From a virus: DNA of 55,635 nt. The position numbers and the translations under genes are program-made. The notes under the pieces were generated by a model, which was not told the DNA's origin, did not search any database, and saw only the letters and a list, made by a program, of their open reading frames with translations. Below, piece by piece: positions 1-55,635 of this stretch. The DNA lies in IMG/VR virus record IMGVR_UViG_3300003319_000118, positions 1 to 55,635 of that record; one strand, 5' to 3'. Numbering within the stretch: position 1 is the stretch's first letter; every line of letters begins with the position of its first letter.

Positions 1-345
1 TGGGTCGTCACCTTCCCCGGCCTCACCTGTTCGTGTCCGGCCGCGCGTCTCCCCTACTGCTCACACAGGGCGACGGCCGTTGACCGCTACTTCACCGTCG
101 AGGGTACGGGCTTCGAGTTGTCGGAGTACACGAAGGCGCTCATGGATGCACGTCTCGCCCTGCGCCTCCGCATCCGGTCAGGAGAGACCACGAAGAATGA
201 CCGCACCTACTTAAGATTTTGCGAGCGGTTCTACAGAGACAAGTTGGCGAAGGCTGCGGCCGTAGTCCCGCCCATCACGGAGACGGTTGTGCGTGAAGGC
301 GGCAGGACTCGCACGATTACGCGCTGCGGCAGTTTCACTATCTGA
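1..345 (+). CDS. SWIM zinc-finger protein, C-terminal part (5' end outside window)
   Basis: The reading frame is open from the first base, so the gene begins upstream. The first residues contain CSCPAA followed by a CSH triplet, which fits the SWIM zinc-finger pattern CxC...CxH; such domains bind nucleic acid or protein partners and are common as small phage proteins. The C-terminal 75 residues are basic with no recognised domain. The incomplete gene at 55551-55635 reads like the missing N-terminus of this protein, which suggests that the window ends belong together on a circle. The stop is followed 14 bases later by the next start with a strong ribosome site. Confidence 0.75.
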   Translation, partial: WVVTFPGLTCSCPAARLPYCSHRATAVDRYFTVEGTGFELSEYTKALMDARLALRLRIRSGETTKNDRTYLRFCERFYRDKLAKAAAVVPPITETVVREGGRTRTITRCGSFTI

Positions 346-359
346 AAAGGAGTTTCCCC

Positions 360-533
360 ATGTTCATCGACGTACTCGAACAACCCGACACAGACTGCCC
401 GCTCTGCTTCCAGCCCTTGAACGGCGAGCAGTTCTTTCATCTCTCCTGTGCACAGGAGGAGAACGCCCGCGCGGACGCGGTGAACTTGGACGACGACACG
501 GACGATGGCGAGTGGAACCGCTGGGAAGTCTAA
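360..533 (+). CDS. small Cys-motif protein (57 aa)
   Basis: ATG is preceded by AAAAGGAG at good distance. The product has a CPLC pair and a later HLSC element, so a single zinc-binding knuckle is plausible, then an acidic C-terminus (DLDDD-like run). The stop TAA overlaps the next ATG (TAATG), indicating translational coupling. Function unknown; typical of small early phage proteins. Confidence 0.65.
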   Translation: MFIDVLEQPDTDCPLCFQPLNGEQFFHLSCAQEENARADAVNLDDDTDDGEWNRWEV

Positions 534-697
534 TGAGCCTCCAACGCTACAGCTACATGCACAGGACTTCCCCGCCCCGGCGGTCGAAGTTCCACGCGCG
601 CCGACACCCTCTCAGCACCCGCAAGGGCTTGATTGAGGAGCTTGACCGCGCCGATCTTATGAACCGCTTCAACTACGCAACAGACAAAACCGACTAA
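533..697 (+). CDS. small basic protein of unknown function (54 aa)
   Basis: Starts at the ATG that overlaps the TAA of the preceding gene. N-terminal half is rich in Arg/Lys/His (RTSPPRRSKFHARRH), and the C-terminal half has an amphipathic LIEELDRADLMNRF segment. A longer frame reaching upstream to 287 is open but lacks a ribosome site and overlaps two better genes. Downstream the operon is interrupted by the TnpB element. No family recognised. Confidence 0.55.
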   Translation: MSLQRYSYMHRTSPPRRSKFHARRHPLSTRKGLIEELDRADLMNRFNYATDKTD

Positions 698-726
698 CCA
701 CCCCGCCCCCACCCGGGCACGAAGTC

Positions 727-744
727 GGTTGATTCGAACGAACC
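727..744. repeat. imperfect palindrome at the presumed right end of the TnpB element
   Basis: GGTT...AACC outer arms with a TTCGAA core, two mismatched pairs between. It begins three bases past the tnpB stop in the direction of tnpB transcription, the usual place for the end hairpin recognised by TnpA in the IS200/IS605 family. Confidence 0.45.
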
Positions 745-747
745 TTC

Positions 748-1857
748 TCAGGCCAACGCTTCTACTGAAACGCTTGACGCCTGAAGCCGAACCGCTCGGC
801 TCAAGATAACGAGAGCACTTACATGGTCACGAGGCAGAGACAACCCGCAAGACTGGCAATCATGCCAACGATCCGAAAGCGTTTTGCGAACCTCTGCCCC
901 GCAGGTGCATGTCTGACTTGTACCGTTGGGATTCACACGAACCAGTACGCGCCCGGCGCTCTCAGCCTTGTACGCGATGAAGTTCAGGAATTGCCCCCAT
1001 GCGGCATCCGTGACGGACTTCGCCAACATCGTGCGGGCGAGTCCCTTGATATTCAAATCCTCGACCGCAATCAGGCCGTGATTGTTGACGAGCCAGCGAG
1101 AAAGATTGTGGTGGAAGTCTGCACGTTGGTTACGAACGTGCGCGTGAGCGCGTTGCAGAAGTTGAACCGCCTTGCGTCTCCGATTCGAGCCCTTCTTGCG
1201 GCGTGCCACGCGCCGCTGCGCTCGCCTGAATCTCTTTTGCGCCGCGCGATAGTGGCGCGGATTTTCAATCTCAGTCCCATCATCAAGTGTGGCGAACGCA
1301 GAGAGTCCAACGTCAACGCCAACCCTCGCATCGCACGCGGGCAGCGTCTTTGGTTCACACTCACAGACGAACACGGCAAACCATCGGCCTGCCTCGCGCT
1401 TGATGTGCAACTCTTTGATTTCGCCTTCAACGGGGCGGTGCAGCTTGATTCTGACTTGACCGACCTTCGAGATGCGGAGATGTCTTTCGGTGAGCGCGTG
1501 GCCGATCTGTCGGAAGGTCAAAGAGTCGTAACGACGGAAGGATTTAAAACGTGGGTAGCCCGGCTGTTCGCCTCGCTTCACTCTACGAAAGAAAGCCTTG
1601 AATGCTTTATCCACCCGCTTCAGAACGTCCTCAACTGCGTTGGAGTTTACGCCCGCCAAGTCGGGGCGCAGTTTCTTGATTTCGGGCAGTTGCTTGGACT
1701 GGTCGTAGAAACTGACGGAGACGCGATTCAACTTCCAAGCATCGCGGCGCTCTTGGAGAGCTGCGTTGTAGAGTTCGGCGCACAAGGCAAGTTGGCATTC
1801 AAGTGTCTCGGCCTGAGACTTCGTCGGATAGAGTCTGAATTTGAATGCCTTGAGCAT
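748..1857 (-). CDS. tnpB: TnpB, RNA-guided nuclease of IS200/IS605 type (369 aa)
   Basis: Full-length OrfB/TnpB. N-terminal helix-turn-helix-like and oligonucleotide-binding part starts FKFRLYPT. RuvC-like motifs: D182 in GVDVG, E266 in AVEDL, D344 in LPRDH. Four-Cys zinc finger C317, C319, C334, C337. Known family role: omega-RNA-guided DNA cutting that helps retain the element. Oddities: the first zinc pair is CxC, one residue shorter than the usual CxxC, and the third RuvC motif reads PRDHVSA where relatives usually have DRDHNAA, so activity may be reduced although the three acidic residues remain. ATG start lies in TAATTAGCC-ATG without a clear ribosome site. Confidence 0.92.
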   Translation of the reverse strand: MLKAFKFRLYPTKSQAETLECQLALCAELYNAALQERRDAWKLNRVSVSFYDQSKQLPEIKKLRPDLAGVNSNAVEDVLKRVDKAFKAFFRRVKRGEQPGYPRFKSFRRYDSLTFRQIGHALTERHLRISKVGQVRIKLHRPVEGEIKELHIKREAGRWFAVFVCECEPKTLPACDARVGVDVGLSAFATLDDGTEIENPRHYRAAQKRFRRAQRRVARRKKGSNRRRKAVQLLQRAHAHVRNQRADFHHNLSRWLVNNHGLIAVEDLNIKGLARTMLAKSVTDAAWGQFLNFIAYKAESAGRVLVRVNPNGTSQTCTCGAEVRKTLSDRWHDCQSCGLSLPRDHVSALVILSRAVRLQASSVSVEALA

Positions 1858-1897
1858 GGCTAATTATAACACCGTCAGTAGTTTGGCGGGAAAATCT

Positions 1898-1909
1898 CCG
1901 GGCACGAAG
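1898..1909. repeat. 12-base direct repeat flanking the TnpB element (partner at 713-724)
   Basis: CCGGGCACGAAG is found exactly at both junctions. IS200/IS605 elements do not normally duplicate target DNA, so this may be a true duplication, a pre-existing leader repeat used as target, or a trace of recombination. A related leader (CCCCGGGGCACAACGAAAGG) precedes the gene at 5480. Confidence 0.6.
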
Positions 1910-1917
1910 GAGAGACG

Positions 1918-2151
1918 ATGAAACGACGAGCGGTGCAGCAGTACGGGAGCGACGGCCAACCCGTGTACATCGTCAGGACGCGAAGCGGCCGTCGCTACTA
2001 CCTCACCGGCAAGCCGTCGGAGTTGCGGCAGATGTGTAACGACGAAGCTCTGCCGCTTGACCCGTCCGACCCGCTGAGCGAGACGGATACGGTCGTGAGC
2101 GTGCGGCGCTATAAGCGGGTGCCGCACGGAGAGGCGAAACGTCATGCCTGA
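1918..2151 (+). CDS. small basic protein of unknown function (77 aa)
   Basis: ATG follows GAAGGAGAGACG. The product begins KRRAVQQYG and has a YIVRTRSGRRYYLTGK segment resembling small beta-rich phage proteins. Its 3' end overlaps the next start by eight bases, so the two are probably co-translated. This is the first phage gene after the TnpB element and may have lost its normal upstream transcript. Confidence 0.6.
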   Translation: MKRRAVQQYGSDGQPVYIVRTRSGRRYYLTGKPSELRQMCNDEALPLDPSDPLSETDTVVSVRRYKRVPHGEAKRHA

Positions 2152-2377
2152 CAAAACCGGCTTCCTGTTGAATGTCGAGACGACCGGTCGTCTCGACATT
2201 GACGGCGCGGATCAACTCGCCACGGAGATTTTATTGATACTGGCCGAGCGCCTCGGTCACGTCGAAGTGAGCGGCCGGCACGTCGAGCGCGTGAGTATCG
2301 AACTGGCACGCACCGGACTACTAAAACACTCTGTCGGCTTCGGCGATGACGGAAGAGCGCTTGAGCGTCGCCTTTGA
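2144..2377 (+). CDS. unknown phage protein (77 aa)
   Basis: Starts inside the end of the preceding gene. The protein is short, mixed alpha/beta in appearance, with DIDGADQLATEILLILAERLG followed by VEVSGRHVERVSIEL. No Cys motif, signal or membrane segment. No family recognised. Confidence 0.6.
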   Translation: MPDKTGFLLNVETTGRLDIDGADQLATEILLILAERLGHVEVSGRHVERVSIELARTGLLKHSVGFGDDGRALERRL

Positions 2378-2425
2378 GAAGTGAGCAGGAACCCACCCCC
2401 AATGGGCAACAGGAGAGACGAGACG

Positions 2426-3106
2426 ATGAGCGAAACGAGTTTCACCCCCGGCCCTTGGATGGCCTTCGCGGACGGATACCGCGGGCACGAGATACGAGCG
2501 CAAGGCAAGGCGGTCGGCTACGTCTACGGCGCGCACGACGCGCAACTCGTAACCGCCACCCCTGACTTCGCAACACTGGCCGGGACGCTTATCGCAAGGT
2601 TCGGAGGGACGCCCGCAGACGAACTCGCGCTGCAAATCGCGGAAGACCCTTCAACGCTGACTGATTGCGTTGCCCTCGCCCGCGCAGCCGTCAACAAAGC
2701 ACTCGGCAACGAAATCTTTGAGCGCCTGAATCGCCTCTCGCGTGAAGAGTACGAGGCGGCCGTTGCCGTCGTGCGAAGGCTCGCTCGCGATGAAGAGGTC
2801 TCCGACGGTGAACTGGCCGACGCCATGTTCGAGATGTCTAACCGCCTCGACATCTTCAACGCTTTACTTCCCCTCTGCTCAGAGATGCTTGAACGCTTCA
2901 TGCGACACGCCGGGATTGAGGAGACGCCGCGCGGGATAAGCCTGAGCATGATCGAAGAGGCGAAACGTGATGCGCGACGCGACGAAGAATTGGACACAGC
3001 ACACGAACTGCGCGCCTGCGGAGGCGACTGCCCACGTTGCCAGCAAGAGCGTGCGGAACAACGCGACGAGCAGTTTGAAGAGTGTGAAGAGTTGGACGTG
3101 CCGTAA
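2426..3106 (+). CDS. phage protein with TPGPW N-terminus and C-terminal Cys cluster (226 aa)
   Basis: Start chosen at the ATG after AGGAGAGACGAGACG; an upstream in-frame ATG at 2381 lacks such a site. N-terminus FTPGPWMAF and, about 35 residues later, AHDAQLVTATPDF match the common phage domain that opens with TPGPW and ends with an A-R/Q-L-I-A-x-x-P signature; its role is unknown. The middle is helical and acidic. Near the C-terminus CGGDCPRC suggests a zinc site. Confidence 0.75.
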   Translation: MSETSFTPGPWMAFADGYRGHEIRAQGKAVGYVYGAHDAQLVTATPDFATLAGTLIARFGGTPADELALQIAEDPSTLTDCVALARAAVNKALGNEIFERLNRLSREEYEAAVAVVRRLARDEEVSDGELADAMFEMSNRLDIFNALLPLCSEMLERFMRHAGIEETPRGISLSMIEEAKRDARRDEELDTAHELRACGGDCPRCQQERAEQRDEQFEECEELDVP

Positions 3107-3138
3107 TCGCCCCTCCCCCTTACAAGGAGACTGAACCG

Positions 3139-3567
3139 ATGACGAGCCTGATGACCGACGAAGAATTAGAGCCCACGAAGCGTGAGCAAATCCTTTCTCT
3201 CTACGAAGGCGGCACCAAAGACATCGCGGAGATCGTCAAACAGGTCAAAGCGCGTCCTTCCTACGTGGCACAGGTCTTACAGCAGGCCGGACATCTGGAA
3301 GACTACTTCGACCTCTACACAACTACCCACGCCGAGCGCGGCGTTTACTCGCGCTTCTTTCGCAACGTGCTCTCGTTCCGCAACGTGGAGACCGCGCAAG
3401 AGTCTTGCCTGAAACTCTCTCGCCTCTACGACTACTTTGAGCGATTGGGCGACCACGCAGGCCAACACCACGCAACGATTCTCGCCCTGACAGGTAAGAA
3501 CCGTGCGCGATGGTCAGGGAAGATGGACGAATCACAAATCTTTTCCGACTGGCTTGCAACCCATTGA
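3139..3567 (+). CDS. helix-turn-helix protein (142 aa)
   Basis: ATG is preceded by ACAAGGAGACTGAACCG. Residues about 15-50 (REQILSLYEGG...IVKQVKARPSYVAQVLQQAG) read as a trihelical helix-turn-helix, so DNA binding is likely. The rest is helical with many aromatic residues and no recognised domain. Probably a small early regulator within the rightward operon. Confidence 0.65.
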   Translation: MTSLMTDEELEPTKREQILSLYEGGTKDIAEIVKQVKARPSYVAQVLQQAGHLEDYFDLYTTTHAERGVYSRFFRNVLSFRNVETAQESCLKLSRLYDYFERLGDHAGQHHATILALTGKNRARWSGKMDESQIFSDWLATH

Positions 3568-3582
3568 ACAGGAGACATCCCC

Positions 3583-3828
3583 ATGCCCGGCTATCTCATG
3601 CAAGAGCTTTTCCCCGACAACCCCCACGCGCCTTACTCCGAAGAGTGGCGCGAAGAGAACCACAGGCAGCACGTCCGCCGACTCGACACAGACCCGGAGT
3701 ACGCGCGCGACTACGCAGAAGCGTGCGCCGTGGACAACTACCTGTCCGACATAGCCGAGCGCGAGTTTGAAGGCGAGGGCAATGAGCCCGACAACGACGA
3801 CCCCATTCAGTCAATAGAGTGGCTATGA
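3583..3828 (+). CDS. small acidic phage protein (81 aa)
   Basis: Good ribosome site (CAGGAGACATCCCC-ATG). Strongly acidic C-terminus (FEGEGNEPDNDDP). No domain recognised. Ten bases separate it from the next gene, in the same operon. Confidence 0.6.
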   Translation: MPGYLMQELFPDNPHAPYSEEWREENHRQHVRRLDTDPEYARDYAEACAVDNYLSDIAEREFEGEGNEPDNDDPIQSIEWL

Positions 3829-3837
3829 GGAGCACAG

Positions 3838-4059
3838 ATGCCGAACCGAGAAAGCTTCATCAACTCCCTGCGCCAGTTAGCGGAGACCACCAAAGAGGCG
3901 GGAGAACTGCCCGCCGCGGGAGTCCTCTTCGCCCTCTGCGCCGCGATGGTCGAGGGGCGCGAGATGGAACTGTTCGCCCTGACCGTCCCGTTCGCCGCGG
4001 CGCAGTACGAGCGACTGACGGGTGGGCCCGATTGGGGCGACGACACGCTAAAGGTATGA
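3838..4059 (+). CDS. unknown helical protein (73 aa)
   Basis: AGGAGCACAG precedes the ATG. The product is alpha-helical with Ala-rich amphipathic segments (LRQLAETTKEAGELPAAG). Its stop overlaps the next start (ATGA at 4056-4059), so it is translationally coupled to the NinG-like nuclease. Function unknown. Confidence 0.6.
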   Translation: MPNRESFINSLRQLAETTKEAGELPAAGVLFALCAAMVEGREMELFALTVPFAAAQYERLTGGPDWGDDTLKV

Positions 4060-4583
4060 TCGTGACCCTTCCCCGCAAAGCCCACCACAAGACTTTCAAG
4101 CCGCGCAAAGCTCCGCTAGGGCGCTCACCCTTCCGCCGTGGTGTGGCAGGTAATTACTCGTCCACCTTCAAGCCTCGCCACAGGCTGAACCGTGGGCACC
4201 ACCCCATTGACACCTTCAAAGGTTTGGTCGAGGCGAACGATGAAGTAGTGAGCCTGATTACGCGCGGACGCGAGACTGAGTGTATCTGTTGCGGGTCTAC
4301 TGAGGAGTTGACCAACGGACATTTGTTCTCACGCCGACACCACGCGACGCGCTTTGACGTGACCGAAGATGGCAACTGCCACACGCAATGCTGGCCGTGC
4401 AACAAACGGCATCAGTCCAACAAAGACCCGTACACATTCGCCTTCGTCCGGCGCTTCGGGTCTGAAGCACTTGCGCGCGTCAGAGATCGTGCGCTCTCGG
4501 GCGAGAAGTTCACGAAGGACGAGTTGAGGCGGATGCTTGATAGCAACCGTGAGTTGTTGAGGATGATGAGGAAAGCAGCATGA
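4056..4583 (+). CDS. NinG/Rap-like HNH recombination nuclease (175 aa)
   Basis: Starts at the ATG overlapping the previous stop. After a basic N-terminus, residues about 75-120 show CICCGS, NGHLFSRR, RFDVTEDGNCHTQCWPCN and HQSN, the zinc/HNH arrangement of lambda NinG (Rap), which acts on recombination intermediates in the lambda Red pathway. Length is close to NinG family members. It overlaps the next gene by ATGA, so nuclease and methyltransferase are co-expressed. Function assigned by motif only. Confidence 0.75.
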   Translation: MIVTLPRKAHHKTFKPRKAPLGRSPFRRGVAGNYSSTFKPRHRLNRGHHPIDTFKGLVEANDEVVSLITRGRETECICCGSTEELTNGHLFSRRHHATRFDVTEDGNCHTQCWPCNKRHQSNKDPYTFAFVRRFGSEALARVRDRALSGEKFTKDELRRMLDSNRELLRMMRKAA

Positions 4584-5359
4584 GCGCACAAGTAAACATA
4601 CCCGATGAAGTCCTAAGCATCCTGAAACGCTCGCGCGTCGAGGGCGACAAGTTGTATCTACCACGAGAGCAGTTAGAGCGCGGCCTTTACGAGCAAGTCA
4701 ATAAGGCGCTGTCGAAGCTCGGCGGCAAGTGGAAGGGCGGCAAGGTTCGCGCGCACGTCTTTGATCGGGATGTATCGGAAGTTATTCAGACGGCGGTCGG
4801 CGTGGGTTCATTCATTGACGAGAAGAAAGAATTTCAATTCTTCGAGACGCCGCGTGCCGTGGCCGAGCGCATGATTGAGTTGGCCGACCTTCGCCCGGGG
4901 CAGATGATTCTTGAGCCGAGCGCGGGCATGGGGAAACTGGCTCACATCATTCAACAACAGATGCCCGAAGGCTGCTCGCTGTGCGTCTGTGAAGTGAATC
5001 CCTTTATGCGCCTGCGCCTTGAGTCGGCGGGCTTCCGTGTCGCGGCCTTCCCCGGCTTCGACTTTCTCAGATATGAGCCTCACGGAGCGCAATACGTCTT
5101 CGACCGCATCATTCAGAACCCGCCTTTCTCAAAAGGGCAGGACGCCGAGCACCTGATACACGCCTTCTACTGCCTCGCGCCCGGTGGACGCCTCGTCTCC
5201 GTGATGAGCGCGGGCATTACCTTCAGGCAGGATACGGCGTACCGCGAGACCGCCTCTGTGGTGCGCGACTTCGGCGGCTCAATCGAAGAGTTGCCAGCGG
5301 GCAGCTTCAAGGAGAGCGGGACTAACACGCGAGCGGTGATCGTCACGCTGAACAAGTGA
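4580..5359 (+). CDS. N6-adenine DNA methyltransferase (259 aa)
   Basis: SAM-binding motif I (LEPSAGMGKLA) and catalytic NPPF (residues IIQNPPF) identify an N6-adenine class methyltransferase. The N-terminal 80 residues carry KWKGGKVRAHVF, an element found in phage orphan methyltransferases. No restriction partner is adjacent, so an orphan role (protecting phage DNA or marking replication) is likely. It is coupled to the NinG-like gene by ATGA. A small GC hairpin (GGCGC-GCAA-GCGCC) follows the stop. Confidence 0.85.
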   Translation: MSAQVNIPDEVLSILKRSRVEGDKLYLPREQLERGLYEQVNKALSKLGGKWKGGKVRAHVFDRDVSEVIQTAVGVGSFIDEKKEFQFFETPRAVAERMIELADLRPGQMILEPSAGMGKLAHIIQQQMPEGCSLCVCEVNPFMRLRLESAGFRVAAFPGFDFLRYEPHGAQYVFDRIIQNPPFSKGQDAEHLIHAFYCLAPGGRLVSVMSAGITFRQDTAYRETASVVRDFGGSIEELPAGSFKESGTNTRAVIVTLNK

Positions 5360-5479
5360 CGGCGCGCAAGCGCCCCTTAACTGCTCACGCTCGCGTGAAC
5401 CCGAGTAAGGCGAAGGCAACCAAACGCTCTTGAACTGCACACCACCCCCGCCCCCCGGGGCACAACGAAAGGCGCACCG

Positions 5480-5869
5480 ATGAACTACTTACGAGAAGCG
5501 AACGTCGCACGCGCGACGGAAGATTTCAAGACCTATCAGAATGCAGGCGTCCTGTACTTTACGACCGCACTAGCGGGTGAAGTTGGGGAGCTGTGCAACC
5601 TCATCAAGAAGATGGAACGGGCGAAGGTCGGCGGGCCGGACATCGGCTATTGGGACAGAGACCCGGCTACAAAGCGTGGCGAACGTTGGACGGCGAGCGA
5701 ATCGAACCACGACCGACACATTGGATGCCGCTTCCAAGTCCGCCAGAGGCCAGATAGGGCGTCCCCTCGGCGTCTCAGAGGGGAAGATGAAGGCGTAAAG
5801 CCTTATGGCAGAGGGGCTAGGTTATTGCGCTCTCAAGCGCGCGTGAGGTTGAAGGATGGCGAAGGCTGA
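5480..5869 (+). pseudogene. MazG-like nucleotide pyrophosphohydrolase, broken after about 60 residues
   Basis: Residues 20-57 (YFTTALAGEVGELCNLIKK...PDIGYWDRDP) match the N-terminal part of phage MazG-like enzymes, which hydrolyse NTPs or ppGpp-like substrates. The second half that should supply the EExxD-type metal motif is absent: after DPAT the frame turns into low-likelihood Arg-rich sequence up to the stop. A second frame ending at 5798 carries the short run ARGQIGRPLGVSEGK, so the rest may be foreign or rearranged DNA. Start ATG follows GAAAGGCGCACCG. Probably non-functional. Confidence 0.5.
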
Positions 5870-6707
5870 GCTGGCACAAGAAGTGAGGGAGAGGCCGATT
5901 ATCTTTAGCGGGCGGCATGTCGTTGCCATCCTCTTGGGGCGCAAGACGCAAACGCGCCGCGTCGTTAAGTGGAAGCTCCGCGAAGAGGGGTTGAATCTGT
6001 CGGCCTCTTCTCTATCGCTCGGCTTCTACTGTACCGACATGCCGTCCAGTGGCTACGTCCTGAGAAGCCGCGATGGGCGGGGGCTCTGGAATGACAGGAC
6101 GTACCCGCTCCATTCCCCCCACGGTGCGCCCGATGAGCGCCTGTGGGTGCGGGAGGCTCTGTGGGTGAGCGATTGTGGCAACTACTACGCCCGCCAAGCC
6201 AACGAATCCTGCTCGGATATGGAAGTCCTCACTTTAGACGGTGAGACGGTATGGAGAAGTACGCCGCCGCCATATGAGTACGCCTTGCCCCACTCAACGA
6301 CCGGGTGGAGTAACCGTAGCCACGTCCGCGAGGGCGCGTGTGAAGTAAGTTTCGCGGACTGCGACCCGACAATAAAGATTGAGCCGTTCAAGGGCAATAC
6401 CATCCTGCGAAATTATAAAGCCGTCTTCTCTAAGCGCCTCTCCCCTTATCACATGCCGCGACGGCTATCGCGGCTCACGCTGGAAATAGAGTCGGTGAGA
6501 ATCGAAAGATTGAAGGACGTCACGCCGCACGATGCCTGCGGCGAATACGCCACATTCTATTGCGGACAGCATGTCCCGAGCGCGATGTGCGTTGAAGGAT
6601 TCACGCGGGGCTGGGACACGCTGAACGCCAAGCGCGGCTTCGGTTGGGATACAAACCCGTGGGTCTGGGTACTGTCCTTCCGCAGAATGCAACCCGCTCG
6701 CGCCTGA
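5856..6707 (+). CDS. ASCH-like phage protein (283 aa)
   Basis: N-terminus RPIIFSGRHVVAILLGRKTQTRRVV, central ERLWVREAL-like segment and C-terminal GFGWDTNPWVWVLSF follow a widespread phage family related to ASCH (RNA-binding, PUA-like beta-barrel) domains. Substrate unknown; RNA or modified nucleotide binding is the usual proposal. Last gene of the rightward block before the convergent ParA operon. Confidence 0.7.
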   Translation: MAKAELAQEVRERPIIFSGRHVVAILLGRKTQTRRVVKWKLREEGLNLSASSLSLGFYCTDMPSSGYVLRSRDGRGLWNDRTYPLHSPHGAPDERLWVREALWVSDCGNYYARQANESCSDMEVLTLDGETVWRSTPPPYEYALPHSTTGWSNRSHVREGACEVSFADCDPTIKIEPFKGNTILRNYKAVFSKRLSPYHMPRRLSRLTLEIESVRIERLKDVTPHDACGEYATFYCGQHVPSAMCVEGFTRGWDTLNAKRGFGWDTNPWVWVLSFRRMQPARA

Positions 6708-6737
6708 GAGCGCGCACCCCCTCATCACGAAGGGCGG

Positions 6738-7814
6738 CTACTCCCCTTTGGTCTTTGACAGCTCGGTCTTAACCTGCTCCCAGTCTTCCGCGTGGAAACC
6801 GCCCGCGAACTGCTCTTCGATCTGTTCAAGCGTGCGCTTCTCATGTTCCATGTAGTCGAGCAGGAAGGCGATGCGTTCCTTCAACTCTTCTTCTGAGAGT
6901 CGCCGATTCGGGTCAGGGGCTTGGCCGCGGAACTGCTCTTCAGAGAGGGTGCGCGAAGCTTGCGAGCGCTCAGGGCGCGTTTTAGGAGCGAAGAGGCGGG
7001 TCAGGTGTGCGGCGGCAAACTTGGCGGCGTCTCCAACGACATCGGTGTTTAAGCGGGCGCGCCGTATCTCGTCGGCCACAAGCCGCAACGCGGGCTGCCA
7101 GTCGCCGCGCCCAGTCTTTAGTTCCCTTTCGAGTTCGCGCAGGGGTCGAAGCTCATCATCATCTGTAGTAGTTGTCTTAATAGAAGTCTTGGGTTCGTCG
7201 GAAGGTCTTTGAAAATCAACGGCTTGACCCCCACCACCCAACACCAGATTTTGGTTGGTGGGTGGGGCCAGATTTTGGTTGGTAGCTGGTTGGTGGGTGG
7301 TCTGTGGCTGGTGGCTGGTGGGTGGTGCCTCCTCCGGCGTCAGGACTTCGTAGTCTGCGCCGGTGTTGTCGCCGCGGACGTAATGGCGGCGGACAAGGCC
7401 GACACGCTCTAAATGCTTCAAGTGTGCCTTCAGGGTGTTGTGGCTCACGCCCGCCCAAGCCATCACCTCATCGAGCGTCGCCCGCACCGTCCGGCGCGGC
7501 ACGACCGCCCCCCGCGTGCGCTGGTATAGGGCGTCATAGGTCTTCTTACTCTCGCCTTTGAACCGTCCCGCCGGCAGCGCATCCCTGACCACCGAGTTCG
7601 GCACGCGAACGAAATCCCGCGCGGGGGCTATAGGGTGGGTGGTAGGTGGTGGCTGGTCGGTGGCTGGTGGGTGGTGGGTGGTCTGCGCCGCGAGTGCAGG
7701 CCCGACCAAATTAAATATCGGGTGGTCGGGCGGCGGGGTAGGCGACTCAAGCGGCTTGGCCGGCTCGCGCACCGGCAGTTTCGAGGTGCGCGGTTTAGGC
7801 TTGGCGTCCTTCAT
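6738..7814 (-). CDS. winged-helix DNA-binding protein paired with ParA (358 aa)
   Basis: Start overlaps the ParA stop (ATGA at 7811-7814), so it is the third gene of the xre-parA operon. Residues about 70-155 form a winged helix (FVRVPNSVVRD..., then DEVMAWAGVSHNTLKAHLKHLERVGLVRR). The domain is flanked by Pro/Thr/Gln/His-rich linkers with repeated TNQNL and HQPxTTHQP units, and a charged helical C-terminus. By position it is a candidate centromere-binding partner for ParA or a replication initiator; no ParB or RepA family signature was seen, so either role is inference. Confidence 0.7.
   Translation of the reverse strand: MKDAKPKPRTSKLPVREPAKPLESPTPPPDHPIFNLVGPALAAQTTHHPPATDQPPPTTHPIAPARDFVRVPNSVVRDALPAGRFKGESKKTYDALYQRTRGAVVPRRTVRATLDEVMAWAGVSHNTLKAHLKHLERVGLVRRHYVRGDNTGADYEVLTPEEAPPTSHQPQTTHQPATNQNLAPPTNQNLVLGGGGQAVDFQRPSDEPKTSIKTTTTDDDELRPLRELERELKTGRGDWQPALRLVADEIRRARLNTDVVGDAAKFAAAHLTRLFAPKTRPERSQASRTLSEEQFRGQAPDPNRRLSEEELKERIAFLLDYMEHEKRTLEQIEEQFAGGFHAEDWEQVKTELSKTKGE
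7240..7325. repeat. G-rich minisatellite within the winged-helix gene
   Basis: GGTTGGTGGGTGG-type units repeat on the + strand, including two copies of CAGATTTTGGTTGGT. A second G-rich cluster lies at about 7635-7685. Both encode the low-complexity linkers and could form G-quadruplex-like structures in single-stranded DNA. Confidence 0.55.
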
Positions 7815-8614
7815 AATTTGCTTACCACGCGCAGGCCGGGGGCGTTCGCCGCCACGCCGATGCGCTCAAGTATCTCATCGGTCAGTTCCGCGTACTGTAC
7901 CGCGCCGCGGCTGTTGGGTGCGTAATACTGAATCGGTTGATGGACGGAAGGGGATTCTTCGAGTTTGGCCTGTGCGTGTATTACGGTGCCGAAGGCTCTC
8001 TCGCCCGACTTCTCCTTGAACTCCATGAGCGACGCGCCCGAGACGTTCATCCGTTTGTCGAACATCGTGCAGACGGTTCCGAGCACGCGCAGGTTTTCGT
8101 TCAGGCCGCGCGCACCATTGATGGCGTCCATCAGGTCTTCAAAGCCGTTCAGCGCGAAGGGGGCGGCCTTGATGGGAATGATGACGAAATCCGCCGCCGC
8201 CAGCGCCGTGGTGAGCAGGAGCCCCAGATTGGGCGGCGTGTCGATGACGGCGAAGTCGTACCGACCCTGCACGGCCTTCAGCGCGCTCCGCAGTTTCGTG
8301 ATCGAAAGGGGGCTCTCGCGCTCGAACTTGGCGAGGTTGATGTTGGCCGCCACCATGTCGAGCTTCGGCACGGCCGTCGTCAGCCCCTTCTCAACAAGTG
8401 ACGCCGCCGGCTCCGACCCCCCGCCGAGCAGTACGTCGGAGAGCGTGGACGTAACCTGCTCGGGGCTGAAGAAGATTTGGGTGGCGTTGCCTTGCGGGTC
8501 GGCGTCTATCAGGAGGGTCTCGTAGTCGCGGATGGCAAGTTCGGTGCCGACGGTCGCGGCCGTCGTGCTCTTACCCACTCCGCCCTTCTGGTTAGCGACA
8601 GCTATTGTAATCAC
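7811..8614 (-). CDS. parA: ParA-family partition ATPase (267 aa)
   Basis: Deviant Walker A KGGVGKST (residues 10-17) with both signature lysines, Walker B-like DFAVIDTPPN and DADPQGN near residue 40 identify a MinD/ParA ATPase of type Ib size without an N-terminal HTH. Such proteins segregate low-copy plasmids and phage-plasmids with a DNA-binding partner. GTG start follows GAGGAG at good distance. The upstream XRE gene and downstream winged-helix gene make a compact three-gene operon. No integrase was found in the window, supporting episomal maintenance. Confidence 0.92.
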   Translation of the reverse strand: MITIAVANQKGGVGKSTTAATVGTELAIRDYETLLIDADPQGNATQIFFSPEQVTSTLSDVLLGGGSEPAASLVEKGLTTAVPKLDMVAANINLAKFERESPLSITKLRSALKAVQGRYDFAVIDTPPNLGLLLTTALAAADFVIIPIKAAPFALNGFEDLMDAINGARGLNENLRVLGTVCTMFDKRMNVSGASLMEFKEKSGERAFGTVIHAQAKLEESPSVHQPIQYYAPNSRGAVQYAELTDEILERIGVAANAPGLRVVSKL

Positions 8615-8632
8615 GATGCGGGCTCCTCGGGC

Positions 8633-8863
8633 TTAGGCGGCCACTTCGCGCTGGAAGTCTTTGATGCGGGCTTCACTCCAACGCCGCCGCCCTTGTTCAA
8701 GGTCGGACAGATACGCGGCGCTGACGCCCAAGCGACCGGCCACGGCGCGCAGGCTTTTACCGCTCCGCTCGCGCAGACGGCGCATCTCGGCCCCGACCGC
8801 TCGGTCATCGGGGATTTGCCCCGTGCCGCGACAGTAGGGGCAGGGTAGGGTCTTCAATCTCAT
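8633..8863 (-). CDS. XRE-family regulator with N-terminal zinc-like knuckle (76 aa)
   Basis: CPYCRGTG at residues 8-15 precedes a complete XRE helix-turn-helix ([32 protein letters not shown]). Likely autorepressor of the parA operon and possibly of the divergent HNH promoter. Its ATG lies seven bases after a strong -10 box, so the transcript would be nearly leaderless. The direct repeats at 8904-8922 are the obvious candidate operator. Confidence 0.85.
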
Positions 8864-8870
8864 GGTCGGG

Positions 8871-8899
8871 ATTTTACACGCGAACCGTCAGCGCGTCAA
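8871..8899 (-). promoter_or_regulatory. sigma70-type promoter of the xre-parA operon
   Basis: On the minus strand: -35 TTGACG (8899-8894), 17-base spacer, -10 TAAAAT (8876-8871). The xre ATG at 8863 is only seven bases past the -10 box, predicting transcription to start at or next to the start codon. Confidence 0.7.
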
Positions 8900-8903
8900 G
8901 CCG

Positions 8904-8922
8904 TGTTCGCTAATGTTCGCTT
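8904..8922. promoter_or_regulatory. operator candidate, two direct repeats TGTTCGCT
   Basis: TGTTCGCTA (8904-8912) and TGTTCGCTT (8914-8922) repeat with a 10-base period, one helical turn, exactly between the two divergent promoters. Likely bound by the adjacent XRE protein or by ParA's partner. Confidence 0.5.
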
Positions 8923-8928
8923 ATTTAG

Positions 8929-8957
8929 TTGACAGACGAAGGGAAGGGGAGTATATT
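8929..8957 (+). promoter_or_regulatory. strong sigma70-type promoter driving the HNH gene
   Basis: TTGACA (8929-8934), 17-base spacer, TATATT (8952-8957). The ATG at 8964 is six bases past the -10 box, so this transcript too would be leaderless or nearly so. Confidence 0.75.
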
Positions 8958-8963
8958 GAGGTT

Positions 8964-9308
8964 ATGAGGAGACGACTTAAAACACAGGAGAGATTCTGGC
9001 CGAAGGTAGACAAAACACCCGGCCACGGCCCAAAGGGCGAATGTTGGGTCTGGACAGGTGCGACGGCTGGAAGGGGGTACGGTGTTCTGTTGATGGGGAA
9101 TAATCGACACCAGTACGCACACCGCCTTTCTTATGGGCTTGCCTATGGGGTGATACCGCCCAGCATGTACGTCTGCCACACCTGCGACAATCCGCCCCGC
9201 GTCAACCCGGCACACCTATTTCTCGGGACACCGCGCGACAATGCGATGGACGCTATTCGGAAAAACAGAATGTTCCCGGTAGAAACCGTGGGTAATGGAA
9301 GAAAGTGA
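8964..9308 (+). CDS. HNH endonuclease (114 aa)
   Basis: Residues about 20-105 (CWVWTGAT...[42 protein letters not shown]) are the standard HNH_3 fold of small phage and homing endonucleases, with His-Asn-His metal site. Start chosen at the ATG directly after the promoter; the longer open frame from 8862 overlaps the divergent xre gene. No ribosome site precedes this ATG, in keeping with leaderless translation. Confidence 0.85.
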
Positions 9309-9317
9309 ATTACTGAC

Positions 9318-9551
9318 ATGGCAAGGGCGCGAACGCTTAAGCAGGGTATGGCGCTGGGCTTCGGGAGATACCGCTACGCTATCCGCAAAGGCGGCACAGA
9401 TGTTGAAGCCCTGAAGCGTAAGGCCGAGGCCGAGGCGAAGAACGCCGCGGAGGGACGGGCGACCTGCTGGCGTTGTTTGGCCGGCGTCGAGATGGGCGCG
9501 GAGCGTTGCCCCGGCTGCGGGATGGCAGACCCGACGGGCGTGCCATTTTAG
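9318..9551 (+). CDS. zinc-ribbon protein (77 aa)
   Basis: C-terminal CWRC...CPGCG is a four-Cys zinc ribbon; N-terminal half is basic and helical (RARTLKQGMALGFGRYRYAIRKGG). Short gap to the HNH gene; likely same transcript. Function unknown. Confidence 0.65.
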   Translation: MARARTLKQGMALGFGRYRYAIRKGGTDVEALKRKAEAEAKNAAEGRATCWRCLAGVEMGAERCPGCGMADPTGVPF

Positions 9552-9567
9552 GGAAAGGATGCGCAGC

Positions 9568-9789
9568 ATGAAAACCTTCTGGCTGATAGTCACCACCACC
9601 ACGAGCCCCAAGATACTCACCGATAAGGTCAGGCGTGTAGATGGTACGAGGGCTGAGATAGTGAAGGCGCGCAACGACTACGCCGAAGAGTTAGGTGAGG
9701 GCTATATCGTCACGGCCGAGACTGACGCAGAGGCGCGCGCCTATAAGTCGTATCGTCAGTTCAAGGGTAGTGATAGAGAGGCATTTTGA
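9568..9789 (+). CDS. unknown small protein (73 aa)
   Basis: The start at 9568 is favoured because GGGAAAGGA lies at proper distance; the ATG at 9559 is too close to it. The product has a beta-rich N-terminus (TFWLIVTTTT) and an acidic helical region. Ends with SDREAF. No family recognised. Confidence 0.55.
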   Translation: MKTFWLIVTTTTSPKILTDKVRRVDGTRAEIVKARNDYAEELGEGYIVTAETDAEARAYKSYRQFKGSDREAF

Positions 9790-9832
9790 CGCCCGTCCAC
9801 ACCTGATTAGAGTCTAGAAAGGAAGAGGGGAA

Positions 9833-10081
9833 GTGAGCGCAGCAACCGAATGGATAAAGTTTGAGCCGGACAGCCCGAGCCTTATTACGCCAATGTCGGG
9901 CGAATGGTGTCTATGGTCATTCGTTACGAAGCACGGCCGGGAATACTACAGCGGTTCTTGGTACAGAGGCGATGACGGTAAGGTAAGGATTAAGACGGAG
10001 TATGGGTGGACGGCAGAGGCCGTGGGCGTTTACTTCGCGCGCGTCAACAAACTCCGTGAGGAGCCACCTGCCCACACCTAA
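9833..10081 (+). CDS. unknown Trp/Tyr-rich small protein (82 aa)
   Basis: GTG start after GGAAGAGGGGAA. High content of aromatic residues (WCLWSFVTKHGREYYSGSWYRG) suggests a compact beta domain. Part of the rightward run of small genes after the HNH gene. Confidence 0.55.
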   Translation: MSAATEWIKFEPDSPSLITPMSGEWCLWSFVTKHGREYYSGSWYRGDDGKVRIKTEYGWTAEAVGVYFARVNKLREEPPAHT

Positions 10082-10117
10082 GCAGGGGATAACTTACATA
10101 GGAAAGAGGAGAGACCA

Positions 10118-10249
10118 ATGCCGAAGCAGATACCCGCAGTCACGCAGGCGCTCAGCGACCTGCTCAACGTTCAGACCGAACTGAAGCTCGCCGAAGCCTA
10201 CGGCGACAAGCTTTGCCTCAAAACCCCCACTTGCCCCAAAACTGCTTAA
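10118..10249 (+). CDS. short peptide gene (43 aa)
   Basis: ATG is preceded by GGAAAGAGGAGAGACCA, a very good ribosome site. The product starts PKQIPAVTQALSDLLNVQ and ends with KTPTCPKTA. The 3' end runs into the TTGCCYCAAAA repeats. Function unknown; could be the remnant of a longer gene. Confidence 0.45.
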   Translation: MPKQIPAVTQALSDLLNVQTELKLAEAYGDKLCLKTPTCPKTA

Positions 10250-10263
10250 GATTGCCTCAAAAG
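10213..10263. repeat. three iteron-like copies of TTGCCYCAAAA
   Basis: TTGCCTCAAAA (10213), TTGCCCCAAAA (10231) and TTGCCTCAAAA (10253), spaced 18 and 22 bases. Immediately followed by a perfect GC hairpin. Candidate binding sites for a replication or partition protein; not proven. Confidence 0.45.
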
Positions 10264-10268
10264 TGGAA

Positions 10269-10299
10269 GGGGCCGCGCGCCTTCACTACGCGCGGCCCC
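10269..10299 (+). terminator. perfect 11-bp GC hairpin, likely terminator
   Basis: GGGGCCGCGCG pairs perfectly with CGCGCGGCCCC around a 9-base loop. No T tract follows on either strand, so it may be a pause/processing site or a Rho-assisted terminator for the small-gene operon. Confidence 0.5.
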
Positions 10300-10529
10300 A
10301 CAGCACAGCCCCGATGAGTGGGGGCGTGCTCAGAGGTACGTTGCCCTTACGCACCTCTGTTACCTGTGGCTCACCAAAATGCCCATGTGGTATCTTCCTT
10401 TCCGATCTAGTCTTTGAAAACGTAAGGCAACGGGTCGGATGCGCAGTAGCCTGCTCACCCTCAGTGATGAGCATCGCCGTTGAGCAAGGAAGGTTCCTAC
10501 TCACGGCGACAAGGTTACGCAATCCCGAC

Positions 10530-10550
10530 TATATCTCAACTTGGGATATA
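10530..10550. promoter_or_regulatory. operator-like inverted repeat before the second XRE gene
   Basis: TATATC ... GATATA arms separated by nine bases, 36 bases upstream of the XRE start. The right arm resembles a -10 box, so a bound repressor would block transcription of its own gene. Confidence 0.4.
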
Positions 10551-10585
10551 TGTAAACCCCGAAGTCCGTCAGGGGGTAACTCCTG

Positions 10586-10864
10586 ATGGGCGCGAATCCG
10601 CGTGTCAGGCCGAAACGCTTGGCCGAGAAGCTTCGCTATATTCGGGCGTCGCTGGATTTAACGCAGGCGGAACTTTTGCGGAAGCTGGATATAGAAGGGC
10701 TTGCTACGCAGAGCAAAATATCGGAATTCGAGTCAGGGAAGCGCGAACCCTCCCTTATCATCCTCTTACAGTATGCCCGCGCCGTGAACGTCAGCACGGA
10801 CGTTTTGATTGATGATCGGTTAGACCTACCCGCCAAACTGCCAGCCAAGTCGAAGCACTCCTAA
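10586..10864 (+). CDS. XRE-family transcriptional regulator (92 aa)
   Basis: Canonical XRE fold over residues 10-75 (LAEKLRYIRASLDLTQAELLRKL...SKISEFESGKREPSLIILLQYARAVNVSTDVLIDD). Candidate lysogeny repressor or control protein. Rightward, preceded by a palindrome that is a likely operator and followed by a bidirectional hairpin. Confidence 0.85.
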   Translation: MGANPRVRPKRLAEKLRYIRASLDLTQAELLRKLDIEGLATQSKISEFESGKREPSLIILLQYARAVNVSTDVLIDDRLDLPAKLPAKSKHS

Positions 10865-10880
10865 TGCCTCTAAAAGAAAA

Positions 10881-10909
10881 GTGCCAGACCCGTACAATGG
10901 GTCTAGCAC
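10881..10909 (-). terminator. terminator of the leftward tRNA transcript
   Basis: GTGC-AGACCC pairs with GGGTCT-GCAC across a 7-base loop, with one mismatch. Read leftward it is followed by TTTTCTTTT, a good U tract. It also lies just past the XRE stop and may weakly end that transcript. Confidence 0.55.
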
Positions 10910-10940
10910 TTCATTTACGGAAACCGTATAATTACGGGTG

Positions 10941-11014
10941 TGCCCCCGCCCAGACTCGAACTGGGAGCCCCAAGCTTAGTAGGCAGGTGCTCTATCCATT
11001 TGAGCTACGGGGGC
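10941..11014 (-). tRNA. tRNA-like gene, anticodon position reads ACT, weak anticodon stem
   Basis: Acceptor GCCCCCG/CGGGGGC (7 bp), D arm GCTC...GAGC with GG in the loop, T arm CCCAG-TTCGAGT-CTGGG and 5-base variable loop are all canonical; 74 bases, no CCA encoded. The anticodon loop CTACTAA gives ACT (Ser AGU codon), but the flanking stem CCTGC/GCTTG has two mismatches, and a class I body is wrong for a Ser tRNA, which needs a long variable arm. It may be decaying, recoded, or serve as a structural element. Confidence 0.7.
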
Positions 11015-11095
11015 ACAAGCTTTCTCAGCCCTCTTATACACCCTCTGTCAAGCGACTTTTTTAGGAAGTTCTTTCAGAAAAAGTTAGAAAGTTAA

Positions 11096-11131
11096 TTCCT
11101 GAACTTCTCATACAAGAGGTTGATTCAGGAA
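11096..11131 (-). terminator. terminator of the P63C gene
   Basis: TTCCTGAA pairs with TTCAGGAA, with a further small CTCTT/GAGAAG stem inside. Read leftward it is followed by TTAACTTTCTAACTTTTT. It begins 15 bases after the stop at 11146. Confidence 0.5.
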
Positions 11132-11145
11132 CAACTTTTACAACT

Positions 11146-12279
11146 TTATAAGATTACCTCATTCACTTCCGACGAAAGATTTAACTCGGCTTGCTCTGCC
11201 TCTGCCTGTTCAGGCGTAACAGGTTTTGCGGTGGGTAACGCTCTAGCCTGCTCCGGGACTCTTAAAAAGAGATCGTACTGAATGTGGCCTTTACCGAACA
11301 TCTCCCGCATTTTCTGTTTCAACTCTTCCATGTTGTAACAAGTGCGCGCGATGCCGATGACCATCCAAATGTGTTCGATTAGCTTCTGTAACCCATACTG
11401 GCTTGAAAGCCATTGATGATAGTTCTGTCCGTGGCGGGGCTTCGGCGCGTTCTCCTTTAACCACTGTGCTACGTCAGGATCAAGGTATTCATAGATTAGC
11501 TGCATAACGAGATGCCCCCAATACTTCGGGCGCTGTGTCACGCTGCCTTTCCAATTCGTCAATCGTCCGAACTCAATCCATAAGTCATCGGGGAAAGTTC
11601 TTTCCCACTTACGCATCTCTTCCTCAAGGTATGCCCTCAGCTTGACCTTGAGCGCGTCCTCATCGCGTTTGTATTGATAGCCGGTCGCCTCATCCACAAG
11701 CGCGTCCAAGCCTACTTTCGCGCACGCTACAAGGAACATGCTGGCCTTTATAGCCATCGAAATTTGGCGAGGCGTCAGTTTCACTTCTGGCGGGTTTCTC
11801 TGGCTGGCCTCTAAAGCGGTAACAAGCCCCCGGCAGACTTCGATCAACAAATCAGTAGGCAGCCCCTTTACCTCACGCTGTAACTGCTCCACTTCGGGCA
11901 GGCGAAAAGAGACCATTCTCGCGACTACCAAGTCCTTATCTATGTATGGCTTAAGGTTTTGCGACCGCAAGTATCCTTCCAAGTCACCTTGACCCGGAAA
12001 TCCGCTCAGCATCTCCGTCGTCGCGACCCGCCCGATAACCCTTTGCCCATTGTCGAGCACATAGCAGGGCAGATTTACATCCAGAATATCTAGAAACCCC
12101 TTGTACTTCGCGACGGGTAATCCCCCGTCTTTTGTCTTTGTCGCTTTGCCGGCCTTGGCCCAACGCGCTTGCACGGCTTTTCTGGCTATTTCTTTCCGCT
12201 GTTCGGCGGTCAAGCTCATCGCGCGCGCTTGACCGCCCTTCGACGGGTCAAGAGTGGCAGCCTTTTTCTGTTTGCCCAT
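11146..12279 (-). CDS. P63C-domain protein (377 aa)
   Basis: Start at 12279 has AAGGAGGCTCTC before it; the open frame extends ten codons further without a better site. N-terminus is basic with GGQARAMSL...RKEIARKAVQARWAK, an AT-hook/histone-like region. Residues about 250-345 match P63C (LWIEFGRL, RPKYWGHLVMQLIYEYLDPDV, KPRHGQNYHQWL, KLIEHIWMVIGIAR), a domain of unknown function often on plasmids and phages. Single-gene transcript with its own operator and terminators. Confidence 0.85.
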   Translation of the reverse strand: MGKQKKAATLDPSKGGQARAMSLTAEQRKEIARKAVQARWAKAGKATKTKDGGLPVAKYKGFLDILDVNLPCYVLDNGQRVIGRVATTEMLSGFPGQGDLEGYLRSQNLKPYIDKDLVVARMVSFRLPEVEQLQREVKGLPTDLLIEVCRGLVTALEASQRNPPEVKLTPRQISMAIKASMFLVACAKVGLDALVDEATGYQYKRDEDALKVKLRAYLEEEMRKWERTFPDDLWIEFGRLTNWKGSVTQRPKYWGHLVMQLIYEYLDPDVAQWLKENAPKPRHGQNYHQWLSSQYGLQKLIEHIWMVIGIARTCYNMEELKQKMREMFGKGHIQYDLFLRVPEQARALPTAKPVTPEQAEAEQAELNLSSEVNEVIL

Positions 12280-12299
12280 GAGAGCCTCCTTCGCGAAGC

Positions 12300-12328
12300 A
12301 CGGTAGCACGGAAAAATAGTTGTGTCAA
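12300..12328 (-). promoter_or_regulatory. leftward promoter of the P63C gene
   Basis: Minus strand TTGACA (12328-12323), 17-base spacer, weak -10 TACCGT (12305-12300). A TACTTGCT half site overlaps its -35 side, pointing to repression by the factor that binds the nearby palindrome. Confidence 0.5.
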
Positions 12329-12343
12329 TACTTGCTTATTATG

Positions 12344-12372
12344 TTGACTACTTGCTCAGCAAGTATTACAAT
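12344..12372 (+). promoter_or_regulatory. rightward promoter with built-in palindromic operator
   Basis: TTGACT (12344-12349), 17-base spacer, TACAAT (12367-12372). The spacer is a palindrome TACTTGCT-C-AGCAAGTA (12349-12364/5), and a third half site TACTTGCT lies at 12329. The transcript would run only about 45 bases before the strong hairpin at 12394-12421, so it may encode a very short RNA. Confidence 0.55.
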
Positions 12373-12393
12373 GCAGATGTTCTTTGAGAAAGC

Positions 12394-12421
12394 AAAAGCC
12401 CCGCTCGGGAGCGGGGCTTTT
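12394..12421. terminator. bidirectional Rho-independent terminator
   Basis: AAAAGCCCCGCT / AGCGGGGCTTTT, perfect 12-bp stem, CGGG loop, U tracts on both sides. Ends the leftward membrane-protein operon (12448-13340) and would also stop the short rightward transcript from the promoter at 12344. Confidence 0.85.
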
Positions 12422-12447
12422 CTCTTACGATCACATGACTCTTGACG

Positions 12448-13044
12448 TTAAGCGTGTGCGCCAGCCATCGTATACATCGCCCGTTGAGTGCGCCGAATTT
12501 GAGAGAGGGTTTTCTCTTTCTCTTTGTTCTCCATCTTCTCTATCCGCTTGGCAGCACGCGACAGCATCCGATGTGGATTCGTCTCAGGGTCTTGCATCCT
12601 TTCCATCCAAAACATCAACCGCATTAGCCGCGAATAATCAAGGACGATGTTGTCCAAGGCGTGGGCAGTTGCTGTAACGACTTCCCGGAACGCAGGCGTC
12701 CAGTTCTTACTCTCCCTGCTTAACTGTTCGTCCGGCTCGTCACCTTTTCCGCTCAAAATAGCCCCTACTATGGCGCGGTTAATCTCGGAATATTGATCTG
12801 GCCTCCGCATTATGACCGTGTTGACGTAGTAGAAACGCTGGAAGCTCCTTGAATTAACGTCAAGTTCTCCCGCCACGGCGAGCCGCATCAATTCATTCCG
12901 TGCGGCTGCGAAGTGGCTTTGTGTGCGCTCGACGCGGTACTCATGTCTATACCTGCGGCGGCTTCTCTTCACAACAATGCCGACAACTAGCTCACGCACA
13001 GCCCACAGAACGCCGATGAGTACGATAAGTGTAATTGCGCTCAT
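12448..13044 (-). CDS. membrane-anchored helical protein (198 aa)
   Basis: One N-terminal membrane segment (ITLIVLIGVLWAVRELVVGIVV) followed by a basic RSRRRYRHEYR stop-transfer and a long helical, Met/Arg-rich cytoplasmic part. No family recognised. Start overlaps the preceding stop (ATGA, 13041-13044). Position between control genes and tail genes suggests an accessory or lysogenic role. Confidence 0.7.
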   Translation of the reverse strand: MSAITLIVLIGVLWAVRELVVGIVVKRSRRRYRHEYRVERTQSHFAAARNELMRLAVAGELDVNSRSFQRFYYVNTVIMRRPDQYSEINRAIVGAILSGKGDEPDEQLSRESKNWTPAFREVVTATAHALDNIVLDYSRLMRLMFWMERMQDPETNPHRMLSRAAKRIEKMENKEKEKTLSQIRRTQRAMYTMAGAHA

Positions 13045-13340
13045 TTTCTTTTACTCCTACGGCTGCGTCTAGGCTCTTCGGCCTTAGCCTTCTCACCCTC
13101 TAATTCCTTGCGGGCGGACGGTACATCTTCAAACTCATTCTTCATTACGAATTGTTGTATCTGTTCGTCGCTCCAACCGCACTTTTCCATAAAGAATAAG
13201 ATGCGGTATGAACAGAGCGCGGCGCGTGCTTGAGTACGGTATAGAAGAGGAATGACGGCCACGGCAGAGGCAATGGCCTTGCGGGTCTTTGACGAGATCG
13301 GCATCTGCCCCGCAGAGCGTAAGGCCGACCCGCTTATCAT
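13041..13340 (-). CDS. unknown protein with uncertain start (about 99 aa)
   Basis: The C-terminal part (GWSDEQIQQFVMKNEFEDVPSA then a Lys/Arg/Glu-rich tail) looks coding and is coupled to the membrane protein by ATGA. The frame is open up to 13496, but that extension reads poorly and a second frame (13135-13407) also looks coding at its N-terminus, so a frameshift or a later start (13340 or 13304) is possible. No domain recognised. Confidence 0.45.
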   Translation of the reverse strand: MISGSALRSAGQMPISSKTRKAIASAVAVIPLLYRTQARAALCSYRILFFMEKCGWSDEQIQQFVMKNEFEDVPSARKELEGEKAKAEEPRRSRRSKRK

Positions 13341-13501
13341 CGGGCGCGTCCTGATGCCGCGAAAAGGGAGCACGCAGAAGGCCGTCAGTTTCCTTATCGC
13401 GTGGCATTTGAATCTTAACGAGTTGTGACCGCTACACACGTACCTGAGCCGCGAAATCCCTTGAGGCTGATAATAGTTATTATGTTCTGAAAACATAAAG
13501 C

Positions 13502-13541
13502 GCGGGATGCCCCTCGGCTACGAAACTTCAGGGCACCCCGC
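13502..13541 (-). terminator. terminator of the tail operon
   Basis: GCGGGATGCCC / GGGCACCCCGC, 11 pairs with one mismatch, and GCTTTATGTTTT on the leftward side. Lies 30 bases past the last tail-module stop. Confidence 0.6.
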
Positions 13542-13570
13542 TACTTCGGACGCCGCCCCCTACGGGTTGA

Positions 13571-13957
13571 CTAGGCGGGATACACGCGAATCTCTATTGG
13601 ACTAAGATTCAGAAGGTCGTCAGTACCAGAGCCCCCCGTTCCCGACAGTACCGTAACAGTGTCCGCGCTGCCTCGCCGCGCATACACATTAATCTGATCG
13701 TCCTGGTTAGGATACGCGCCCGCACCAATCGAGATAAAGGTCTTATTCGCAGTGAACGCCCCGGCCAACGTGCCTATGTAGGTTCCCGCGAAATCCCTTA
13801 TCCACACCACTGCCCCGCCCAGCGTGTTCTCAAGCACCGTCGCCACGGGCGCGTCCGTGCCCGACTGACTGAGCAGAGCGACATAACGCTTGATTCCGTC
13901 CGTCTCTATATGCGTGCCATCCGTGGCGCGCGTGTACTGTCCAGCAGCTAGGCTCAT
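13571..13957 (-). CDS. putative virion accessory protein (128 aa)
   Basis: Beta-rich, Gly/Ala/Thr-rich sequence (TLGGAVVWIRDFAGTYIGTLAGAFTANK) typical of tail or capsid decoration proteins. Last gene of the leftward tail module; start ATG overlaps the TAA of the preceding gene. No specific family recognised. Confidence 0.6.
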   Translation of the reverse strand: MSLAAGQYTRATDGTHIETDGIKRYVALLSQSGTDAPVATVLENTLGGAVVWIRDFAGTYIGTLAGAFTANKTFISIGAGAYPNQDDQINVYARRGSADTVTVLSGTGGSGTDDLLNLSPIEIRVYPA

Positions 13958-14103
13958 TAGTCGGTTCCCTCCACAATCACGTATTGTCCGCTGTCGTTAA
14001 GAACGGGCTGCTCGTCGTCGTTGAAAACCGTGTCCCCTTCCGTGCCCATGACGGGCGGCTTCGGCCTGCTACCCGTTCCTATGCCTATCCCTATTCCAAT
14101 CAT
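13957..14103 (-). CDS. short Gly/Ile-repeat protein (48 aa)
   Basis: Start at 14103 follows GAGGAGGACTTCA. It begins IGIGIGIGTGS, a short glycine dipeptide repeat, then PKPPVMGTEGDTVFNDD. A longer open frame to 14184 lacks a ribosome site. Likely a tail-tip associated peptide; function unknown. Confidence 0.6.
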   Translation of the reverse strand: MIGIGIGIGTGSRPKPPVMGTEGDTVFNDDEQPVLNDSGQYVIVEGTD

Positions 14104-14114
14104 TGAAGTCCTCC

Positions 14115-14384
14115 TCAGTAGTCCGCAATCAACTCGCTCGCGGTCGTGCCTGTTGCCCATATCCGCTTGACGCGCCACGGCCACTCACCTACCGGGACAT
14201 TCTTGCGCGTCACGATGTCGCCGTTGACCATCGTCATCTTGATATGCCCTGAGACGCCGACGTAGATAGCGCGGCTGCGGGTGGGGAGGTCGTTGCTGTC
14301 GTCAGGCGTGATGGCCGCGGCTCCGTCGGCAGGCGTCAACAGGTTCAAGAGTGCTATTTGCGATGCCAGTGTTTGGTCAGCCAT
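14115..14384 (-). CDS. conserved tail-region phage protein (89 aa)
   Basis: SRAIYVGVSGHIKMTMVNGDIVTRKNVPVGEWPWRVKRIWATGTTASELIADY follows a pattern seen in many phages next to tail genes: a small beta domain with VPxGxxPxRVKRVxATGTTA. It is probably a virion or host-contact component. Good context in the leftward tail block. Confidence 0.65.
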   Translation of the reverse strand: MADQTLASQIALLNLLTPADGAAAITPDDSNDLPTRSRAIYVGVSGHIKMTMVNGDIVTRKNVPVGEWPWRVKRIWATGTTASELIADY

Positions 14385-14470
14385 TTCTTCTTACCTCCAA
14401 TAAGTGTTTTGCGTCTCATGGGGTGCGGTCGTCCTTCTCTCAACACCCAAAAGGGTATAAACTCTCGCCC

Positions 14471-14641
14471 ATGCTCACCATACTCAAAATCCGCCGCGAC
14501 GAAACGGGCTCAACCGAAGAGATAGAGGCCGATGTAACGGTTACAGACTCGGCCGTCAACATCCACCTGAAGGAACCTATCCAGCTTTTGGAGCGTGACG
14601 TGCTCATCCTCCCCATCGAAGCCGTCAATGCCAGCGATTGA
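14471..14641 (+). CDS. lone rightward small gene in the tail block (56 aa)
   Basis: The product (LTILKIRRDETGSTEEIEADVTV...LEPIQL-like...DVLILPIEAV) has normal codon usage and ends four bases before the convergent tail gene stop. A TATAAA box at 14456-14461 lies nine bases before the ATG, so the message would have almost no leader; no ribosome site is visible. Orientation opposite to all neighbours suggests a moron-type gene expressed on its own. Confidence 0.5.
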   Translation: MLTILKIRRDETGSTEEIEADVTVTDSAVNIHLKEPIQLLERDVLILPIEAVNASD

Positions 14642-14645
14642 CCCG

Positions 14646-15461
14646 CTAGTTCGTCCTATAAGCGAGCGAAAGAAACACGTCGAAAGTGTTGTTGATCTGC
14701 GCGTCGGTGAGCTGCGAGGCCGACCCTCCGTTTATCACGCGAAGAGAGAGAGTGGTCGTATTCTCTTCCGCGAGCGCCACCACTGTTCCCGTATACGATG
14801 CGTTGTTGGCATAGACCGCCCCAACAGCGCGAGCGCCTGATGGCCCGATGGTCACGGGAAGGCCCGTGACGAGGACGCCACCCGTCGAACTACCCTTAGA
14901 AGTGAGAGTGATGCGGCACTCGATAAATACCCGGTCGCCGATGCGCGTATAGGTGCCGGTCTGAGCCCCGTACGTGATGCCTGTATTTCCACCGCCGAGG
15001 GTGATGGCGGGCGTCCAGGTGCCTTCGGCGTAAGTTCCCGTGGTGACGTTTGTCGCCGGGGCGAAGGCGTTGCCGATGGCGTAGACGTTCACTCCGTTGT
15101 GGTACACCTCTTGGGCATACCCTTGGGGAATCTTGACGCCCGTCCCGCCGTTATAGCGGAAGTTGACGGTGAAGGCCCCCGAGGTGTTGTTGTGGACGAG
15201 TATCACGCGCGCCGAGCCGACGGTAGCGACAGAGGGAAGGTCAACGGAGATGTTGCCCGTCAGGGCCCCGGTCAGCTCGATGACGCGGGCGCGCGCCTCC
15301 GAGGCCGTGAGCGTGACGTTCGAGTTGCCCGCCACGGATTTTGTGATGTAGCCCGCAATCATCGCATCATGGATGCTATTGGTTTCGTTTAGCGTCTGCT
15401 CTTTTGAAGCCTGATTGACCTCGACGTTCGTCGCGTGCCCGTTCGTGGTGTAGCTCGCCAT
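14646..15461 (-). CDS. tail fibre / receptor-binding protein candidate (271 aa)
   Basis: Beta-rich Thr/Gly/Asn sequence. N-terminal part (SNVTLTASEARARVIELTGALTGNISVDLP) and the C-terminal AEGTWTPAITLGGGNTGITYGAQTGTYTRIGDRV segment are typical of tail fibre tips and phage adhesins. Directly downstream of the large tail hub gene, the usual place for the fibre. GGAGAGAGAG precedes the ATG. Confidence 0.75.
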   Translation of the reverse strand: MASYTTNGHATNVEVNQASKEQTLNETNSIHDAMIAGYITKSVAGNSNVTLTASEARARVIELTGALTGNISVDLPSVATVGSARVILVHNNTSGAFTVNFRYNGGTGVKIPQGYAQEVYHNGVNVYAIGNAFAPATNVTTGTYAEGTWTPAITLGGGNTGITYGAQTGTYTRIGDRVFIECRITLTSKGSSTGGVLVTGLPVTIGPSGARAVGAVYANNASYTGTVVALAEENTTTLSLRVINGGSASQLTDAQINNTFDVFLSLAYRTN

Positions 15462-15470
15462 CTCTCTCTC

Positions 15471-18400
15471 CTACAAAGTGGCCTCTGTATATCGCCCGCG
15501 CCCCACTACCGCGCTCTCCTGATAGACCCTGACCTTGACGCTCGACTGCACAGAGCCGAAATCTTCCGTCTGCTGGTTGGCCGTGTAGTTATAGCCGCGC
15601 TTTTTGCCGTACTGGATTCGCGACGGGTCGAGCCCCTGATTGCCTGTGTTAGCGGTAGTCTCAAAGTAGAGGCGCAGTGCTTCGCTCGCGCTGAAACTCG
15701 TCTCAAGGATAGGAACCGGCGCGGCCTGCGATGCATAATTCTTATAGAAGCGCACCACCGACCCCGTACGGTGAATGGAAATACGGTCGCCATCCGCAAT
15801 GTCCACCGCGTAAGAGGCGTTGCCCATCGGCCACGCACGCTTGCCTCCGACCGCTCCCGAGAAAGAGCAGTAGAAGTAGGGATAGCCAGCGTTCTTGTAC
15901 TGGTCGAAAGGGTTGACAATGCCGACAGGACTTACGTGCGCGGCTGGGAGCACGCCCAGATACGAAATAGGCTCATCCGCATTTATCACGAACTCGGCAA
16001 CGAAGTCACCGGCAAACGAATCCATCCCCGTGCCGCGCGCCACGTTGATGCCGTCATCTGTGTGAGACAGCGTATAGTCCGTGCTGATAGTCAGAGTGCC
16101 ACCGGGGTCATCCAATTCCTGCCAGCGGATTGTCTGCTGAATAAGGACGTTCGGATTTCTGACGGAACGCTTGAGCGTTGCCCCGCTATAGACCTCGAAC
16201 ACGTAGACCTCCTGCTCCTCATTGAGTGGCGTTCCCACCCGGTCACGGAGAGAGGCCGCGAATCGTTCGCGCCTGACCCAAGTAACAAGAAGGTCTCCCA
16301 CGCTGTTGCGCTCGCCGCGCAGGTCGGTCGGAGGCAGGGGCTTCAGACTGGTGCCGTCAGCCGTGAACGTCACGGTCGGAGCATCGTCAACCGATTGTCC
16401 CGCAGTTGGACACTTATAATTACGAGCAACGCCGATGTCTTCCAACGGATAAAGCATCGGCTTCACAGCCGAGTTGAGCACGACCACATCCAGCCCTGCG
16501 AGAGACCCAGCCGCAGGGACGCCCGAGCCGAACCTATCCCACAGCAAGCCGCTGACGGTGTAGCGCGATTGGTAGGGGTCGGCCGGGGTTCCCGCGCTGA
16601 CGGTAGTGAACTGACAGACGTACCACCCATCGGCCATGTTTCCGATGGCAAGCAGGTTGAGTTCCGGGTTGGCGTTTACGTCCTCTTCGGTCGCGGATGA
16701 AAGCGACGTGACAGGAAGGAAGTCCACGACGAAGGACGTTGACCTATCCCATACCGTCCGGTCTATCGTCCCGGCGGTGCCTGAGACGACTGCGCCTATC
16801 CCAGCCTCAAGGTCAACGGGGCCCTCTAGTTGATAGGAGCCCGAGCCGATAGGCCGCTCTTTGAACTCGAAGGCCCCGCGCCACGTCCCCGCACCCTGAA
16901 GGCAGGCCGCCCGATAGCGAACCGGCATCGTCCCGCCCCCGAGGTCTTCCGGTCGAAGCGCGGGCAAGTCCATGATGAGCAGCTTCGTTGTGCCGGGATA
17001 CGGGATAACCGGCGGCTCATACCCACTACCGGCCGAGCCCGCGATAGACTGACTATAAACACTCGCCGCGTGCCTGACGCCGCTCATCTCCTGCACGCCC
17101 ATTAACTGCCACGCATGTTCACCCAGACGAGCGGTGTGAGACGCACCCGACGAAGTGTTGATGGTGAACACGTCGCCGGGGTGGAGTTTCTGATACTTGG
17201 GTGGAACTTTGATTTTGAATGTTCGGCTCTCTATGTGGCGCTGGTCGAGGATGGTCGCCGCTAATTGTCTCGCGTGTGAGTGCGTCAGAATCATGGAGAG
17301 GTTTACCGTCTGCTTATCTCCAAACACCCCAGAGCCCACGGTCGCGGATTGCGTGTTCGTGTGATAGTCGAGCAGTGCATCCATGAAGCCCACGCTCAAC
17401 TCGTAAGGCAAGGCGAGCGGGTCGGCGTCCGTAATCTCTACCTCAAAATCATCCCCCTTCTCATCACTCCCGGGCTCCTTCCAGTGCGCCCTTAGCTCGT
17501 CGGCCGAGATAGTCGCCACGCTTGAGCCGTTGCGCAAGACCGCTTTCGTCTCGCCGTCCACTTCAACCATGTCGAACTGGAAACAGGTCATCAGGTCGGC
17601 GAGCCACCGGCCTGCCTCTTCTCTGGACGTGATAAGGAATCCCTCATCCGTGCCGAGCGCGAGCCCCGAAAGTGCCGTGACGTTGACTACCCCAGAGTCC
17701 ACGCTCACGAGCCCATACAAGTCCTGCACAATATCGTCAACGTCGTAGCAACCTGTATCTACTTCGAAGTTGAAGTTGGGCAGGGCAGGCTCTTTCAGTA
17801 CGTAAGAGTCAAAAACGACGTGTGCTAAGCCTCGGTAGGCCGGGACGTTTCCAACACCATGCAGAGCGACGAAAGCCGAGTCCGGGTCTTGTGTCTCCGA
17901 CCCGTTGTAGATTCTGATGTTCGCGTTGCCGCCGGCGACAATCTGCGCCGTGGTTACACCGTCCCCGTCCGGTTCGGGTATCTCGCCGTAACGGGCGATG
18001 GTGTCGTTATCGTCGGCTGCAGACCTGACCGTGTAGGGGTTGATAATCCCGGTCGCTTGTCCTGAGATACGCACACAGGCGCGGTCAACGTACATCGTTG
18101 TTGCATGTGTATTCTTGATCTTGAGTGTGTTGACGAACCCCGTAGTCATCGAAAAAGGGGCCGTCCGGTAGACGTGCCATTCGCCGTCCGTGTTGTGCAA
18201 GGTCTCGGGAAACATCGCCAGAGGCGAGGGCGTCAACTCCACCGTATTCGCGGCAGTAGTTTTATAATAGAACTCGACTACGGCTGTTCCGTTTCCATAG
18301 AGGCCGTTGAATTGGATGCTTCCATTCGTCGGCAGCGTGACGACTTCACCGCCTGAAGCTGAGGCGTCTAGCGTAGTAGTCGCCCCGCCGGCCAGAGTAT

Positions 18401-18980
18401 TACCCGGTCGCTCTGCTTCATAGAAGGCATCTCCTTGAGCGGTGACTGTTGTATCGAAAATGGTCTCAAAATTCTCCCAGATGCGGGTTATCTTGAGGTC
18501 GGGTGAGAGCGCACCTAAAGACTCGCAGACTCCGATATCGAGAGTGGTGGTATAGACATGATTTACTTCGCCGGGCGTTGGCGGCTTCGGAGCACCTTTA
18601 CCACCGGGTCTGCCTTCGGTCTCGTTCGTGGTGTGAATGATGGATGTGGCGTCGAGCAGGAACCCGGCAGCGCGGAACTTGCCATACCCTCTGAGAATAT
18701 GTTCGCCGTACCCATTTGCCTGTAGTCGAATGTCGTCCATCCGACCGCGGTCAACCTTCGGAACTTTGCGACGCTTGGCAATGTAAATGCCGGCTCCGTA
18801 GCTCACCACGCTAAAGGCAGCGGAGATGGCGATGGTGGCTAGTACCGTGCCACTGAAGGGATCAGAGAGATAGACGCCGCGCGGTCGCACAGGGAAGAGG
18901 CCAGCAAAGGCGAGCACCGCAAGGAAACCCCACAGGATGATGCGGTCGCGGAGGGGGCGGTATCTGATGAGTTGAAGCAT
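15471..18980 (-). CDS. large tail tip/hub protein (J-like, PF13550-type; about 1169 aa)
   Basis: Start at ATG 18980 because the upstream GTG (19016) lies inside a terminator hairpin. N-terminus has two membrane-like segments (IILWGFLAVLAFAGLFPV and VLATIAISAAFSVVSYGAGIYIAK), as in other tail tip proteins with hydrophobic N-termini. The central region (about 400-720) resembles the phage tail/GTA TIM-barrel-like hub domain; a fibronectin-like segment (PPTDLRGERNSVGDLLVTW) follows, then a lectin-like C-terminal region. Role: closes the tail tube and carries the fibre. Order NlpC, DUF2163, DUF2460, tape measure upstream matches GTA-like tails. Confidence 0.82.
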   Translation of the reverse strand: MLQLIRYRPLRDRIILWGFLAVLAFAGLFPVRPRGVYLSDPFSGTVLATIAISAAFSVVSYGAGIYIAKRRKVPKVDRGRMDDIRLQANGYGEHILRGYGKFRAAGFLLDATSIIHTTNETEGRPGGKGAPKPPTPGEVNHVYTTTLDIGVCESLGALSPDLKITRIWENFETIFDTTVTAQGDAFYEAERPGNTLAGGATTTLDASASGGEVVTLPTNGSIQFNGLYGNGTAVVEFYYKTTAANTVELTPSPLAMFPETLHNTDGEWHVYRTAPFSMTTGFVNTLKIKNTHATTMYVDRACVRISGQATGIINPYTVRSAADDNDTIARYGEIPEPDGDGVTTAQIVAGGNANIRIYNGSETQDPDSAFVALHGVGNVPAYRGLAHVVFDSYVLKEPALPNFNFEVDTGCYDVDDIVQDLYGLVSVDSGVVNVTALSGLALGTDEGFLITSREEAGRWLADLMTCFQFDMVEVDGETKAVLRNGSSVATISADELRAHWKEPGSDEKGDDFEVEITDADPLALPYELSVGFMDALLDYHTNTQSATVGSGVFGDKQTVNLSMILTHSHARQLAATILDQRHIESRTFKIKVPPKYQKLHPGDVFTINTSSGASHTARLGEHAWQLMGVQEMSGVRHAASVYSQSIAGSAGSGYEPPVIPYPGTTKLLIMDLPALRPEDLGGGTMPVRYRAACLQGAGTWRGAFEFKERPIGSGSYQLEGPVDLEAGIGAVVSGTAGTIDRTVWDRSTSFVVDFLPVTSLSSATEEDVNANPELNLLAIGNMADGWYVCQFTTVSAGTPADPYQSRYTVSGLLWDRFGSGVPAAGSLAGLDVVVLNSAVKPMLYPLEDIGVARNYKCPTAGQSVDDAPTVTFTADGTSLKPLPPTDLRGERNSVGDLLVTWVRRERFAASLRDRVGTPLNEEQEVYVFEVYSGATLKRSVRNPNVLIQQTIRWQELDDPGGTLTISTDYTLSHTDDGINVARGTGMDSFAGDFVAEFVINADEPISYLGVLPAAHVSPVGIVNPFDQYKNAGYPYFYCSFSGAVGGKRAWPMGNASYAVDIADGDRISIHRTGSVVRFYKNYASQAAPVPILETSFSASEALRLYFETTANTGNQGLDPSRIQYGKKRGYNYTANQQTEDFGSVQSSVKVRVYQESAVVGRGRYTEATL

Positions 18981-18996
18981 TTGCCGGAAACAGAAA

Positions 18997-19042
18997 AGAG
19001 GCGCGACCGGAGCCACTAATGCGGCTCAACAATCGCGCCTCT
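18997..19042 (-). terminator. hairpin terminator before the tail hub gene
   Basis: AGAGGCGCGA pairs perfectly with TCGCGCCTCT over a 26-base loop, with TTTCTGTTTCC on the leftward side. It separates the two accessory genes (19096-19861) from the hub gene, which implies partial termination or an independent hub promoter. Confidence 0.6.
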
Positions 19043-19095
19043 GATTGAGACACTTTGATAAATTGTGCGGGGGCAAAGAGCGCCCCGGTTGCGGG

Positions 19096-19557
19096 TTAGT
19101 TTAGCATAAGCGAGGGTGCTTTCGCGTTGCTTTCTTCCTTGACTACCCGAGGGCTCTTAATATCTTTCGCTTCGACGTAGCGGAGCTTTTCTTTGTCCTG
19201 CTCAAACTCTTCCTTTGTCGCACGAAATAGCTCGAAGCGAGTGAATAGCTTGCCGGGATGTGCGCGGGCTCTGATGTAGTAAACCTCTCCCGCACGCGCA
19301 TCTATCTCAACTCGGTTCTCTCTCTTCTTTCCGCACTTCACTATCACGAGACCGAGAGGAACACGGGCTATGAAATACCGACCCTCATCAAGCGTTGCTA
19401 ACGCTTCGTCTTTTAGTTCTACTTTTGGAGCAGCCTTGCCAAATGTCGTGTGGTAGAAGTTGCGATAGACGTAGATCGTTGCAAACTCTTCGGTTTGAGC
19501 TTGGGCAGTGAAGGCGTAGGCGAAGATGAGCAGCGCGGACGCGAGCAGTTTTTTCAT
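19096..19557 (-). CDS. secreted DUF2846-like protein (153 aa)
   Basis: Sec signal peptide (KKLLASALLIFAYAFTAQA). The mature part (ATIYVYRNFYHTTFGKAAPKV...LDEGRYFIARVPLG...IDARAGEVYYIRAR) matches the DUF2846 pattern of bacterial envelope proteins. Unusual inside a tail module; it looks like a bacterial moron gene that may modify the host surface or exclude other phages. The C-terminal tail is charged and probably disordered. Confidence 0.75.
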   Translation of the reverse strand: MKKLLASALLIFAYAFTAQAQTEEFATIYVYRNFYHTTFGKAAPKVELKDEALATLDEGRYFIARVPLGLVIVKCGKKRENRVEIDARAGEVYYIRARAHPGKLFTRFELFRATKEEFEQDKEKLRYVEAKDIKSPRVVKEESNAKAPSLMLN

Positions 19558-19564
19558 GGCTTAG

Positions 19565-19861
19565 TCAGCGGGTCGGGATTGACAGGCCGACCCCGAGAAT
19601 CACAAGCACGACTATGAGACACACCGTAACGGCGCTAACGCATATCCAACCCAGCACGATTCCGCCCGCGATAGTGGTCGCCCAAGCCCTTCTATCAACC
19701 ACGACAGCGCCCGCGTCGTAGCGCCTGAAGAAACGACCACAGCGAGGGCAGTGTTCGGCATAGGTCGAGCATTGATGATTGCAGTCGGGGCAGGGGGTCA
19801 GGCGAGCGTTAAGGGACGGCAGTTCGCCCGTATCTCTGACTTGTGCAGGCTGAGGCTCCAT
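19565..19861 (-). CDS. zinc-ribbon membrane protein (98 aa)
   Basis: CPDCNHQC...CPRCG forms a four-Cys ribbon at residues about 24-44, then one strong membrane segment (IVLGWICVSAVTVCLIVVLVILG) near the C-terminus. The stop and the next start are eight bases apart, so it is paired with the secreted DUF2846 gene as an accessory cassette. Function unknown. A similar ribbon-plus-membrane design recurs at 53135. Confidence 0.65.
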   Translation of the reverse strand: MEPQPAQVRDTGELPSLNARLTPCPDCNHQCSTYAEHCPRCGRFFRRYDAGAVVVDRRAWATTIAGGIVLGWICVSAVTVCLIVVLVILGVGLSIPTR

Positions 19862-19916
19862 GCGGTTGGCTTATATCATGTCCCTGAGACAAAAATAAAG
19901 GGCGGAACCGCAGCCC

Positions 19917-20296
19917 CACCCCTCATCCTCGCCATGCCATGCCGAACCCCGCCCTACCTGACCCCGCCAATCCCAGCCCCGCCTAGCCTTACCAGACCTA
20001 GCCACGCCGCACCTCGCCGGCCACGCCGCGCCGAGCCTAGCCGTGACTGCCGCGCCAAACCTAACCCGACCTTGCCCGGCCCCGCCTCGCCAGACCATGC
20101 CTTGCCTGCCATGCCGAGCCTAACCGCACCAAGCCCCGCCTCCCATGGCTCGCCCCGCCAAGCCTCACCTCGCCTGCCACGCCATGCCTAACCGTGCCCA
20201 GCCAAACCCGGCCAAACCATGCCGCGCCTGCCCTACTGAGCCACATCTCGCCTCGCCCCACCATACCCGGCCTTGCCTCGGCTGCCCTGCCGCGCT
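19917..20296. repeat. degenerate pentanucleotide array, RCCNN on + strand (NNGGY on - strand)
   Basis: For about 380 bases nearly every fifth position starts a GCC or ACC triplet (minus strand GGC/GGT), with two free bases between: about 75 units such as GCCAT, GCCGC, ACCTG. The phase slips a few times, as if by single-base indels. All open frames crossing it encode low-complexity WRGxAG/RRGxAR-like products and are artefacts of the repeat. It fills the gap between accessory and tail genes. Confidence 0.85.
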
Positions 20297-20436
20297 TACG
20301 GCGCGATGGCCCGCTCTGCCTTCTCCACGTAGCCGGCCGCTCTTTTCACGCGCGGCTTGTCCGTCTTGCCAGCGAGCCTTTCGAGGGCTTCAAGGCTGCG
20401 CCGGGCCGAACCGATGCGCGCCCGCGCGTCCCGCAT
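20296..20436 (-). CDS. short helical protein, start uncertain (about 46 aa)
   Basis: RDARARIGSARRSLEALE...KTDKPRVKRAAGYVEKAERAIAP is a basic amphipathic helix pair that reads as coding up to its stop, next to the repeat array. The frame is open to 20550, but a terminator hairpin at 20488-20508 lies inside that extension, so a start near 20436 is preferred. No ribosome site is evident. Confidence 0.35.
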   Translation of the reverse strand: MRDARARIGSARRSLEALERLAGKTDKPRVKRAAGYVEKAERAIAP

Positions 20437-20487
20437 CGCGGCGGAGTTGCGGCAGCGGAAGGCGGAGCAGGCGGTGTAGTAAAATAT

Positions 20488-20508
20488 GCAGCGCTCCTCA
20501 CGCGCTGC
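20488..20508 (-). terminator. terminator after the tail gene at 20547
   Basis: GCAGCGC / GCGCTGC 7-bp stem, and read leftward the hairpin is followed by ATATTTT. It suggests that the main tail transcript partly ends here, before the repeat array and accessory genes. Confidence 0.55.
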
Positions 20509-20546
20509 CCGTATACCATGAAACAACCTATCGTAAAAACCTGTCC

Positions 20547-20789
20547 TCACGAACTAACCCGCGATGCCCCCAAGTGACCCAACACATCTTTAACGTCCGA
20601 CTGATGCGCCGCCAACAACCCAAGCAGCGTTTGCAGGTCAATAGAGTTTGCATCCATTCCACCATCGTGCCGCGCCTTCCACTCAAACTTAATACTTCCG
20701 TCTCTATAGAACGCCACGCGCGCAGCGTGGTTGCGGCATCCTTCGCGCCGACACGGGACAGGTAAGACAAGCGTCGGTGCTTCGTTCAT
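20547..20789 (-). CDS. small tail-module protein (80 aa)
   Basis: ATGA overlap with the NlpC/P60 gene (20786-20789). The product has CRREGCRNHAARVAFYRDGSIKFEW, which could bind a metal through Cys/His, and a helical C-terminus. A competing frame (20528-20770) lacks coupling and is rejected. Function unknown. Confidence 0.6.
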   Translation of the reverse strand: MNEAPTLVLPVPCRREGCRNHAARVAFYRDGSIKFEWKARHDGGMDANSIDLQTLLGLLAAHQSDVKDVLGHLGASRVSS

Positions 20790-21250
20790 CCCTCACCCCA
20801 TAAAACCGGGATGCGGTAGCACGCTCTGAATATTTTGATCCAACGGTCGCTGAACGGTTGGACGGAAACCCGGCCGTGCGGGAAGCCGGGTTCGGGTTGG
20901 CTGGATGGATGCAGGATAAGGGGCGGGTCGTCGTCTGTTAGCCGGACGCCGATGTGACGCATACGGAGTGAAGGTCTGAAGAGATAGATGTCTCCCGCGC
21001 GCGCCTCTTCTTCGGTGAGCCTGACTAGATGCGTCTCAAGCGTTGACTCAATCAGCTTGTAATCGTGCGAATCGGGTCTATAGGTGTTCGGGATGTCAAT
21101 GGGAAGCGTGTAGCCTTGCAGCCCGAGCAGATAAGGTACGACGTGCAGGCAGTCTATCCCTCCGTTGAAGGGATCGCGGCCTTGATGCAGGAAGGGCGTG
21201 CCTTCAATGGCCCACGCATCGCGGATAAATTGTTCTCTGCTCAGGCTCAT
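20786..21250 (-). CDS. NlpC/P60 cysteine peptidase of the tail tip (154 aa)
   Basis: Catalytic Cys in GGIDCLHV (residue 34), catalytic His in MRHIGVRL and the following ILHPSS strand match GTA/lambda gpK-type NlpC/P60 domains that cleave peptidoglycan cross-links or stems during DNA entry. Overlaps the DUF2163 gene by ATGA. Length normal for the family. Confidence 0.85.
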   Translation of the reverse strand: MSLSREQFIRDAWAIEGTPFLHQGRDPFNGGIDCLHVVPYLLGLQGYTLPIDIPNTYRPDSHDYKLIESTLETHLVRLTEEEARAGDIYLFRPSLRMRHIGVRLTDDDPPLILHPSSQPEPGFPHGRVSVQPFSDRWIKIFRACYRIPVLWGEG

Positions 21251-22155
21251 CCTTCCACCACACGCATAGCGGCCTCCAAAGGCACATAGGGCATCCCGCG
21301 AAAGTTAAGTCCGTTGTTAAAGGTTCCTACGCAATCTTCCGCGAATCTTTTCCTACACCCTCTTGTCGCCTTCACCGTGTCCGATGTAGTCATCGGATAA
21401 GGAACAGGTAAGTGCAAAGTAAATTCACCGTTTGACGTGTCGTAAGATTTGACACGATAGGCAGGGAACCCGGCGTTACCGCCAGTCTCAATCTCAATCA
21501 ACCCATTGGTGAAGTAGTCGGCACCTTTGCCTGCCAGACTCGATACTCTGAACACGGTCTGACTCGTGACGGTCGTGATGGCTTTGCCGGTGAAGACGTA
21601 GCCGAGCGCTACAAGATTCAGCCCACAGCGCGCATCACCAAACTCTGCGTCGCACAGCGGTGAGGTCTGACGGCCGATCTGTTGCTGTAGCGCGTTATTG
21701 ATGCCCTTCGCCTCAGCCGTGAACGAGAGCGGGACTTGAATCTTGATGTCTGCAAGTCTGCCGCCTGAGACGGGTAGAACCAGCTCGCCCATTGTCGGCG
21801 CTTCGTAGTTGAGGAGAAACGCATCTACTACCGCACCCTGCCATTTCGGTGTGTTAAGTTCCGCCTCGGTGATTCCGGCCGAGGCGAGAAGGGCGGTCAG
21901 TTCAATATTTGAAGCGTGAGCGCCCGCGGCCGTCTCTAACTGTGAAGCAGCCACACCTGTTGAGTTTTTGAACGTCACGCCGGGGTGTCCCGAGAGCCCC
22001 GTGATGTCGAATGAGGCAGTAGTGAAGGCGATGACCGAGCCGACTTGTGGGGTGACTTTCACGCAGACGGCCATCGTCGACGATGCACCGGCGTAATGGT
22101 CATGCAGCGAATTAGCCGTATACGGCCCTGAGTAATTTCTGATAGCTCGGGTCAT
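21247..22155 (-). CDS. DUF2163/BR0599-type tail hub protein (302 aa)
   Basis: The LCDAEFGDARCGLNL element (about residue 160-175) and the late CRKRFAEDCVGTFNNGLNFRGMPYVP segment are hallmarks of the BR0599/DUF2163 tail family, where Cys pairs may bind an iron-sulfur cluster or a metal, as in GTA and HK97-like tips. ATGA coupling to both neighbours. Forms part of the distal hub with DUF2460 and NlpC proteins. Confidence 0.85.
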   Translation of the reverse strand: MTRAIRNYSGPYTANSLHDHYAGASSTMAVCVKVTPQVGSVIAFTTASFDITGLSGHPGVTFKNSTGVAASQLETAAGAHASNIELTALLASAGITEAELNTPKWQGAVVDAFLLNYEAPTMGELVLPVSGGRLADIKIQVPLSFTAEAKGINNALQQQIGRQTSPLCDAEFGDARCGLNLVALGYVFTGKAITTVTSQTVFRVSSLAGKGADYFTNGLIEIETGGNAGFPAYRVKSYDTSNGEFTLHLPVPYPMTTSDTVKATRGCRKRFAEDCVGTFNNGLNFRGMPYVPLEAAMRVVEG

Positions 22156-22787
22156 GCGTAATCGCGAGTCTCCACTAATCTCACCGGCTCGGTCTGTACC
22201 AACTGACGGCCACCATCAACCCACATAAATAAATCCCCGAAGTCGGACGCCGAAATATCCCACCTCGCGGCGTGGTAGAACTGACCCGTCCACGTCAGCG
22301 CCGTACCCGTGCCGGGGAAGTGTCCCGCCAACCACGTCACCAGCCCCGTCCCGTTGGCGATGGTGTAGTCTGTCCCTCTGACCTTCGCCACGGCATTCAC
22401 GAATAGCGTCTCTGAGTTCGGGACAATCAAATAGGTCTCGCGCGCATAAGCATTACCTGAATCACCTCTGGCTACCTTCAACTGAAACGGCCCCGCCGTG
22501 TTGTCGCCCGTGCCGAAGGCGTCCACGGTGGCCGTGTAGTCTGAATAATCTAAAAAAGGAAAAGAGCGCGTGCGGCCCCTTCGGGCGTTGAGGTGGTTCC
22601 TGAGTGCCTGAAACTGCGCGAGCGTGATGGTTGGGGCGAAAGAAACTTCCCACTCCTTCAAAGCGTCTGCCCACCACGCTGTTCGCGTCTCTGCACCACC
22701 ACCCGCCGCGACAACCGTATCCGACCAGCGGTCAGCGGAGCGGACGCGGGCAGGTGTGACAGGGAGTAGGACATTGTCGAAGGCCAA
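22152..22787 (-). CDS. DUF2460-type distal tail protein (211 aa)
   Basis: RRGRTRSFPFLDYSDYTA in the middle, and LVQTEPVRLVETRDYA at the end, match the DUF2460 family (distal tail protein of GTA-like tails). It connects the tail tube to the hub. Order after the tape measure is exactly as in GTA and related siphoviruses. Confidence 0.85.
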   Translation of the reverse strand: MAFDNVLLPVTPARVRSADRWSDTVVAAGGGAETRTAWWADALKEWEVSFAPTITLAQFQALRNHLNARRGRTRSFPFLDYSDYTATVDAFGTGDNTAGPFQLKVARGDSGNAYARETYLIVPNSETLFVNAVAKVRGTDYTIANGTGLVTWLAGHFPGTGTALTWTGQFYHAARWDISASDFGDLFMWVDGGRQLVQTEPVRLVETRDYA

Positions 22788-22789
22788 AA

Positions 22790-25213
22790 TTAATATCCCG
22801 GGTCGAAGCCGAGGGCGCGCTTTGTCTTGCGAGCTATTTGATTCTGTGTCTCACGCGGGACGTTCCCGCCCGGCGCCGTGATATGAAAGTTGATTGTGAC
22901 GCCACCACCCCGCCTCTGCTGCCCCGGCGTCTCTACTGTGACTCTCTCCCCCCGCGTCGCCATAAAGCCCACGGGCGTCTTGTCCGTCCCTCCTGAACCT
23001 CCAACGATGAATGAGCCGCCCGCAGCGAAGCCCGTGAACTTTCCGCCCGCAGTGAAGCCTCCGCCCCCGTGTGCCGGCGCGAGAGTTCCGCCAAGCACAC
23101 CGCCGGCAATATTGAGGATGGCACCCCACACGGCGGACGCCGCGGCTTGGGCAGCCATCTGTTGCATGGCTTGAAGGAAGGCCAGCCCCATGTTGCCGAG
23201 CGCCGACTTCCAGCCATCTTGCAGAGACATGAAGAAGCGGGCGAAGATTTGGTCGCCGTTTTGAGCCATGTCTAAAAGCCCGTTCTGCCACTCTTCGCGC
23301 CAACTCCTCATCCCCTCCCGAATCGCTTGGAACTGCTCGCGGAAGTCGGCCCAGTAATCCACCTGAAAATCTGATAACCCGCGGCGCTTGCCCCCGGTCT
23401 GGCCCATACCGGGTTCTGCTACGCCGTAGCGGGTGACAGTGGAGGGCTTCAAAAGGTCTTCCGAGTTGAAGCCCTTCCCTGCCTCCTTATTGGCGGCTAT
23501 CAGTTTCATGTGGACTTCCAACTGCTCTTTGGCCGCATCGGTGGCGCGTATCTGCGCCTCTCGCATCGCCCACATGGCTTCGCCCAATTCTTGAGCCGAG
23601 CCCGTCAACTTCCCGATGCCGAGGCGCTGGTACTCTGTCGCAACCTGCTGGTCAACTGAGGACTGCGTGAAGCTTTTCAGTTCAAGGTCGCCATCGGCCA
23701 GCGCCCGCGCCAGCGACTCAAGTATCTGTTGCTGCTCGTCAAACGCCTTATTGGTGGCCTCCACGGCCGCCTGCGTGGCTTTGTTTTGCAGTTGGAGATG
23801 AAGGTGAGGCCCAGACCACACCTTCTGCCCCTCGGGTCGTGTGCGCTCATCTCGCACACCGTACCCGGCCTGACGTGCAGCTGCCATGAATCTTTCGATC
23901 TCTTCGACTGACTTGCCGCGCACGCTCACGTCCATCGCACGGCCGTCGTAGTGAGCACTTCCCTTATTATGCTTCCCGCCCAGGAGGGCAGTGACGGTGA
24001 AGTCCCATTCCTTAGCGAAGGCTTTGAGCTTGTCGAGTTCATCCTTCCGCGCCTTCTGGCCTTCCTTGCCGGGGGTGAAGAAGTCAGACACGTCCCTTTT
24101 AGGCGCGACGGCCGCCGCATTCTTGCTCCTCAGTCGTGCCATTTCGTTGGCAAGGTCTTGTGAGTTACCGATAATATCCCCGGCGCGTGACTGCGCACCC
24201 ATCCCGCGGATTTGACGGTAGAGTTGAATGAGGGGATTAGTCTCCGCGTTCAGTTCCCATAGCCAGCCTACACTCTGGCGGAAGCCCTTCCCGAACTCCG
24301 AATCGTAAGCCTCCCGCAAACCACGTAACACGTCAGCGACCTCTGCTCCCCATTCCCGCCAGCGCCCCGCATTGACTTGGAGGGCATCGGTCATCTCGGC
24401 CATGCCGCCGGTAATCTCGGGGACGAACTCAATGCCGAAGTTGCGACCCGCGATAGTTGCCGCGTTTGAGAGCGCGTCCAACTGGTCGCCAAACTCATCG
24501 GCCGCGTTGGCGGCCTCCGTGCTCATCACGCGCCCCGCGCGCTCAGACTCGGCTATCACTCCATTGAGGTCGCCCTTCGTATCCGCGAGAAAGACCGACA
24601 GTTCCTTGAAGCCCTTGCCCATCACCTTCGAGCCTGCGGCGTTACGTTGGCCCGCCGACTCCATTTGGCCGAGGGACTTGATGACCGTGCGTAGACTCCC
24701 GTCCGTATCGTTTAGCGCCGCCCTCACGTCCTTGATGCCCAGAGCGGCGAACGCCCTTTGCAGCTCTTTATTGCCGGATGCAGCTTCGCCTAGATTCTTC
24801 TGAAGGAAGACGGCGGCGCGTGCAAGCGCGTCCATGTCCGTGCCGGATTGTTTTAGTTGGAGTTGTAAGCCTGAGAAGGTTTCGACTGAGACACCGGTCT
24901 GTAAAGATAGGTCGTGGAACTTAGACCCCGCTTCGGCCGCCCCCTTCGCCATGTCAAAGAAGAAGCCGCCGATGTCTTTCGCGATGTCTAGCCCCGCCTT
25001 GATGTTAGCGAGATTTGAGCCGATGGATTGGAAGGTGCCTTGGAGTGAGGAGAAGCCGCTTTTTATCTTGTCGCCAAAGGAAAGTTTCTCGCCGGTCTTC
25101 TCGGCCTCACGAGCTACGTCTTTTAGTTTATCCTCGACACGCTTCGCCCCGCGCTCGAACCCTGCGGTATCGGCGCCGAACGAGACCATGAGTTCTTCGA
25201 GACTGACCGCCAC
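22790..25213 (-). CDS. tape measure protein with embedded M15-type peptidase (807 aa)
   Basis: GTG start one base after the tail chaperone fusion stop. Residues 1-390 are helical tape-measure sequence with coiled-coil character. Residues about 395-478 form an M15/VanY-like domain: SxHxxGxAxD ligands at S419-D428 (H421, D428) and HLH at 470-472, expected to bind zinc and cut peptidoglycan. The C-terminal part has a hydrophobic Ala/Gly-rich stretch (about 690-740) as in membrane-inserting tape measures. Sets tail length, then opens the cell wall at infection. Confidence 0.9.
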   Translation of the reverse strand: MAVSLEELMVSFGADTAGFERGAKRVEDKLKDVAREAEKTGEKLSFGDKIKSGFSSLQGTFQSIGSNLANIKAGLDIAKDIGGFFFDMAKGAAEAGSKFHDLSLQTGVSVETFSGLQLQLKQSGTDMDALARAAVFLQKNLGEAASGNKELQRAFAALGIKDVRAALNDTDGSLRTVIKSLGQMESAGQRNAAGSKVMGKGFKELSVFLADTKGDLNGVIAESERAGRVMSTEAANAADEFGDQLDALSNAATIAGRNFGIEFVPEITGGMAEMTDALQVNAGRWREWGAEVADVLRGLREAYDSEFGKGFRQSVGWLWELNAETNPLIQLYRQIRGMGAQSRAGDIIGNSQDLANEMARLRSKNAAAVAPKRDVSDFFTPGKEGQKARKDELDKLKAFAKEWDFTVTALLGGKHNKGSAHYDGRAMDVSVRGKSVEEIERFMAAARQAGYGVRDERTRPEGQKVWSGPHLHLQLQNKATQAAVEATNKAFDEQQQILESLARALADGDLELKSFTQSSVDQQVATEYQRLGIGKLTGSAQELGEAMWAMREAQIRATDAAKEQLEVHMKLIAANKEAGKGFNSEDLLKPSTVTRYGVAEPGMGQTGGKRRGLSDFQVDYWADFREQFQAIREGMRSWREEWQNGLLDMAQNGDQIFARFFMSLQDGWKSALGNMGLAFLQAMQQMAAQAAASAVWGAILNIAGGVLGGTLAPAHGGGGFTAGGKFTGFAAGGSFIVGGSGGTDKTPVGFMATRGERVTVETPGQQRRGGGVTINFHITAPGGNVPRETQNQIARKTKRALGFDPGY

Positions 25214-25214
25214 A

Positions 25215-25819
25215 CTACCCTCTTACCTTTGCTTTCTGCTTGTCCTGCTCATGCTTGAACTCTAAATAGTCCCGCTCGGCGTAGGCCGCCACACAAGCCG
25301 CATCAATCAGGGTTTGGTCTCTTCTGTCCATCAACTCGGTTGCCGAAGCGTTCAGCCAGTCGGCCGCCGTCTTGTAAGAACGGAGCAACAGATACAGCGG
25401 CTCGGGGCAGTCTCCGCCGCCGCCCTCTATCAGCCATTTGGCGAGGGCGACGGCTCGGAAGGGACTTGCTCATCGGGCTTGCCGAAGACGGCTTGACGCA
25501 AAGGCTCGAAGTATCTGCCGCGCAGTCGCACAAGCGTCGTTACGTTCAGGGGTAGCGGCTCCGTCCCACCGTCCGCCAGGTAGCGCCAGTCCCAACACTT
25601 GAGTCGCATAGCGAGCATGACGGCATTGCGGAAGAAGGGGGTCGCGTTCTCATCCGCCGCCCCTTCGATGTCCTCTTTCGTCACGCGCCCCGACTCAAGG
25701 GCTTCCGACTGCATCCCTACGGAGTCGTAGAGGTAGAAGGTCAGGTGAACCTCTTCATCCCCAACCTCGATTACGTCGTCTTTCGTCTCGTTGACGAGTT
25801 CTTCCAGTTTGAGCGGCAT
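25215..25819 (-). CDS. tail assembly chaperone fusion GT made by -1 frameshift
   Basis: The first frame stops at 25430. The -1 frame is open from just upstream to 25215 and encodes WLIEGGGGDCPEPLYLLLRSYKT... then DYLEFKHEQDKQ, with no usable start codon of its own. This is the standard lambda G/GT layout right before the tape measure. The shift must occur within about 25430-25460; G-CCA-AAT (25442-25436) is the best slippery candidate although not a classic heptamer. The fusion guides tape measure assembly and tube polymerisation. Confidence 0.75.
25430..25819 (-). CDS. tail assembly chaperone G (129 aa)
   Basis: Unshifted product, upstream of the tape measure and downstream of the tail tube, with acidic start (ELVNETKDDVIEVGDEEVHLTFYLYDSVGM) and Ser/Pro-rich end. 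Present in excess over the frameshifted GT form in relatives. Function from gene order and the frameshift arrangement. Confidence 0.8.
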   Translation of the reverse strand: MPLKLEELVNETKDDVIEVGDEEVHLTFYLYDSVGMQSEALESGRVTKEDIEGAADENATPFFRNAVMLAMRLKCWDWRYLADGGTEPLPLNVTTLVRLRGRYFEPLRQAVFGKPDEQVPSEPSPSPNG

Positions 25820-25822
25820 AAC

Positions 25823-26260
25823 TTAGTTGGTCGTAAACGTCACGTCCCCCGTGCACTCAAAGTTGGCGCTGATCTTCAACTTGTCACCGACCGCGATGGG
25901 CAGCGTCCAGCTAACCATGTGCGCCTCGCCCGTGAACTTCGGATAGCCCGAGGTCGTGCCTTCGGGGCTGATGTCGAAAGAGACAGAGCCGCCGCCCGAG
26001 AGTCCGCCGTAGATACCTTTGATATGGTTGTAGATGGTCGGCGTGCCGCCTGTTCGGTCGTAGACGAAATCAATGGAAAAACTGCCGTCCTTGAGCGTCA
26101 GAACGCGCGACTGCGACGAGGAGCCGAGAGTAGTAGTCAACTCCCGCCCGATCTCGAAACTCGGGTTGAAGCTCTCCACGTAGGGCGAGATGTCCGTCAG
26201 CGACCCCGCCGAGTTGTCGAGTTTCACCACGGCCGATTTGCCGGCTACACCTGCTGCCAT
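25823..26260 (-). CDS. tail tube protein paralogue 1 (145 aa)
   Basis: Begins AAGVAGKSAVVKLDNSAGSLTDISPYVESF and is beta-rich with GEAHMVSWTLPIAVGDKLKISANF, a typical tube-domain pattern. Same AAGV opening and DIS-element as the next gene, so they are likely a duplicated pair. ATG follows GGAGGACTT-type site. Confidence 0.75.
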   Translation of the reverse strand: MAAGVAGKSAVVKLDNSAGSLTDISPYVESFNPSFEIGRELTTTLGSSSQSRVLTLKDGSFSIDFVYDRTGGTPTIYNHIKGIYGGLSGGGSVSFDISPEGTTSGYPKFTGEAHMVSWTLPIAVGDKLKISANFECTGDVTFTTN

Positions 26261-26268
26261 AAGTCCTC

Positions 26269-27003
26269 CTACCGCCGGGCGAACGCCAGCGTGCTTGTAA
26301 TTGAAGTCGTCGTCCCGCCGAACGTCCTCACCGCACGGAGATGCCGGTTGACGGTTGTACCTGCCGCTACCTCAAGACGCTGGGCTCCCGCGGCCGTCTG
26401 CGCCGTAAACGTCGCCCCCGAAAGGTCGGCCCACGTCGAGCCGTCCGTGGAGTGCTGCACCTTCCACGTAACCGAAGGTGACGCTCCGGCAATCGCCGTC
26501 GTATGCAGGACGGCCACGCCCCCGTTCGTGGTGGCCGCGCCGTTGTCCACGTCCGTTCCGTTGCCCGTGCCGGTGACGGCCGCGAGGTCTTGCAGGGAGA
26601 CACCAAAGTCAACGGCATCCTCCGCGCTCTCAAGGTAGGCCGAGACAGAAGTGAGGTCGTCGTACTTTACAGAATCATCGAACTTCGATTCGTTCGCATA
26701 GCAGAGTTCAGCCGGGTATCCGGCGGTGAACCCTTCGGGGTAGACAGTGGCAATCTTCGGAGTGGCCGAACCGAGCGCCGAAGAGAACACGTCGTAGGCT
26801 TCACCCGTCGCTCTGGTGAAGAGTCCTGAGACCTGCACCCCGCCCGTGGAGATGCCCAACTGTTTCGTGCGTGAGGACTGACCGAGCGTGGTGTTGTCGT
26901 ACGTGCCGAAACTCGCCTCCCGCGAAATCTCACGCAGCAGCGATGAGATGTCGTACTGGTTGACGACGAGTTTCGAGTTGACGGTATTGACGCCCGCAGC
27001 CAT
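26269..27003 (-). CDS. tail tube protein paralogue 2 with C-terminal extension (244 aa)
   Basis: N-terminal two thirds resemble the gene at 25823 (AAGVNTVNSKLVVNQYDISSLLREI). The C-terminal 90 residues (SVTWKVQHSTDGSTWADLSGATFTAQTAAGAQRLEVAAG...) form an Ig- or fibronectin-like decoration common on siphovirus tubes. Two tube-like genes in tandem may give a mixed tube or tube plus terminator ring. Confidence 0.75.
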   Translation of the reverse strand: MAAGVNTVNSKLVVNQYDISSLLREISREASFGTYDNTTLGQSSRTKQLGISTGGVQVSGLFTRATGEAYDVFSSALGSATPKIATVYPEGFTAGYPAELCYANESKFDDSVKYDDLTSVSAYLESAEDAVDFGVSLQDLAAVTGTGNGTDVDNGAATTNGGVAVLHTTAIAGASPSVTWKVQHSTDGSTWADLSGATFTAQTAAGAQRLEVAAGTTVNRHLRAVRTFGGTTTSITSTLAFARR

Positions 27004-27221
27004 TACTTATCCTCTACGGGCCTGACGGCCCCGATGTGGATTAAACTTTTCAGGTCGATGTGCGGCGGCAACTCTTCGGCTCCTACTTCTGTACCCTCTT
27101 CGTAGCGCGCGCCCGGGTGCCCGTCTTTCGGGTCAACCGTGACGCCCGCGTTGAAGTGGTAGGTAATGCGGTCGGCCGCTTTCTTCACCGCCTTGGTTGA
27201 TGCCTTTCGTATCATCGTCAA
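27003..27221 (-). CDS. small neck/tail-region protein (72 aa)
   Basis: KKAADRITYHFNAGVTVDPKDGHPGARYEEGTEVGAEELPPHIDLKSLIHIGAVRPVEDK. Compact, no membrane or Cys motif; probably a head-tail joining or tube-associated factor by position. Overlaps neighbours by 1 and 4 bases. Confidence 0.6.
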   Translation of the reverse strand: MTMIRKASTKAVKKAADRITYHFNAGVTVDPKDGHPGARYEEGTEVGAEELPPHIDLKSLIHIGAVRPVEDK

Positions 27222-27487
27222 CGCCCCGCAACCGCCCGAAGTTGATTTGCTCGCTCCGCTTCAAACTTCGCATAGTCTCCCTCGGCGCGGGCAGCAATTA
27301 AGGCAAACTCAAACACATCCGGCGGTAGCGCTCTGGCCTCTACTACCGAGCAGCACATCACTTCGGCCACTGTGCGACAGTCGCGCAAGTGCGCGTAGTC
27401 GGGTTCCGGAGATTCGCCTTGCTCGTCACGGATGAGCCATTCAGTTAAAGCCTCTACTCTTTCTTTGGTTGTATTCTTCTTAGGCAT
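27218..27487 (-). CDS. unknown helical protein of the tail operon (89 aa)
   Basis: Starts PKKNTTKERVEALTEWLIRDEQGE and contains a CC pair (EVMCCSVVEAR). Helical, acidic. ATGA overlap with the next gene and 8-base overlap with the previous one. No family recognised. Confidence 0.6.
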   Translation of the reverse strand: MPKKNTTKERVEALTEWLIRDEQGESPEPDYAHLRDCRTVAEVMCCSVVEARALPPDVFEFALIAARAEGDYAKFEAERANQLRAVAGR

Positions 27488-27623
27488 CGTCCATCCCCGC
27501 CAGCCAATTCAAGACCCGCGCCAGCATCTCGTCCGGGTCGTCCGACAGGTCAACGCCTGCGGCCTCAAACGCACGCTTAAGCAACTCGTTCTCCTGCCGC
27601 GCCTCCCGGGACTCTTCGTCCAT
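27480..27623 (-). CDS. short acidic helical protein (47 aa)
   Basis: MDEESREARQENELLKRAF...DLSDDPDEMLARVLNW. Starts at the TGATG overlap with the DUF3168 gene and its stop overlaps the next start by eight bases (GATGCCTAAG), so coding in this frame is well supported by coupling on both sides. Function unknown; likely a tail completion helper. Confidence 0.65.
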   Translation of the reverse strand: MDEESREARQENELLKRAFEAAGVDLSDDPDEMLARVLNWLAGMDDA

Positions 27624-28045
27624 CAACTCACCACCAGTCTCCACTGCTGCCCCTTACCGTAACGGCGCGCACCGCCATCAAGTGTATCTATCAGGTCGGG
27701 CAGGTCGCGTTCCTTGCGACAGTACAGAAGCGTCCTACTTGAGACTGAAAGCGCGGCATCAAAAAGAACCGTCTCTAGCCTGTCCATGATGGTGCGTGCC
27801 GTCGCAACCCCTTCGGCCGAGTCTGTATCCTCGGCCCAAGCGTAGAACTGAACCGAGAGGTCATCCGCGACCTTCTGAGTGAAGGTGTAGCCCGCTGGGC
27901 CGCCCAACATCTGCCAGATAAGAAAGGGGGCTTCTGTTCCTTCGGGTGGTGCGCCCTGCCACTGACCGCCGGTGCAGAGCGCCACTAAACTCCCGGCGCC
28001 CGTGTCAGCTAGTAGCTTTGTTTGAAGGGCGGTTTCAACGCTCAA
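27623..28045 (-). CDS. DUF3168-like tail terminator/completion protein (140 aa)
   Basis: VETALQTKLLADTGAGSLVAL near the N-terminus, PFLIWQMLGG and DLSVQFYAWAEDTDSAEGVATARTIMDRLE fit DUF3168, the tail terminator family of HK97-like siphoviruses. Position between the gp10-like and tube genes agrees. ATGA overlap with the gp10-like gene. Confidence 0.8.
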   Translation of the reverse strand: MSVETALQTKLLADTGAGSLVALCTGGQWQGAPPEGTEAPFLIWQMLGGPAGYTFTQKVADDLSVQFYAWAEDTDSAEGVATARTIMDRLETVLFDAALSVSSRTLLYCRKERDLPDLIDTLDGGARRYGKGQQWRLVVS

Positions 28046-28386
28046 AGAACTTTTATCCTTCTCAGCCGCCGAATCATGTTTGGTCTGACCGCCCCCATTG
28101 AAGTCCGCATCGGCGCGAGAGCGGCCATAGTTGACGTGCCCAGTTCAAGCCACTTCATCGCACCACCTGCTCTTAGTTCATAGTTGCCGCGGGTGTTGCG
28201 GTAGACGTGAATGGTGTCCTGCGTATGGACGTGGCCGGGTTCATCGTTGTCAGAGCGGGGCGTCAACTGAAAGCAAATGCTCGCCGCGTTCTGCGTCTCC
28301 TCTCCAATGATTTCATCGACTCTCTGCCGGAGGTTCTTTGTCGCTTCGGGGATGCGGGAGATGAGTTTTACTTTTGCGCTGAACAT
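28042..28386 (-). CDS. HK97 gp10-like neck/tail completion protein (114 aa)
   Basis: AKVKLISRIPEATKNLRQRVDEIIGEETQNAASICFQLTPRSDNDEPGHVHTQDTIHV...WLELGTSTMAALAPMR: the pattern of an N-terminal helix, PVDTGxL-like middle replaced by LTPRSD, then a WLE-GTSxMAAxPxMR-like motif matches HK97 gp10. Joins head connector and tail. Confidence 0.8.
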   Translation of the reverse strand: MFSAKVKLISRIPEATKNLRQRVDEIIGEETQNAASICFQLTPRSDNDEPGHVHTQDTIHVYRNTRGNYELRAGGAMKWLELGTSTMAALAPMRTSMGAVRPNMIRRLRRIKVL

Positions 28387-28392
28387 CGGCGC

Positions 28393-28596
28393 TTAGTCCT
28401 GCAATTTATCTGGCCATTCCATCGGCATCGTACGGATATGTCCGCCACCTCTGTCATCGCGCAGATACGGGCAGAAGTGGGGCGTTCGCACCTTCACACC
28501 GCACCTCGGACAATGAACCTCTCGCGGCGGTAAGACTGTCGGCGCAAGCCTATTTGGATAAGCCGAAAAACCGCTTTGTGCGTTGCCAACTTGCAT
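28393..28596 (-). CDS. small zinc-ribbon protein of the neck region (67 aa)
   Basis: CPRCGVKVRTPHFCPYL is a clear zinc-binding element resembling Com-like or ribbon proteins. Start at the ATG overlapping the TGA of the connector gene. Role unknown; could bind RNA or a virion partner. Confidence 0.6.
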   Translation of the reverse strand: MQVGNAQSGFSAYPNRLAPTVLPPREVHCPRCGVKVRTPHFCPYLRDDRGGGHIRTMPMEWPDKLQD

Positions 28597-29000
28597 CACC
28601 CGTTTCTCAGCACCGCCGTACAGGTTCTCGTGACAACACCCCCGCCCGGGTTGACGACTTCAAGTGTCTTCGCAGGCCAGATGCTCCGGGCCGCTACGAC
28701 TATCCGGTGCTTTGCGCGAAGTATGATCGGCGTCGCCCCGTCGGCACTCACCATCGGCATCGTCACCTCGTGGTCGGTGTACGCGGTGACGGCCCCGCCC
28801 GCGTCTCTTTCCACCCCGGCCTTCTCTTCTACTCGACAAGGGATGTCTGAATACAAGGAGGTGAAGTTCGGCTTATTGCCCCCGGAACTGCCCTGTGTGT
28901 TTGACGGGGATTGAATCGTGCAGGTGTCAGGCATGAAATCGACCGCGGCCTCGGCGTACGCTGCCCGGGCCTCGTCGATGAGATCGCCAACATCACTCAC
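28596..29000 (-). CDS. head-tail joining protein (134 aa)
   Basis: GTG start at 29000 overlaps the preceding stop (GTGA) with GGGGGTGAGG before it. Sequence (FMPDTCTIQSPSNTQGSSGGNKP...IPCRVEE...HRIVVAARSIWPAKTLEVVNPG) resembles the phage head-tail joining family with a small beta barrel. Position between gp6-like and gp10-like genes agrees. Confidence 0.75.
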   Translation of the reverse strand: MSDVGDLIDEARAAYAEAAVDFMPDTCTIQSPSNTQGSSGGNKPNFTSLYSDIPCRVEEKAGVERDAGGAVTAYTDHEVTMPMVSADGATPIILRAKHRIVVAARSIWPAKTLEVVNPGGGVVTRTCTAVLRNG

Positions 29001-29329
29001 CACCTCACCCCCTTCAAAACACTCCCACACGAAGAGATTGCAGATGCCCCCACGCTCAACCCCAGCCTTTGCTGATTCCGCTCTCTCAAGGCTTCCAGAG
29101 ACACGCCGTAGTCAAGCCTGACACCATCCCTCCCGCCTTCGAGCCGCAGGTGCGTCTTATCCTTCCGCGCCGCATAGACCGTCACGTCCGCTGCGACAGC
29201 GTTCTCGATAGCGGTCAATTCTCCGGCGTCGTAGATACGCGCCAGAGAATCTAGCGCCGACTGCGTGGCGTCGGGTGTCTCGCCGATGATTTCCGCTAAC
29301 TCGACAACCTGTGCGGAACTAAGGGGCAT
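28997..29329 (-). CDS. gp6-like head-tail connector (110 aa)
   Basis: Helical protein (LSSAQVVELAEIIGETPDATQSALDSLARIYDAGELTAIENAVA...GVRLDYGVSLEALRERNQQRLGL) following the fibre of a head completion adaptor. Located directly after the capsid genes, the usual place of the gp6-like adaptor. Family assignment is by order and general shape. Confidence 0.65.
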   Translation of the reverse strand: MPLSSAQVVELAEIIGETPDATQSALDSLARIYDAGELTAIENAVAADVTVYAARKDKTHLRLEGGRDGVRLDYGVSLEALRERNQQRLGLSVGASAISSCGSVLKGVRW

Positions 29330-29371
29330 GGCGTCACCTCTTCATCTTCTTTTTCTTCTTGGTCTTCTTCT

Positions 29372-29578
29372 TCACTTCTCCCCCTTCTTCTCTGCCTTCT
29401 TCGCCTTCCACGTGCCCGCGAGGTCGCCGTCCGCGACCCACTTGTCCAGTTGCTCCTGCGTGGCGGCTGCGGCCAACTCGTCTTCCATCCCGGCCTTGAA
29501 GACTTGGCTCCTCGCTCTCCCTTCCTTCTGGATGGGGAAGCGGATGCCGTGCAGAATTTCTCTGTCGTCTTTTGCCAT
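29372..29578 (-). CDS. small charged capsid-region protein (68 aa)
   Basis: MAKDDREILHGIRFPIQKEGRARSQVFKAGMEDELAAAATQEQLDKW then a Lys-rich tail (KAKKAEKKGEK). Resembles small head-proximal proteins of siphoviruses. The stretch to the next gene on the minus strand is also Lys/AAG-rich. Function unknown. Confidence 0.6.
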   Translation of the reverse strand: MAKDDREILHGIRFPIQKEGRARSQVFKAGMEDELAAAATQEQLDKWVADGDLAGTWKAKKAEKKGEK

Positions 29579-29589
29579 CTTGTTCTCCG

Positions 29590-30450
29590 TTAGGGCTTGA
29601 AGACCGTGGCGCGCACGGTTGCCGCCGCCGGGTTCGAGAGCGCCGTGGTTGAGTTCGTCAGGTTACAGCGCTTCACCGTGACGGTGTTCGCACTCGACAC
29701 ATAACCTTGAAAACTCTGGTAGGTGTCTGAGGCTGCCAATGCCGCCGGGATGCCTAAAGAGACCGGGTTCCCGTCGGCCGCCCCCGTCACGGTGATGGTC
29801 AGGGAATCGCACGTCCCCGCGGCCGTCGCCCCGAAGTCCAGCGAAGCCGTCCCCGAGAGCAGGCTGAGCGTGGCCTGACTCTGAAACCTGATGTCCGCCG
29901 TGGTGTACGAGACGGCGTTGTAACCATCATGCGCCGCGTCGTACAGGTCGAGGCCGTAAGTAAACTTCGACCCCGCGGTCGAATTGTTCGACATGACCTT
30001 GAAGGCCGCGCCCGCAGTCGTCAGCGCCGAGTCGCCGTCGATGTAGGCCACCACAGCCCCGTCGGCCGTGGTCGTGCCGTCACCGATGCCGGCCAGCACG
30101 GCCCCCACAGGGTAGGTCGAGGCGTTCGTGCCCGCGATGTTGTAGTGGAAAATCCCGCCGCCGATGTAGTTCCCGGCCTTTGTCAGATTCGTGCCGAAGA
30201 CGTTCCCCATGACGGGCGAGAGGAACTTTCCCGTGGTGCCGCCGGCCGCCGCTCCCAAATTCAGGTCGATGGCGACGGGCTGGAAAGAACCTGTGCCTGT
30301 ATAGGCAGCGGGGCTATAGGTGATGTAGGCGCGCTCGGCCAGACGCTGCTCTCGGGCGGGGGAGCCGAGGCGCTGCTGCGCGAAGGCCCCCGCCACTAAA
30401 CAGCACAGGACGAGGCAGGCAAGGAGAGTGAGTTTGTTTCGTCTGTTCAT
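29590..30450 (-). CDS. capsid-module protein with Sec signal peptide (286 aa)
   Basis: Starts NRRNKLTLLACLVLCCLVAGAFA, a textbook signal peptide, then a beta-rich Gly/Thr/Ala sequence with two late Cys (GTCDSL, KRCNL) that could form a disulfide. The C-terminal DFGATAAGTCDSLTITVTGA...SANTVTVKRCNLTNST pattern is seen in bacterial surface proteins. Lies directly after the major capsid gene in the same operon. Either a decoration protein with an unusual leader, or a moron exported by the host. Odd and unresolved. Confidence 0.7.
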   Translation of the reverse strand: MNRRNKLTLLACLVLCCLVAGAFAQQRLGSPAREQRLAERAYITYSPAAYTGTGSFQPVAIDLNLGAAAGGTTGKFLSPVMGNVFGTNLTKAGNYIGGGIFHYNIAGTNASTYPVGAVLAGIGDGTTTADGAVVAYIDGDSALTTAGAAFKVMSNNSTAGSKFTYGLDLYDAAHDGYNAVSYTTADIRFQSQATLSLLSGTASLDFGATAAGTCDSLTITVTGAADGNPVSLGIPAALAASDTYQSFQGYVSSANTVTVKRCNLTNSTTALSNPAAATVRATVFKP

Positions 30451-30460
30451 CTACCCCTCC

Positions 30461-31510
30461 TTACCTGACGCCCGAGTCAACGACAAACACCTTCTGCTCA
30501 TTCGGCACCGTGATAGGGTTGACCTGCACGGAGACCTTCAGCTCCTTGCCTTCGTTCGACTCGGAGTAGTAGACCGTCTGCCCGTTCTCGTCAATCCCGC
30601 TGTTCGGAAGTGACTCCACCAAGTCCTGCGCGCGGGTGACAGGCGCGAACGCTGTGCGACCCACGCGCCCCCCCGAGGGGATCGCCGCGACGCGACCCGC
30701 GGGCCAGACGACTGCCGAGGCCGTCACAATCCCGCCGTCGGTGAAGTCGTCCACGGTGTCATCGAAGGTGATGAAGTCGAAGGGACGGCCCAACTCCTGC
30801 GAGATGCGGTCGGCGGCCTGCGAGACCGTGATGGGGCTGTTGTTAATCTCGGGGCCGTCGGCGACAATCTCCCGCATGGTGAGCGTGTCCATCAAAGCGC
30901 CTTCGGTCGCGCCGATGTAGTTGGGCGCGTCCTGCATGAAAGCGATGAACTCGTCCCACGCGTTGACCCCGGGGTCGTCCCACGCCGTGCCGGCCGTCGT
31001 AATACGTGCGGAGTCGAACCCGAAACTGGCGACGTAGGACTCACCCGTCTGTGGGTTCATCACCGTCACCGTCCCCAGAGCCCAGGCGGTAAAGGCGTCC
31101 ACTTCGATGCGCCGGTAGTTGGCCTCGGTGATATGCCGAACCTTGCGCGGGATGGAGCGGCCGATGATTTCGTTGACTCGCTGAGCATTTGAGCCCGCAC
31201 GCTCGCGCAACTTCTGCATCTCGTACTCACCCCACTTGAAGTAGCCTTCAACGGGCAGGATGACGATGTTGCGGAAGTCTGGCGTCTTGTCGGGAATGAG
31301 CCGACCGGGGGCATTCCACGCGCGGCGTCCCGAGACGGGACGGAAGTCAAGCGTGGTCACTTCGTCCAGGTCAACGGAGTCCACGTCTTCGCGCGGGAAG
31401 AACAGGTCCCACTTGAGCATCCCTTGATTGGTCGGGCTGATGGTCTGCGCGAGAACCGTGAGAGCGGCCTCAGACAGCTCCTCAACCACGGGTATGAGTG
31501 ATCGCGGCAT
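30461..31510 (-). CDS. major capsid protein, lambda gpE family (349 aa)
   Basis: HK97-fold gpE-type features: PTNQGMLKWDLFFPREDVDSVDLDEV near the start, FRNIVILPVEGYFKWGEYEMQKLRERAG, EVDAFTAWALGTVTV, and GGRVGRTAFAPVTRAQDL toward the end. Length and position after a gpD-like decoration gene match lambda-like heads. No obvious cleavable delta domain; a separate scaffold gene lies upstream. Confidence 0.88.
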   Translation of the reverse strand: MPRSLIPVVEELSEAALTVLAQTISPTNQGMLKWDLFFPREDVDSVDLDEVTTLDFRPVSGRRAWNAPGRLIPDKTPDFRNIVILPVEGYFKWGEYEMQKLRERAGSNAQRVNEIIGRSIPRKVRHITEANYRRIEVDAFTAWALGTVTVMNPQTGESYVASFGFDSARITTAGTAWDDPGVNAWDEFIAFMQDAPNYIGATEGALMDTLTMREIVADGPEINNSPITVSQAADRISQELGRPFDFITFDDTVDDFTDGGIVTASAVVWPAGRVAAIPSGGRVGRTAFAPVTRAQDLVESLPNSGIDENGQTVYYSESNEGKELKVSVQVNPITVPNEQKVFVVDSGVR

Positions 31511-31527
31511 CTGGTCTCTCCTCTCTC

Positions 31528-31941
31528 TTAGGTTCTGGTCAGGCGAATTTGCGACCCGGCGGCGAGGAACGCGGCCAGTTCATTCGCTGTGTAGGCGCGG
31601 CCCATGTTGTCCTCGGCCACGTCACGGTTAACCGACCCGGCAGTGCCCATGCCGAGCGGGCGCGTCCCCGTGTCCGCGGCGAGGCTCGCGTTGGTCGGCG
31701 GGACGGTAGCGAGTTGAAGGTCTTGGGCTTCGGGATTGACGGCATAGACGTACTCACCTGATGTGCCATCAGCGAGCGTGCCATCAATCTTGAAGGCGAC
31801 GCCGGGCTTCAGGAATCCATCAGCGTCAACCTCGTCTGTAGTTAGTTCCGACAGGTCAACCACCACCTGCTGCTGGTCAAGCATGGTGATGAACGGCGGG
31901 CCGTAAACGGTAGTGCCCGCGGTCTTAGTCACTTTCAACAT
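31528..31941 (-). CDS. capsid decoration protein, gpD-like (137 aa)
   Basis: Small beta-rich protein between scaffold and major capsid genes, matching lambda gpD position. Contains FKIDGTLADGTSGEYVYAVNPEAQDLQL and a C-terminal NMGRAYTANELAAFLAAGSQIRLTRT. Stabilises the expanded head in relatives. Confidence 0.7.
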   Translation of the reverse strand: MLKVTKTAGTTVYGPPFITMLDQQQVVVDLSELTTDEVDADGFLKPGVAFKIDGTLADGTSGEYVYAVNPEAQDLQLATVPPTNASLAADTGTRPLGMGTAGSVNRDVAEDNMGRAYTANELAAFLAAGSQIRLTRT

Positions 31942-31958
31942 GGCTTAGTATTCTCCCG

Positions 31959-32657
31959 TCAGGACGCGCGCCGACTGAACCACCTCTCCCTGACCGAACC
32001 CGTAGCGGGGGGAGCCGCCTTCTCCTGACGCTCCTTTTCCTGTTGGCGGATTCGCTCTAAGGTCGAGAGGTTCCCGGCCGGCGGGGGGTCGCCCCCGTTG
32101 CCGCCGCGCCTCTGCTGCTGTTGGCCCGCGTCTGCCTTGAGCGCCGGCTCATAGTCCGCCCAATTCTCTTTGGCGAACTGCTCAAGCGGGAGTTCCTTGC
32201 CCCCGTGCTTCACCGTGACAGCCTTGCCGTCCTTCTCTTCCTTGACGACGTACTCGGGACGCTCGGCATCGGGGAACTTACCGTCGAGGTCTTCAAGCAC
32301 CGAGAGCTTCAGCTTTGAACCGCCGTAACCCACGTCGCTCACATCGCGCAGGTTGTCTTTCCGGCGCAGCTTTGCGGCCTCCACCGTGTCCTTCTCGGCC
32401 TGCGTAAGCGCCGCGGCGATGTCCTCGGGCTTCTTGCCGAGCGCCTTGAACTTCTCCCAGCGCTCGCCGTCGGCTTTCGAGAGCACAACGGAACCATCGG
32501 CCGGGACTTTCTCCCGCAAATCGCGGTTCTTTGAGCGGAGGTCGAAGTTTTCCGAAAGTAGCGTCATGGCGAGCGCCATCGCGTCGCCTTTGTGCTTGTC
32601 GAGGAGCTTCTGTAGCGCCTCTGCCGGATTCCCGCCCTGCGGGTCGCCTTCTGGCAT
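31959..32657 (-). CDS. scaffolding protein (232 aa)
   Basis: Charged helical/coiled-coil protein with Lys/Glu/Asp-rich middle and Gln-rich linker (GQQQQRRGG). Ends with a positive WFSRRAS that could contact the capsid. Position upstream of gpD/gpE genes is that of a scaffold. A strong terminator separates it from upstream genes, so it likely has a promoter within 32658-32955. Confidence 0.72.
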   Translation of the reverse strand: MPEGDPQGGNPAEALQKLLDKHKGDAMALAMTLLSENFDLRSKNRDLREKVPADGSVVLSKADGERWEKFKALGKKPEDIAAALTQAEKDTVEAAKLRRKDNLRDVSDVGYGGSKLKLSVLEDLDGKFPDAERPEYVVKEEKDGKAVTVKHGGKELPLEQFAKENWADYEPALKADAGQQQQRRGGNGGDPPPAGNLSTLERIRQQEKERQEKAAPPATGSVRERWFSRRAS

Positions 32658-32687
32658 GTGAGTCTCCTTGAGACTGAAAATAGAAAA

Positions 32688-32729
32688 AGGCCGCTTGCGG
32701 TCGTCTAAACTGACGACTACAAGCGGCCT
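32688..32729 (-). terminator. strong terminator upstream of the head genes
   Basis: AGGCCGCTTG / CAAGCGGCCT (10 perfect pairs) plus an inner GTCGTC/GACGAC stem. Read leftward it ends TTTTTCTATTTT. It lies just before the scaffold gene, so it may act as attenuator between the packaging and capsid genes. Confidence 0.8.
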
Positions 32730-32767
32730 CTAAAAAATTGATGCCTGATTATTTAGTTGTTACTGAA

Positions 32768-32872
32768 CGAGGGTAACAGGATTCGAACCTGTGGGCGAAA
32801 GGCTATGGAGTATTCAGTCTCAGCCTTAACGCCCTAGCTGGTATCACCGATAAACCGCTCCGGCATACCGCC
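32768..32872 (-). ncRNA. tRNA-like structured RNA with intact T arm and no normal anticodon arm
   Basis: On the minus strand a perfect T arm (ACAGG-TTCGAAT-CCTGT) is followed by TACCCTC, which can pair with GGCGGTA at the other end (one mismatch, one G-T). The D-like arm CCGGAGCGG...CGG is typical of long-variable-arm tRNAs. But 54 bases lie between D-like and T arms, too many for tRNA: they form a long hairpin GGGCG-(TT)-AAGGCT...AGCCTT-(T)-CGCCC instead of an anticodon arm. The end near 32872 also pairs locally as GGTAT...ATACC. Could be a decayed or insertion-bearing tRNA, or a tRNA mimic. Confidence 0.5.
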
Positions 32873-32955
32873 CGCTCAGCTTTCAAACACGGCACGCATT
32901 ATACAGGAAAAGTGCGCGGCGCAACATAAAACTTCAAAACTTTTTCACGCCACCT

Positions 32956-33153
32956 TTAACAACTGCGCCGCCTCTCTATGTCTGCGCGCATTCGCGCATT
33001 CAGCGCTTCTAACCTCTTGAAAGGATAGCCGAGTGCCTTGTGGCACTCTTCCAGTTCGGCGGCATCGCGGCGAGACGTTCTCTGCAACCACCAAAGAAGC
33101 ATGACTAGTGCCACGCCGCCGATAGCCAAAACGCACCATAACGCTAAGTCCAT
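32956..33153 (-). CDS. small membrane protein (65 aa)
   Basis: One N-terminal membrane segment (LALWCVLAIGGVALVMLLWWLQ) then a charged helical tail with Cys at the end (IERRRSC). A candidate spanin or holin-like helper by layout. Weak ribosome site GGGAG. An overlapping frame (32945-33178) ends in the same REAAQLLKVA-like words as the next gene and seems to be a partial duplicate. Confidence 0.5.
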   Translation of the reverse strand: MDLALWCVLAIGGVALVMLLWWLQRTSRRDAAELEECHKALGYPFKRLEALNARMRADIERRRSC

Positions 33154-33174
33154 GATTAAAGTATACTCCCAATT

Positions 33175-33387
33175 TCACGCCACTTTCAAAACCTTCGCTG
33201 CCTCTACTACTACAAATCCGCGCGCTGCCAGATAGATAATCATCTCCTCAACGGTGAACACCTCGCGGTGCGTGTCCCCGCCGTGGCGAAAGTCAACGCT
33301 TAATCCCTCCTCCGTTTCAACGAACGTGGCGCGGGAGCAAGTGGGGCGGTGACACCGCTTGATGTTGTTGTCTCTCTGTGCGCTCAT
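33175..33387 (-). CDS. small protein of unknown function (70 aa)
   Basis: N-terminal KRCHRPTCSRA holds a Cys/His pair; the rest (VETEEGLSVDFRHGGDTHREVFTVEEMIIYLAARGFVVVEAAKVLKVA) is compact alpha/beta. Three-base gap to the proteasome-like gene. No family recognised. Confidence 0.6.
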   Translation of the reverse strand: MSAQRDNNIKRCHRPTCSRATFVETEEGLSVDFRHGGDTHREVFTVEEMIIYLAARGFVVVEAAKVLKVA

Positions 33388-33389
33388 CC

Positions 33390-33923
33390 CTACAAACTCT
33401 CAAACGTGAACGGCCCGCGCACACTGTCACACCATCGCTCTGCGGCCTCTAGTGCGACTTTTAACCGACCTTCCGGCTCTAACGTCCTCGCGGCGTACAT
33501 GGCCCCTAGCGCAACCTCACAGCCGCTCCCAACCGCGTTGTAGCCGTCAACCTCGTTGGTTAGCGCAAAGCTCCCGTCCACAAGGAAGAGGGCACCGCGA
33601 ACGCCCACAAGCACACTACCCGCATAGGCCGCGCCCTCGTCTTCTTTCGGGGGTTGCAGCCCGGCCCGCTCAAAGCACTTCGCCAGTGCGGGCACGAACC
33701 TGCGCGCCATGTGAGCAGTCACGTCGCCTTTAACCGGTGGAGGATTGAAGAGAAACCGCACTACATCAGAGATGCGTGCCAGTCCGCAACAGCCAATCAG
33801 GAACTCACCTTTGCGGAAGACCTTTGGCGTACCATCTACGTTGACAATGCCGTTGCAAATAGAGCCGGAGTCACCGCCCATCCAGACCTTTCCCGTTTCC
33901 GCTATGCCGACGATGCAGGTCAC
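33390..33923 (-). CDS. proteasome beta/HslV-like Ntn hydrolase (177 aa)
   Basis: MTCIVGIAETGKVWMGGDSGSI at the start has the T2 nucleophile position, and the typical G-[AG]-DS turn. FLIGCCGLARISDVVRF, GVRGALFLVDGSF and YNAVGSGCEVALGAMYA are the strands and GxGxxxAxGAxxA motif of the fold. If active, Thr2 must be exposed after Met removal. Placed between portal and small head genes, it may act as the prohead or scaffold-processing protease; no ATPase partner is seen. Confidence 0.78.
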   Translation of the reverse strand: MTCIVGIAETGKVWMGGDSGSICNGIVNVDGTPKVFRKGEFLIGCCGLARISDVVRFLFNPPPVKGDVTAHMARRFVPALAKCFERAGLQPPKEDEGAAYAGSVLVGVRGALFLVDGSFALTNEVDGYNAVGSGCEVALGAMYAARTLEPEGRLKVALEAAERWCDSVRGPFTFESL

Positions 33924-34177
33924 GCCGCTGGCCTTTCACTGTTCGCGGTCTTGCCATCAAACTCAGTAAGTAAGCGCTGCCACTCTTCAAGGGACAGATT
34001 TCGCCGCCGCGCTTCTTTTTCAAGTAGTAATTGCGGCCGGTCGCTTAACGTTCCTGCGCGCATACGGGAATAGTAATGGTGGACTAACTCTGCGGGCGTG
34101 GCTTCCCTCAACACGGTAGGGTCAACTGCCGGGCTTCTCGTATTCAACAGGAAGATTGTAGTGTCGCTTATGCTCAT
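33920..34177 (-). CDS. small portal-adjacent protein (85 aa)
   Basis: ATGA-coupled to both the portal gene and the proteasome-like gene. Helical (ELVHHYYSRMRAGTLSDRPQLLLEKEARRRNLSLEEWQRLLTEF). No domain recognised. Probably a head assembly partner. Confidence 0.6.
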   Translation of the reverse strand: MSISDTTIFLLNTRSPAVDPTVLREATPAELVHHYYSRMRAGTLSDRPQLLLEKEARRRNLSLEEWQRLLTEFDGKTANSERPAA

Positions 34178-35730
34178 TCTTCACCCTCCGGCTTCGCGCT
34201 TCGCGCCTTCAATATCTCGTCAGCCCGCTCCGGCGTGTAGCCCAACTCAATCAACCGCGTCCGGTCGTCAATTAGCCCCTCCTGCGCCTTCGCGTTCGTC
34301 AACTTCTTCTCCTTCAATTCCTCCTCTTCCATCGGCGTGCTCTGCACAAGGAGCGGCCGGCGAAGCGAGAAATTAAGTTTGCCCTTTGAGTAAGAGTCCA
34401 AATCAAACTCTCGGAAGGCTTCATGCTGAGCATCCCGCATCGTCCACCCGTTCCTAGTTCTCCACCCAGCGATAGCCACGCCCATCTGTTTGAGTTTGAC
34501 GACCTGCTGACCATATTGAGCAAACGCACGGTCAAGCTTCGACTGTGAAGGGGCGAGCAGGCGTTCGAGGGTTCCGAGTGCGAGCTGGCTCTTGTTCTGA
34601 ATAATCTCCTGCGCCTGTAGTTCGGGATACCGCTTCTCAAAAGCCGTGAGCAGCCTTTCGATCTGCGGGTCTAGCTGTGACAACTCAAAGGATGAGCCCA
34701 AATCCGAGACTGAACCTGTACCCGAAGCCTTCAGCACCGTCCAGTCGTAGCGCGTGTCGTAAGGATGGATGCCGCCTTCCGCGTTGCGCTTCGACTCACC
34801 TGACGCGCCCGTGACAGGGAGAATGTCGCCGTCGGTGAAGATGATTTTGCCAGCCTCGATAGCCTTGTGCCCGTGGTCATGCCCGTGTGAGGCGAGAGAA
34901 TTAACCTCGTCAACTAATGTGTGGTCTGAGACGGCCGCCAAACCCCGCAATTCCCCGTCGTCGGCGTGCTTGCACCAGACCATCGGTACGAAGCTGTAAG
35001 GGTTATCGTAGACGCCGCGCGAGACATAATGCGCGTCGTTCGTGCCGCGCTCGGGCGGGTCGAAGGGGCGCTTGTCTCTGAAGTAGCGGAAGGACTCTCC
35101 GTCCACCTCCTTGCGGAAGGTGTAGGTTTCAGACTCTTCTCTGACCTTGTACTGCAACGCATAGGCTTTGACGTTTCCGGCTTCGTCAAGCTTTAGTGCG
35201 TCAAGGTCTATCCATGACGGCCAGAGTATCCGGTGCGTGACCTTCTGCGCGCGGTCGAGGTCTAGGACTTCAGCGCCCACACTACCGAGCGCTGCCCCGT
35301 ACCTGACAAAGCGCTGACTCTCAGAGAGCCAGTTAGACCACTGGTCGAGTTGCGCGATAGCGAGTTGCAGCGCCGGGTCGGTGCCGTCAACCAGCGGCGT
35401 CGCCAGATGTGCGAGCGTGACGCCCCTGTCGTCTTTGACCTCCTGCGCGACGCCGGGGAAGAGATGGTCTTCATAGAAGGCGACTATGGTCGGAACCGGG
35501 TTAAAAAGAAGACGAGTGTAGTTGTAGAGCGCCTGTCCAAGCTGCCTGCAAAGATTAAGATACCCTTGTGAATAGACGTAAGCAGAGTTATTACGATAGT
35601 ACGCCCAGAGGCGGTCGTATTCGGTCGCTAGTGCATCCTGACTCTGAGCCCTGACACTCGCGCCGGGGCTGCGGAACTCCGCCAAGCCCGCTCTCCATCC
35701 TGTCGTTATGGCGTCCATCAGTCTCCCCAC
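34174..35730 (-). CDS. portal protein (518 aa)
   Basis: Size and features fit a siphovirus portal: N-terminal helical part with VYSQGYLNLC, central wing/stem segments and long C-terminal helices (LTAFEKRYPELQAQEIIQNKSQLALGTLERLLAPSQSKLDRAFAQYGQQVVKL). Located directly after the large terminase. Forms the dodecameric DNA gate at one capsid vertex. Confidence 0.82.
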   Translation of the reverse strand: MGRLMDAITTGWRAGLAEFRSPGASVRAQSQDALATEYDRLWAYYRNNSAYVYSQGYLNLCRQLGQALYNYTRLLFNPVPTIVAFYEDHLFPGVAQEVKDDRGVTLAHLATPLVDGTDPALQLAIAQLDQWSNWLSESQRFVRYGAALGSVGAEVLDLDRAQKVTHRILWPSWIDLDALKLDEAGNVKAYALQYKVREESETYTFRKEVDGESFRYFRDKRPFDPPERGTNDAHYVSRGVYDNPYSFVPMVWCKHADDGELRGLAAVSDHTLVDEVNSLASHGHDHGHKAIEAGKIIFTDGDILPVTGASGESKRNAEGGIHPYDTRYDWTVLKASGTGSVSDLGSSFELSQLDPQIERLLTAFEKRYPELQAQEIIQNKSQLALGTLERLLAPSQSKLDRAFAQYGQQVVKLKQMGVAIAGWRTRNGWTMRDAQHEAFREFDLDSYSKGKLNFSLRRPLLVQSTPMEEEELKEKKLTNAKAQEGLIDDRTRLIELGYTPERADEILKARSAKPEGEE

Positions 35731-35733
35731 TGG

Positions 35734-37203
35734 CTACACCCTGCGCCCGCCGAGGCGCGAGAAGAGATTGCGCTCCAAATCGGAAACACTCGTAACCGGC
35801 AATTCAAGGACGCGAGCGGCAGCCATCGAAAGCGCCACGGCCAAATCTATCTTTAGCGAGGCGGAGCGCTTCACTATGCGCAACTTCCTCTCTTCCCCTA
35901 CCTTTTTGTCGGCGTTGTCGAGATGCTTTCTCAGAAGCGGGTCGCTGCCGTGACTGATACGCTTCTGAGTTATCAGGTCGAGCAGGTTCTTGTCCGCGGT
36001 CAGTCTCTCTGCCCCCTGATGGAATGGGGCGGTTGGGACTATGCCCCGCTTATCCAACCCGGTCATCATTTGGTGAAGCTGATACGGGTCATAGGCGATT
36101 TGCAGGACGTTGAAGTCTTTACAGAACTTCACCAACTCCTCTTCAATCTCGTCAAAGTCAAGCGGCTGCCCTTTGGGCTCCCATGCGCGCACATAGCGAA
36201 CCGCCACCCTGCTCGAATCTGCCGGATGTAGGGAGACCCCGACAACGCCGAACGTGTCTCCCGTGACGGCCGCATCTGCCGCAAGCGCGAGTGGTGTGCG
36301 AGTATCGAGCGCGGGTAGGTCTTCAGAGCAGGCGTCCCACCACAGGATTGATTCGAGGAAGCGGGTCGCGTCTTCAATATCCTCCCACTCGGCGTCCATC
36401 AGGACGCGCGCTTCGGATTCAGTGAGAACGGCGCGGCGATCCTGCTCATACCCTTGCGAGAGATTCGCGGCGTTGTCGGCGAGTCTCAACGTGACCGTGA
36501 GAGACTTGCTTTTAAATTCGGCGTTCGCATCCGGCCCGTCCGCCTCCAGCGGCCCGAAAAACTCAAATAGCCAGTGCTTGCGCGGCGTGGTAGTCAGGTA
36601 GAGTTGTGGAGGCTCGCCCTCGGGGCCTTCGAGCCGGACACGGCCGGCCAGCACCTTCAAGGCATCGGGCGTCTTGTGGCGCCGAGCTTCGTCAAAGTAA
36701 GCGAAATGGACGTTTGGCCCTTCCCACGCACCCGGCTCTTCAATGCCCCCGCAGATAAGTTCCGCGCCGTTGACGAACGTCAGAGTAAAAGGTTTGGTAG
36801 GCTCCCAGCCGAAGCGCGCACGATACTGCTGCTCTTTGATGACCTGTTCCCACGGGCACCACCGGCGAAATTCTTTCCACAGAGACTTTTTAAAGTGCTC
36901 GAAGTCGGGGCTGACCATGATGCCCGACATACCCCGTCGGAGTCTGTTCAGCGTCTTAACGATACCGGCAACCGACTTGCCCGCGCCCTCACCGCCTTTA
37001 GCCAGCATGTACTTGGGCGTGTCGGAAAAGACGAACAGCCGCTCATCTTCGTGGTGCGGCGTGTAGGGTTTGTGCGTCGCTGCGTTGACGTAGACCCCTA
37101 GCCACTCGCCCGCAGGCTCATCACCTGGAACAATGTCCACGTCCTCGGCCGTCTTAAGCCTTTGGACTGCTATCCGATCCGCCACCGGCCACAGATGGCT
37201 CAT
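35734..37203 (-). CDS. terL: terminase large subunit (489 aa)
   Basis: Walker A GGEGAGKS (residues 70-77), Walker B VHFAYFDEAR, C-motif-like YLTTTPR, and nuclease acidic residues in ALAADAAVTGD, IAYDPYQL and KIDLAVALSMA. Packs DNA and cuts it with the adjacent small subunit. ATG 37203 chosen; an in-frame TTG at 37239 is a possible earlier start. The gene overlaps the small terminase end by about 50 bases. Confidence 0.92.
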   Translation of the reverse strand: MSHLWPVADRIAVQRLKTAEDVDIVPGDEPAGEWLGVYVNAATHKPYTPHHEDERLFVFSDTPKYMLAKGGEGAGKSVAGIVKTLNRLRRGMSGIMVSPDFEHFKKSLWKEFRRWCPWEQVIKEQQYRARFGWEPTKPFTLTFVNGAELICGGIEEPGAWEGPNVHFAYFDEARRHKTPDALKVLAGRVRLEGPEGEPPQLYLTTTPRKHWLFEFFGPLEADGPDANAEFKSKSLTVTLRLADNAANLSQGYEQDRRAVLTESEARVLMDAEWEDIEDATRFLESILWWDACSEDLPALDTRTPLALAADAAVTGDTFGVVGVSLHPADSSRVAVRYVRAWEPKGQPLDFDEIEEELVKFCKDFNVLQIAYDPYQLHQMMTGLDKRGIVPTAPFHQGAERLTADKNLLDLITQKRISHGSDPLLRKHLDNADKKVGEERKLRIVKRSASLKIDLAVALSMAAARVLELPVTSVSDLERNLFSRLGGRRV

Positions 37204-37627
37204 CCGAGCCGAAGGCGGCAAGAAGTTTGGCGATGTCAAGTTTCACCCCATCCGTTTCGCTCTGCGCGAACTTCAGCCAATCCAGCAAGTCTTTTTCCGT
37301 TTCGATGCCGGTCTCGTCAATCTTTTGTCGCGCCACCCGCATGACGATGCGGAGACGTGCTGCGCGCGATGCAATATCAACCATCAAAGAGAGCCGGTCT
37401 ACTTCCTCCGCGAATTCCGTGTCGCTCACCCAGCGCTGCACCGTGCGCTTCGCTATGCTGTGTTCGTCGGCAACCGCCTGTTGCGAGTAACCTTGCGCGA
37501 GCGAAATCGCCACGGCGGATTTTTTCGGCGTCCACTCGTACGGCGTCTTTTTGGCGACAGCGGCCCCCAAATCGCTGTTCACCGTCCGCCCTTCTACTCC
37601 CTTCTCTTTTTTAACTCTTACCGCCAA
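37154..37627 (-). CDS. terminase small subunit with HTH (157 aa)
   Basis: Residues about 33-75 (WTPKKSAVAISLAQGYSQQAVADEHSIAKRTVQRWVSDTEFAEEV) form a helix-turn-helix like the phBC6A51-type small terminases, which recognise the packaging site. Followed by helical oligomerisation region. Overlap with terL supports the call. Confidence 0.8.
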   Translation of the reverse strand: MAVRVKKEKGVEGRTVNSDLGAAVAKKTPYEWTPKKSAVAISLAQGYSQQAVADEHSIAKRTVQRWVSDTEFAEEVDRLSLMVDIASRAARLRIVMRVARQKIDETGIETEKDLLDWLKFAQSETDGVKLDIAKLLAAFGSDEPSVAGGGSDSSPKA

Positions 37628-37667
37628 AAGCTATTCTCCCCCTTCAGGTACGAGAGACGCGCGCCGC

Positions 37668-38264
37668 TCACCGCTCCTTTGGGCTATAGGCGGGCGCGGG
37701 CTCGCTCAGCTTCGCCACGTCGTAGCCGAGGAGTCCGGCCCTGTCGAGAATCAACGCCGTGCGCGCCTCGGCCTCCATCGCCCGTTGATTGAACTGAAGC
37801 ACCTTCTCGTTGGCGCGGTTGAGCGCCGCGTGCTTCCCGTCCCGTATCTGCTGCTTCTCGGCCTCCGCGCTCTTGCGGTTCTCTTCGATGACCTGAAGGT
37901 AGTGCGTCCGCTGCTCCGCGAAAGCCTGCGTGTGCGTCTCCTCTAGTTGCTTGACCTGCGCGACGTAGCCGTCAATCAGCGCCTTCCACTGGCTCGCCTG
38001 CAAGTCCGTCGTGTGAATCGAGTGGTCGGTGCGCGTCTTGTACCACGCCGTAAATCCCCGGACGGCGTAGATAATCAGAATCACGACCACCCCGGCCGCC
38101 GTCGGCTTCCACGCTGCCGCAACGTCCTGAATCTGCGCGAGAGCGGAAAGCGTAGCCGACGCGACCAAAGCCCCCAGCGCGAGCAGCGTTTCGGCTGCGG
38201 CAGGCTTGGCGAGTAGTAGCGCGAGGCGGTGGGGCATCTGCTTGACTGTTAAGCTCTGCGTCAT
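37668..38264 (-). CDS. membrane protein with long coiled coil (198 aa)
   Basis: Start at 38264 by ATGA overlap. Two hydrophobic segments (LLALGALVASATLSALAQI and AGVVVILIIYAVRGFTAWY), then about 100 residues of charged coiled coil (VKQLEETHTQAFAEQRTHYLQVIEENRKSAEAEKQ). Layout fits a holin/spanin-like lysis factor, or a tail-associated membrane protein. Neighbours are also membrane proteins, supporting a lysis cassette. Confidence 0.65.
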   Translation of the reverse strand: MTQSLTVKQMPHRLALLLAKPAAAETLLALGALVASATLSALAQIQDVAAAWKPTAAGVVVILIIYAVRGFTAWYKTRTDHSIHTTDLQASQWKALIDGYVAQVKQLEETHTQAFAEQRTHYLQVIEENRKSAEAEKQQIRDGKHAALNRANEKVLQFNQRAMEAEARTALILDRAGLLGYDVAKLSEPAPAYSPKER

Positions 38265-38587
38265 ACTTCGGGGGAACCGCTCAACTCCTCTACCTTCTGC
38301 TTGGCTCTTATCAACTCGATCTGCCCTTCGGCCGCCAACGCTCTGGCTCGCCACTCATCCCGGTCTTGCTTCAACTGCTGGGCAAGCTCTTTCAAGCCCG
38401 CTACGGCCGCGCTCTCATCATCACGACGAATACGCGCCCGTATCTCTCGCCTCTGCCAAACGGTTAAAGCCCGGTCGGCAGGAGCCTTCCGCAGTTCAAG
38501 CCGAAACCGGAGATACCCCAACAACCCGCCCGCCGCGATGAAGGCGATGAGGTAGCCAAGCAACTGAGCGTTAGAAGTCTCAGGCAT
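38261..38587 (-). CDS. membrane-anchored coiled-coil protein, putative i-spanin (108 aa)
   Basis: One N-terminal membrane segment (LLGYLIAFIAAGGLLGYLRF) and a long charged helix (AAVAGLKELAQQLKQDRDEWRARALAAEGQIELIRAKQK). This is the shape of an inner-membrane spanin. No outer lipoprotein partner with a lipobox was identified nearby. Confidence 0.55.
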   Translation of the reverse strand: MPETSNAQLLGYLIAFIAAGGLLGYLRFRLELRKAPADRALTVWQRREIRARIRRDDESAAVAGLKELAQQLKQDRDEWRARALAAEGQIELIRAKQKVEELSGSPEV

Positions 38588-38588
38588 C

Positions 38589-39095
38589 TCATAGATAGGG
38601 CTCTACCGACTCAAATGCGCCCGCGAGGATGGCTCTAGTTCGTTTGACCTCCTCCCATTCATCTACGGGAACGAGGATGTGTCTGGCCTGCTCTTTGACC
38701 GCTTCGGTCGCAGAGAAGTCATAAACGCTAAAGGGGTCGAAGCGGCGGTCTCCCTTGGCAAAGACGGGACGGACGGGAAAGGCGCGACCGACCACCACAG
38801 GCGAGACGGTGACGGCCTTCCTTCCCCCCGTCTCGCGATGGACGATGCGGCAGAAGTCTTCGGCCTGTTCAATGCTCGGATAGATACCGCCGTCTTCCAA
38901 GCCGTTAGGATTAGAGATGGGTTCCGCGCTCAGCAGGTTTGAGAGCTTGGCGGCGAGCCTCATCAACCAGTAACCGGGGCCGCGGTCTCTCATCCACACT
39001 TGCCAGAGCGTCCCGGCTTCACCGTCGTACAGGGGAAGTGTGGCCCACGAGACGGGGCGAGCATTGGCTTTCAGTTGGAGTGCGTCGGCTACCAT
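38589..39095 (-). CDS. unknown protein upstream of the membrane cassette (168 aa)
   Basis: Globular, Trp/Arg-rich start (SWATLPLYDGEAGTLWQVWMRDRGPGYWLM) and a late VPVDEWEEVKRTRAILAGAF. No signal peptide or lytic motif found, so it is not called an endolysin. ATG overlaps the next stop. Function unknown. Confidence 0.6.
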   Translation of the reverse strand: MVADALQLKANARPVSWATLPLYDGEAGTLWQVWMRDRGPGYWLMRLAAKLSNLLSAEPISNPNGLEDGGIYPSIEQAEDFCRIVHRETGGRKAVTVSPVVVGRAFPVRPVFAKGDRRFDPFSVYDFSATEAVKEQARHILVPVDEWEEVKRTRAILAGAFESVEPYL

Positions 39096-39274
39096 TAGGC
39101 TTCCGGGTCGTGAATCACGCCGCGCCGGCTGATGACTTCACCGCCCAGTTCTCCTACCTTGTTGGCAGCACCCTGCGCGGCTTCGTCAGCCACCTCCTGC
39201 TGCTGGCTCTCACTCAACTCTTCCTCGGCCGTGTACTGGATGGTTGAGCTAACGGTGATGGTGTATTCAGGCAT
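39095..39274 (-). CDS. small acidic protein (59 aa)
   Basis: Start at 39274 with GGAGTTCTCCG before it; a longer frame to 39340 would add a hydrophobic N-terminus but lacks a ribosome site. Sequence PEYTITVSSTIQYTAEEELSESQQQEVADEAAQG. Function unknown. Confidence 0.6.
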   Translation of the reverse strand: MPEYTITVSSTIQYTAEEELSESQQQEVADEAAQGAANKVGELGGEVISRRGVIHDPEA

Positions 39275-39446
39275 CGGAGAACTCCAAGCGCACGCCCATA
39301 GCACTGCCGTAAGCAATAGGGGTGTGACGCGCGCCGTCAAGTTGGGTTAGTATGCGTTTCATCGCCGCGAAGTCTCGCCCTGAGAAAGTTGGGGCTTCGT
39401 GGTGGTGGCCGGGGGAGATGGCTTTAATGCCGTCGAACCCGGTCAG
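39267..39446 (-). CDS. coding-like frame with non-ATG start (about 59 aa)
   Basis: LTGFDGIKAISPGHHHEAPTF...RDFAAMKRILTQLDGARHTPIAYGSAMGVRLEF has normal codon usage, sits exactly between two genes and ends overlapping the next ATG (GATGCCTGA). It follows a TAA directly and has only CTG (39446) as early start, or an internal ATG giving 31 residues. Either a CTG start, coupling from the preceding gene, or decay. Confidence 0.4.
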   Translation of the reverse strand: MTGFDGIKAISPGHHHEAPTFSGRDFAAMKRILTQLDGARHTPIAYGSAMGVRLEFSDA

Positions 39447-39452
39447 CTTGTT

Positions 39453-39620
39453 TTAGCGATTGCGCCTCCGCGAAGCCTTAGCCAGCTTCCGCTTGCAGCT
39501 CTCACAAGTCACCAGCCGCCGGTCTTTGCTAAACCGAGAAGACGAAGTAGCCAGACTGCACACAGCCTCTACTTCGAGCCGCGAAGGTGATGCGTCGTAA
39601 TGGATTGGTTCTTTCGCCAT
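39453..39620 (-). CDS. small Cys-pair basic protein (55 aa)
   Basis: MAKEPIHYDASPSRLEVEAVC... with VTCESCKRKLAKASRRRNR at the end: a CxxC pair plus an earlier Cys, and a basic tail. Three bases after the upstream stop region (TAGCCAATG). Too short for many gene finders but clearly in a chain of small genes. Confidence 0.55.
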   Translation of the reverse strand: MAKEPIHYDASPSRLEVEAVCSLATSSSRFSKDRRLVTCESCKRKLAKASRRRNR

Positions 39621-39623
39621 TGG

Positions 39624-39794
39624 CTACTCGGGGCCGTCAATGAAGTCGGGGTCGGTGCCGTAGACACCAATTATCAGCCGATGCAGCTTCAAGAAGACGG
39701 CCTTGAACTTCTTCTTTTTCTCCGGGTCTTTTCTAATCTCGCGCAAAGTAGCGATGACGACCTTGACGCCTTGATCGAACGGAACTTTGTTCAT
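39624..39794 (-). CDS. small basic helical protein (56 aa)
   Basis: MNKVPFDQGVKVVIATLREIRKDPEKKKKFKAVFLKLHRLIIGVYG... starts after GGTGAGGTGTAGCA. Ends DPDFIDGPE. No family recognised, but good context in the chain between holin-like and membrane genes. Confidence 0.6.
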   Translation of the reverse strand: MNKVPFDQGVKVVIATLREIRKDPEKKKKFKAVFLKLHRLIIGVYGTDPDFIDGPE

Positions 39795-39803
39795 TGCTAC
39801 ACC

Positions 39804-40040
39804 TCACCCGCTCTGTTGGCTCAGGTGTGCATCACACACGTCTCGGATGGCACGCAGCGCCGCATTGAATTTCCCGTCATTGTTCTGTTGATAGCCCGTG
39901 GCGGCCGAGCCAGCCGAGACGAGGATGTTGCCCATCACGTCGTCTTTGCCCGTCTTGTTCGTGTCCAAGCCCTGAAGCATGAGCCCAAGCCCAACGGCCT
40001 GCGACGTGGCGATCTGTAGAATGAGTTTGCTGTCTGCCAT
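39804..40040 (-). CDS. unknown small protein (78 aa)
   Basis: ADSKLILQIATSQAVGLGLMLQGLDTNKTGKDDVMGNILVSAGSAATGYQQNNDGKFNAALRAIRDVCDAHL. Directly follows the holin-like gene, with a one-base gap. Helical; no motif recognised. Possibly co-acting with the putative holin. Confidence 0.6.
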   Translation of the reverse strand: MADSKLILQIATSQAVGLGLMLQGLDTNKTGKDDVMGNILVSAGSAATGYQQNNDGKFNAALRAIRDVCDAHLSQQSG

Positions 40041-40322
40041 TCAGTTACCTTCCTTCTTCTCTTCTGCCTTCTTCTGTAACTCAGTAACGCCGACGGCCGA
40101 GCCGGCAGCAAGTACCCCAACGAGCGCGCAGTTAGCTGCCATCTGTGCCGTGAGCGCTGTCCCGTTAGCCACCGCGAGCAGGAAGGCGCTCGCCTCCCCG
40201 AAGAGGAGCGCCAGCGCAACGGGCACCCAACCTACCGTGTAGAGCGGCGTCAGCTTCACCATGTCCACCAGCACTTTGGCGAACATGGCAGCGGCGACGG
40301 CCTGAATCAGTATGTTGTCCAT
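40041..40322 (-). CDS. putative holin (93 aa)
   Basis: Three hydrophobic segments: ILIQAVAAAMFAKVLVDMV, VGWVPVALALLFGEASAFLLAV and MAANCALVGVLAAGSAVGV, then a Lys/Glu C-terminus (LQKKAEEKKEGN). This is a typical holin layout. Start at 40322 (DNILIQ); the open frame runs further upstream without coding character. First gene of the 40.4-32.9 kb leftward block. Confidence 0.6.
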   Translation of the reverse strand: MDNILIQAVAAAMFAKVLVDMVKLTPLYTVGWVPVALALLFGEASAFLLAVANGTALTAQMAANCALVGVLAAGSAVGVTELQKKAEEKKEGN

Positions 40323-40438
40323 CGTCTTCGTTGTGGAAAGGGAGCGGCGACTCATCAGGAAGAAAGGTAACTCCCCTCGCCGCCCCCTTCCGTGTCCGCC
40401 CGACATAGCGAGCGGCGACTTGAGTTCAAAAAGCGAAA

Positions 40439-40475
40439 GGGCTCCGACTCACCATTGAAGGCGTAGCCAGAGCCC
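40439..40475 (-). terminator. terminator between replication and packaging blocks
   Basis: GGGCTC / GAGCCC stem with extra internal pairs, followed leftward by TTTCGCTTTTT. Ends the replication transcript that finishes with the DUF1064 gene at 40517. The remaining intergenic DNA to 40322 has no gene and probably holds the late promoter. Confidence 0.6.
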
Positions 40476-40516
40476 AAGGCTCACACTAATTTTCCGCGCG
40501 TCAGTTTACCACGACT

Positions 40517-40948
40517 TCACGTTTCGAGAATAGAAATTCCGAAGAGCGCTTCGACCAGTTTTTTCTTCAGCCTGTAAACATCCGTGCGGAAGCCCTTCAC
40601 GTCTTCCCATACGCGGCACCTCTTGTCCATGTCCCAATAAACGAAGTCGCAGATGTAGTCCGCGATATGAATACAGTTTACTTCAATCGGCATCCGTACC
40701 TGACAGCGAACATCGCGCACCTTATCGGCACGCTCAAGTAGTTTAAGCTCGGCGTACCTATCGGCCTCTTTACGCGACTGAAATTTGATGCCATCGACCA
40801 CACAAGGGCGCGCTCCGTACTTGTGCGGCTTCGTCCGGTTGCGAAATTCCTCGGCTGTCATGTCAGCTTTCATGCTAAAATAGAAGCGGCTCGAACGAGT
40901 GCTGCAAACGCCCCGCGCTGCTTCTTCTGTAGGAGTAGGGTTAGACAT
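40517..40948 (-). CDS. DUF1064 PD-(D/E)XK-like nuclease (143 aa)
   Basis: KYGARPCVVDGIKFQSRKEADRYAEL, then VDVRCQVRMPIEV-like strand and VWEDVKGFRTDVYRLKKKLVEALFGI match DUF1064, a phage family with a restriction-endonuclease fold proposed to act on Holliday junctions or damaged DNA. ExK-type catalytic residues would lie in WEDVKG. Overlaps the next gene by eight bases. Confidence 0.82.
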   Translation of the reverse strand: MSNPTPTEEAARGVCSTRSSRFYFSMKADMTAEEFRNRTKPHKYGARPCVVDGIKFQSRKEADRYAELKLLERADKVRDVRCQVRMPIEVNCIHIADYICDFVYWDMDKRCRVWEDVKGFRTDVYRLKKKLVEALFGISILET

Positions 40949-41258
40949 GGGAGTCCTCCGTGAGTCGCCGTCTCACCCGATTAGCAGCCGCATGGTCAGG
41001 CTCGGCGTTCTCATATACCGCGTCAGCCTCCTCATTCTCTTCGTCCATCAAAGTGAAATAGCGCAACCGAATATCATCGGCATCCGCTACACTTGGCTCA
41101 TCAAGAGCATCGAAGCAGAGTGCTCGCAACTCCGTGAACTTCTCAGCGAACCGCGCAGGCAAGTGCTCTGTGCCGAAAAGCATCTCATCACGAAAGAACT
41201 CTCCGCACTTAAGCAGGGCGTACTCTTGCACGGTTCGTCTGCGTCGAGTGTTAGCCAT
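40941..41258 (-). CDS. unknown helical protein (105 aa)
   Basis: ANTRRRRTVQEYALLKCGEFFRDEMLFGTEHLPARFAEKFTELRALCFDAL... Helical and acidic C-terminal half. Overlaps both neighbours by eight bases (ATGGCTAA, ATGTCTAA), indicating tight coupling in the replication block. No domain recognised. Confidence 0.6.
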   Translation of the reverse strand: MANTRRRRTVQEYALLKCGEFFRDEMLFGTEHLPARFAEKFTELRALCFDALDEPSVADADDIRLRYFTLMDEENEEADAVYENAEPDHAAANRVRRRLTEDSHV

Positions 41259-41415
41259 ACGCTTTAATCTCTTCTTTTAAAAGATAGACGCGGATTTTGT
41301 TGTCGCCTATGCCGACACCTGTCACGTCGGGACGGTCGGCTAGATAAGCCTTCACTTTACGCTTAGCGTGATAGATGTTAACAGGTGCGCCAGTTTCAGA
41401 AACAACGTCTGCCAT
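41251..41415 (-). CDS. small unknown protein (54 aa)
   Basis: MADVVSETGAPVNIYHAKRKVKAYLADRPDVTGVGIGDNKIRVYLLKEEIKAYG, beta-alpha pattern. Start follows GGAGGATTGAAGG. The hairpin at 41431-41447 lies between its start and the MmcB-like stop and may tune its expression. Confidence 0.6.
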   Translation of the reverse strand: MADVVSETGAPVNIYHAKRKVKAYLADRPDVTGVGIGDNKIRVYLLKEEIKAYG

Positions 41416-41430
41416 CCTTCAATCCTCCGT

Positions 41431-41447
41431 GCGCTTCGGGAGCGCAA
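41431..41447. repeat. 17-base hairpin GCGCTTCGGGAGCGCAA, copy 1
   Basis: GCGCT/AGCGC stem around TTCGGG-type loop; an exact copy lies at 51473-51489. Both copies sit 8-20 bases downstream of a stop codon of a leftward gene. Possibly an mRNA processing or stability element. Confidence 0.5.
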
Positions 41448-41455
41448 CAACCCGG

Positions 41456-42226
41456 CTAAGTTTTCACTTCCGTCTGCTCGATGGACTCGATGACGCGGCG
41501 CGCGGCGTTCTTGATGCTGTCAAGTGAACGGCGGTGATACTCGACACCGCCCTGCTTTACGAGTGCATAGGCTTCCGCGAGGCCGTCCACATCCCACGTC
41601 TTGAACTCAACGCCGGTCAGTCGCTCGAACTTATCGACGGCCTCCTTGAGTTGGTTGTAGGCGTAACCCGCCGACTCACGCCCCCGCGTAAGGCCGTTCT
41701 TGTAGCCCTCGTCAAGAATTCGCTTCCGTTCGGCGTCGGGCATGATGTTGTCCTGCGCGGCGCGGAAGAGTCCGGCGAGGAAGGCGCGGGTGATCGGCTG
41801 CGCTTCGAGTTTCGGGGCTTCAACTTTCACCTTGAGCTTGCCGCCGCTCGGATACATGAGCCCCCACGTCGGGGGGAGTTCGCCGGGCTGCACAATCGAC
41901 TCATCCCCGACAACCAAAAACCAGAAGTCGCAGAAGCGGCAGATGGCGTCCGCCTTCGCTGGCCGCTTCAACTCATTAAGCCAGTCAGCGCGGGAAGCCT
42001 TCACTTCAAAGCCGTAGAGGTAGAGTCCGCGCGACGGCCAGAGCGACATAACCAGCGCATCGGCAGAGCGCGATTTATTGCCGCCCGTCCCGTTGGGCAC
42101 TTCCTCCATGTAGGCGTATGCGTCCTTCGGGTAGCGCTCACGCAGTAGAGCTTTAATCTCGCCCGTGCTGAGCACCTTGCGCTTCGGCTTACTCTCTTGA
42201 AATAGTGTTGGCTCAGCAACGCTCAT
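41456..42226 (-). CDS. MmcB-like PD-(D/E)XK DNA-repair nuclease (256 aa)
   Basis: RSADALVMSLWPSRGLYLYGFEVKASRADWLNELKRPAKADAICRFCDFWFLVVGDE, with D, ExK (FEVKAS) and a late ELPPTWGLM strand, matches phage proteins of the MmcB/PDDEXK group acting on damaged or branched DNA. GGGAGAGAGAGATT precedes the ATG. C-terminal 110 residues are helical. Confidence 0.8.
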   Translation of the reverse strand: MSVAEPTLFQESKPKRKVLSTGEIKALLRERYPKDAYAYMEEVPNGTGGNKSRSADALVMSLWPSRGLYLYGFEVKASRADWLNELKRPAKADAICRFCDFWFLVVGDESIVQPGELPPTWGLMYPSGGKLKVKVEAPKLEAQPITRAFLAGLFRAAQDNIMPDAERKRILDEGYKNGLTRGRESAGYAYNQLKEAVDKFERLTGVEFKTWDVDGLAEAYALVKQGGVEYHRRSLDSIKNAARRVIESIEQTEVKT

Positions 42227-42297
42227 AATCTCTCTCTCCCATGCGTAAGACTTAGGATTCAGTCCTACCTGCTTCTGTGTGTTCAGTTCTACATTTT

Positions 42298-42330
42298 CCC
42301 TAACTCATCCCTAACTCATCCCTAACCCGC
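42298..42330. repeat. three tandem 11-base repeats CCCTAACTCAT
   Basis: CCCTAACTCAT (42298-42308), CCCTAACTCAT (42309-42319) and CCCTAACCCGC (42320-42330). Perfect head-to-tail period in the gap between two replication genes, next to a CCGGG/CCCGG stem. Iteron-like; candidate origin or regulator site. Confidence 0.6.
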
Positions 42331-42385
42331 CCGGGTCGGCTCTCAACCGGGAGTGGGTCGGATAACAAGTATTTTCGCGCACCTT

Positions 42386-42628
42386 TCAGCCGGACATCTG
42401 AGTCGTCGCGCTGTTGGCGTTTACAATCTCCCGTTCCCACTCTCGGAAGGCACGTAGCACATCGGCTACTCGGTTCTGTCCTGCGGCCCATCTCATATAT
42501 TCACTGTCGAGTCGTGCCCAAGCTGCGTTGACCGCTGGCATACTGATACTGAAGTCAATGCCGGGATGCTCTTTGACGATGCGGAGCCAGCCATCGCGTA
42601 GCTTGATCTTGAGATAGTCGGCTACCAT
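42386..42628 (-). CDS. small helical protein downstream of the helicase gene (80 aa)
   Basis: VADYLKIKLRDGWLRIVKEHPGIDFSISMPAVNAAWARLDSEYMRWAAGQNRVADVLRAFREWEREIVNAN. Helical, overlaps the primase-helicase gene by seven bases. Good site GAAGAGGAAGAATCCAA before the ATG. May assist the helicase; not recognised. Confidence 0.6.
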   Translation of the reverse strand: MVADYLKIKLRDGWLRIVKEHPGIDFSISMPAVNAAWARLDSEYMRWAAGQNRVADVLRAFREWEREIVNANSATTQMSG

Positions 42629-44361
42629 TTGGATTCTTCCTCTTCAACCGTCTCGGTAAAATAAACAGGCCGTGTGTCGGTAAAGCGACCATTCGTCGCA
42701 TCAAAGTACAGCTCAACCTTGCCGGGTCTGCCGCACTCGCGGAAACGTACCTTTTGAACGTGTACCTCGGTGGCGCTACCTTCCTGCAACACATCACGCC
42801 AGACCGAAAGCCCCACATCGCATTTGTTTCGGAAGTGAGCTGAACCGCTAATGTCGTACAGAGTTGGCACCGGATAACTACCCGTCCGCACGTCCTTTTG
42901 TAGCTTCGTTGGATGGGCCACAAGCCACATATGCTTTTCTTTTTGACGACCATAGCCGCGGAGTCTCGTCAGCGACTGGCTCACGAACTCAGTCTCGGTC
43001 ATGTTCGCTGGCCGTCGATGCTCAAGCTCATTCCACGGGTCGATAACAACACCTTGAACTTTGAAATCGGTAGAGTCTACCCAATCAATACAATCAAGGA
43101 TGCCCGAGACGGTGCGCCTTCCATCTTCGGGAAGTACAAAAACAAAATGCTCGGCGAGCCATTCAAGCCCTTCATCCATCTCGGCCTCGGTCATGCGCAC
43201 TACGTCGCCTTTGCCGAAGGGCTTGCCCATATAGATAGAAAGAAGTTGCGCGGCGTGACGCTCAAGCGGTTGGTTCTCTATTGAGGTAACAGCCACCTTC
43301 CACTCATGCAGGCTGGCAAGGTTATGCAGGATACAATCGAGCACGGCCGTCTTGCCGTGAGTCGGAATACCGGTTACTACGGTGAACTGTCCGAGCTTCA
43401 CCGTGTAGTGCCAGTCGAGCGAAGGGATGCCGGTTGAGACGCCGCCCGGAAGCCCTGCGCGATAAAGTTTCCTTACACGGTCGGCGAACTCCGAGACGAA
43501 GTAGACGCCCTCGGGGCGCTCACCGTCCATCACCGTCTTTTCGGGGAAGACGCAAAGAGGATCATCCGGCGAGTAGCGTGCGACCGAGTAGGCTATCTTG
43601 CGAATGTCACCGTCAGGCAGCGGCGGTTCACAGCGCCGCTCATTCACCACCGAGAGCAGCGCGTAGATTTCTGCGGCATCGAGGCCGCGTCGTCGGTTGG
43701 TGCCTGCTATACTTGTGAGAACGTTGTTACGCCCGCCCTCGGGTATCTTATCCGTGCCTTCGTTAAGCGTTACGGCGGCGCCGCCCGTGTTCTCTTGCAG
43801 TTTCCGCTTTAACCACTCGGGCGCGTCCGGTATCTCGTCAGGAAGCGACTCGCCCCAGGCGTAGACACCGCCCGAAACGTGACCGCTCGGCGGGGCGACG
43901 ATGTAGCCGCCGTCACCTTTAATGTCTATGCCGGGGCCGAAAGCCGGTTCTGCCTTCTGTTTGCTGTTCGTGGTCTTGACATAAAAACCGGGATGCTTGA
44001 ATAGCAGGTGCCATCCGCCCCCGCCCGTGCGTACGAAATACTTCTGATCCAGCGGCCCGTATTCCGCGAGAAGTCGTTTCAGACTGTCCGTGCCGCCCGC
44101 GTGAGCGTCAACGTCAACGACAATAAACCCCGACGCCGCGCCCGTAACTATTCCCCAATTAGTGCCGCGGTATTTAGCTGCCCAAAACGTGACCATTGCA
44201 GCTTTATCCGACGCGTCGTTGTGGCCGTGCTCAGTCCGCGGATGTTTTGCGGGTGAGTCACACGCAGCCCCCTTCGGGCAGGAACAGACGCCGCCTACAG
44301 GCTCGTACACGGGAAAGACTTTCCAACCCCGCGCGGCGTAAGAAAGAATCTGTTCGCTCAT
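42622..44361 (-). CDS. primase-polymerase/DnaB-like helicase fusion (579 aa)
   Basis: N-terminal AEP primase-polymerase: CSCPKGAACDSPAKHPR zinc-like knuckle, VVDVDAH with D83/D85, H118 in GGGWHLLF, PGIDIKGDGGYIVAPPS. A PriCT-like helical linker follows (GGRNNVLTSIAGTNRRRG). From residue about 305 a RecA-like helicase core: GIPSLDWHY, Walker A GIPTHGKT (331-338), IDPWNEL Walker B region, AHPTKL. Together it can prime and unwind the phage replication fork. Central replication gene of the block, coupled to RNase H by ATGA. Confidence 0.9.
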   Translation of the reverse strand: MSEQILSYAARGWKVFPVYEPVGGVCSCPKGAACDSPAKHPRTEHGHNDASDKAAMVTFWAAKYRGTNWGIVTGAASGFIVVDVDAHAGGTDSLKRLLAEYGPLDQKYFVRTGGGGWHLLFKHPGFYVKTTNSKQKAEPAFGPGIDIKGDGGYIVAPPSGHVSGGVYAWGESLPDEIPDAPEWLKRKLQENTGGAAVTLNEGTDKIPEGGRNNVLTSIAGTNRRRGLDAAEIYALLSVVNERRCEPPLPDGDIRKIAYSVARYSPDDPLCVFPEKTVMDGERPEGVYFVSEFADRVRKLYRAGLPGGVSTGIPSLDWHYTVKLGQFTVVTGIPTHGKTAVLDCILHNLASLHEWKVAVTSIENQPLERHAAQLLSIYMGKPFGKGDVVRMTEAEMDEGLEWLAEHFVFVLPEDGRRTVSGILDCIDWVDSTDFKVQGVVIDPWNELEHRRPANMTETEFVSQSLTRLRGYGRQKEKHMWLVAHPTKLQKDVRTGSYPVPTLYDISGSAHFRNKCDVGLSVWRDVLQEGSATEVHVQKVRFRECGRPGKVELYFDATNGRFTDTRPVYFTETVEEEESKW

Positions 44362-44786
44362 GCGGCCTTACTCCTCTCCGCTCGGTAAACCTCATTCACG
44401 AGCGCGTCGGCCTCCACGTTCTGCGTGCGAGGCACCCATTGAAGCTGAACATTCGCCATGCCCCGCATCAGTTCGCGGATGCGGTCGCGGTAGGGTCTCA
44501 AGTGATCGGCGTTGCAGTCCCACCGCCCGGCGACCTGATTGACCACGAGGGCCGAGTCGCTGAAGACTTCGCCCTCGTGGCCGTTGTCGGACATCCAGCG
44601 CAGGGCGCGACCGACGGCGACGTATTCAGCGACGTTGTTGCTGTACTTCGCTCGACCGCGACCGACACAGCCGCCGTCGCTGGCAACTACGGTGTCGCCA
44701 TCCTTCGCCAGCCACGCCCAGCAGCTCCAACCCGTCGCGGAGAACCGCGGCTCATAGAGACCGTCGCAATAGAGTTTGAGTCTCAT
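44358..44786 (-). CDS. RNase HI-like protein (142 aa)
   Basis: Catalytic D in LYCDGLYEP, E in NNVAEYVAVGRAL, D in VFSDSALVVNQVAG, and D in NVEADALVNE, in correct order for RNase H type 1. Removes RNA primers during phage DNA synthesis. ATGA overlaps on both sides tie it to the helicase and DUF1376 genes. Confidence 0.87.
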   Translation of the reverse strand: MRLKLYCDGLYEPRFSATGWSCWAWLAKDGDTVVASDGGCVGRGRAKYSNNVAEYVAVGRALRWMSDNGHEGEVFSDSALVVNQVAGRWDCNADHLRPYRDRIRELMRGMANVQLQWVPRTQNVEADALVNEVYRAERSKAA

Positions 44787-45472
44787 TGCACCAATCCTCC
44801 CCCTGCGCGGTTCAGTTCGGCTTGTGACTTGGCGGGCGGGGCGTTGCGCTTGAGCACCCCCACGAGATATTCATGCGGATTGGCGCGCGGCTGCATGGAA
44901 GTCGTCGCAATCGCCTCCGCGACCCTTGTGTTGCCGTAATCCTGTGCAAGTTTGGCGAGCAGCGAGCGGGCGTTCTTAGCAGTCATCACTCGCCCGTGTG
45001 TGAGGAGTGGTACGCCCACGTCGAAGATGTTGGGCGCGTTCGCGCCCGTTCCGTTAGGAACGGAATCTGATACTGAAACTGAAGAGGTTTGTTTTTGCTT
45101 GGCGGGTTGCTTGCGGTTTGCTTGAGTTTTGCTTCCACCTGCGCGGCCTGATTTCGCGCGTTCCCTTCTGATTTGCTCGTCCCTCACCATATCCGGCGAG
45201 AAGATAGCCCCAGCTTGATTCCGGTGAGCTACCCCCTTCCGTAATAGTTCGGAGATGCACGCAAGACCTTCGGATATGTCCCCGCCGATGGCCGCAGCGA
45301 TGTCTTCATCACTCCACGGCTCGCCGCCAGAGGCAAGTACCCCACGATCTTCGCACTCAAACATCAGACAGAGCATATCTACCCACGTACCCTTAGCCGC
45401 CTTTGAGCAGCGGCGGAGGCCGGGGTGTTTCATCCAGTCGCCGGGATAGAATGGGAAGTAGGGAAATTTCAC
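44783..45472 (-). CDS. DUF1376-type replisome organiser/helicase loader (229 aa)
   Basis: GTG start at 45472 overlaps the preceding stop; upstream extension in the frame is not coding-like. KFPYFPFYPGDWMKHPGLRRCSKAAKGTWVDMLCLMFECEDRGVL matches DUF1376, common in phage replication modules. C-terminal helix (VAEAIATTSMQPRANPHEYLVGVLK) resembles DnaD-like C-domains. Likely loads the helicase at the origin. Confidence 0.78.
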   Translation of the reverse strand: MKFPYFPFYPGDWMKHPGLRRCSKAAKGTWVDMLCLMFECEDRGVLASGGEPWSDEDIAAAIGGDISEGLACISELLRKGVAHRNQAGAIFSPDMVRDEQIRRERAKSGRAGGSKTQANRKQPAKQKQTSSVSVSDSVPNGTGANAPNIFDVGVPLLTHGRVMTAKNARSLLAKLAQDYGNTRVAEAIATTSMQPRANPHEYLVGVLKRNAPPAKSQAELNRAGGGLVQ

Positions 45473-45702
45473 AGCCCGCGCCCCCTTTCCACCCGCTTGA
45501 CGTGTGAAGCGTAGACGCCGACCGATACCGTGACCCACAGGACGGCCTTAGTTTCTTCCGTTTCAATGGACTCCACGGGCGCGGTGAACTCGACGCCGTT
45601 TAGGTTGAAAGTGATTTGATCTCCCGGCCGGTAAAGCGAGAGCGCACCAGGAATGACTTGTAGATTGGGCTTGGAAGTAGAGTTGAGACGGCGGCGCGGC
45701 AT
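45469..45702 (-). CDS. unknown small basic protein (77 aa; longer start possible)
   Basis: PRRRLNSTSKPNLQVIPGALSLYRPGDQITFNLNGVEFTAPVESIETEETKAVLW is a small beta barrel-like sequence after GGAAAGGTGAATGCC. The frame is open upstream to 46023; an ATG at 45912 has GGAGG in front and would give 147 residues, but that extension is encoded by the inverted-repeat cluster at 45773-45930 and may be untranslated. GTGA-coupled to the DUF1376 gene. Confidence 0.6.
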   Translation of the reverse strand: MPRRRLNSTSKPNLQVIPGALSLYRPGDQITFNLNGVEFTAPVESIETEETKAVLWVTVSVGVYASHVKRVERGRGL

Positions 45703-45772
45703 GGCATTCACCTTTCCGCGCGGGCCTAAAACACAAAGACCCGCACCGACATGACGCGGCCCACACGCTCTT

Positions 45773-45930
45773 GCGAAGGAGACGTATGACGCTGCGCCCG
45801 CCGATGCGGGCGTTTCTGTTAACCGGAGGCCGGTTAGATTGAACTGTGTGGACGCGCCGTTTTTGCCGTAAACAAAAACAGCGTCACACGTCTCCTTCGC
45901 AGTTCCAATCATAACAACCGGCCTCCGGTT
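45773..45930. repeat. nested inverted-repeat cluster in the leader of the 45469 gene
   Basis: GCGAAGGAGACG...ACGCTG (45773-45794) pairs 21 of 22 with the inverted copy at 45879-45900. Between and beyond them lie AACCGGAGGCCGGTT (45821-45835) and its inverted copy AACCGGCCTCCGGTT (45916-45930), and a CGCCCGC-CGAT-GCGGGCG hairpin with TTTCTGTT (45794-45818). The order makes a pseudoknot-type interleaving possible. The second palindrome contains the GGAGG of a possible start at 45912. Confidence 0.7.
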
Positions 45931-45940
45931 TGGCAATAGG

Positions 45941-46606
45941 TTAGAAGGGTATCTCTTCGTCGTCTTCGGCTGAGGCGAGTTGTGCCGGTCGCGCTCCCAC
46001 GGCTGCCGCAGCGACCGCCTCACCCGAAGGCATCTGATTGCCGGCCGCCTCTACCGCCGGGATGACCTCGGTCATCATCACGTCGTAGAGGTATTCGTTG
46101 ACGGCGCTGAAGTCCCAGCCGCCGAGTCGCTTTTTCGTAGGCTCGGGGCAGTCGCCGGGATTCTCTTTCGTGTACTTCTGTAAGACCGTCGCGCCGTCCT
46201 GCTTGACGTTGAAGGCCGTCGTGTCGTTCTTCTGGTCGTACCAGGCCGAGAACTCGACCGGCTGGGAAAAGTTGATGTTCTCGGCCAGCCGCATGAAGCG
46301 GGAAGTGACGCGCGACGAGAACGGCAGCGTCAGGATGCACGGTGTTCCGGCCGCGTCGAGATGCAGCTTCCATCCACGGAAGGTGGTGTCCTCGAACTCG
46401 CGCTCATACCACTCGATCTTGCAAATGAGCGCTTCGACGCCCTTGTACTTCTTGACGTACTTCTTTATTTTCTCTTTGGTGCGCGGGTTCTCGACTTCGA
46501 CTTCATCGAAGCCGACAATAGGTGTCTTGCTCTCTTCGATGATGGAGTGGTGTTTGATTTGCAGGTACTTGGTTCCTGTTGCGGTGGCTTCCTGTAAGCC
46601 TTTCAT
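45941..46606 (-). CDS. SSB-like single-stranded DNA-binding protein (221 aa)
   Basis: Beta-rich N-terminal 150 residues with aromatic and Lys patches (KYLQIKHHSIIEE, WKLHLDAAGTPCILTLPFSSRVTSRFMRLAENINFSQPVEFSAWYDQ) and an acidic C-terminal tip EDDEEIPF almost identical to the partner-binding tail of bacterial SSB. Position in the replication block agrees. Not a clear member of the classic SSB family, so this is a functional guess. Confidence 0.68.
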   Translation of the reverse strand: MKGLQEATATGTKYLQIKHHSIIEESKTPIVGFDEVEVENPRTKEKIKKYVKKYKGVEALICKIEWYEREFEDTTFRGWKLHLDAAGTPCILTLPFSSRVTSRFMRLAENINFSQPVEFSAWYDQKNDTTAFNVKQDGATVLQKYTKENPGDCPEPTKKRLGGWDFSAVNEYLYDVMMTEVIPAVEAAGNQMPSGEAVAAAAVGARPAQLASAEDDEEIPF

Positions 46607-46628
46607 GCGGTGAACCTCTCTTTCGTGG

Positions 46629-46985
46629 TTAGGTTTTGTAGCCCAAAAGCGCCCCCTCCATCTGTAGCGTCTTTGCTGCTGATTGAATGGCGGAGAGCTG
46701 ACTTTCGAGAGCCGAGAACCGGAGCTTTAAAACTTTCTCTAGTACCTCGGCATCATCCTTTGCCTTCCGAAGCTCGACGCAGGACAACTCGGCCTTAGCC
46801 TTTTTCTCCTGCACCGTGCCTTCGGTTGACTTCAAGGCCGAGAGCGCGGTGGCCTCGGCGATCTCATAATTACGCTTGGCGTCCGAGGCGGTTTGGTAGA
46901 CCGACTGGCACACCGCCTTGACTTCCTCGAACTCGTCAAAGAGAACGTCGAATTTTTGTCTGTAATCGTTTGTGTCTCCGTCCAT
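46629..46985 (-). CDS. coiled-coil protein (118 aa)
   Basis: Long helical heptad pattern (RQKFDVLFDEFEEVKAVCQSVYQTASDAKRNYEIAEATALSALK...). Start after a G-rich site (GGGGGGGATGAGGGG). Likely a recombination or replication accessory factor by position; not recognised. Confidence 0.6.
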   Translation of the reverse strand: MDGDTNDYRQKFDVLFDEFEEVKAVCQSVYQTASDAKRNYEIAEATALSALKSTEGTVQEKKAKAELSCVELRKAKDDAEVLEKVLKLRFSALESQLSAIQSAAKTLQMEGALLGYKT

Positions 46986-47042
46986 CCCCTCATCCCCCCC
47001 CTTCTCTAACAGGAGCGCGACGCACGACCGATGAACGGATAG

Positions 47043-47324
47043 CTATGCGCGGCATCCTTCCGTCTCGCGGTACGCCGCTCCTCTCCTGTACATGAGCAGA
47101 AACTTTGACCATGCAGCTCTCCCCTGCACCCGAAGGTGCTCAGCCTCGCTTGCCTGTCCATGCAGCACCGCACGTCCTGCACTTGCCTCGAAGTCAAGCG
47201 CCTTCGCTAAAAGCCCGGCTGCCTCATCCTTAAGATCAGGGAAGCGGACGAAGGGACGTACCTGCGTTGCCGCTTGGTTCGTCTGCTCGCTGCCGTAGAA
47301 GTTGACTTCGGGTTGTGTGCTCAT
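47043..47324 (-). CDS. small unknown protein (93 aa)
   Basis: STQPEVNFYGSEQTNQAATQVRPFVRFPDLKDEAAGLLAKALDFEASAGRAVLHGQASEAEHLRVQGRAAW... ATGA overlap with the adenine methyltransferase gene supports this frame over a shorter competing frame (47006-47197). Helical C-terminal half. Function unknown. Confidence 0.6.
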   Translation of the reverse strand: MSTQPEVNFYGSEQTNQAATQVRPFVRFPDLKDEAAGLLAKALDFEASAGRAVLHGQASEAEHLRVQGRAAWSKFLLMYRRGAAYRETEGCRA

Positions 47325-48193
47325 GCTGCTTCATTCTCCGTGTTGAAGAGGGGGAAGGCTCTGCGCTTCGCCTCCCATGCTGCTTCGTTAATCCAGAGGA
47401 CTTCCGTGCGCTCAGCCGAACCGTCAGCGCGCGCCGTCCTCTCGACTTGATGCCAGTCGGAAAATAGCTCGCCGTCGTACAGGTCGCAGCCGTAACCTGA
47501 CACGATGACCATACCCGCGCAGTGCTTCAGCTCAAGCGCCAGCGCGCGGTGTTCGTCATCACTCATTTCGGCGCGGTAGGCTTGCTGCCCCTCCATGTAG
47601 CGGACGCTGTGCGGGTAGGGTGGGTCAATATAGAACAGCGTATCGCGGCTGTCTCTGGCCTTGATGATATAGGCAGCCTCCCGATTCTCTATCTCGACGC
47701 CGCTGAAGCGCGCGGCGACTTCCGCGATGCGTTCAGGGATAGTCTGCCAATCATCGGTAACGCCGTGCGAGCCCGCTGAGGCGATGCGATTCGTGCGGAA
47801 GCCTTTCGCGTGCCCGGTGGTCGTGTGCCGGATGCCGCGACCCATGAAGGACTGTATGAGTGAGCGGCGGGCGGCCTCAACGTCATCAGCGGTCGGCTCA
47901 AAGGCGCTTAGAAATTCTTCGCGGGAGTAGGGCGTCAGAATGGAAAGTTCTGTTAGAGCTGAAGCCTTCAGCGGGTCGCGGAGCACACGGAAGAGATTGA
48001 CTACCTGCCCGTCCAGGTCGTTATAGATTTCAACGCTGGCACGGGGCTTTTGGAGCAGGACGGAGGCCGCGCCGCCAAAAGGCTCAACGTAAATCTTGTG
48101 TGGCGGGAAGTGCGAGATAATCCACGGCGCAAGTAACCACTTGCCTCCGTGGTATCTCAACACCGGCCTTGTCGGCTTCAGCTCTGCAACCAT
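47321..48193 (-). CDS. D12-class adenine DNA methyltransferase (290 aa)
   Basis: YHGGKWLLAPWI (residues 14-25), VEPFGGAASVLLQKP (36-50), IYNDLDGQVVNLFRVLR and FYIDPPYPHS with DPPY at 190-193 are the motif set of Dam/D12 class enzymes. Likely methylates GATC or a related site to protect phage DNA or time replication. GAGGGCAGCTTAG precedes the ATG. Confidence 0.9.
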   Translation of the reverse strand: MVAELKPTRPVLRYHGGKWLLAPWIISHFPPHKIYVEPFGGAASVLLQKPRASVEIYNDLDGQVVNLFRVLRDPLKASALTELSILTPYSREEFLSAFEPTADDVEAARRSLIQSFMGRGIRHTTTGHAKGFRTNRIASAGSHGVTDDWQTIPERIAEVAARFSGVEIENREAAYIIKARDSRDTLFYIDPPYPHSVRYMEGQQAYRAEMSDDEHRALALELKHCAGMVIVSGYGCDLYDGELFSDWHQVERTARADGSAERTEVLWINEAAWEAKRRAFPLFNTENEAA

Positions 48194-48224
48194 CTAAGCT
48201 GCCCTCACTTCCCTCTCCACCTCA

Positions 48225-48458
48225 TCAATCGAAAGAAGTCACACCGCCCGCCTCGGTGTTGAGCAGCAGCGGCTGTCTGGAAATCGGCGGCGCGCTCTTT
48301 GCCGCACAGTTGCCGCAGCGGTGGAGCGTCAGAGTAAGACTTCGGCCGTCTATCACGACACTGACTACTCGTGCCGTCTCCCAGCGGGCTTCCCACGTGG
48401 TGCCGCAGTCGATACAGCCGTCGGCGCGGAGTGTGATTTTTGCCTTGCCGATATTCAT
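48225..48458 (-). CDS. small zinc-binding protein (77 aa)
   Basis: CIDCGTTWE and HRCGNCAAK form a four-Cys zinc site around a beta sheet. The frame ending at 48205-48519 is a shadow. Weak ribosome site. Function unknown. Confidence 0.55.
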   Translation of the reverse strand: MNIGKAKITLRADGCIDCGTTWEARWETARVVSVVIDGRSLTLTLHRCGNCAAKSAPPISRQPLLLNTEAGGVTSFD

Positions 48459-48464
48459 AATCGT

Positions 48465-48707
48465 TTAGCGTCGCGCGGGCTTCTCTTCGTCGGGCAGCCC
48501 CGGCAACTTCCCCGCCCAACCCTTCGGCGCTGGTTCCGTCTCCTCAAGGAGTCTGCGCGCCTGCCAGATTTCCTTGCGCGTGTAGAAGCCGTCGTCGTTG
48601 GCGAGGACGTAACATGCGCTCTCACGCATCAACTCAGTCACCCTCTGTTTCTGCTCTGGCGTCAGCATAAAGGTTTGGTGTCGGGCAACCGGGGCGCTTT
48701 CCCCCAC
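48465..48707 (-). CDS. unknown helical protein, start uncertain (80 aa or 67 aa)
   Basis: LTPEQKQRVTELMRESACYVLANDDGFYTRKEIWQARRLLEETEPAPKGWAGKLPGLP is coding-like. GTG at 48707 or ATG at 48668 are the start options; neither has a clear ribosome site. Role unknown. Confidence 0.5.
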   Translation of the reverse strand: MGESAPVARHQTFMLTPEQKQRVTELMRESACYVLANDDGFYTRKEIWQARRLLEETEPAPKGWAGKLPGLPDEEKPARR

Positions 48708-48792
48708 AACGCGGCGCCCCGGCTACCCTCCTCACACGCCCCCGAGCCACGGCCCCTCCGCGTGGGGAGCCAATCGAAAGCGTGATGCTGAG

Positions 48793-48963
48793 TCAGTTTT
48801 CAAGATTCAACTTGCGCGCGAGGTTCGCCGCGTCGCGGTTGGCCGCCTCGGCGTTGAACCTGCCGCCCCGCTGGGCGCGGTAGACGTTCACTTCGTACGC
48901 CCGGCGCTGCCCGTCCTCGCGGGTCTGGTGGTGCTTGCGTCTCTCTGCGATTGTTTGCTTCAT
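48793..48963 (-). CDS. small basic helical protein (56 aa)
   Basis: MKQTIAERRKHHQTREDGQRRAYEVNVYRAQRGGRFNAEAANRDAANLARKLNLEN. Codon usage fits; a competing frame (48800-48988) is less plausible. Highly charged, may bind nucleic acid. Unknown family. Confidence 0.5.
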   Translation of the reverse strand: MKQTIAERRKHHQTREDGQRRAYEVNVYRAQRGGRFNAEAANRDAANLARKLNLEN

Positions 48964-48968
48964 ATCGT

Positions 48969-49064
48969 TTAATACCTGTGCTCATCATTCCGGCAGTACA
49001 GGTAGATAACTACTCCTGCGGCGATGATGGCGAAGTAGAGTAAGAAGCCTGAGAAGTTGTTCAT
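48969..49064 (-). CDS. 31-residue membrane peptide
   Basis: NNFSGFLLYFAIIAAGVVIYLYCRNDEHRY: one membrane segment covering most of the peptide, charged end inside. ATGA overlap with the upstream methyltransferase (49061-49064) shows that it is translated with it. Candidate host-membrane effector or small lysis/exclusion peptide. Confidence 0.6.
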   Translation of the reverse strand: MNNFSGFLLYFAIIAAGVVIYLYCRNDEHRY

Positions 49065-49618
49065 GGGAGTAAGTGCCCCGCCTCCGCATACGACATAGCA
49101 ATACCGTGGCAGCGATGGGCGATCCTCGGCACGTGCTGACCAAGATCAGGTTCGGGCGTGGCCTCTTTGCGCCAGTCCCAAACGTCGTAACCCGTGCGGC
49201 CGAAGCCGAAGGCCGACAACATGCAGTCCTTCGGGTAAGGGTCGCGGCAACCCTCGAAGGTTAAACGGCCGTTTAGGAAATAGATGAAGGCTTTCAGGTG
49301 GACGTGATCTCGAAACCAGTTCGCACCGACTGAGGCCGGGGTCAGGAGAAGTATTTGCCCCCCCCTTGCACACTTCTCAGCCCACGGCGCGATATTGCCG
49401 AAAGGCGGGTTGAGCCACTTGAGGCCGGGGAGCGAGCGCCAGTCAGCGGTAAGAGAATCCTGCGCAGCCGTCAGGAAGTTCTCGGCCTTCGCGTTCTCGA
49501 CACTCGCCGCCAAGTCCCACGCGGGCGTCCCGAACTTGAGCGCCACGGCGCGCATTAAATTTGCTGGCGTACCGTAGTCCTGTTTACTTTGGCCCGGCCT
49601 TTGAACAGGCATCATCAT
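49061..49618 (-). CDS. phage-type N6-adenine methyltransferase (185 aa)
   Basis: DYGTPANLMRAVALKFGTPAWDLAAS, WLNPPFGNIAPWAEKCA (catalytic NPPF) and ANWFRDHVHLKAFIYFLNGRLTFEG...DPYPKDCML match the short phage Dam family. It lacks a target-recognition domain of normal size. Third methyltransferase of the genome; start overlaps the TPR gene stop (ATGATG). Confidence 0.88.
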   Translation of the reverse strand: MMMPVQRPGQSKQDYGTPANLMRAVALKFGTPAWDLAASVENAKAENFLTAAQDSLTADWRSLPGLKWLNPPFGNIAPWAEKCARGGQILLLTPASVGANWFRDHVHLKAFIYFLNGRLTFEGCRDPYPKDCMLSAFGFGRTGYDVWDWRKEATPEPDLGQHVPRIAHRCHGIAMSYAEAGHLLP

Positions 49619-50301
49619 TTCATCACCCTCGCGCAGACCGCCTCTATCCGCTCAAACGTACCTTTGCTCTCTTCCCACGCCAGCCTGAAAGGTGTCGGGT
49701 CAAGCAAGACGAGCGAACGGAGAGCACGGGTGCGTGCACGCCTCAAATCACCCTGAGCTTCAAAGGCACACGCCATTGATTCAAGTATCTCGGCCTGTAA
49801 GAGAATGTCGTTTGATTGAAGGGCTACCCGGTATGCGCGGTTGAAATACTTATGTGCGGACTCGGGTCTATCTGCCGACGCGTAGCAGCGGCCTGTGCTC
49901 GTGTCGATCTGCGCGCGTAAGGTTGAGTCTGCCGCGGCGTGCTCGAAAGCCGACGTGTAGTAGTCGAAAGCTTTGTCCGTCTGGCCGAGGTATTGAAAGA
50001 CGAGCCCAATGCTGTGCTCGTAGCGGCCGAGGAAGGCACCGCCAATCACGCGGGCGGTCGCGTAGCGCGTTGAGAGGAGTTCAAGCGTCCCCCGGTAGTC
50101 GCCCGCAAAGAAGCGGACGAGCGCCGCGTCCTTCGTCCACGTCGCGGCGGGCTGGCCGTCGGGAGCAGAGAGCAGTCTTTCGCAGCATAGGTTGCGCGCC
50201 GCGTCTAAGTCTGTATCGAGAAGCGTTCGGTAGAGGGCTAAGTCCTCGGGGCTCGTGGTGCTATCATGTGGGACTCTGGCGGCGAATCCGCTTCGACTCA
50301 C
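49615..50301 (-). CDS. TPR-repeat protein, possible peptide receptor (about 228 aa)
   Basis: Helical repeats from about residue 50 on: FFAGDYRGTLELLS, YLGQTDKAFDYYTSAFEHAAADSTLRAQIDTSTGRCY, SAHKYFNRAYRVALQSNDILLQAEILESMACAFEAQGDLRRARTRAL - at least four TPR units. No HTH or enzymatic domain. GTG 50301 (or 50307) taken as start because the open frame beyond lies antisense to the peptide gene; no ribosome site is seen. It is transcribed toward, and coupled to, the methyltransferase operon. TPR proteins of the Rap/RRNPP type bind exported peptides, which makes the facing peptide gene notable. Confidence 0.65.
   Translation of the reverse strand: MSRSGFAARVPHDSTTSPEDLALYRTLLDTDLDAARNLCCERLLSAPDGQPAATWTKDAALVRFFAGDYRGTLELLSTRYATARVIGGAFLGRYEHSIGLVFQYLGQTDKAFDYYTSAFEHAAADSTLRAQIDTSTGRCYASADRPESAHKYFNRAYRVALQSNDILLQAEILESMACAFEAQGDLRRARTRALRSLVLLDPTPFRLAWEESKGTFERIEAVCARVMK
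50259..50267 (+). promoter_or_regulatory. extended -10 promoter for the peptide gene
   Basis: TGcTATCAT is an extended -10 element about 57 bases before the peptide ATG, inside the 5' part of the TPR gene. No clear -35. It would make the two genes overlap in opposite directions. Confidence 0.4.
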
Positions 50302-50323
50302 AACCACTACAGGAGAACATTCT

Positions 50324-50536
50324 ATGAGACGCTTACTTATCACCGGCGCGCTCGTGTGCGCGCTGTTCACGGTCGCCTTCGCGGGCCCGCCCGTCTCGCC
50401 GGGTGACGACCCCTGCATCCCGACACCGGAAGTCCCTTGCCCCACAGACGACGAATCGGCTAACAGCTCGTCTACGTCGGGCTCGTTCATTACAGTGCTG
50501 ATTAACGGTGTGCTGACCATCGTCTATCTGCCTTAA
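50324..50536 (+). CDS. small secreted peptide precursor (70 aa)
   Basis: Signal peptide RRLLITGALVCALFTVAFA with an AxA-type cleavage site near residue 20, then a short Pro-rich mature part with two Cys (DDPCIPTPEVPCPTDDE), a Ser/Asn linker and a hydrophobic C-terminus (FITVLINGVLTIVYLP). AGGAG eight bases before the ATG. It faces the TPR gene head to head and has its own terminator, so it is an independent unit. It could be a communication pheromone precursor, an exclusion protein or a small envelope toxin. Confidence 0.7.
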   Translation: MRRLLITGALVCALFTVAFAGPPVSPGDDPCIPTPEVPCPTDDESANSSSTSGSFITVLINGVLTIVYLP

Positions 50537-50547
50537 CCCTTCAGTCC

Positions 50548-50570
50548 CGGCCGACGGCCGCGCCCCTTTT
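50548..50570 (+). terminator. terminator of the peptide gene
   Basis: CGGCC-GAC-GGCCG hairpin followed by CGCCCCTTTT, twelve bases past the peptide stop. Confidence 0.5.
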
Positions 50571-50623
50571 CGCCTCCCCAGACGAGCCGAAGCACTGACG
50601 CCGCCGGCCGAGAGTTCAATCCT

Positions 50624-51091
50624 TCATCCGTCCATCCCCGTCGTGACTCTCTGCGCCTCGCCTTGAGACATCACGCGCGCGCCTGTCTGCACTCTGCCGA
50701 GCGTCTCAACCAGCAAGTCGCGTGCGGCGTCATACTCTTCTGGCGTCGCCTTCCTCGCCGCGTGGTTAGATTGGACGGACTTGAAGTAATACCATGCGGC
50801 GTCGAGCTCATCGCCGCATGGTGGCGTACTCTGACGGCGGGGACGAAACCTTGACAGCACGGCCCAGATGGCGTCCCCCAGCCCGGCGCGGGTCTTCTCG
50901 GCGCCGTAGCAGAACATCAGGATTTGGTAGGCGAGTGATTCCGTGGCGTCGTTGGGGTTGAGCTGCTTCGTGAGCGTGCCGTACGGGATGCGCGAGTTGA
51001 CGGCCGTCTTCTTCTCCTCGCCCCACTCGAAGAGGTTGTAGACGGCTTTTTCAAGCTCCTCTTGATCCACGGGCTCTAAGTTATCCGCCAT
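50624..51091 (-). CDS. unknown helical protein (155 aa)
   Basis: Starts ADNLEPVDQEELEKAVYNLFEWGEEKKTAVNSRIPYGTLTKQL; AGAGGTTTTATCT is before ATG 51091. Contains AWYYFKSVQSNHAARKATPEEYDAARDLLVETLG. Helical; the frame upstream to 51124 adds little. No family recognised. Confidence 0.65.
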   Translation of the reverse strand: MADNLEPVDQEELEKAVYNLFEWGEEKKTAVNSRIPYGTLTKQLNPNDATESLAYQILMFCYGAEKTRAGLGDAIWAVLSRFRPRRQSTPPCGDELDAAWYYFKSVQSNHAARKATPEEYDAARDLLVETLGRVQTGARVMSQGEAQRVTTGMDG

Positions 51092-51503
51092 AGATAAAAC
51101 CTCTGAGAAAGTGACTGGATTCAAATGCCCGTTTCGGCGTAAGGTGTCTATCAGCCGACGGGAAAACGGTCTTTGAAAACTAAGTCAGCCCGCAGCCTTC
51201 GGGAATCACCGAAGCCGCCCGGATTAAAGCCTCCGAACCGCGGGCCGCCCTTTGCACGGGGAAGATGGCCGATTGTTCCTAGTCACAACTTCGGACATGT
51301 TGGAACTGCTCGGCTCTACACAGGTTTAGTCATCGACTTTCCTTCGTCGGCGTGCCGCAGTTTTGCGCGAAGTGCCGTTGCCGGTCGCTCGGAATTGTTA
51401 TCGCCGCTTTTACGGAGCCTTCCGTACCCCGTGGCAAATGTCGATTCAAAGAACCTGTTCCGCACCTTTCGCGCGCTTCGGGAGCGCAATCTGGTGCGTC
51501 GTG
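51092..51503. other. 412-base stretch without a convincing gene
   Basis: No frame has a ribosome site and sensible composition on either strand; overlapping + strand frames (51173-51580) look like shadows. The only structure noted is the GCGCTTCGGGAGCGCAA hairpin at 51473-51489. Might hold a promoter for the downstream leftward genes, or a lost gene. Confidence 0.45.
51473..51489. repeat. 17-base hairpin GCGCTTCGGGAGCGCAA, copy 2
   Basis: Exact copy of 41431-41447, 15 bases past the stop of the gene at 51504, in the same orientation relative to transcription. Confidence 0.5.
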
Positions 51504-51794
51504 TCAGGCGGCAACGGGCTCGAAGTCCCGCTCGAACTCATCAACTTTATGGACTGAGTAGTTGCCCGCGGAGTCCTTGACGATGTAGTCCCCGACTTGG
51601 GCGGGCACGACGCCTTCGAGCGTTCTGACGTTCAGCGTGCCGTCGGCGTAGCCGTTGCCGTAGATGGGCGGCGCCGAAAGGAACGGGAAGCCGAAGGGCG
51701 GGTCTAGCTCCTTCATCCAGTCGCGCACCGTCGGCCAGTTGCCGTCGTGGCGGACGGCGTTGACGACCTCAGAGCCTTTTTTGAATTTCGCCAT
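51504..51794 (-). CDS. small conserved phage protein (96 aa)
   Basis: MAKFKKGSEVVNAVRHDGNWPTVRDWMKEL...VPAQVGDYIVKDSAGNYSVHKVDEFERDFEPVAA. The GDYIVKDxxGxYxVxxxDEFExxFEP pattern occurs in many phages (function unknown, likely a small beta domain). Start has GAAAGGATTCCG in front. Confidence 0.72.
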   Translation of the reverse strand: MAKFKKGSEVVNAVRHDGNWPTVRDWMKELDPPFGFPFLSAPPIYGNGYADGTLNVRTLEGVVPAQVGDYIVKDSAGNYSVHKVDEFERDFEPVAA

Positions 51795-51835
51795 CGGAAT
51801 CCTTTCGGTTTCTCGCTGCCCCCGGTTGTGCGCCC

Positions 51836-52207
51836 TCAAGCAACGGAAGGCCAAGTATCCCCGCCTCCTCTGGTAGTCACTTGTGCCACGCCGTTCGTTG
51901 GTACGTCTGCCGGTCGCCACACCGCACCGCAACCGTGGCAGAGGTGCGACTTGTGCGGCGGGTTCGTCCAATCGTTCTGAGGTTCGGGCGCGTCAACGTG
52001 GAGCACCCCACACGCAGGGCACGGAAGCACGACGTTAAGAGGCTGCAGCGCGGCACCGGCGTCAGCGACCATGCGGATACGGCCTATTGCTGTCGCCAGC
52101 GCGGGCGCGTCTTGCTCCACTACTTGACGAGAGTCGCTGGGAAGCCTGTCCCACGCATCAAGCAGCGCACCGATGTACCAGCCGGGAACTTGAATGTCGT
52201 TCGCCAT
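51836..52207 (-). CDS. phage zinc-ribbon protein (123 aa)
   Basis: C-terminal CPACGVLHVDAPEPQNDWTNPPHKSHLCHGCGAVWRPADVPTNGV is a well-known phage Cys/His ribbon (CPxCGxxHVD...PHxxHxCxxCGxxWRP). N-terminal half is helical. Function unknown. AAAGGTTCTT precedes the ATG. Confidence 0.78.
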   Translation of the reverse strand: MANDIQVPGWYIGALLDAWDRLPSDSRQVVEQDAPALATAIGRIRMVADAGAALQPLNVVLPCPACGVLHVDAPEPQNDWTNPPHKSHLCHGCGAVWRPADVPTNGVAQVTTRGGGDTWPSVA

Positions 52208-52276
52208 AAGAACCTTTCATGCACCGCCGTCGGGCGGGTGTTGTGCTCTCGCGGAAGGCGTGTGCGGCGCGACTGC

Positions 52277-53020
52277 TCAAAGCGTACAGACTCGGCACCG
52301 TCCATCACGTCCAAAAAGTTTCATCTGCCCGGCGTGTCTCGGTCGGCTCCCGCCCTCGAATTTTTGCCGCAGTCGCATGAGCGGCGCGGGCCATGAGTCA
52401 CGCCCCGGCGAGCGGAACGAACAAGGCTGGCCGTGTAGCTCGGAAACGACCGTCTCTAATTCTTCCCCTTGCTGGAATCGCGCGGGATGGTCTTTCCAGA
52501 GGTTCCACCACTCCCCGATTTGTTGGTCGTAGCAGAGCGCACAGTCAGTCCGCTCGGGAACGCGGACGCCGCGCTCATCAAGAAAGGTAAGAACGTCTTT
52601 GAGCCCCCAGCCCCATTCGCGGAAAGGAAACCTTTGCGTAACGCCTTCGATGTGGCCGTAGATACCGCCTTCTCTCTCTTCCTCGTCGGCACGAAGCCCG
52701 ACGTAGGAGACGCAAGGCGAAGCCGTGAAAAGAAACTGCTCGTAAGGCTCGATCTTGAGTATGCGCGTACACCAGCGCTGGCGATTGTTCGGCAGAGCCC
52801 GCTGAATCTGAATCAGGCTGGACAGTGACTTGCCACACGAGACAACGGTCAGGGGCGTACCTAAAAGCGCGGCGAGTGAGCGCCAATGCTCGACCATCTC
52901 GGGGAGTTCGTTGCCGGTTGGAGTGATGACGTACTCATAGGCGCACGGCTCACGTTCCGCCAACGCCAGCGCCAGCGCCGTCGAATCTTTACCGCCGGAG
53001 AGTGCGAGTATGTGTCTCAT
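52277..53020 (-). CDS. PAPS-reductase-like P-loop protein (247 aa)
   Basis: LALSGGKDST at residues 5-14 is the PP-loop of adenine nucleotide alpha hydrolases. PTGNELPEM, WCTRILKIEPYEQFL and VGLRADEEEREG follow phage PAPS reductase-like proteins, with late Cys pairs (CALCYD, CRVC) that may bind iron-sulfur or zinc. Possible roles: sulfur transfer to DNA or a nucleotide, or cysteine supply during infection. No dnd partners are present. Confidence 0.82.
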   Translation of the reverse strand: MRHILALSGGKDSTALALALAEREPCAYEYVITPTGNELPEMVEHWRSLAALLGTPLTVVSCGKSLSSLIQIQRALPNNRQRWCTRILKIEPYEQFLFTASPCVSYVGLRADEEEREGGIYGHIEGVTQRFPFREWGWGLKDVLTFLDERGVRVPERTDCALCYDQQIGEWWNLWKDHPARFQQGEELETVVSELHGQPCSFRSPGRDSWPAPLMRLRQKFEGGSRPRHAGQMKLFGRDGRCRVCTL

Positions 53021-53134
53021 CTCTTCAACCCGTGCCCGTGCTCGCCTTTGGGGCGGGCGGAGATTGCTTTGTGTTTGCGTCCGGTGATATATGGTGCGCG
53101 CTTTACCTCATCCTGTTTGGAGGTCTAGCGCCAG

Positions 53135-53326
53135 ATGCCGACTCGTAACACCGAACTCTGTCCGTACTGTCAAAAGGTCGTGGCCGTCACCGCCAAGAAC
53201 TGCCCCGGGTGTGGCGGCGACCTTCGCAGCCATCGCAACGCGCCGGCGGTCAAGGTCTTTCTCATCATCGTGGCCGTGGTCGTCGTGCTCGTCTTCATCC
53301 TTACCAGGCTCGGCGTGCTCAAGTAG
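53135..53326 (+). CDS. zinc-ribbon membrane protein (63 aa)
   Basis: CPYCQKVVAVTAKNCPGCGG then a C-terminal membrane segment (VKVFLIIVAVVVVLVFILTRLGVL). GGAGGTCTAGCGCCAG precedes the ATG. Same architecture as the 19565 protein; perhaps both act at the host membrane. Rightward, isolated between two leftward genes. Confidence 0.6.
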   Translation: MPTRNTELCPYCQKVVAVTAKNCPGCGGDLRSHRNAPAVKVFLIIVAVVVVLVFILTRLGVLK

Positions 53327-53364
53327 GTGGCCCGGTCGCGGGAGGATGGCGGTTAAGGGGGTGC

Positions 53365-53559
53365 TCATGCGGCGGCCTCTGCTGGCTCCTCTTCGGGGCG
53401 CAGTTCGGGGTGTCGCTTCGCCAGCTTCGATAGCTTCTCGTCTATCGCTTCACGGACGATTTGAGACGCGGGCGTGTCCAGAATTTCGGAAGCCTTGTTA
53501 AGCCGCTCCTTATGGTCGCCGCTCGCGCGAATGTAAAGTCTCGTATCTTTTTTGCTCAT
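53365..53559 (-). CDS. ribbon-helix-helix regulator (64 aa)
   Basis: KDTRLYIRASGDHKERLNKASEILDTPASQIVREAIDEKLSKL reads as an RHH (CopG/Arc) DNA-binding fold: one beta strand then two helices. Acidic tail (EEEPAEAAA). Start at 53559; the longer frame to 53985 is antisense to a real gene. Divergent from the 53687 gene and flanked by TGTACG half sites, so it is a likely autoregulated repressor. Confidence 0.75.
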   Translation of the reverse strand: MSKKDTRLYIRASGDHKERLNKASEILDTPASQIVREAIDEKLSKLAKRHPELRPEEEPAEAAA

Positions 53560-53590
53560 TTGTCGCCTCGTGCGCCTGATGTCCGCGCGT

Positions 53591-53679
53591 TGTACGGACA
53601 AATACCACGAATGTACGCACATTGTCAACCACTTTCTTCTAAGGCTCAATTGAAAGGAAAGGTACGCCTGTTGTATGCA
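53591..53679. promoter_or_regulatory. divergent promoter/operator region with TGTACG half sites
   Basis: Leftward promoter: TTGACA (53628-53623), about 18-base spacer, TATTTG. Rightward: TTGAAA (53650-53655), 18-base spacer, TATGCA (53674-53679). TGTACGGACA (53591) and TGTACGCACA (53612) are direct half sites 21 bases apart, and GTACGCCTGTTGT (53662-53674) is identical to the core of the palindrome at 55206-55226 read on the other strand. Confidence 0.65.
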
Positions 53680-53686
53680 CACACTT

Positions 53687-53992
53687 ATGGGCAAAGAGAC
53701 GAGAGGCATGAGAATGTATTTCAGGGTAGCGGAGAGCTTTAAGAATGAGTTCACCGCTGCGGCTATGGTTAGAGAGCAAGACCCTTCAGACGCCTTTCGG
53801 GTCATAGGCAGGGCTTTTATCGAGCGGGTTAAGCAGGAGAGTCCCGAAAGATATTCGGAGACTCTTGAAGTCGTTCGCGGGGGCAACAGCGCGCAGACGT
53901 TAATGTCGGAAGACGAGAGCGCGGCAGTAAAGGAGGCGTACAAAAAGTCTCGAAAGGCTAAACCGCAAGGTAAGCACAATTCCAAAAGGTAG
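53687..53992 (+). CDS. unknown basic helical protein (101 aa)
   Basis: GKETRGMRMYFRVAESFKNEFTAAAMVREQDPSDAFRVIGRAFIERVKQESPERYSE... then a Lys/Arg-rich end. Start 53687 sits eight bases after the -10 (leaderless), or 53708 with GAGAGG in front. Possibly another DNA-binding control protein; divergent to the RHH gene. Confidence 0.6.
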   Translation: MGKETRGMRMYFRVAESFKNEFTAAAMVREQDPSDAFRVIGRAFIERVKQESPERYSETLEVVRGGNSAQTLMSEDESAAVKEAYKKSRKAKPQGKHNSKR

Positions 53993-54077
53993 TAAGTTTC
54001 TCCCTGTTCTTTGAATCTGTAGAAAGGAAGTTATTTCTTCGCCCTGACCTCACTCCGGCTGAAGGGATCGGCGTGTT

Positions 54078-54431
54078 ATGGAAGTCCATCCTCGTTTGCC
54101 GATTGACCCGGAGACTCAGACGCACGGCGAGCCGAAACGCGATGTAGGCGGACAGACTTACACGCTCAAGGTTTTCGCCTTCTGCCCCAACGAAGAAGAT
54201 GCCAGCCCGCGCCTCTTAGGGCGCGTTAAAGTCAGACCCGGCCCGGTCGCACCCGGCAAGGTCGCCGCCGTTCGCATGTCGGACGGCTTTTTGGTTCTTA
54301 GAAGGATTCGTTATTGCCGCGAACGCGGACGTGAGTTCGTGTGCCTTGAAAGCCTTTTGCCGAGTATCCCAGCCCTGCGCCTGCCCTTGAGCGCCTTGTG
54401 CATACTCGGCACCGTGATTGGTTATTCTTGA
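54078..54431 (+). CDS. S24/LexA-like domain protein without HTH (117 aa)
   Basis: RVKVRPGPVAPGKVAAVRMSDGFLVLRRIRYCRERGREFVCLESLLPSIPALRLPLSALCILGTVIGYS has the order of the LexA/UmuD-type beta domain (GDxVxVR...xxVRRxx...LxxxNPxxPxxxL...ILGxVxG), but the Ser/Lys catalytic pair is not obvious. No HTH. Might be a partner or antirepressor for the XRE regulators. Tentative. Confidence 0.5.
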   Translation: MEVHPRLPIDPETQTHGEPKRDVGGQTYTLKVFAFCPNEEDASPRLLGRVKVRPGPVAPGKVAAVRMSDGFLVLRRIRYCRERGREFVCLESLLPSIPALRLPLSALCILGTVIGYS

Positions 54432-54472
54432 AAATTTTGACAGCGGCAGTTCGTCGCTTTGTATCGCCAACA

Positions 54473-54530
54473 CGGGAAAAGTGTAATCACTTTTTCCCGC
54501 CTTAAATCTTGCAACGTGCGGCAACGTGCA
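54473..54530. promoter_or_regulatory. hairpin plus tandem repeat upstream of a secreted protein gene
   Basis: CGGGAAAAGTG-TAAT-CACTTTTTCCCG (54473-54499) is a long AT-cored stem; GCAACGTGCG and GCAACGTGCA follow in tandem (54511-54530). A TTGACA box lies at 54437-54442. Likely operator or attenuator for the gene at 54572. Confidence 0.5.
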
Positions 54531-54571
54531 TAGATTCAACAAAGGCGTTCTGCCTATCTGAAAGGAGAGCC

Positions 54572-55132
54572 ATGCGCCTCATTATTTTGGTATGTGCCTT
54601 TCTGCTAATGAGTCCTGCGCCTTTGCGACAGGGCTCACCCGAAGCCGTTTTTAAGCAGCGAGTATCTAAGTTTAGAAACAGCAAGCGGTTTGAGTATTAC
54701 TATGACAAGTTCAAAGACCAGGCCCGCTTCTCTGTCGGCCCGTTCAATATCGGGGGCGACTCGGCCTACGTGTTCGGCGGGAGCATGTTGGGATTGACAG
54801 CCTACACTTTCGCTGACGGCAAAGACATCAAGAATCCTGACCGCTTCATCTTGCTTTTTGACTCAAGCTCAAAGGATTGGTTATACCTGCGCGACTGCGG
54901 CCTCAACCTTATCGTGGATGGCGAGCGCGTCGATCTTGGACAATGTACGCGCCAGTCGGACATTCGGCGCGGCGGCGTGACCGAACGTCTGTTCTTCAAG
55001 CTCACACCGGAGCAGTTCACCAAAATCGCCAACGCAAAGGTGGTTGAGCTGCGCATCGGTCGCACAGAATTAAAATTGAAGGACGAACACTTGCAAGCCT
55101 TCAAAGACCTGATAAGCCTCACTACGCCTTAA
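54572..55132 (+). CDS. secreted protein of unknown function (186 aa)
   Basis: Signal peptide RLIILVCAFLLMSPAPL, then SPEAVFKQRVSKFRNSKRFEYYYDKFKDQARFSVGPFNIGGDS and a mixed alpha/beta domain with two Cys (RDCGLNL, QCTR). Starts after AAAGGAGAGCC. Resembles host envelope proteins, a possible lysogenic conversion gene. Followed by a strong terminator. Confidence 0.7.
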   Translation: MRLIILVCAFLLMSPAPLRQGSPEAVFKQRVSKFRNSKRFEYYYDKFKDQARFSVGPFNIGGDSAYVFGGSMLGLTAYTFADGKDIKNPDRFILLFDSSSKDWLYLRDCGLNLIVDGERVDLGQCTRQSDIRRGGVTERLFFKLTPEQFTKIANAKVVELRIGRTELKLKDEHLQAFKDLISLTTP

Positions 55133-55155
55133 CGAAATCACAACTACGTCGCGCG

Positions 55156-55182
55156 GCTCGGCCATTTCTGGCCGAGCTTTTT
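55156..55182 (+). terminator. strong Rho-independent terminator
   Basis: GCTCGGCCA-TTTC-TGGCCGAGC perfect 9-bp stem followed by TTTTT. Ends the secreted protein transcript before the next promoter. Confidence 0.88.
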
Positions 55183-55199
55183 GCTGTCTAAAATAGTTG

Positions 55200-55228
55200 T
55201 TGACTTGTACGCACAACAGGCGTACAAT
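55200..55228 (+). promoter_or_regulatory. promoter with palindromic operator TGTACGC-N7-GCGTACA
   Basis: TTGACT (55200-55205), 17-base spacer, TACAAT (55223-55228). The perfect 7-7 palindrome TGTACGC...GCGTACA (55206-55226) fills the spacer and half of the -10, so a bound repressor would block it. Start of the rightward early block that runs through the window end to 6.7 kb. Confidence 0.8.
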
Positions 55229-55269
55229 CCCTCCTGTCACATACGACACCACGAAGGGAGCCGAGAGAG

Positions 55270-55536
55270 ATGAGTTGGAGTGATTACGTACCGCAAGAGT
55301 TGATAACCGGCGAGCCGGAATATCCGACCATCGTCTCGCTCCCGTCGTCAGAGTACACCTCTCGAAAGCGCCGTGCGTGCGACTACTGCGGGGCGTGGAT
55401 AGAGGTGGGCGAGCGGTACAGGGTTCACAAGTGGACTGAGGACGGGGAGTTCCAGACCGCCGCGCAACACGCCGACACGTCGCGGTGTGTGTTCGACGAG
55501 CCGAAGACGTTCGACGATTCCGAGTTCCCGTTCTGA
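55270..55536 (+). CDS. small phage zinc-finger protein (88 aa)
   Basis: CDYCGAWIEVGERYRVHKWTEDGEFQ...AQHAD...C is a Cys/His zinc site that recurs in early phage proteins. First gene after the operator-controlled promoter. GAAGGGAGCCGAGAG before the ATG. Role unknown, possibly early regulation. Confidence 0.72.
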   Translation: MSWSDYVPQELITGEPEYPTIVSLPSSEYTSRKRRACDYCGAWIEVGERYRVHKWTEDGEFQTAAQHADTSRCVFDEPKTFDDSEFPF

Positions 55537-55550
55537 GAAAGGAAGAGACG

Positions 55551-55635
55551 ATGAGCGCACCGACCGCCAACGAACTCCACGTCAATCACTTTCCGATGTT
55601 GTGGCTGGCGAAGGTCAGGGGCTTAACCGCCAAGC
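55551..55635 (+). CDS. N-terminus of a SWIM-type protein (3' end outside window)
   Basis: ATG after GAAAGGAAGAGACG; reads MSAPTANELHVNHFPMLW then LAKVRGLTAK up to the edge. This is the expected N-terminal part for the partial SWIM protein at 1-345 (whose first residues WVVTFPGL would follow), with a short missing link. Same strand and operon. Confidence 0.7.
   Translation, partial: MSAPTANELHVNHFPMLWLAKVRGLTAK

Follow-up and report, generated by a model that had tools for sequence, protein, structure and literature searches.

The window, by which we mean the whole stretch of 55,635 nucleotides analysed here, corresponds to one virus record whose genes include those for terminase, major head and tail proteins, primase/helicase and ParA. 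On its minus strand, a tail operon is ordered as tape measure, phrog_2913, phrog_778, a minor tail-like gene, a degenerate five-base array, small genes and a tail protein. The array has the same orientation as the operon and lies between an 84-aa ORF (20296-20550) and a 98-aa ORF (19565-19861). The features around it, listed 5' to 3' on the minus strand, are:

22152-22787, minus strand: phrog_2913 gene of the tail operon, annotated as glycoside hydrolase
21247-22155, minus strand: gene of a tail assembly protein, phrog_778
20786-21250, minus strand: upstream tail-operon gene with a weak minor tail match, phrog_329
20296-20550, minus strand: 84-aa ORF reaching the 5' edge of the array, no family
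20488-20508, minus strand: hairpin resembling a terminator, located upstream of the array; the consensus matched once against an average of 1.2 in shuffles, which is not significant
19929-20291, minus strand: GGYNN array of the vrRNA type (see below), 61 of 67 five-base units being GGY
19888-19933, minus strand: strong hairpin at the 3' end of the array, its 3' arm rich in U, -34.5 kcal/mol, z -4.3 versus shuffles
19565-19861, minus strand: phrog_6586 protein of 98 aa, encoded downstream of the array and weakly matching a zinc ribbon

Neither a host nor any close relative of the window phage was found, and PADLOC gave a single weak BrxA-like match on the scanned window genes. The sole tRNA of the record is a tRNA-Ser with an unusual ACT anticodon (10940-11014). 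Degenerate TGG-rich repeats are also present at 7276-7327 and 7634-7682 within the gene of a replication protein on the minus strand (6738-7814), where they would encode a low-complexity linker.

Parsed unit by unit on the minus strand, the array core extends 5' to 3' from 20291 to 19929 and contains six imperfect five-base units. There are 24 distinct units with many different NN. Identity on the minus strand was 0.54 at lag 5 versus 0.22-0.34 at lags 1-4 and 6-8, making period 5 the strongest short period. The pattern (RCCNN)x6 matched 23 times in the window, every time within 19931-20277, and not once in 100 dinucleotide-preserving shuffles. The regular GGY at every fifth base, which an earlier note on this DNA had described from the letters, is thus real and survives the shuffled control. 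That note had also held the array to be non-coding, in agreement with our search for a plausible protein-coding frame across the region, which found none; the array is intergenic. TRF detected no identical 20-50 bp repeats with unique spacers in the array region, the unit being 5 bp, and Rfam had no match within the array or at its 3' hairpin.

Related arrays and their partner protein

A search of the virus collection with (RCCNN)x10 showed that similar arrays are widespread in phages, with about 115 of the 120 matches listed being degenerate arrays at G+C contents of 0.39-0.73. In all, more than 100 virus records carry degenerate GGYNN arrays. Among bacterial and archaeal genomes, degenerate arrays accounted for 6 of the 119 matches listed, nearly all of which were ordinary simple repeats, and plasmids yielded no array match. 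The control register CCRNN, identical in composition, was present in 100 records of the whole virus collection, nearly all of them simple repeats, and one record had at least six different NN in nine units. This control and the shuffles together rule out chance or composition as the source of the array. Cultured carriers are Cluster F mycobacteriophages, Gordonia phage UmaThurman and Felixounavirus coliphages, and in the cultured phages examined the strand that bears GG is the sense strand for the adjacent genes. An assembly artefact, considered as a possibility in the earlier note, is unlikely because arrays of the same kind occur in these cultured phages, whose hosts are Mycobacterium, Gordonia and E. 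coli.

The proteins beside the arrays in the unrelated phages VpaE1 (E. coli), Donkeykong (Mycobacterium) and UmaThurman (Gordonia) all match phrog_4652, a PHROG without assigned function. With an HMM built from array-adjoining phrog_4652 proteins, the family was found in 128 fetched loci; within the fetched stretches it was present in 84 of 114 GGY loci, 15 of 20 GGA loci and 4 of 6 genome loci. Where the gene is present, the array lies on its strand in 191 of 191 arrays, at a median distance of 83 bases. The VpaE1 protein and PDB 36pp_D, "SUSP1 Vipr protein", are almost identical in sequence (E 2e-127), and a distant member of the family (L071) matches the same entry at 8e-6. Judged by sequence similarity, the phrog_4652 protein is Vipr.

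VIPR (Viral Interference Programmable Repeat) was reported in April 2026 (PMC13142463 / bioRxiv 2026.04.26.720920). It combines the RAMP protein Vipr, exemplified by SUSP1 Vipr, with vrRNAs of 9-16 GGY/NN repeats for RNA-guided DNA recognition, in which NN are read with a one-base skip, usually at the wobble base, and leads to transcriptional silencing of competing phages (PMC13142463). Staggered arrays are among the array variants named in the preprint, and VIPR has been proposed as an ancestor of the CRISPR guide complex (PMC13142463).

A second class, the GGANN arrays, was obtained with a YCCNN search and is perhaps the "related consensus" of the VIPR preprint. GGANN arrays adjoin Vipr homologues in L371 (10400-11600), L426 (4100-4500), L399 (6700-7100), L402 and L374/L397/L410/L419; those of L371 and L426 consist of blocks set apart by constant words, e.g. 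AAAGGAACGGCTGTANN or GGACGTANN. Listeria phages of the genus Pecentumvirus carry homogeneous, intergenic (GGATA)n arrays on the sense strand (L450, 1505-2820; L453, 1528-2720), and no Vipr was detected there.

No Vipr homologue was found in the 55.6-kb record with the PHROG HMM at E<=10 or with our own Vipr HMM, whose best hit (E 1.4) was to a short fragment. Profile-profile comparison with hhalign for a divergent Vipr in the window reached a best probability of 4%, versus more than 99% for control Viprs. The record is linear, and since no end repeats were found it may be a fragment. The missing Vipr therefore means either that the record is a fragment or that the array in the tail operon is Vipr-less. 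Vipr was absent from the fetched stretch of 26 array records, 7 of which have it elsewhere; the other 19, including L074, have none in the record and may be fragments too. The tail operon of L074 is distantly related to that of the window (27-29% identity), and its Vipr-less array is located between phrog_2913 and phrog_778 homologues, a site different from that in the window. The relatives L454 and L455 have no array in the stretch fetched. Arrays thus behave as accessory insertions. Our impression, which is unquantified, is that some Vipr-less arrays adjoin structural genes (window, L074, L024, L115). A divergent Vipr beside other Vipr-less arrays was considered as well: L058 has a Vipr-less GGY array (10216-11294) directly downstream of an ORF that we take from its sequence to be integrase-like instead, and this candidate was rejected. 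Tentatively, we suggest that some phages, with the window and L074 as possible examples, have vrRNA arrays but no Vipr at all, place these arrays in operons of late structural genes and rely on Vipr from another element that is resident or co-infects. If true, such arrays would be guide cassettes that parasitise or extend the RNA-guided weapon of another virus.

Probable guide blocks and decoded targets

The earlier note had mentioned a few phase slips in the array. Seven four-base units do exist, but they are not random, because GGCA recurs in five of them (the remaining two are other words) and cuts the array into blocks. Read on the minus strand, each GGCA begins at the higher of its two coordinates:

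20283-20286, minus strand: GGCA boundary unit, first of five, by unit parsing
20229-20232, minus strand: GGCA boundary unit, by unit parsing
20179-20228, minus strand: guide block A, 10 units, NN = GC AT TT CG TT TG AC TA AT GT
20175-20178, minus strand: GGCA boundary unit, by unit parsing
20107-20110, minus strand: GGCA boundary unit, by unit parsing
20052-20106, minus strand: guide block B, 11 units, NN = AA AT CT GA GG CG AA CG TA TT GC
20048-20051, minus strand: GGCA boundary unit, by unit parsing
19929-20018, minus strand: guide region C, 18 units adjoining the 3' hairpin

GGCA is also the commonest in-phase four-base unit inside the arrays of other viruses (91 cases, the next word reaching 15), and blocks bounded by it occur in L074, UmaThurman, Quico, L058, L043 and L114 as well as in the window. 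The lengths of blocks A and B are within the range of 9-16 units given for VIPR; the remaining blocks are less regular. As part of our proposal, the GGCA units would delimit single guides of approximately 10-11 units.

Decoded with a one-base skip, block B, which lies exactly between two GGCA units, reads KILDGRNRYLA, a conserved ParB-like motif of phage methyltransferase genes. Its 8-unit core, searched as a one-base-skip pattern, had at least 120 exact matches in virus contigs. The 8-unit cores of A and C had 10 and 13 matches there, which is about chance level and provided no convincing target for either, so that one of the three tested blocks gave a meaningful target. In 96 of the 120 guide B matches listed, the match falls within the longest ORF and the skip coincides with the wobble base, and a mean of 3.1 of the six flanking guide B bases outside the search pattern agreed in the matches listed, versus 1.5 expected. 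One virus sequence (L487) matches guide B at 22 of 22 bases and is codon-phased. From the motif we take the matched genes to encode ParB-like proteins, and a Pfam scan of two of them identified DNA methyltransferase domains in both. The 120 matches are homologous to one another and therefore not independent, given that a conserved codon string such as ILDGRNRY, once matched, brings many matches with it. The weight of guide B rests on the codon-phased match of a 16-base gapped string to a motif conserved among phages.

The window itself has no guide B site, the best being 16 of 22 bases, and is thus not self-targeting. The guide B core was absent from 47 bacterial genomes; because two control patterns were likewise at zero, these bacterial scans do not discriminate. 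A second, independent case is a guide of L010 that matches a codon-phased gene of L118 at 19 of 20 bases with a skip of 1 (minus strand, position about 331). The gene contains a VDSDM segment that, from the motif, we take to be glycosyltransferase-like. Comparison of whole guides with the fetched loci at skips of 0-4 revealed no clear overall excess of skip 1 besides this pair and the guide B loci.

Interpretation and alternative explanations

We consider it very probable that the window array is a VIPR-type vrRNA (guide) array which a tailed phage carries in its late tail operon. Transcription of the minus strand would produce RNAs of GGYNN repeats, and Vipr, a small RAMP protein, would coat them so that each subunit occupies five bases, grips GGY and exposes NN. 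Successive NN would then pair with double-stranded DNA, with one base, usually the codon wobble, skipped between pairs, and the pairing would silence a gene in a rival mobile element; guide B (20106-20052) would spell the ParB-like methyltransferase motif of other phages. Our own results cover the array and its sense orientation, the conservation pattern, the link to Vipr across the family, the block structure and the codon-phased 22/22 match of guide B. The Vipr-vrRNA complex, the one-base skip and the silencing are adopted from the preprint (PMC13142463). We infer the step of one Vipr subunit per five bases, the transcription and use of the window array, and a source of Vipr that is either external to the record or encoded in the part missing from it. 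The hairpin at 19888-19933 is a candidate vrRNA tail, terminator or both. In the light of the preprint, the suspicion in the earlier note that a protein, RNA or template process demands the spacing appears right, the process being a protein-RNA one, but its reading of the period as half a helical turn of DNA does not, as five bases are most probably the distance that one Vipr (RAMP) subunit covers along the RNA (PMC13142463). The free bases NN most likely carry the information.

The array shares with VIPR the alternating GGY/NN pentamers, the phage-borne and intergenic location, the hypervariable NN, the guide-sized blocks and, for one guide, a codon-phased target with a one-base skip. It differs in that no Vipr was found in the record, nor, among the window genes scanned, a recognisable vap accessory gene, a class with seven types. 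It also differs in its location in a late tail operon and in its continuous form with blocks cut by GGCA 4-mers, perhaps equivalent to the "staggered arrays" of the preprint. With the crRNA of Class 1 CRISPR systems (Cas7/RAMP backbone) it would have in common that a RAMP oligomerises on RNA with periodic unpaired bases; however, the window array lacks CRISPR repeats, spacers and cas genes, and its guide information is noncontiguous. TRAP-binding leader RNA consists of (G/U)AGNN repeats with about 11 sites and spacers that hold no information. It resembles the array in the constant trinucleotide, the two free spacer bases and the proposed one protein subunit per five bases. While this kind of array was already known from the VIPR report of April 2026, the window member, one concrete decoded target and the recurrent guide-delimiting GGCA are new, and so possibly is a Vipr-less array form, which is not yet distinguishable from an incomplete record and raises the question of arrays without a Vipr gene. 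Our data also provide independent support for the VIPR claims in the fixed GGY, the hypervariable NN, the linkage to Vipr and the codon-phased target.

That the array is a relic which lost its Vipr and no longer works is unlikely. The record without a detected Vipr, the six imperfect units and the two odd four-base units would fit such a history, but 61 of 67 units are intact, as is guide B with its perfect decoded target, the 3' hairpin is strong, and decay would be expected to strike GGY as fast as NN.

Across 241 uninterrupted runs comprising 2852 units, neighbouring NN agreed as often as shuffled ones at lags 1-10 (z -1.2 to 0.9), so that the arrays have no memory of slippage. In alignments of the arrays of four Cluster F phages, differences affect N in 25% of cases, G in 0.9%, Y in 0.4% and the other positions in 1.7%, NN changing approximately 15 times faster than the flanks, and in Felixounavirus N differ at 34-54% versus 4-7% for the flanks. 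For the related phages compared overall, the differences were 25-54% for NN, 1-7% for GG and 2-7% for the flanks. GGY is a fixed frame in which NN are rewritten, which bears out the view of the earlier note that GGY is held while NN are free, and that simple slippage is not the cause. A decayed or variable microsatellite, i.e. a pentanucleotide repeat grown by slippage whose NN drift neutrally, would explain the tandem period of 5 and has a parallel in the homogeneous (GGATA)n arrays of Listeria phages. We nevertheless regard it as extremely improbable: the lag test and the phase-specific substitutions rule it out, CCRNN arrays of equal composition are nearly absent, and the arrays always lie on the Vipr gene strand where Vipr is present.

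A cis-acting nucleic-acid element with GG every five bases is just as improbable, be it two-tetrad G-quadruplexes, an R-loop zone, a pause array for RNA polymerase, dense primase sites or a track for a DNA-binding protein. The GG spacing on the sense strand and the strict sense orientation suit several such elements, but these need neither a fixed third base Y nor maximally variable NN, they call neither for a linked RAMP protein nor for four-base GGCA units as boundaries at intervals of 10-13 units, and an NN string that spells part of a phage gene in codon phase would not be expected from them. CRISPR, G-quadruplex, R-loop, RNA polymerase pause array, primase-site array and CsrA-type or TRAP-type RNA sponge were considered from the sequence and rejected, as none predicts free-but-informative NN, the Vipr linkage or a codon-phased target.

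Several existing annotations coincide with such arrays. In Felixounavirus genomes, GGTNN arrays located next to vipr overlap with or border on features named "repeat_region", "DR_4" or "possible binding site of StbAB" (L448, 2254-2800; L449, 971-1361 and 2393-2960; L456; L457), and these repeat and StbAB annotations look wrong. One paper on Felix O1-like phages mentions direct repeats without a function, and no explanation of the arrays was found in this literature; in Felix O1 itself the gene pair is absent, together with most of that region. Donkeykong gp48 (L242, 3454-3840) and similar "hypothetical proteins" of Cluster F are ORFs called across the array.
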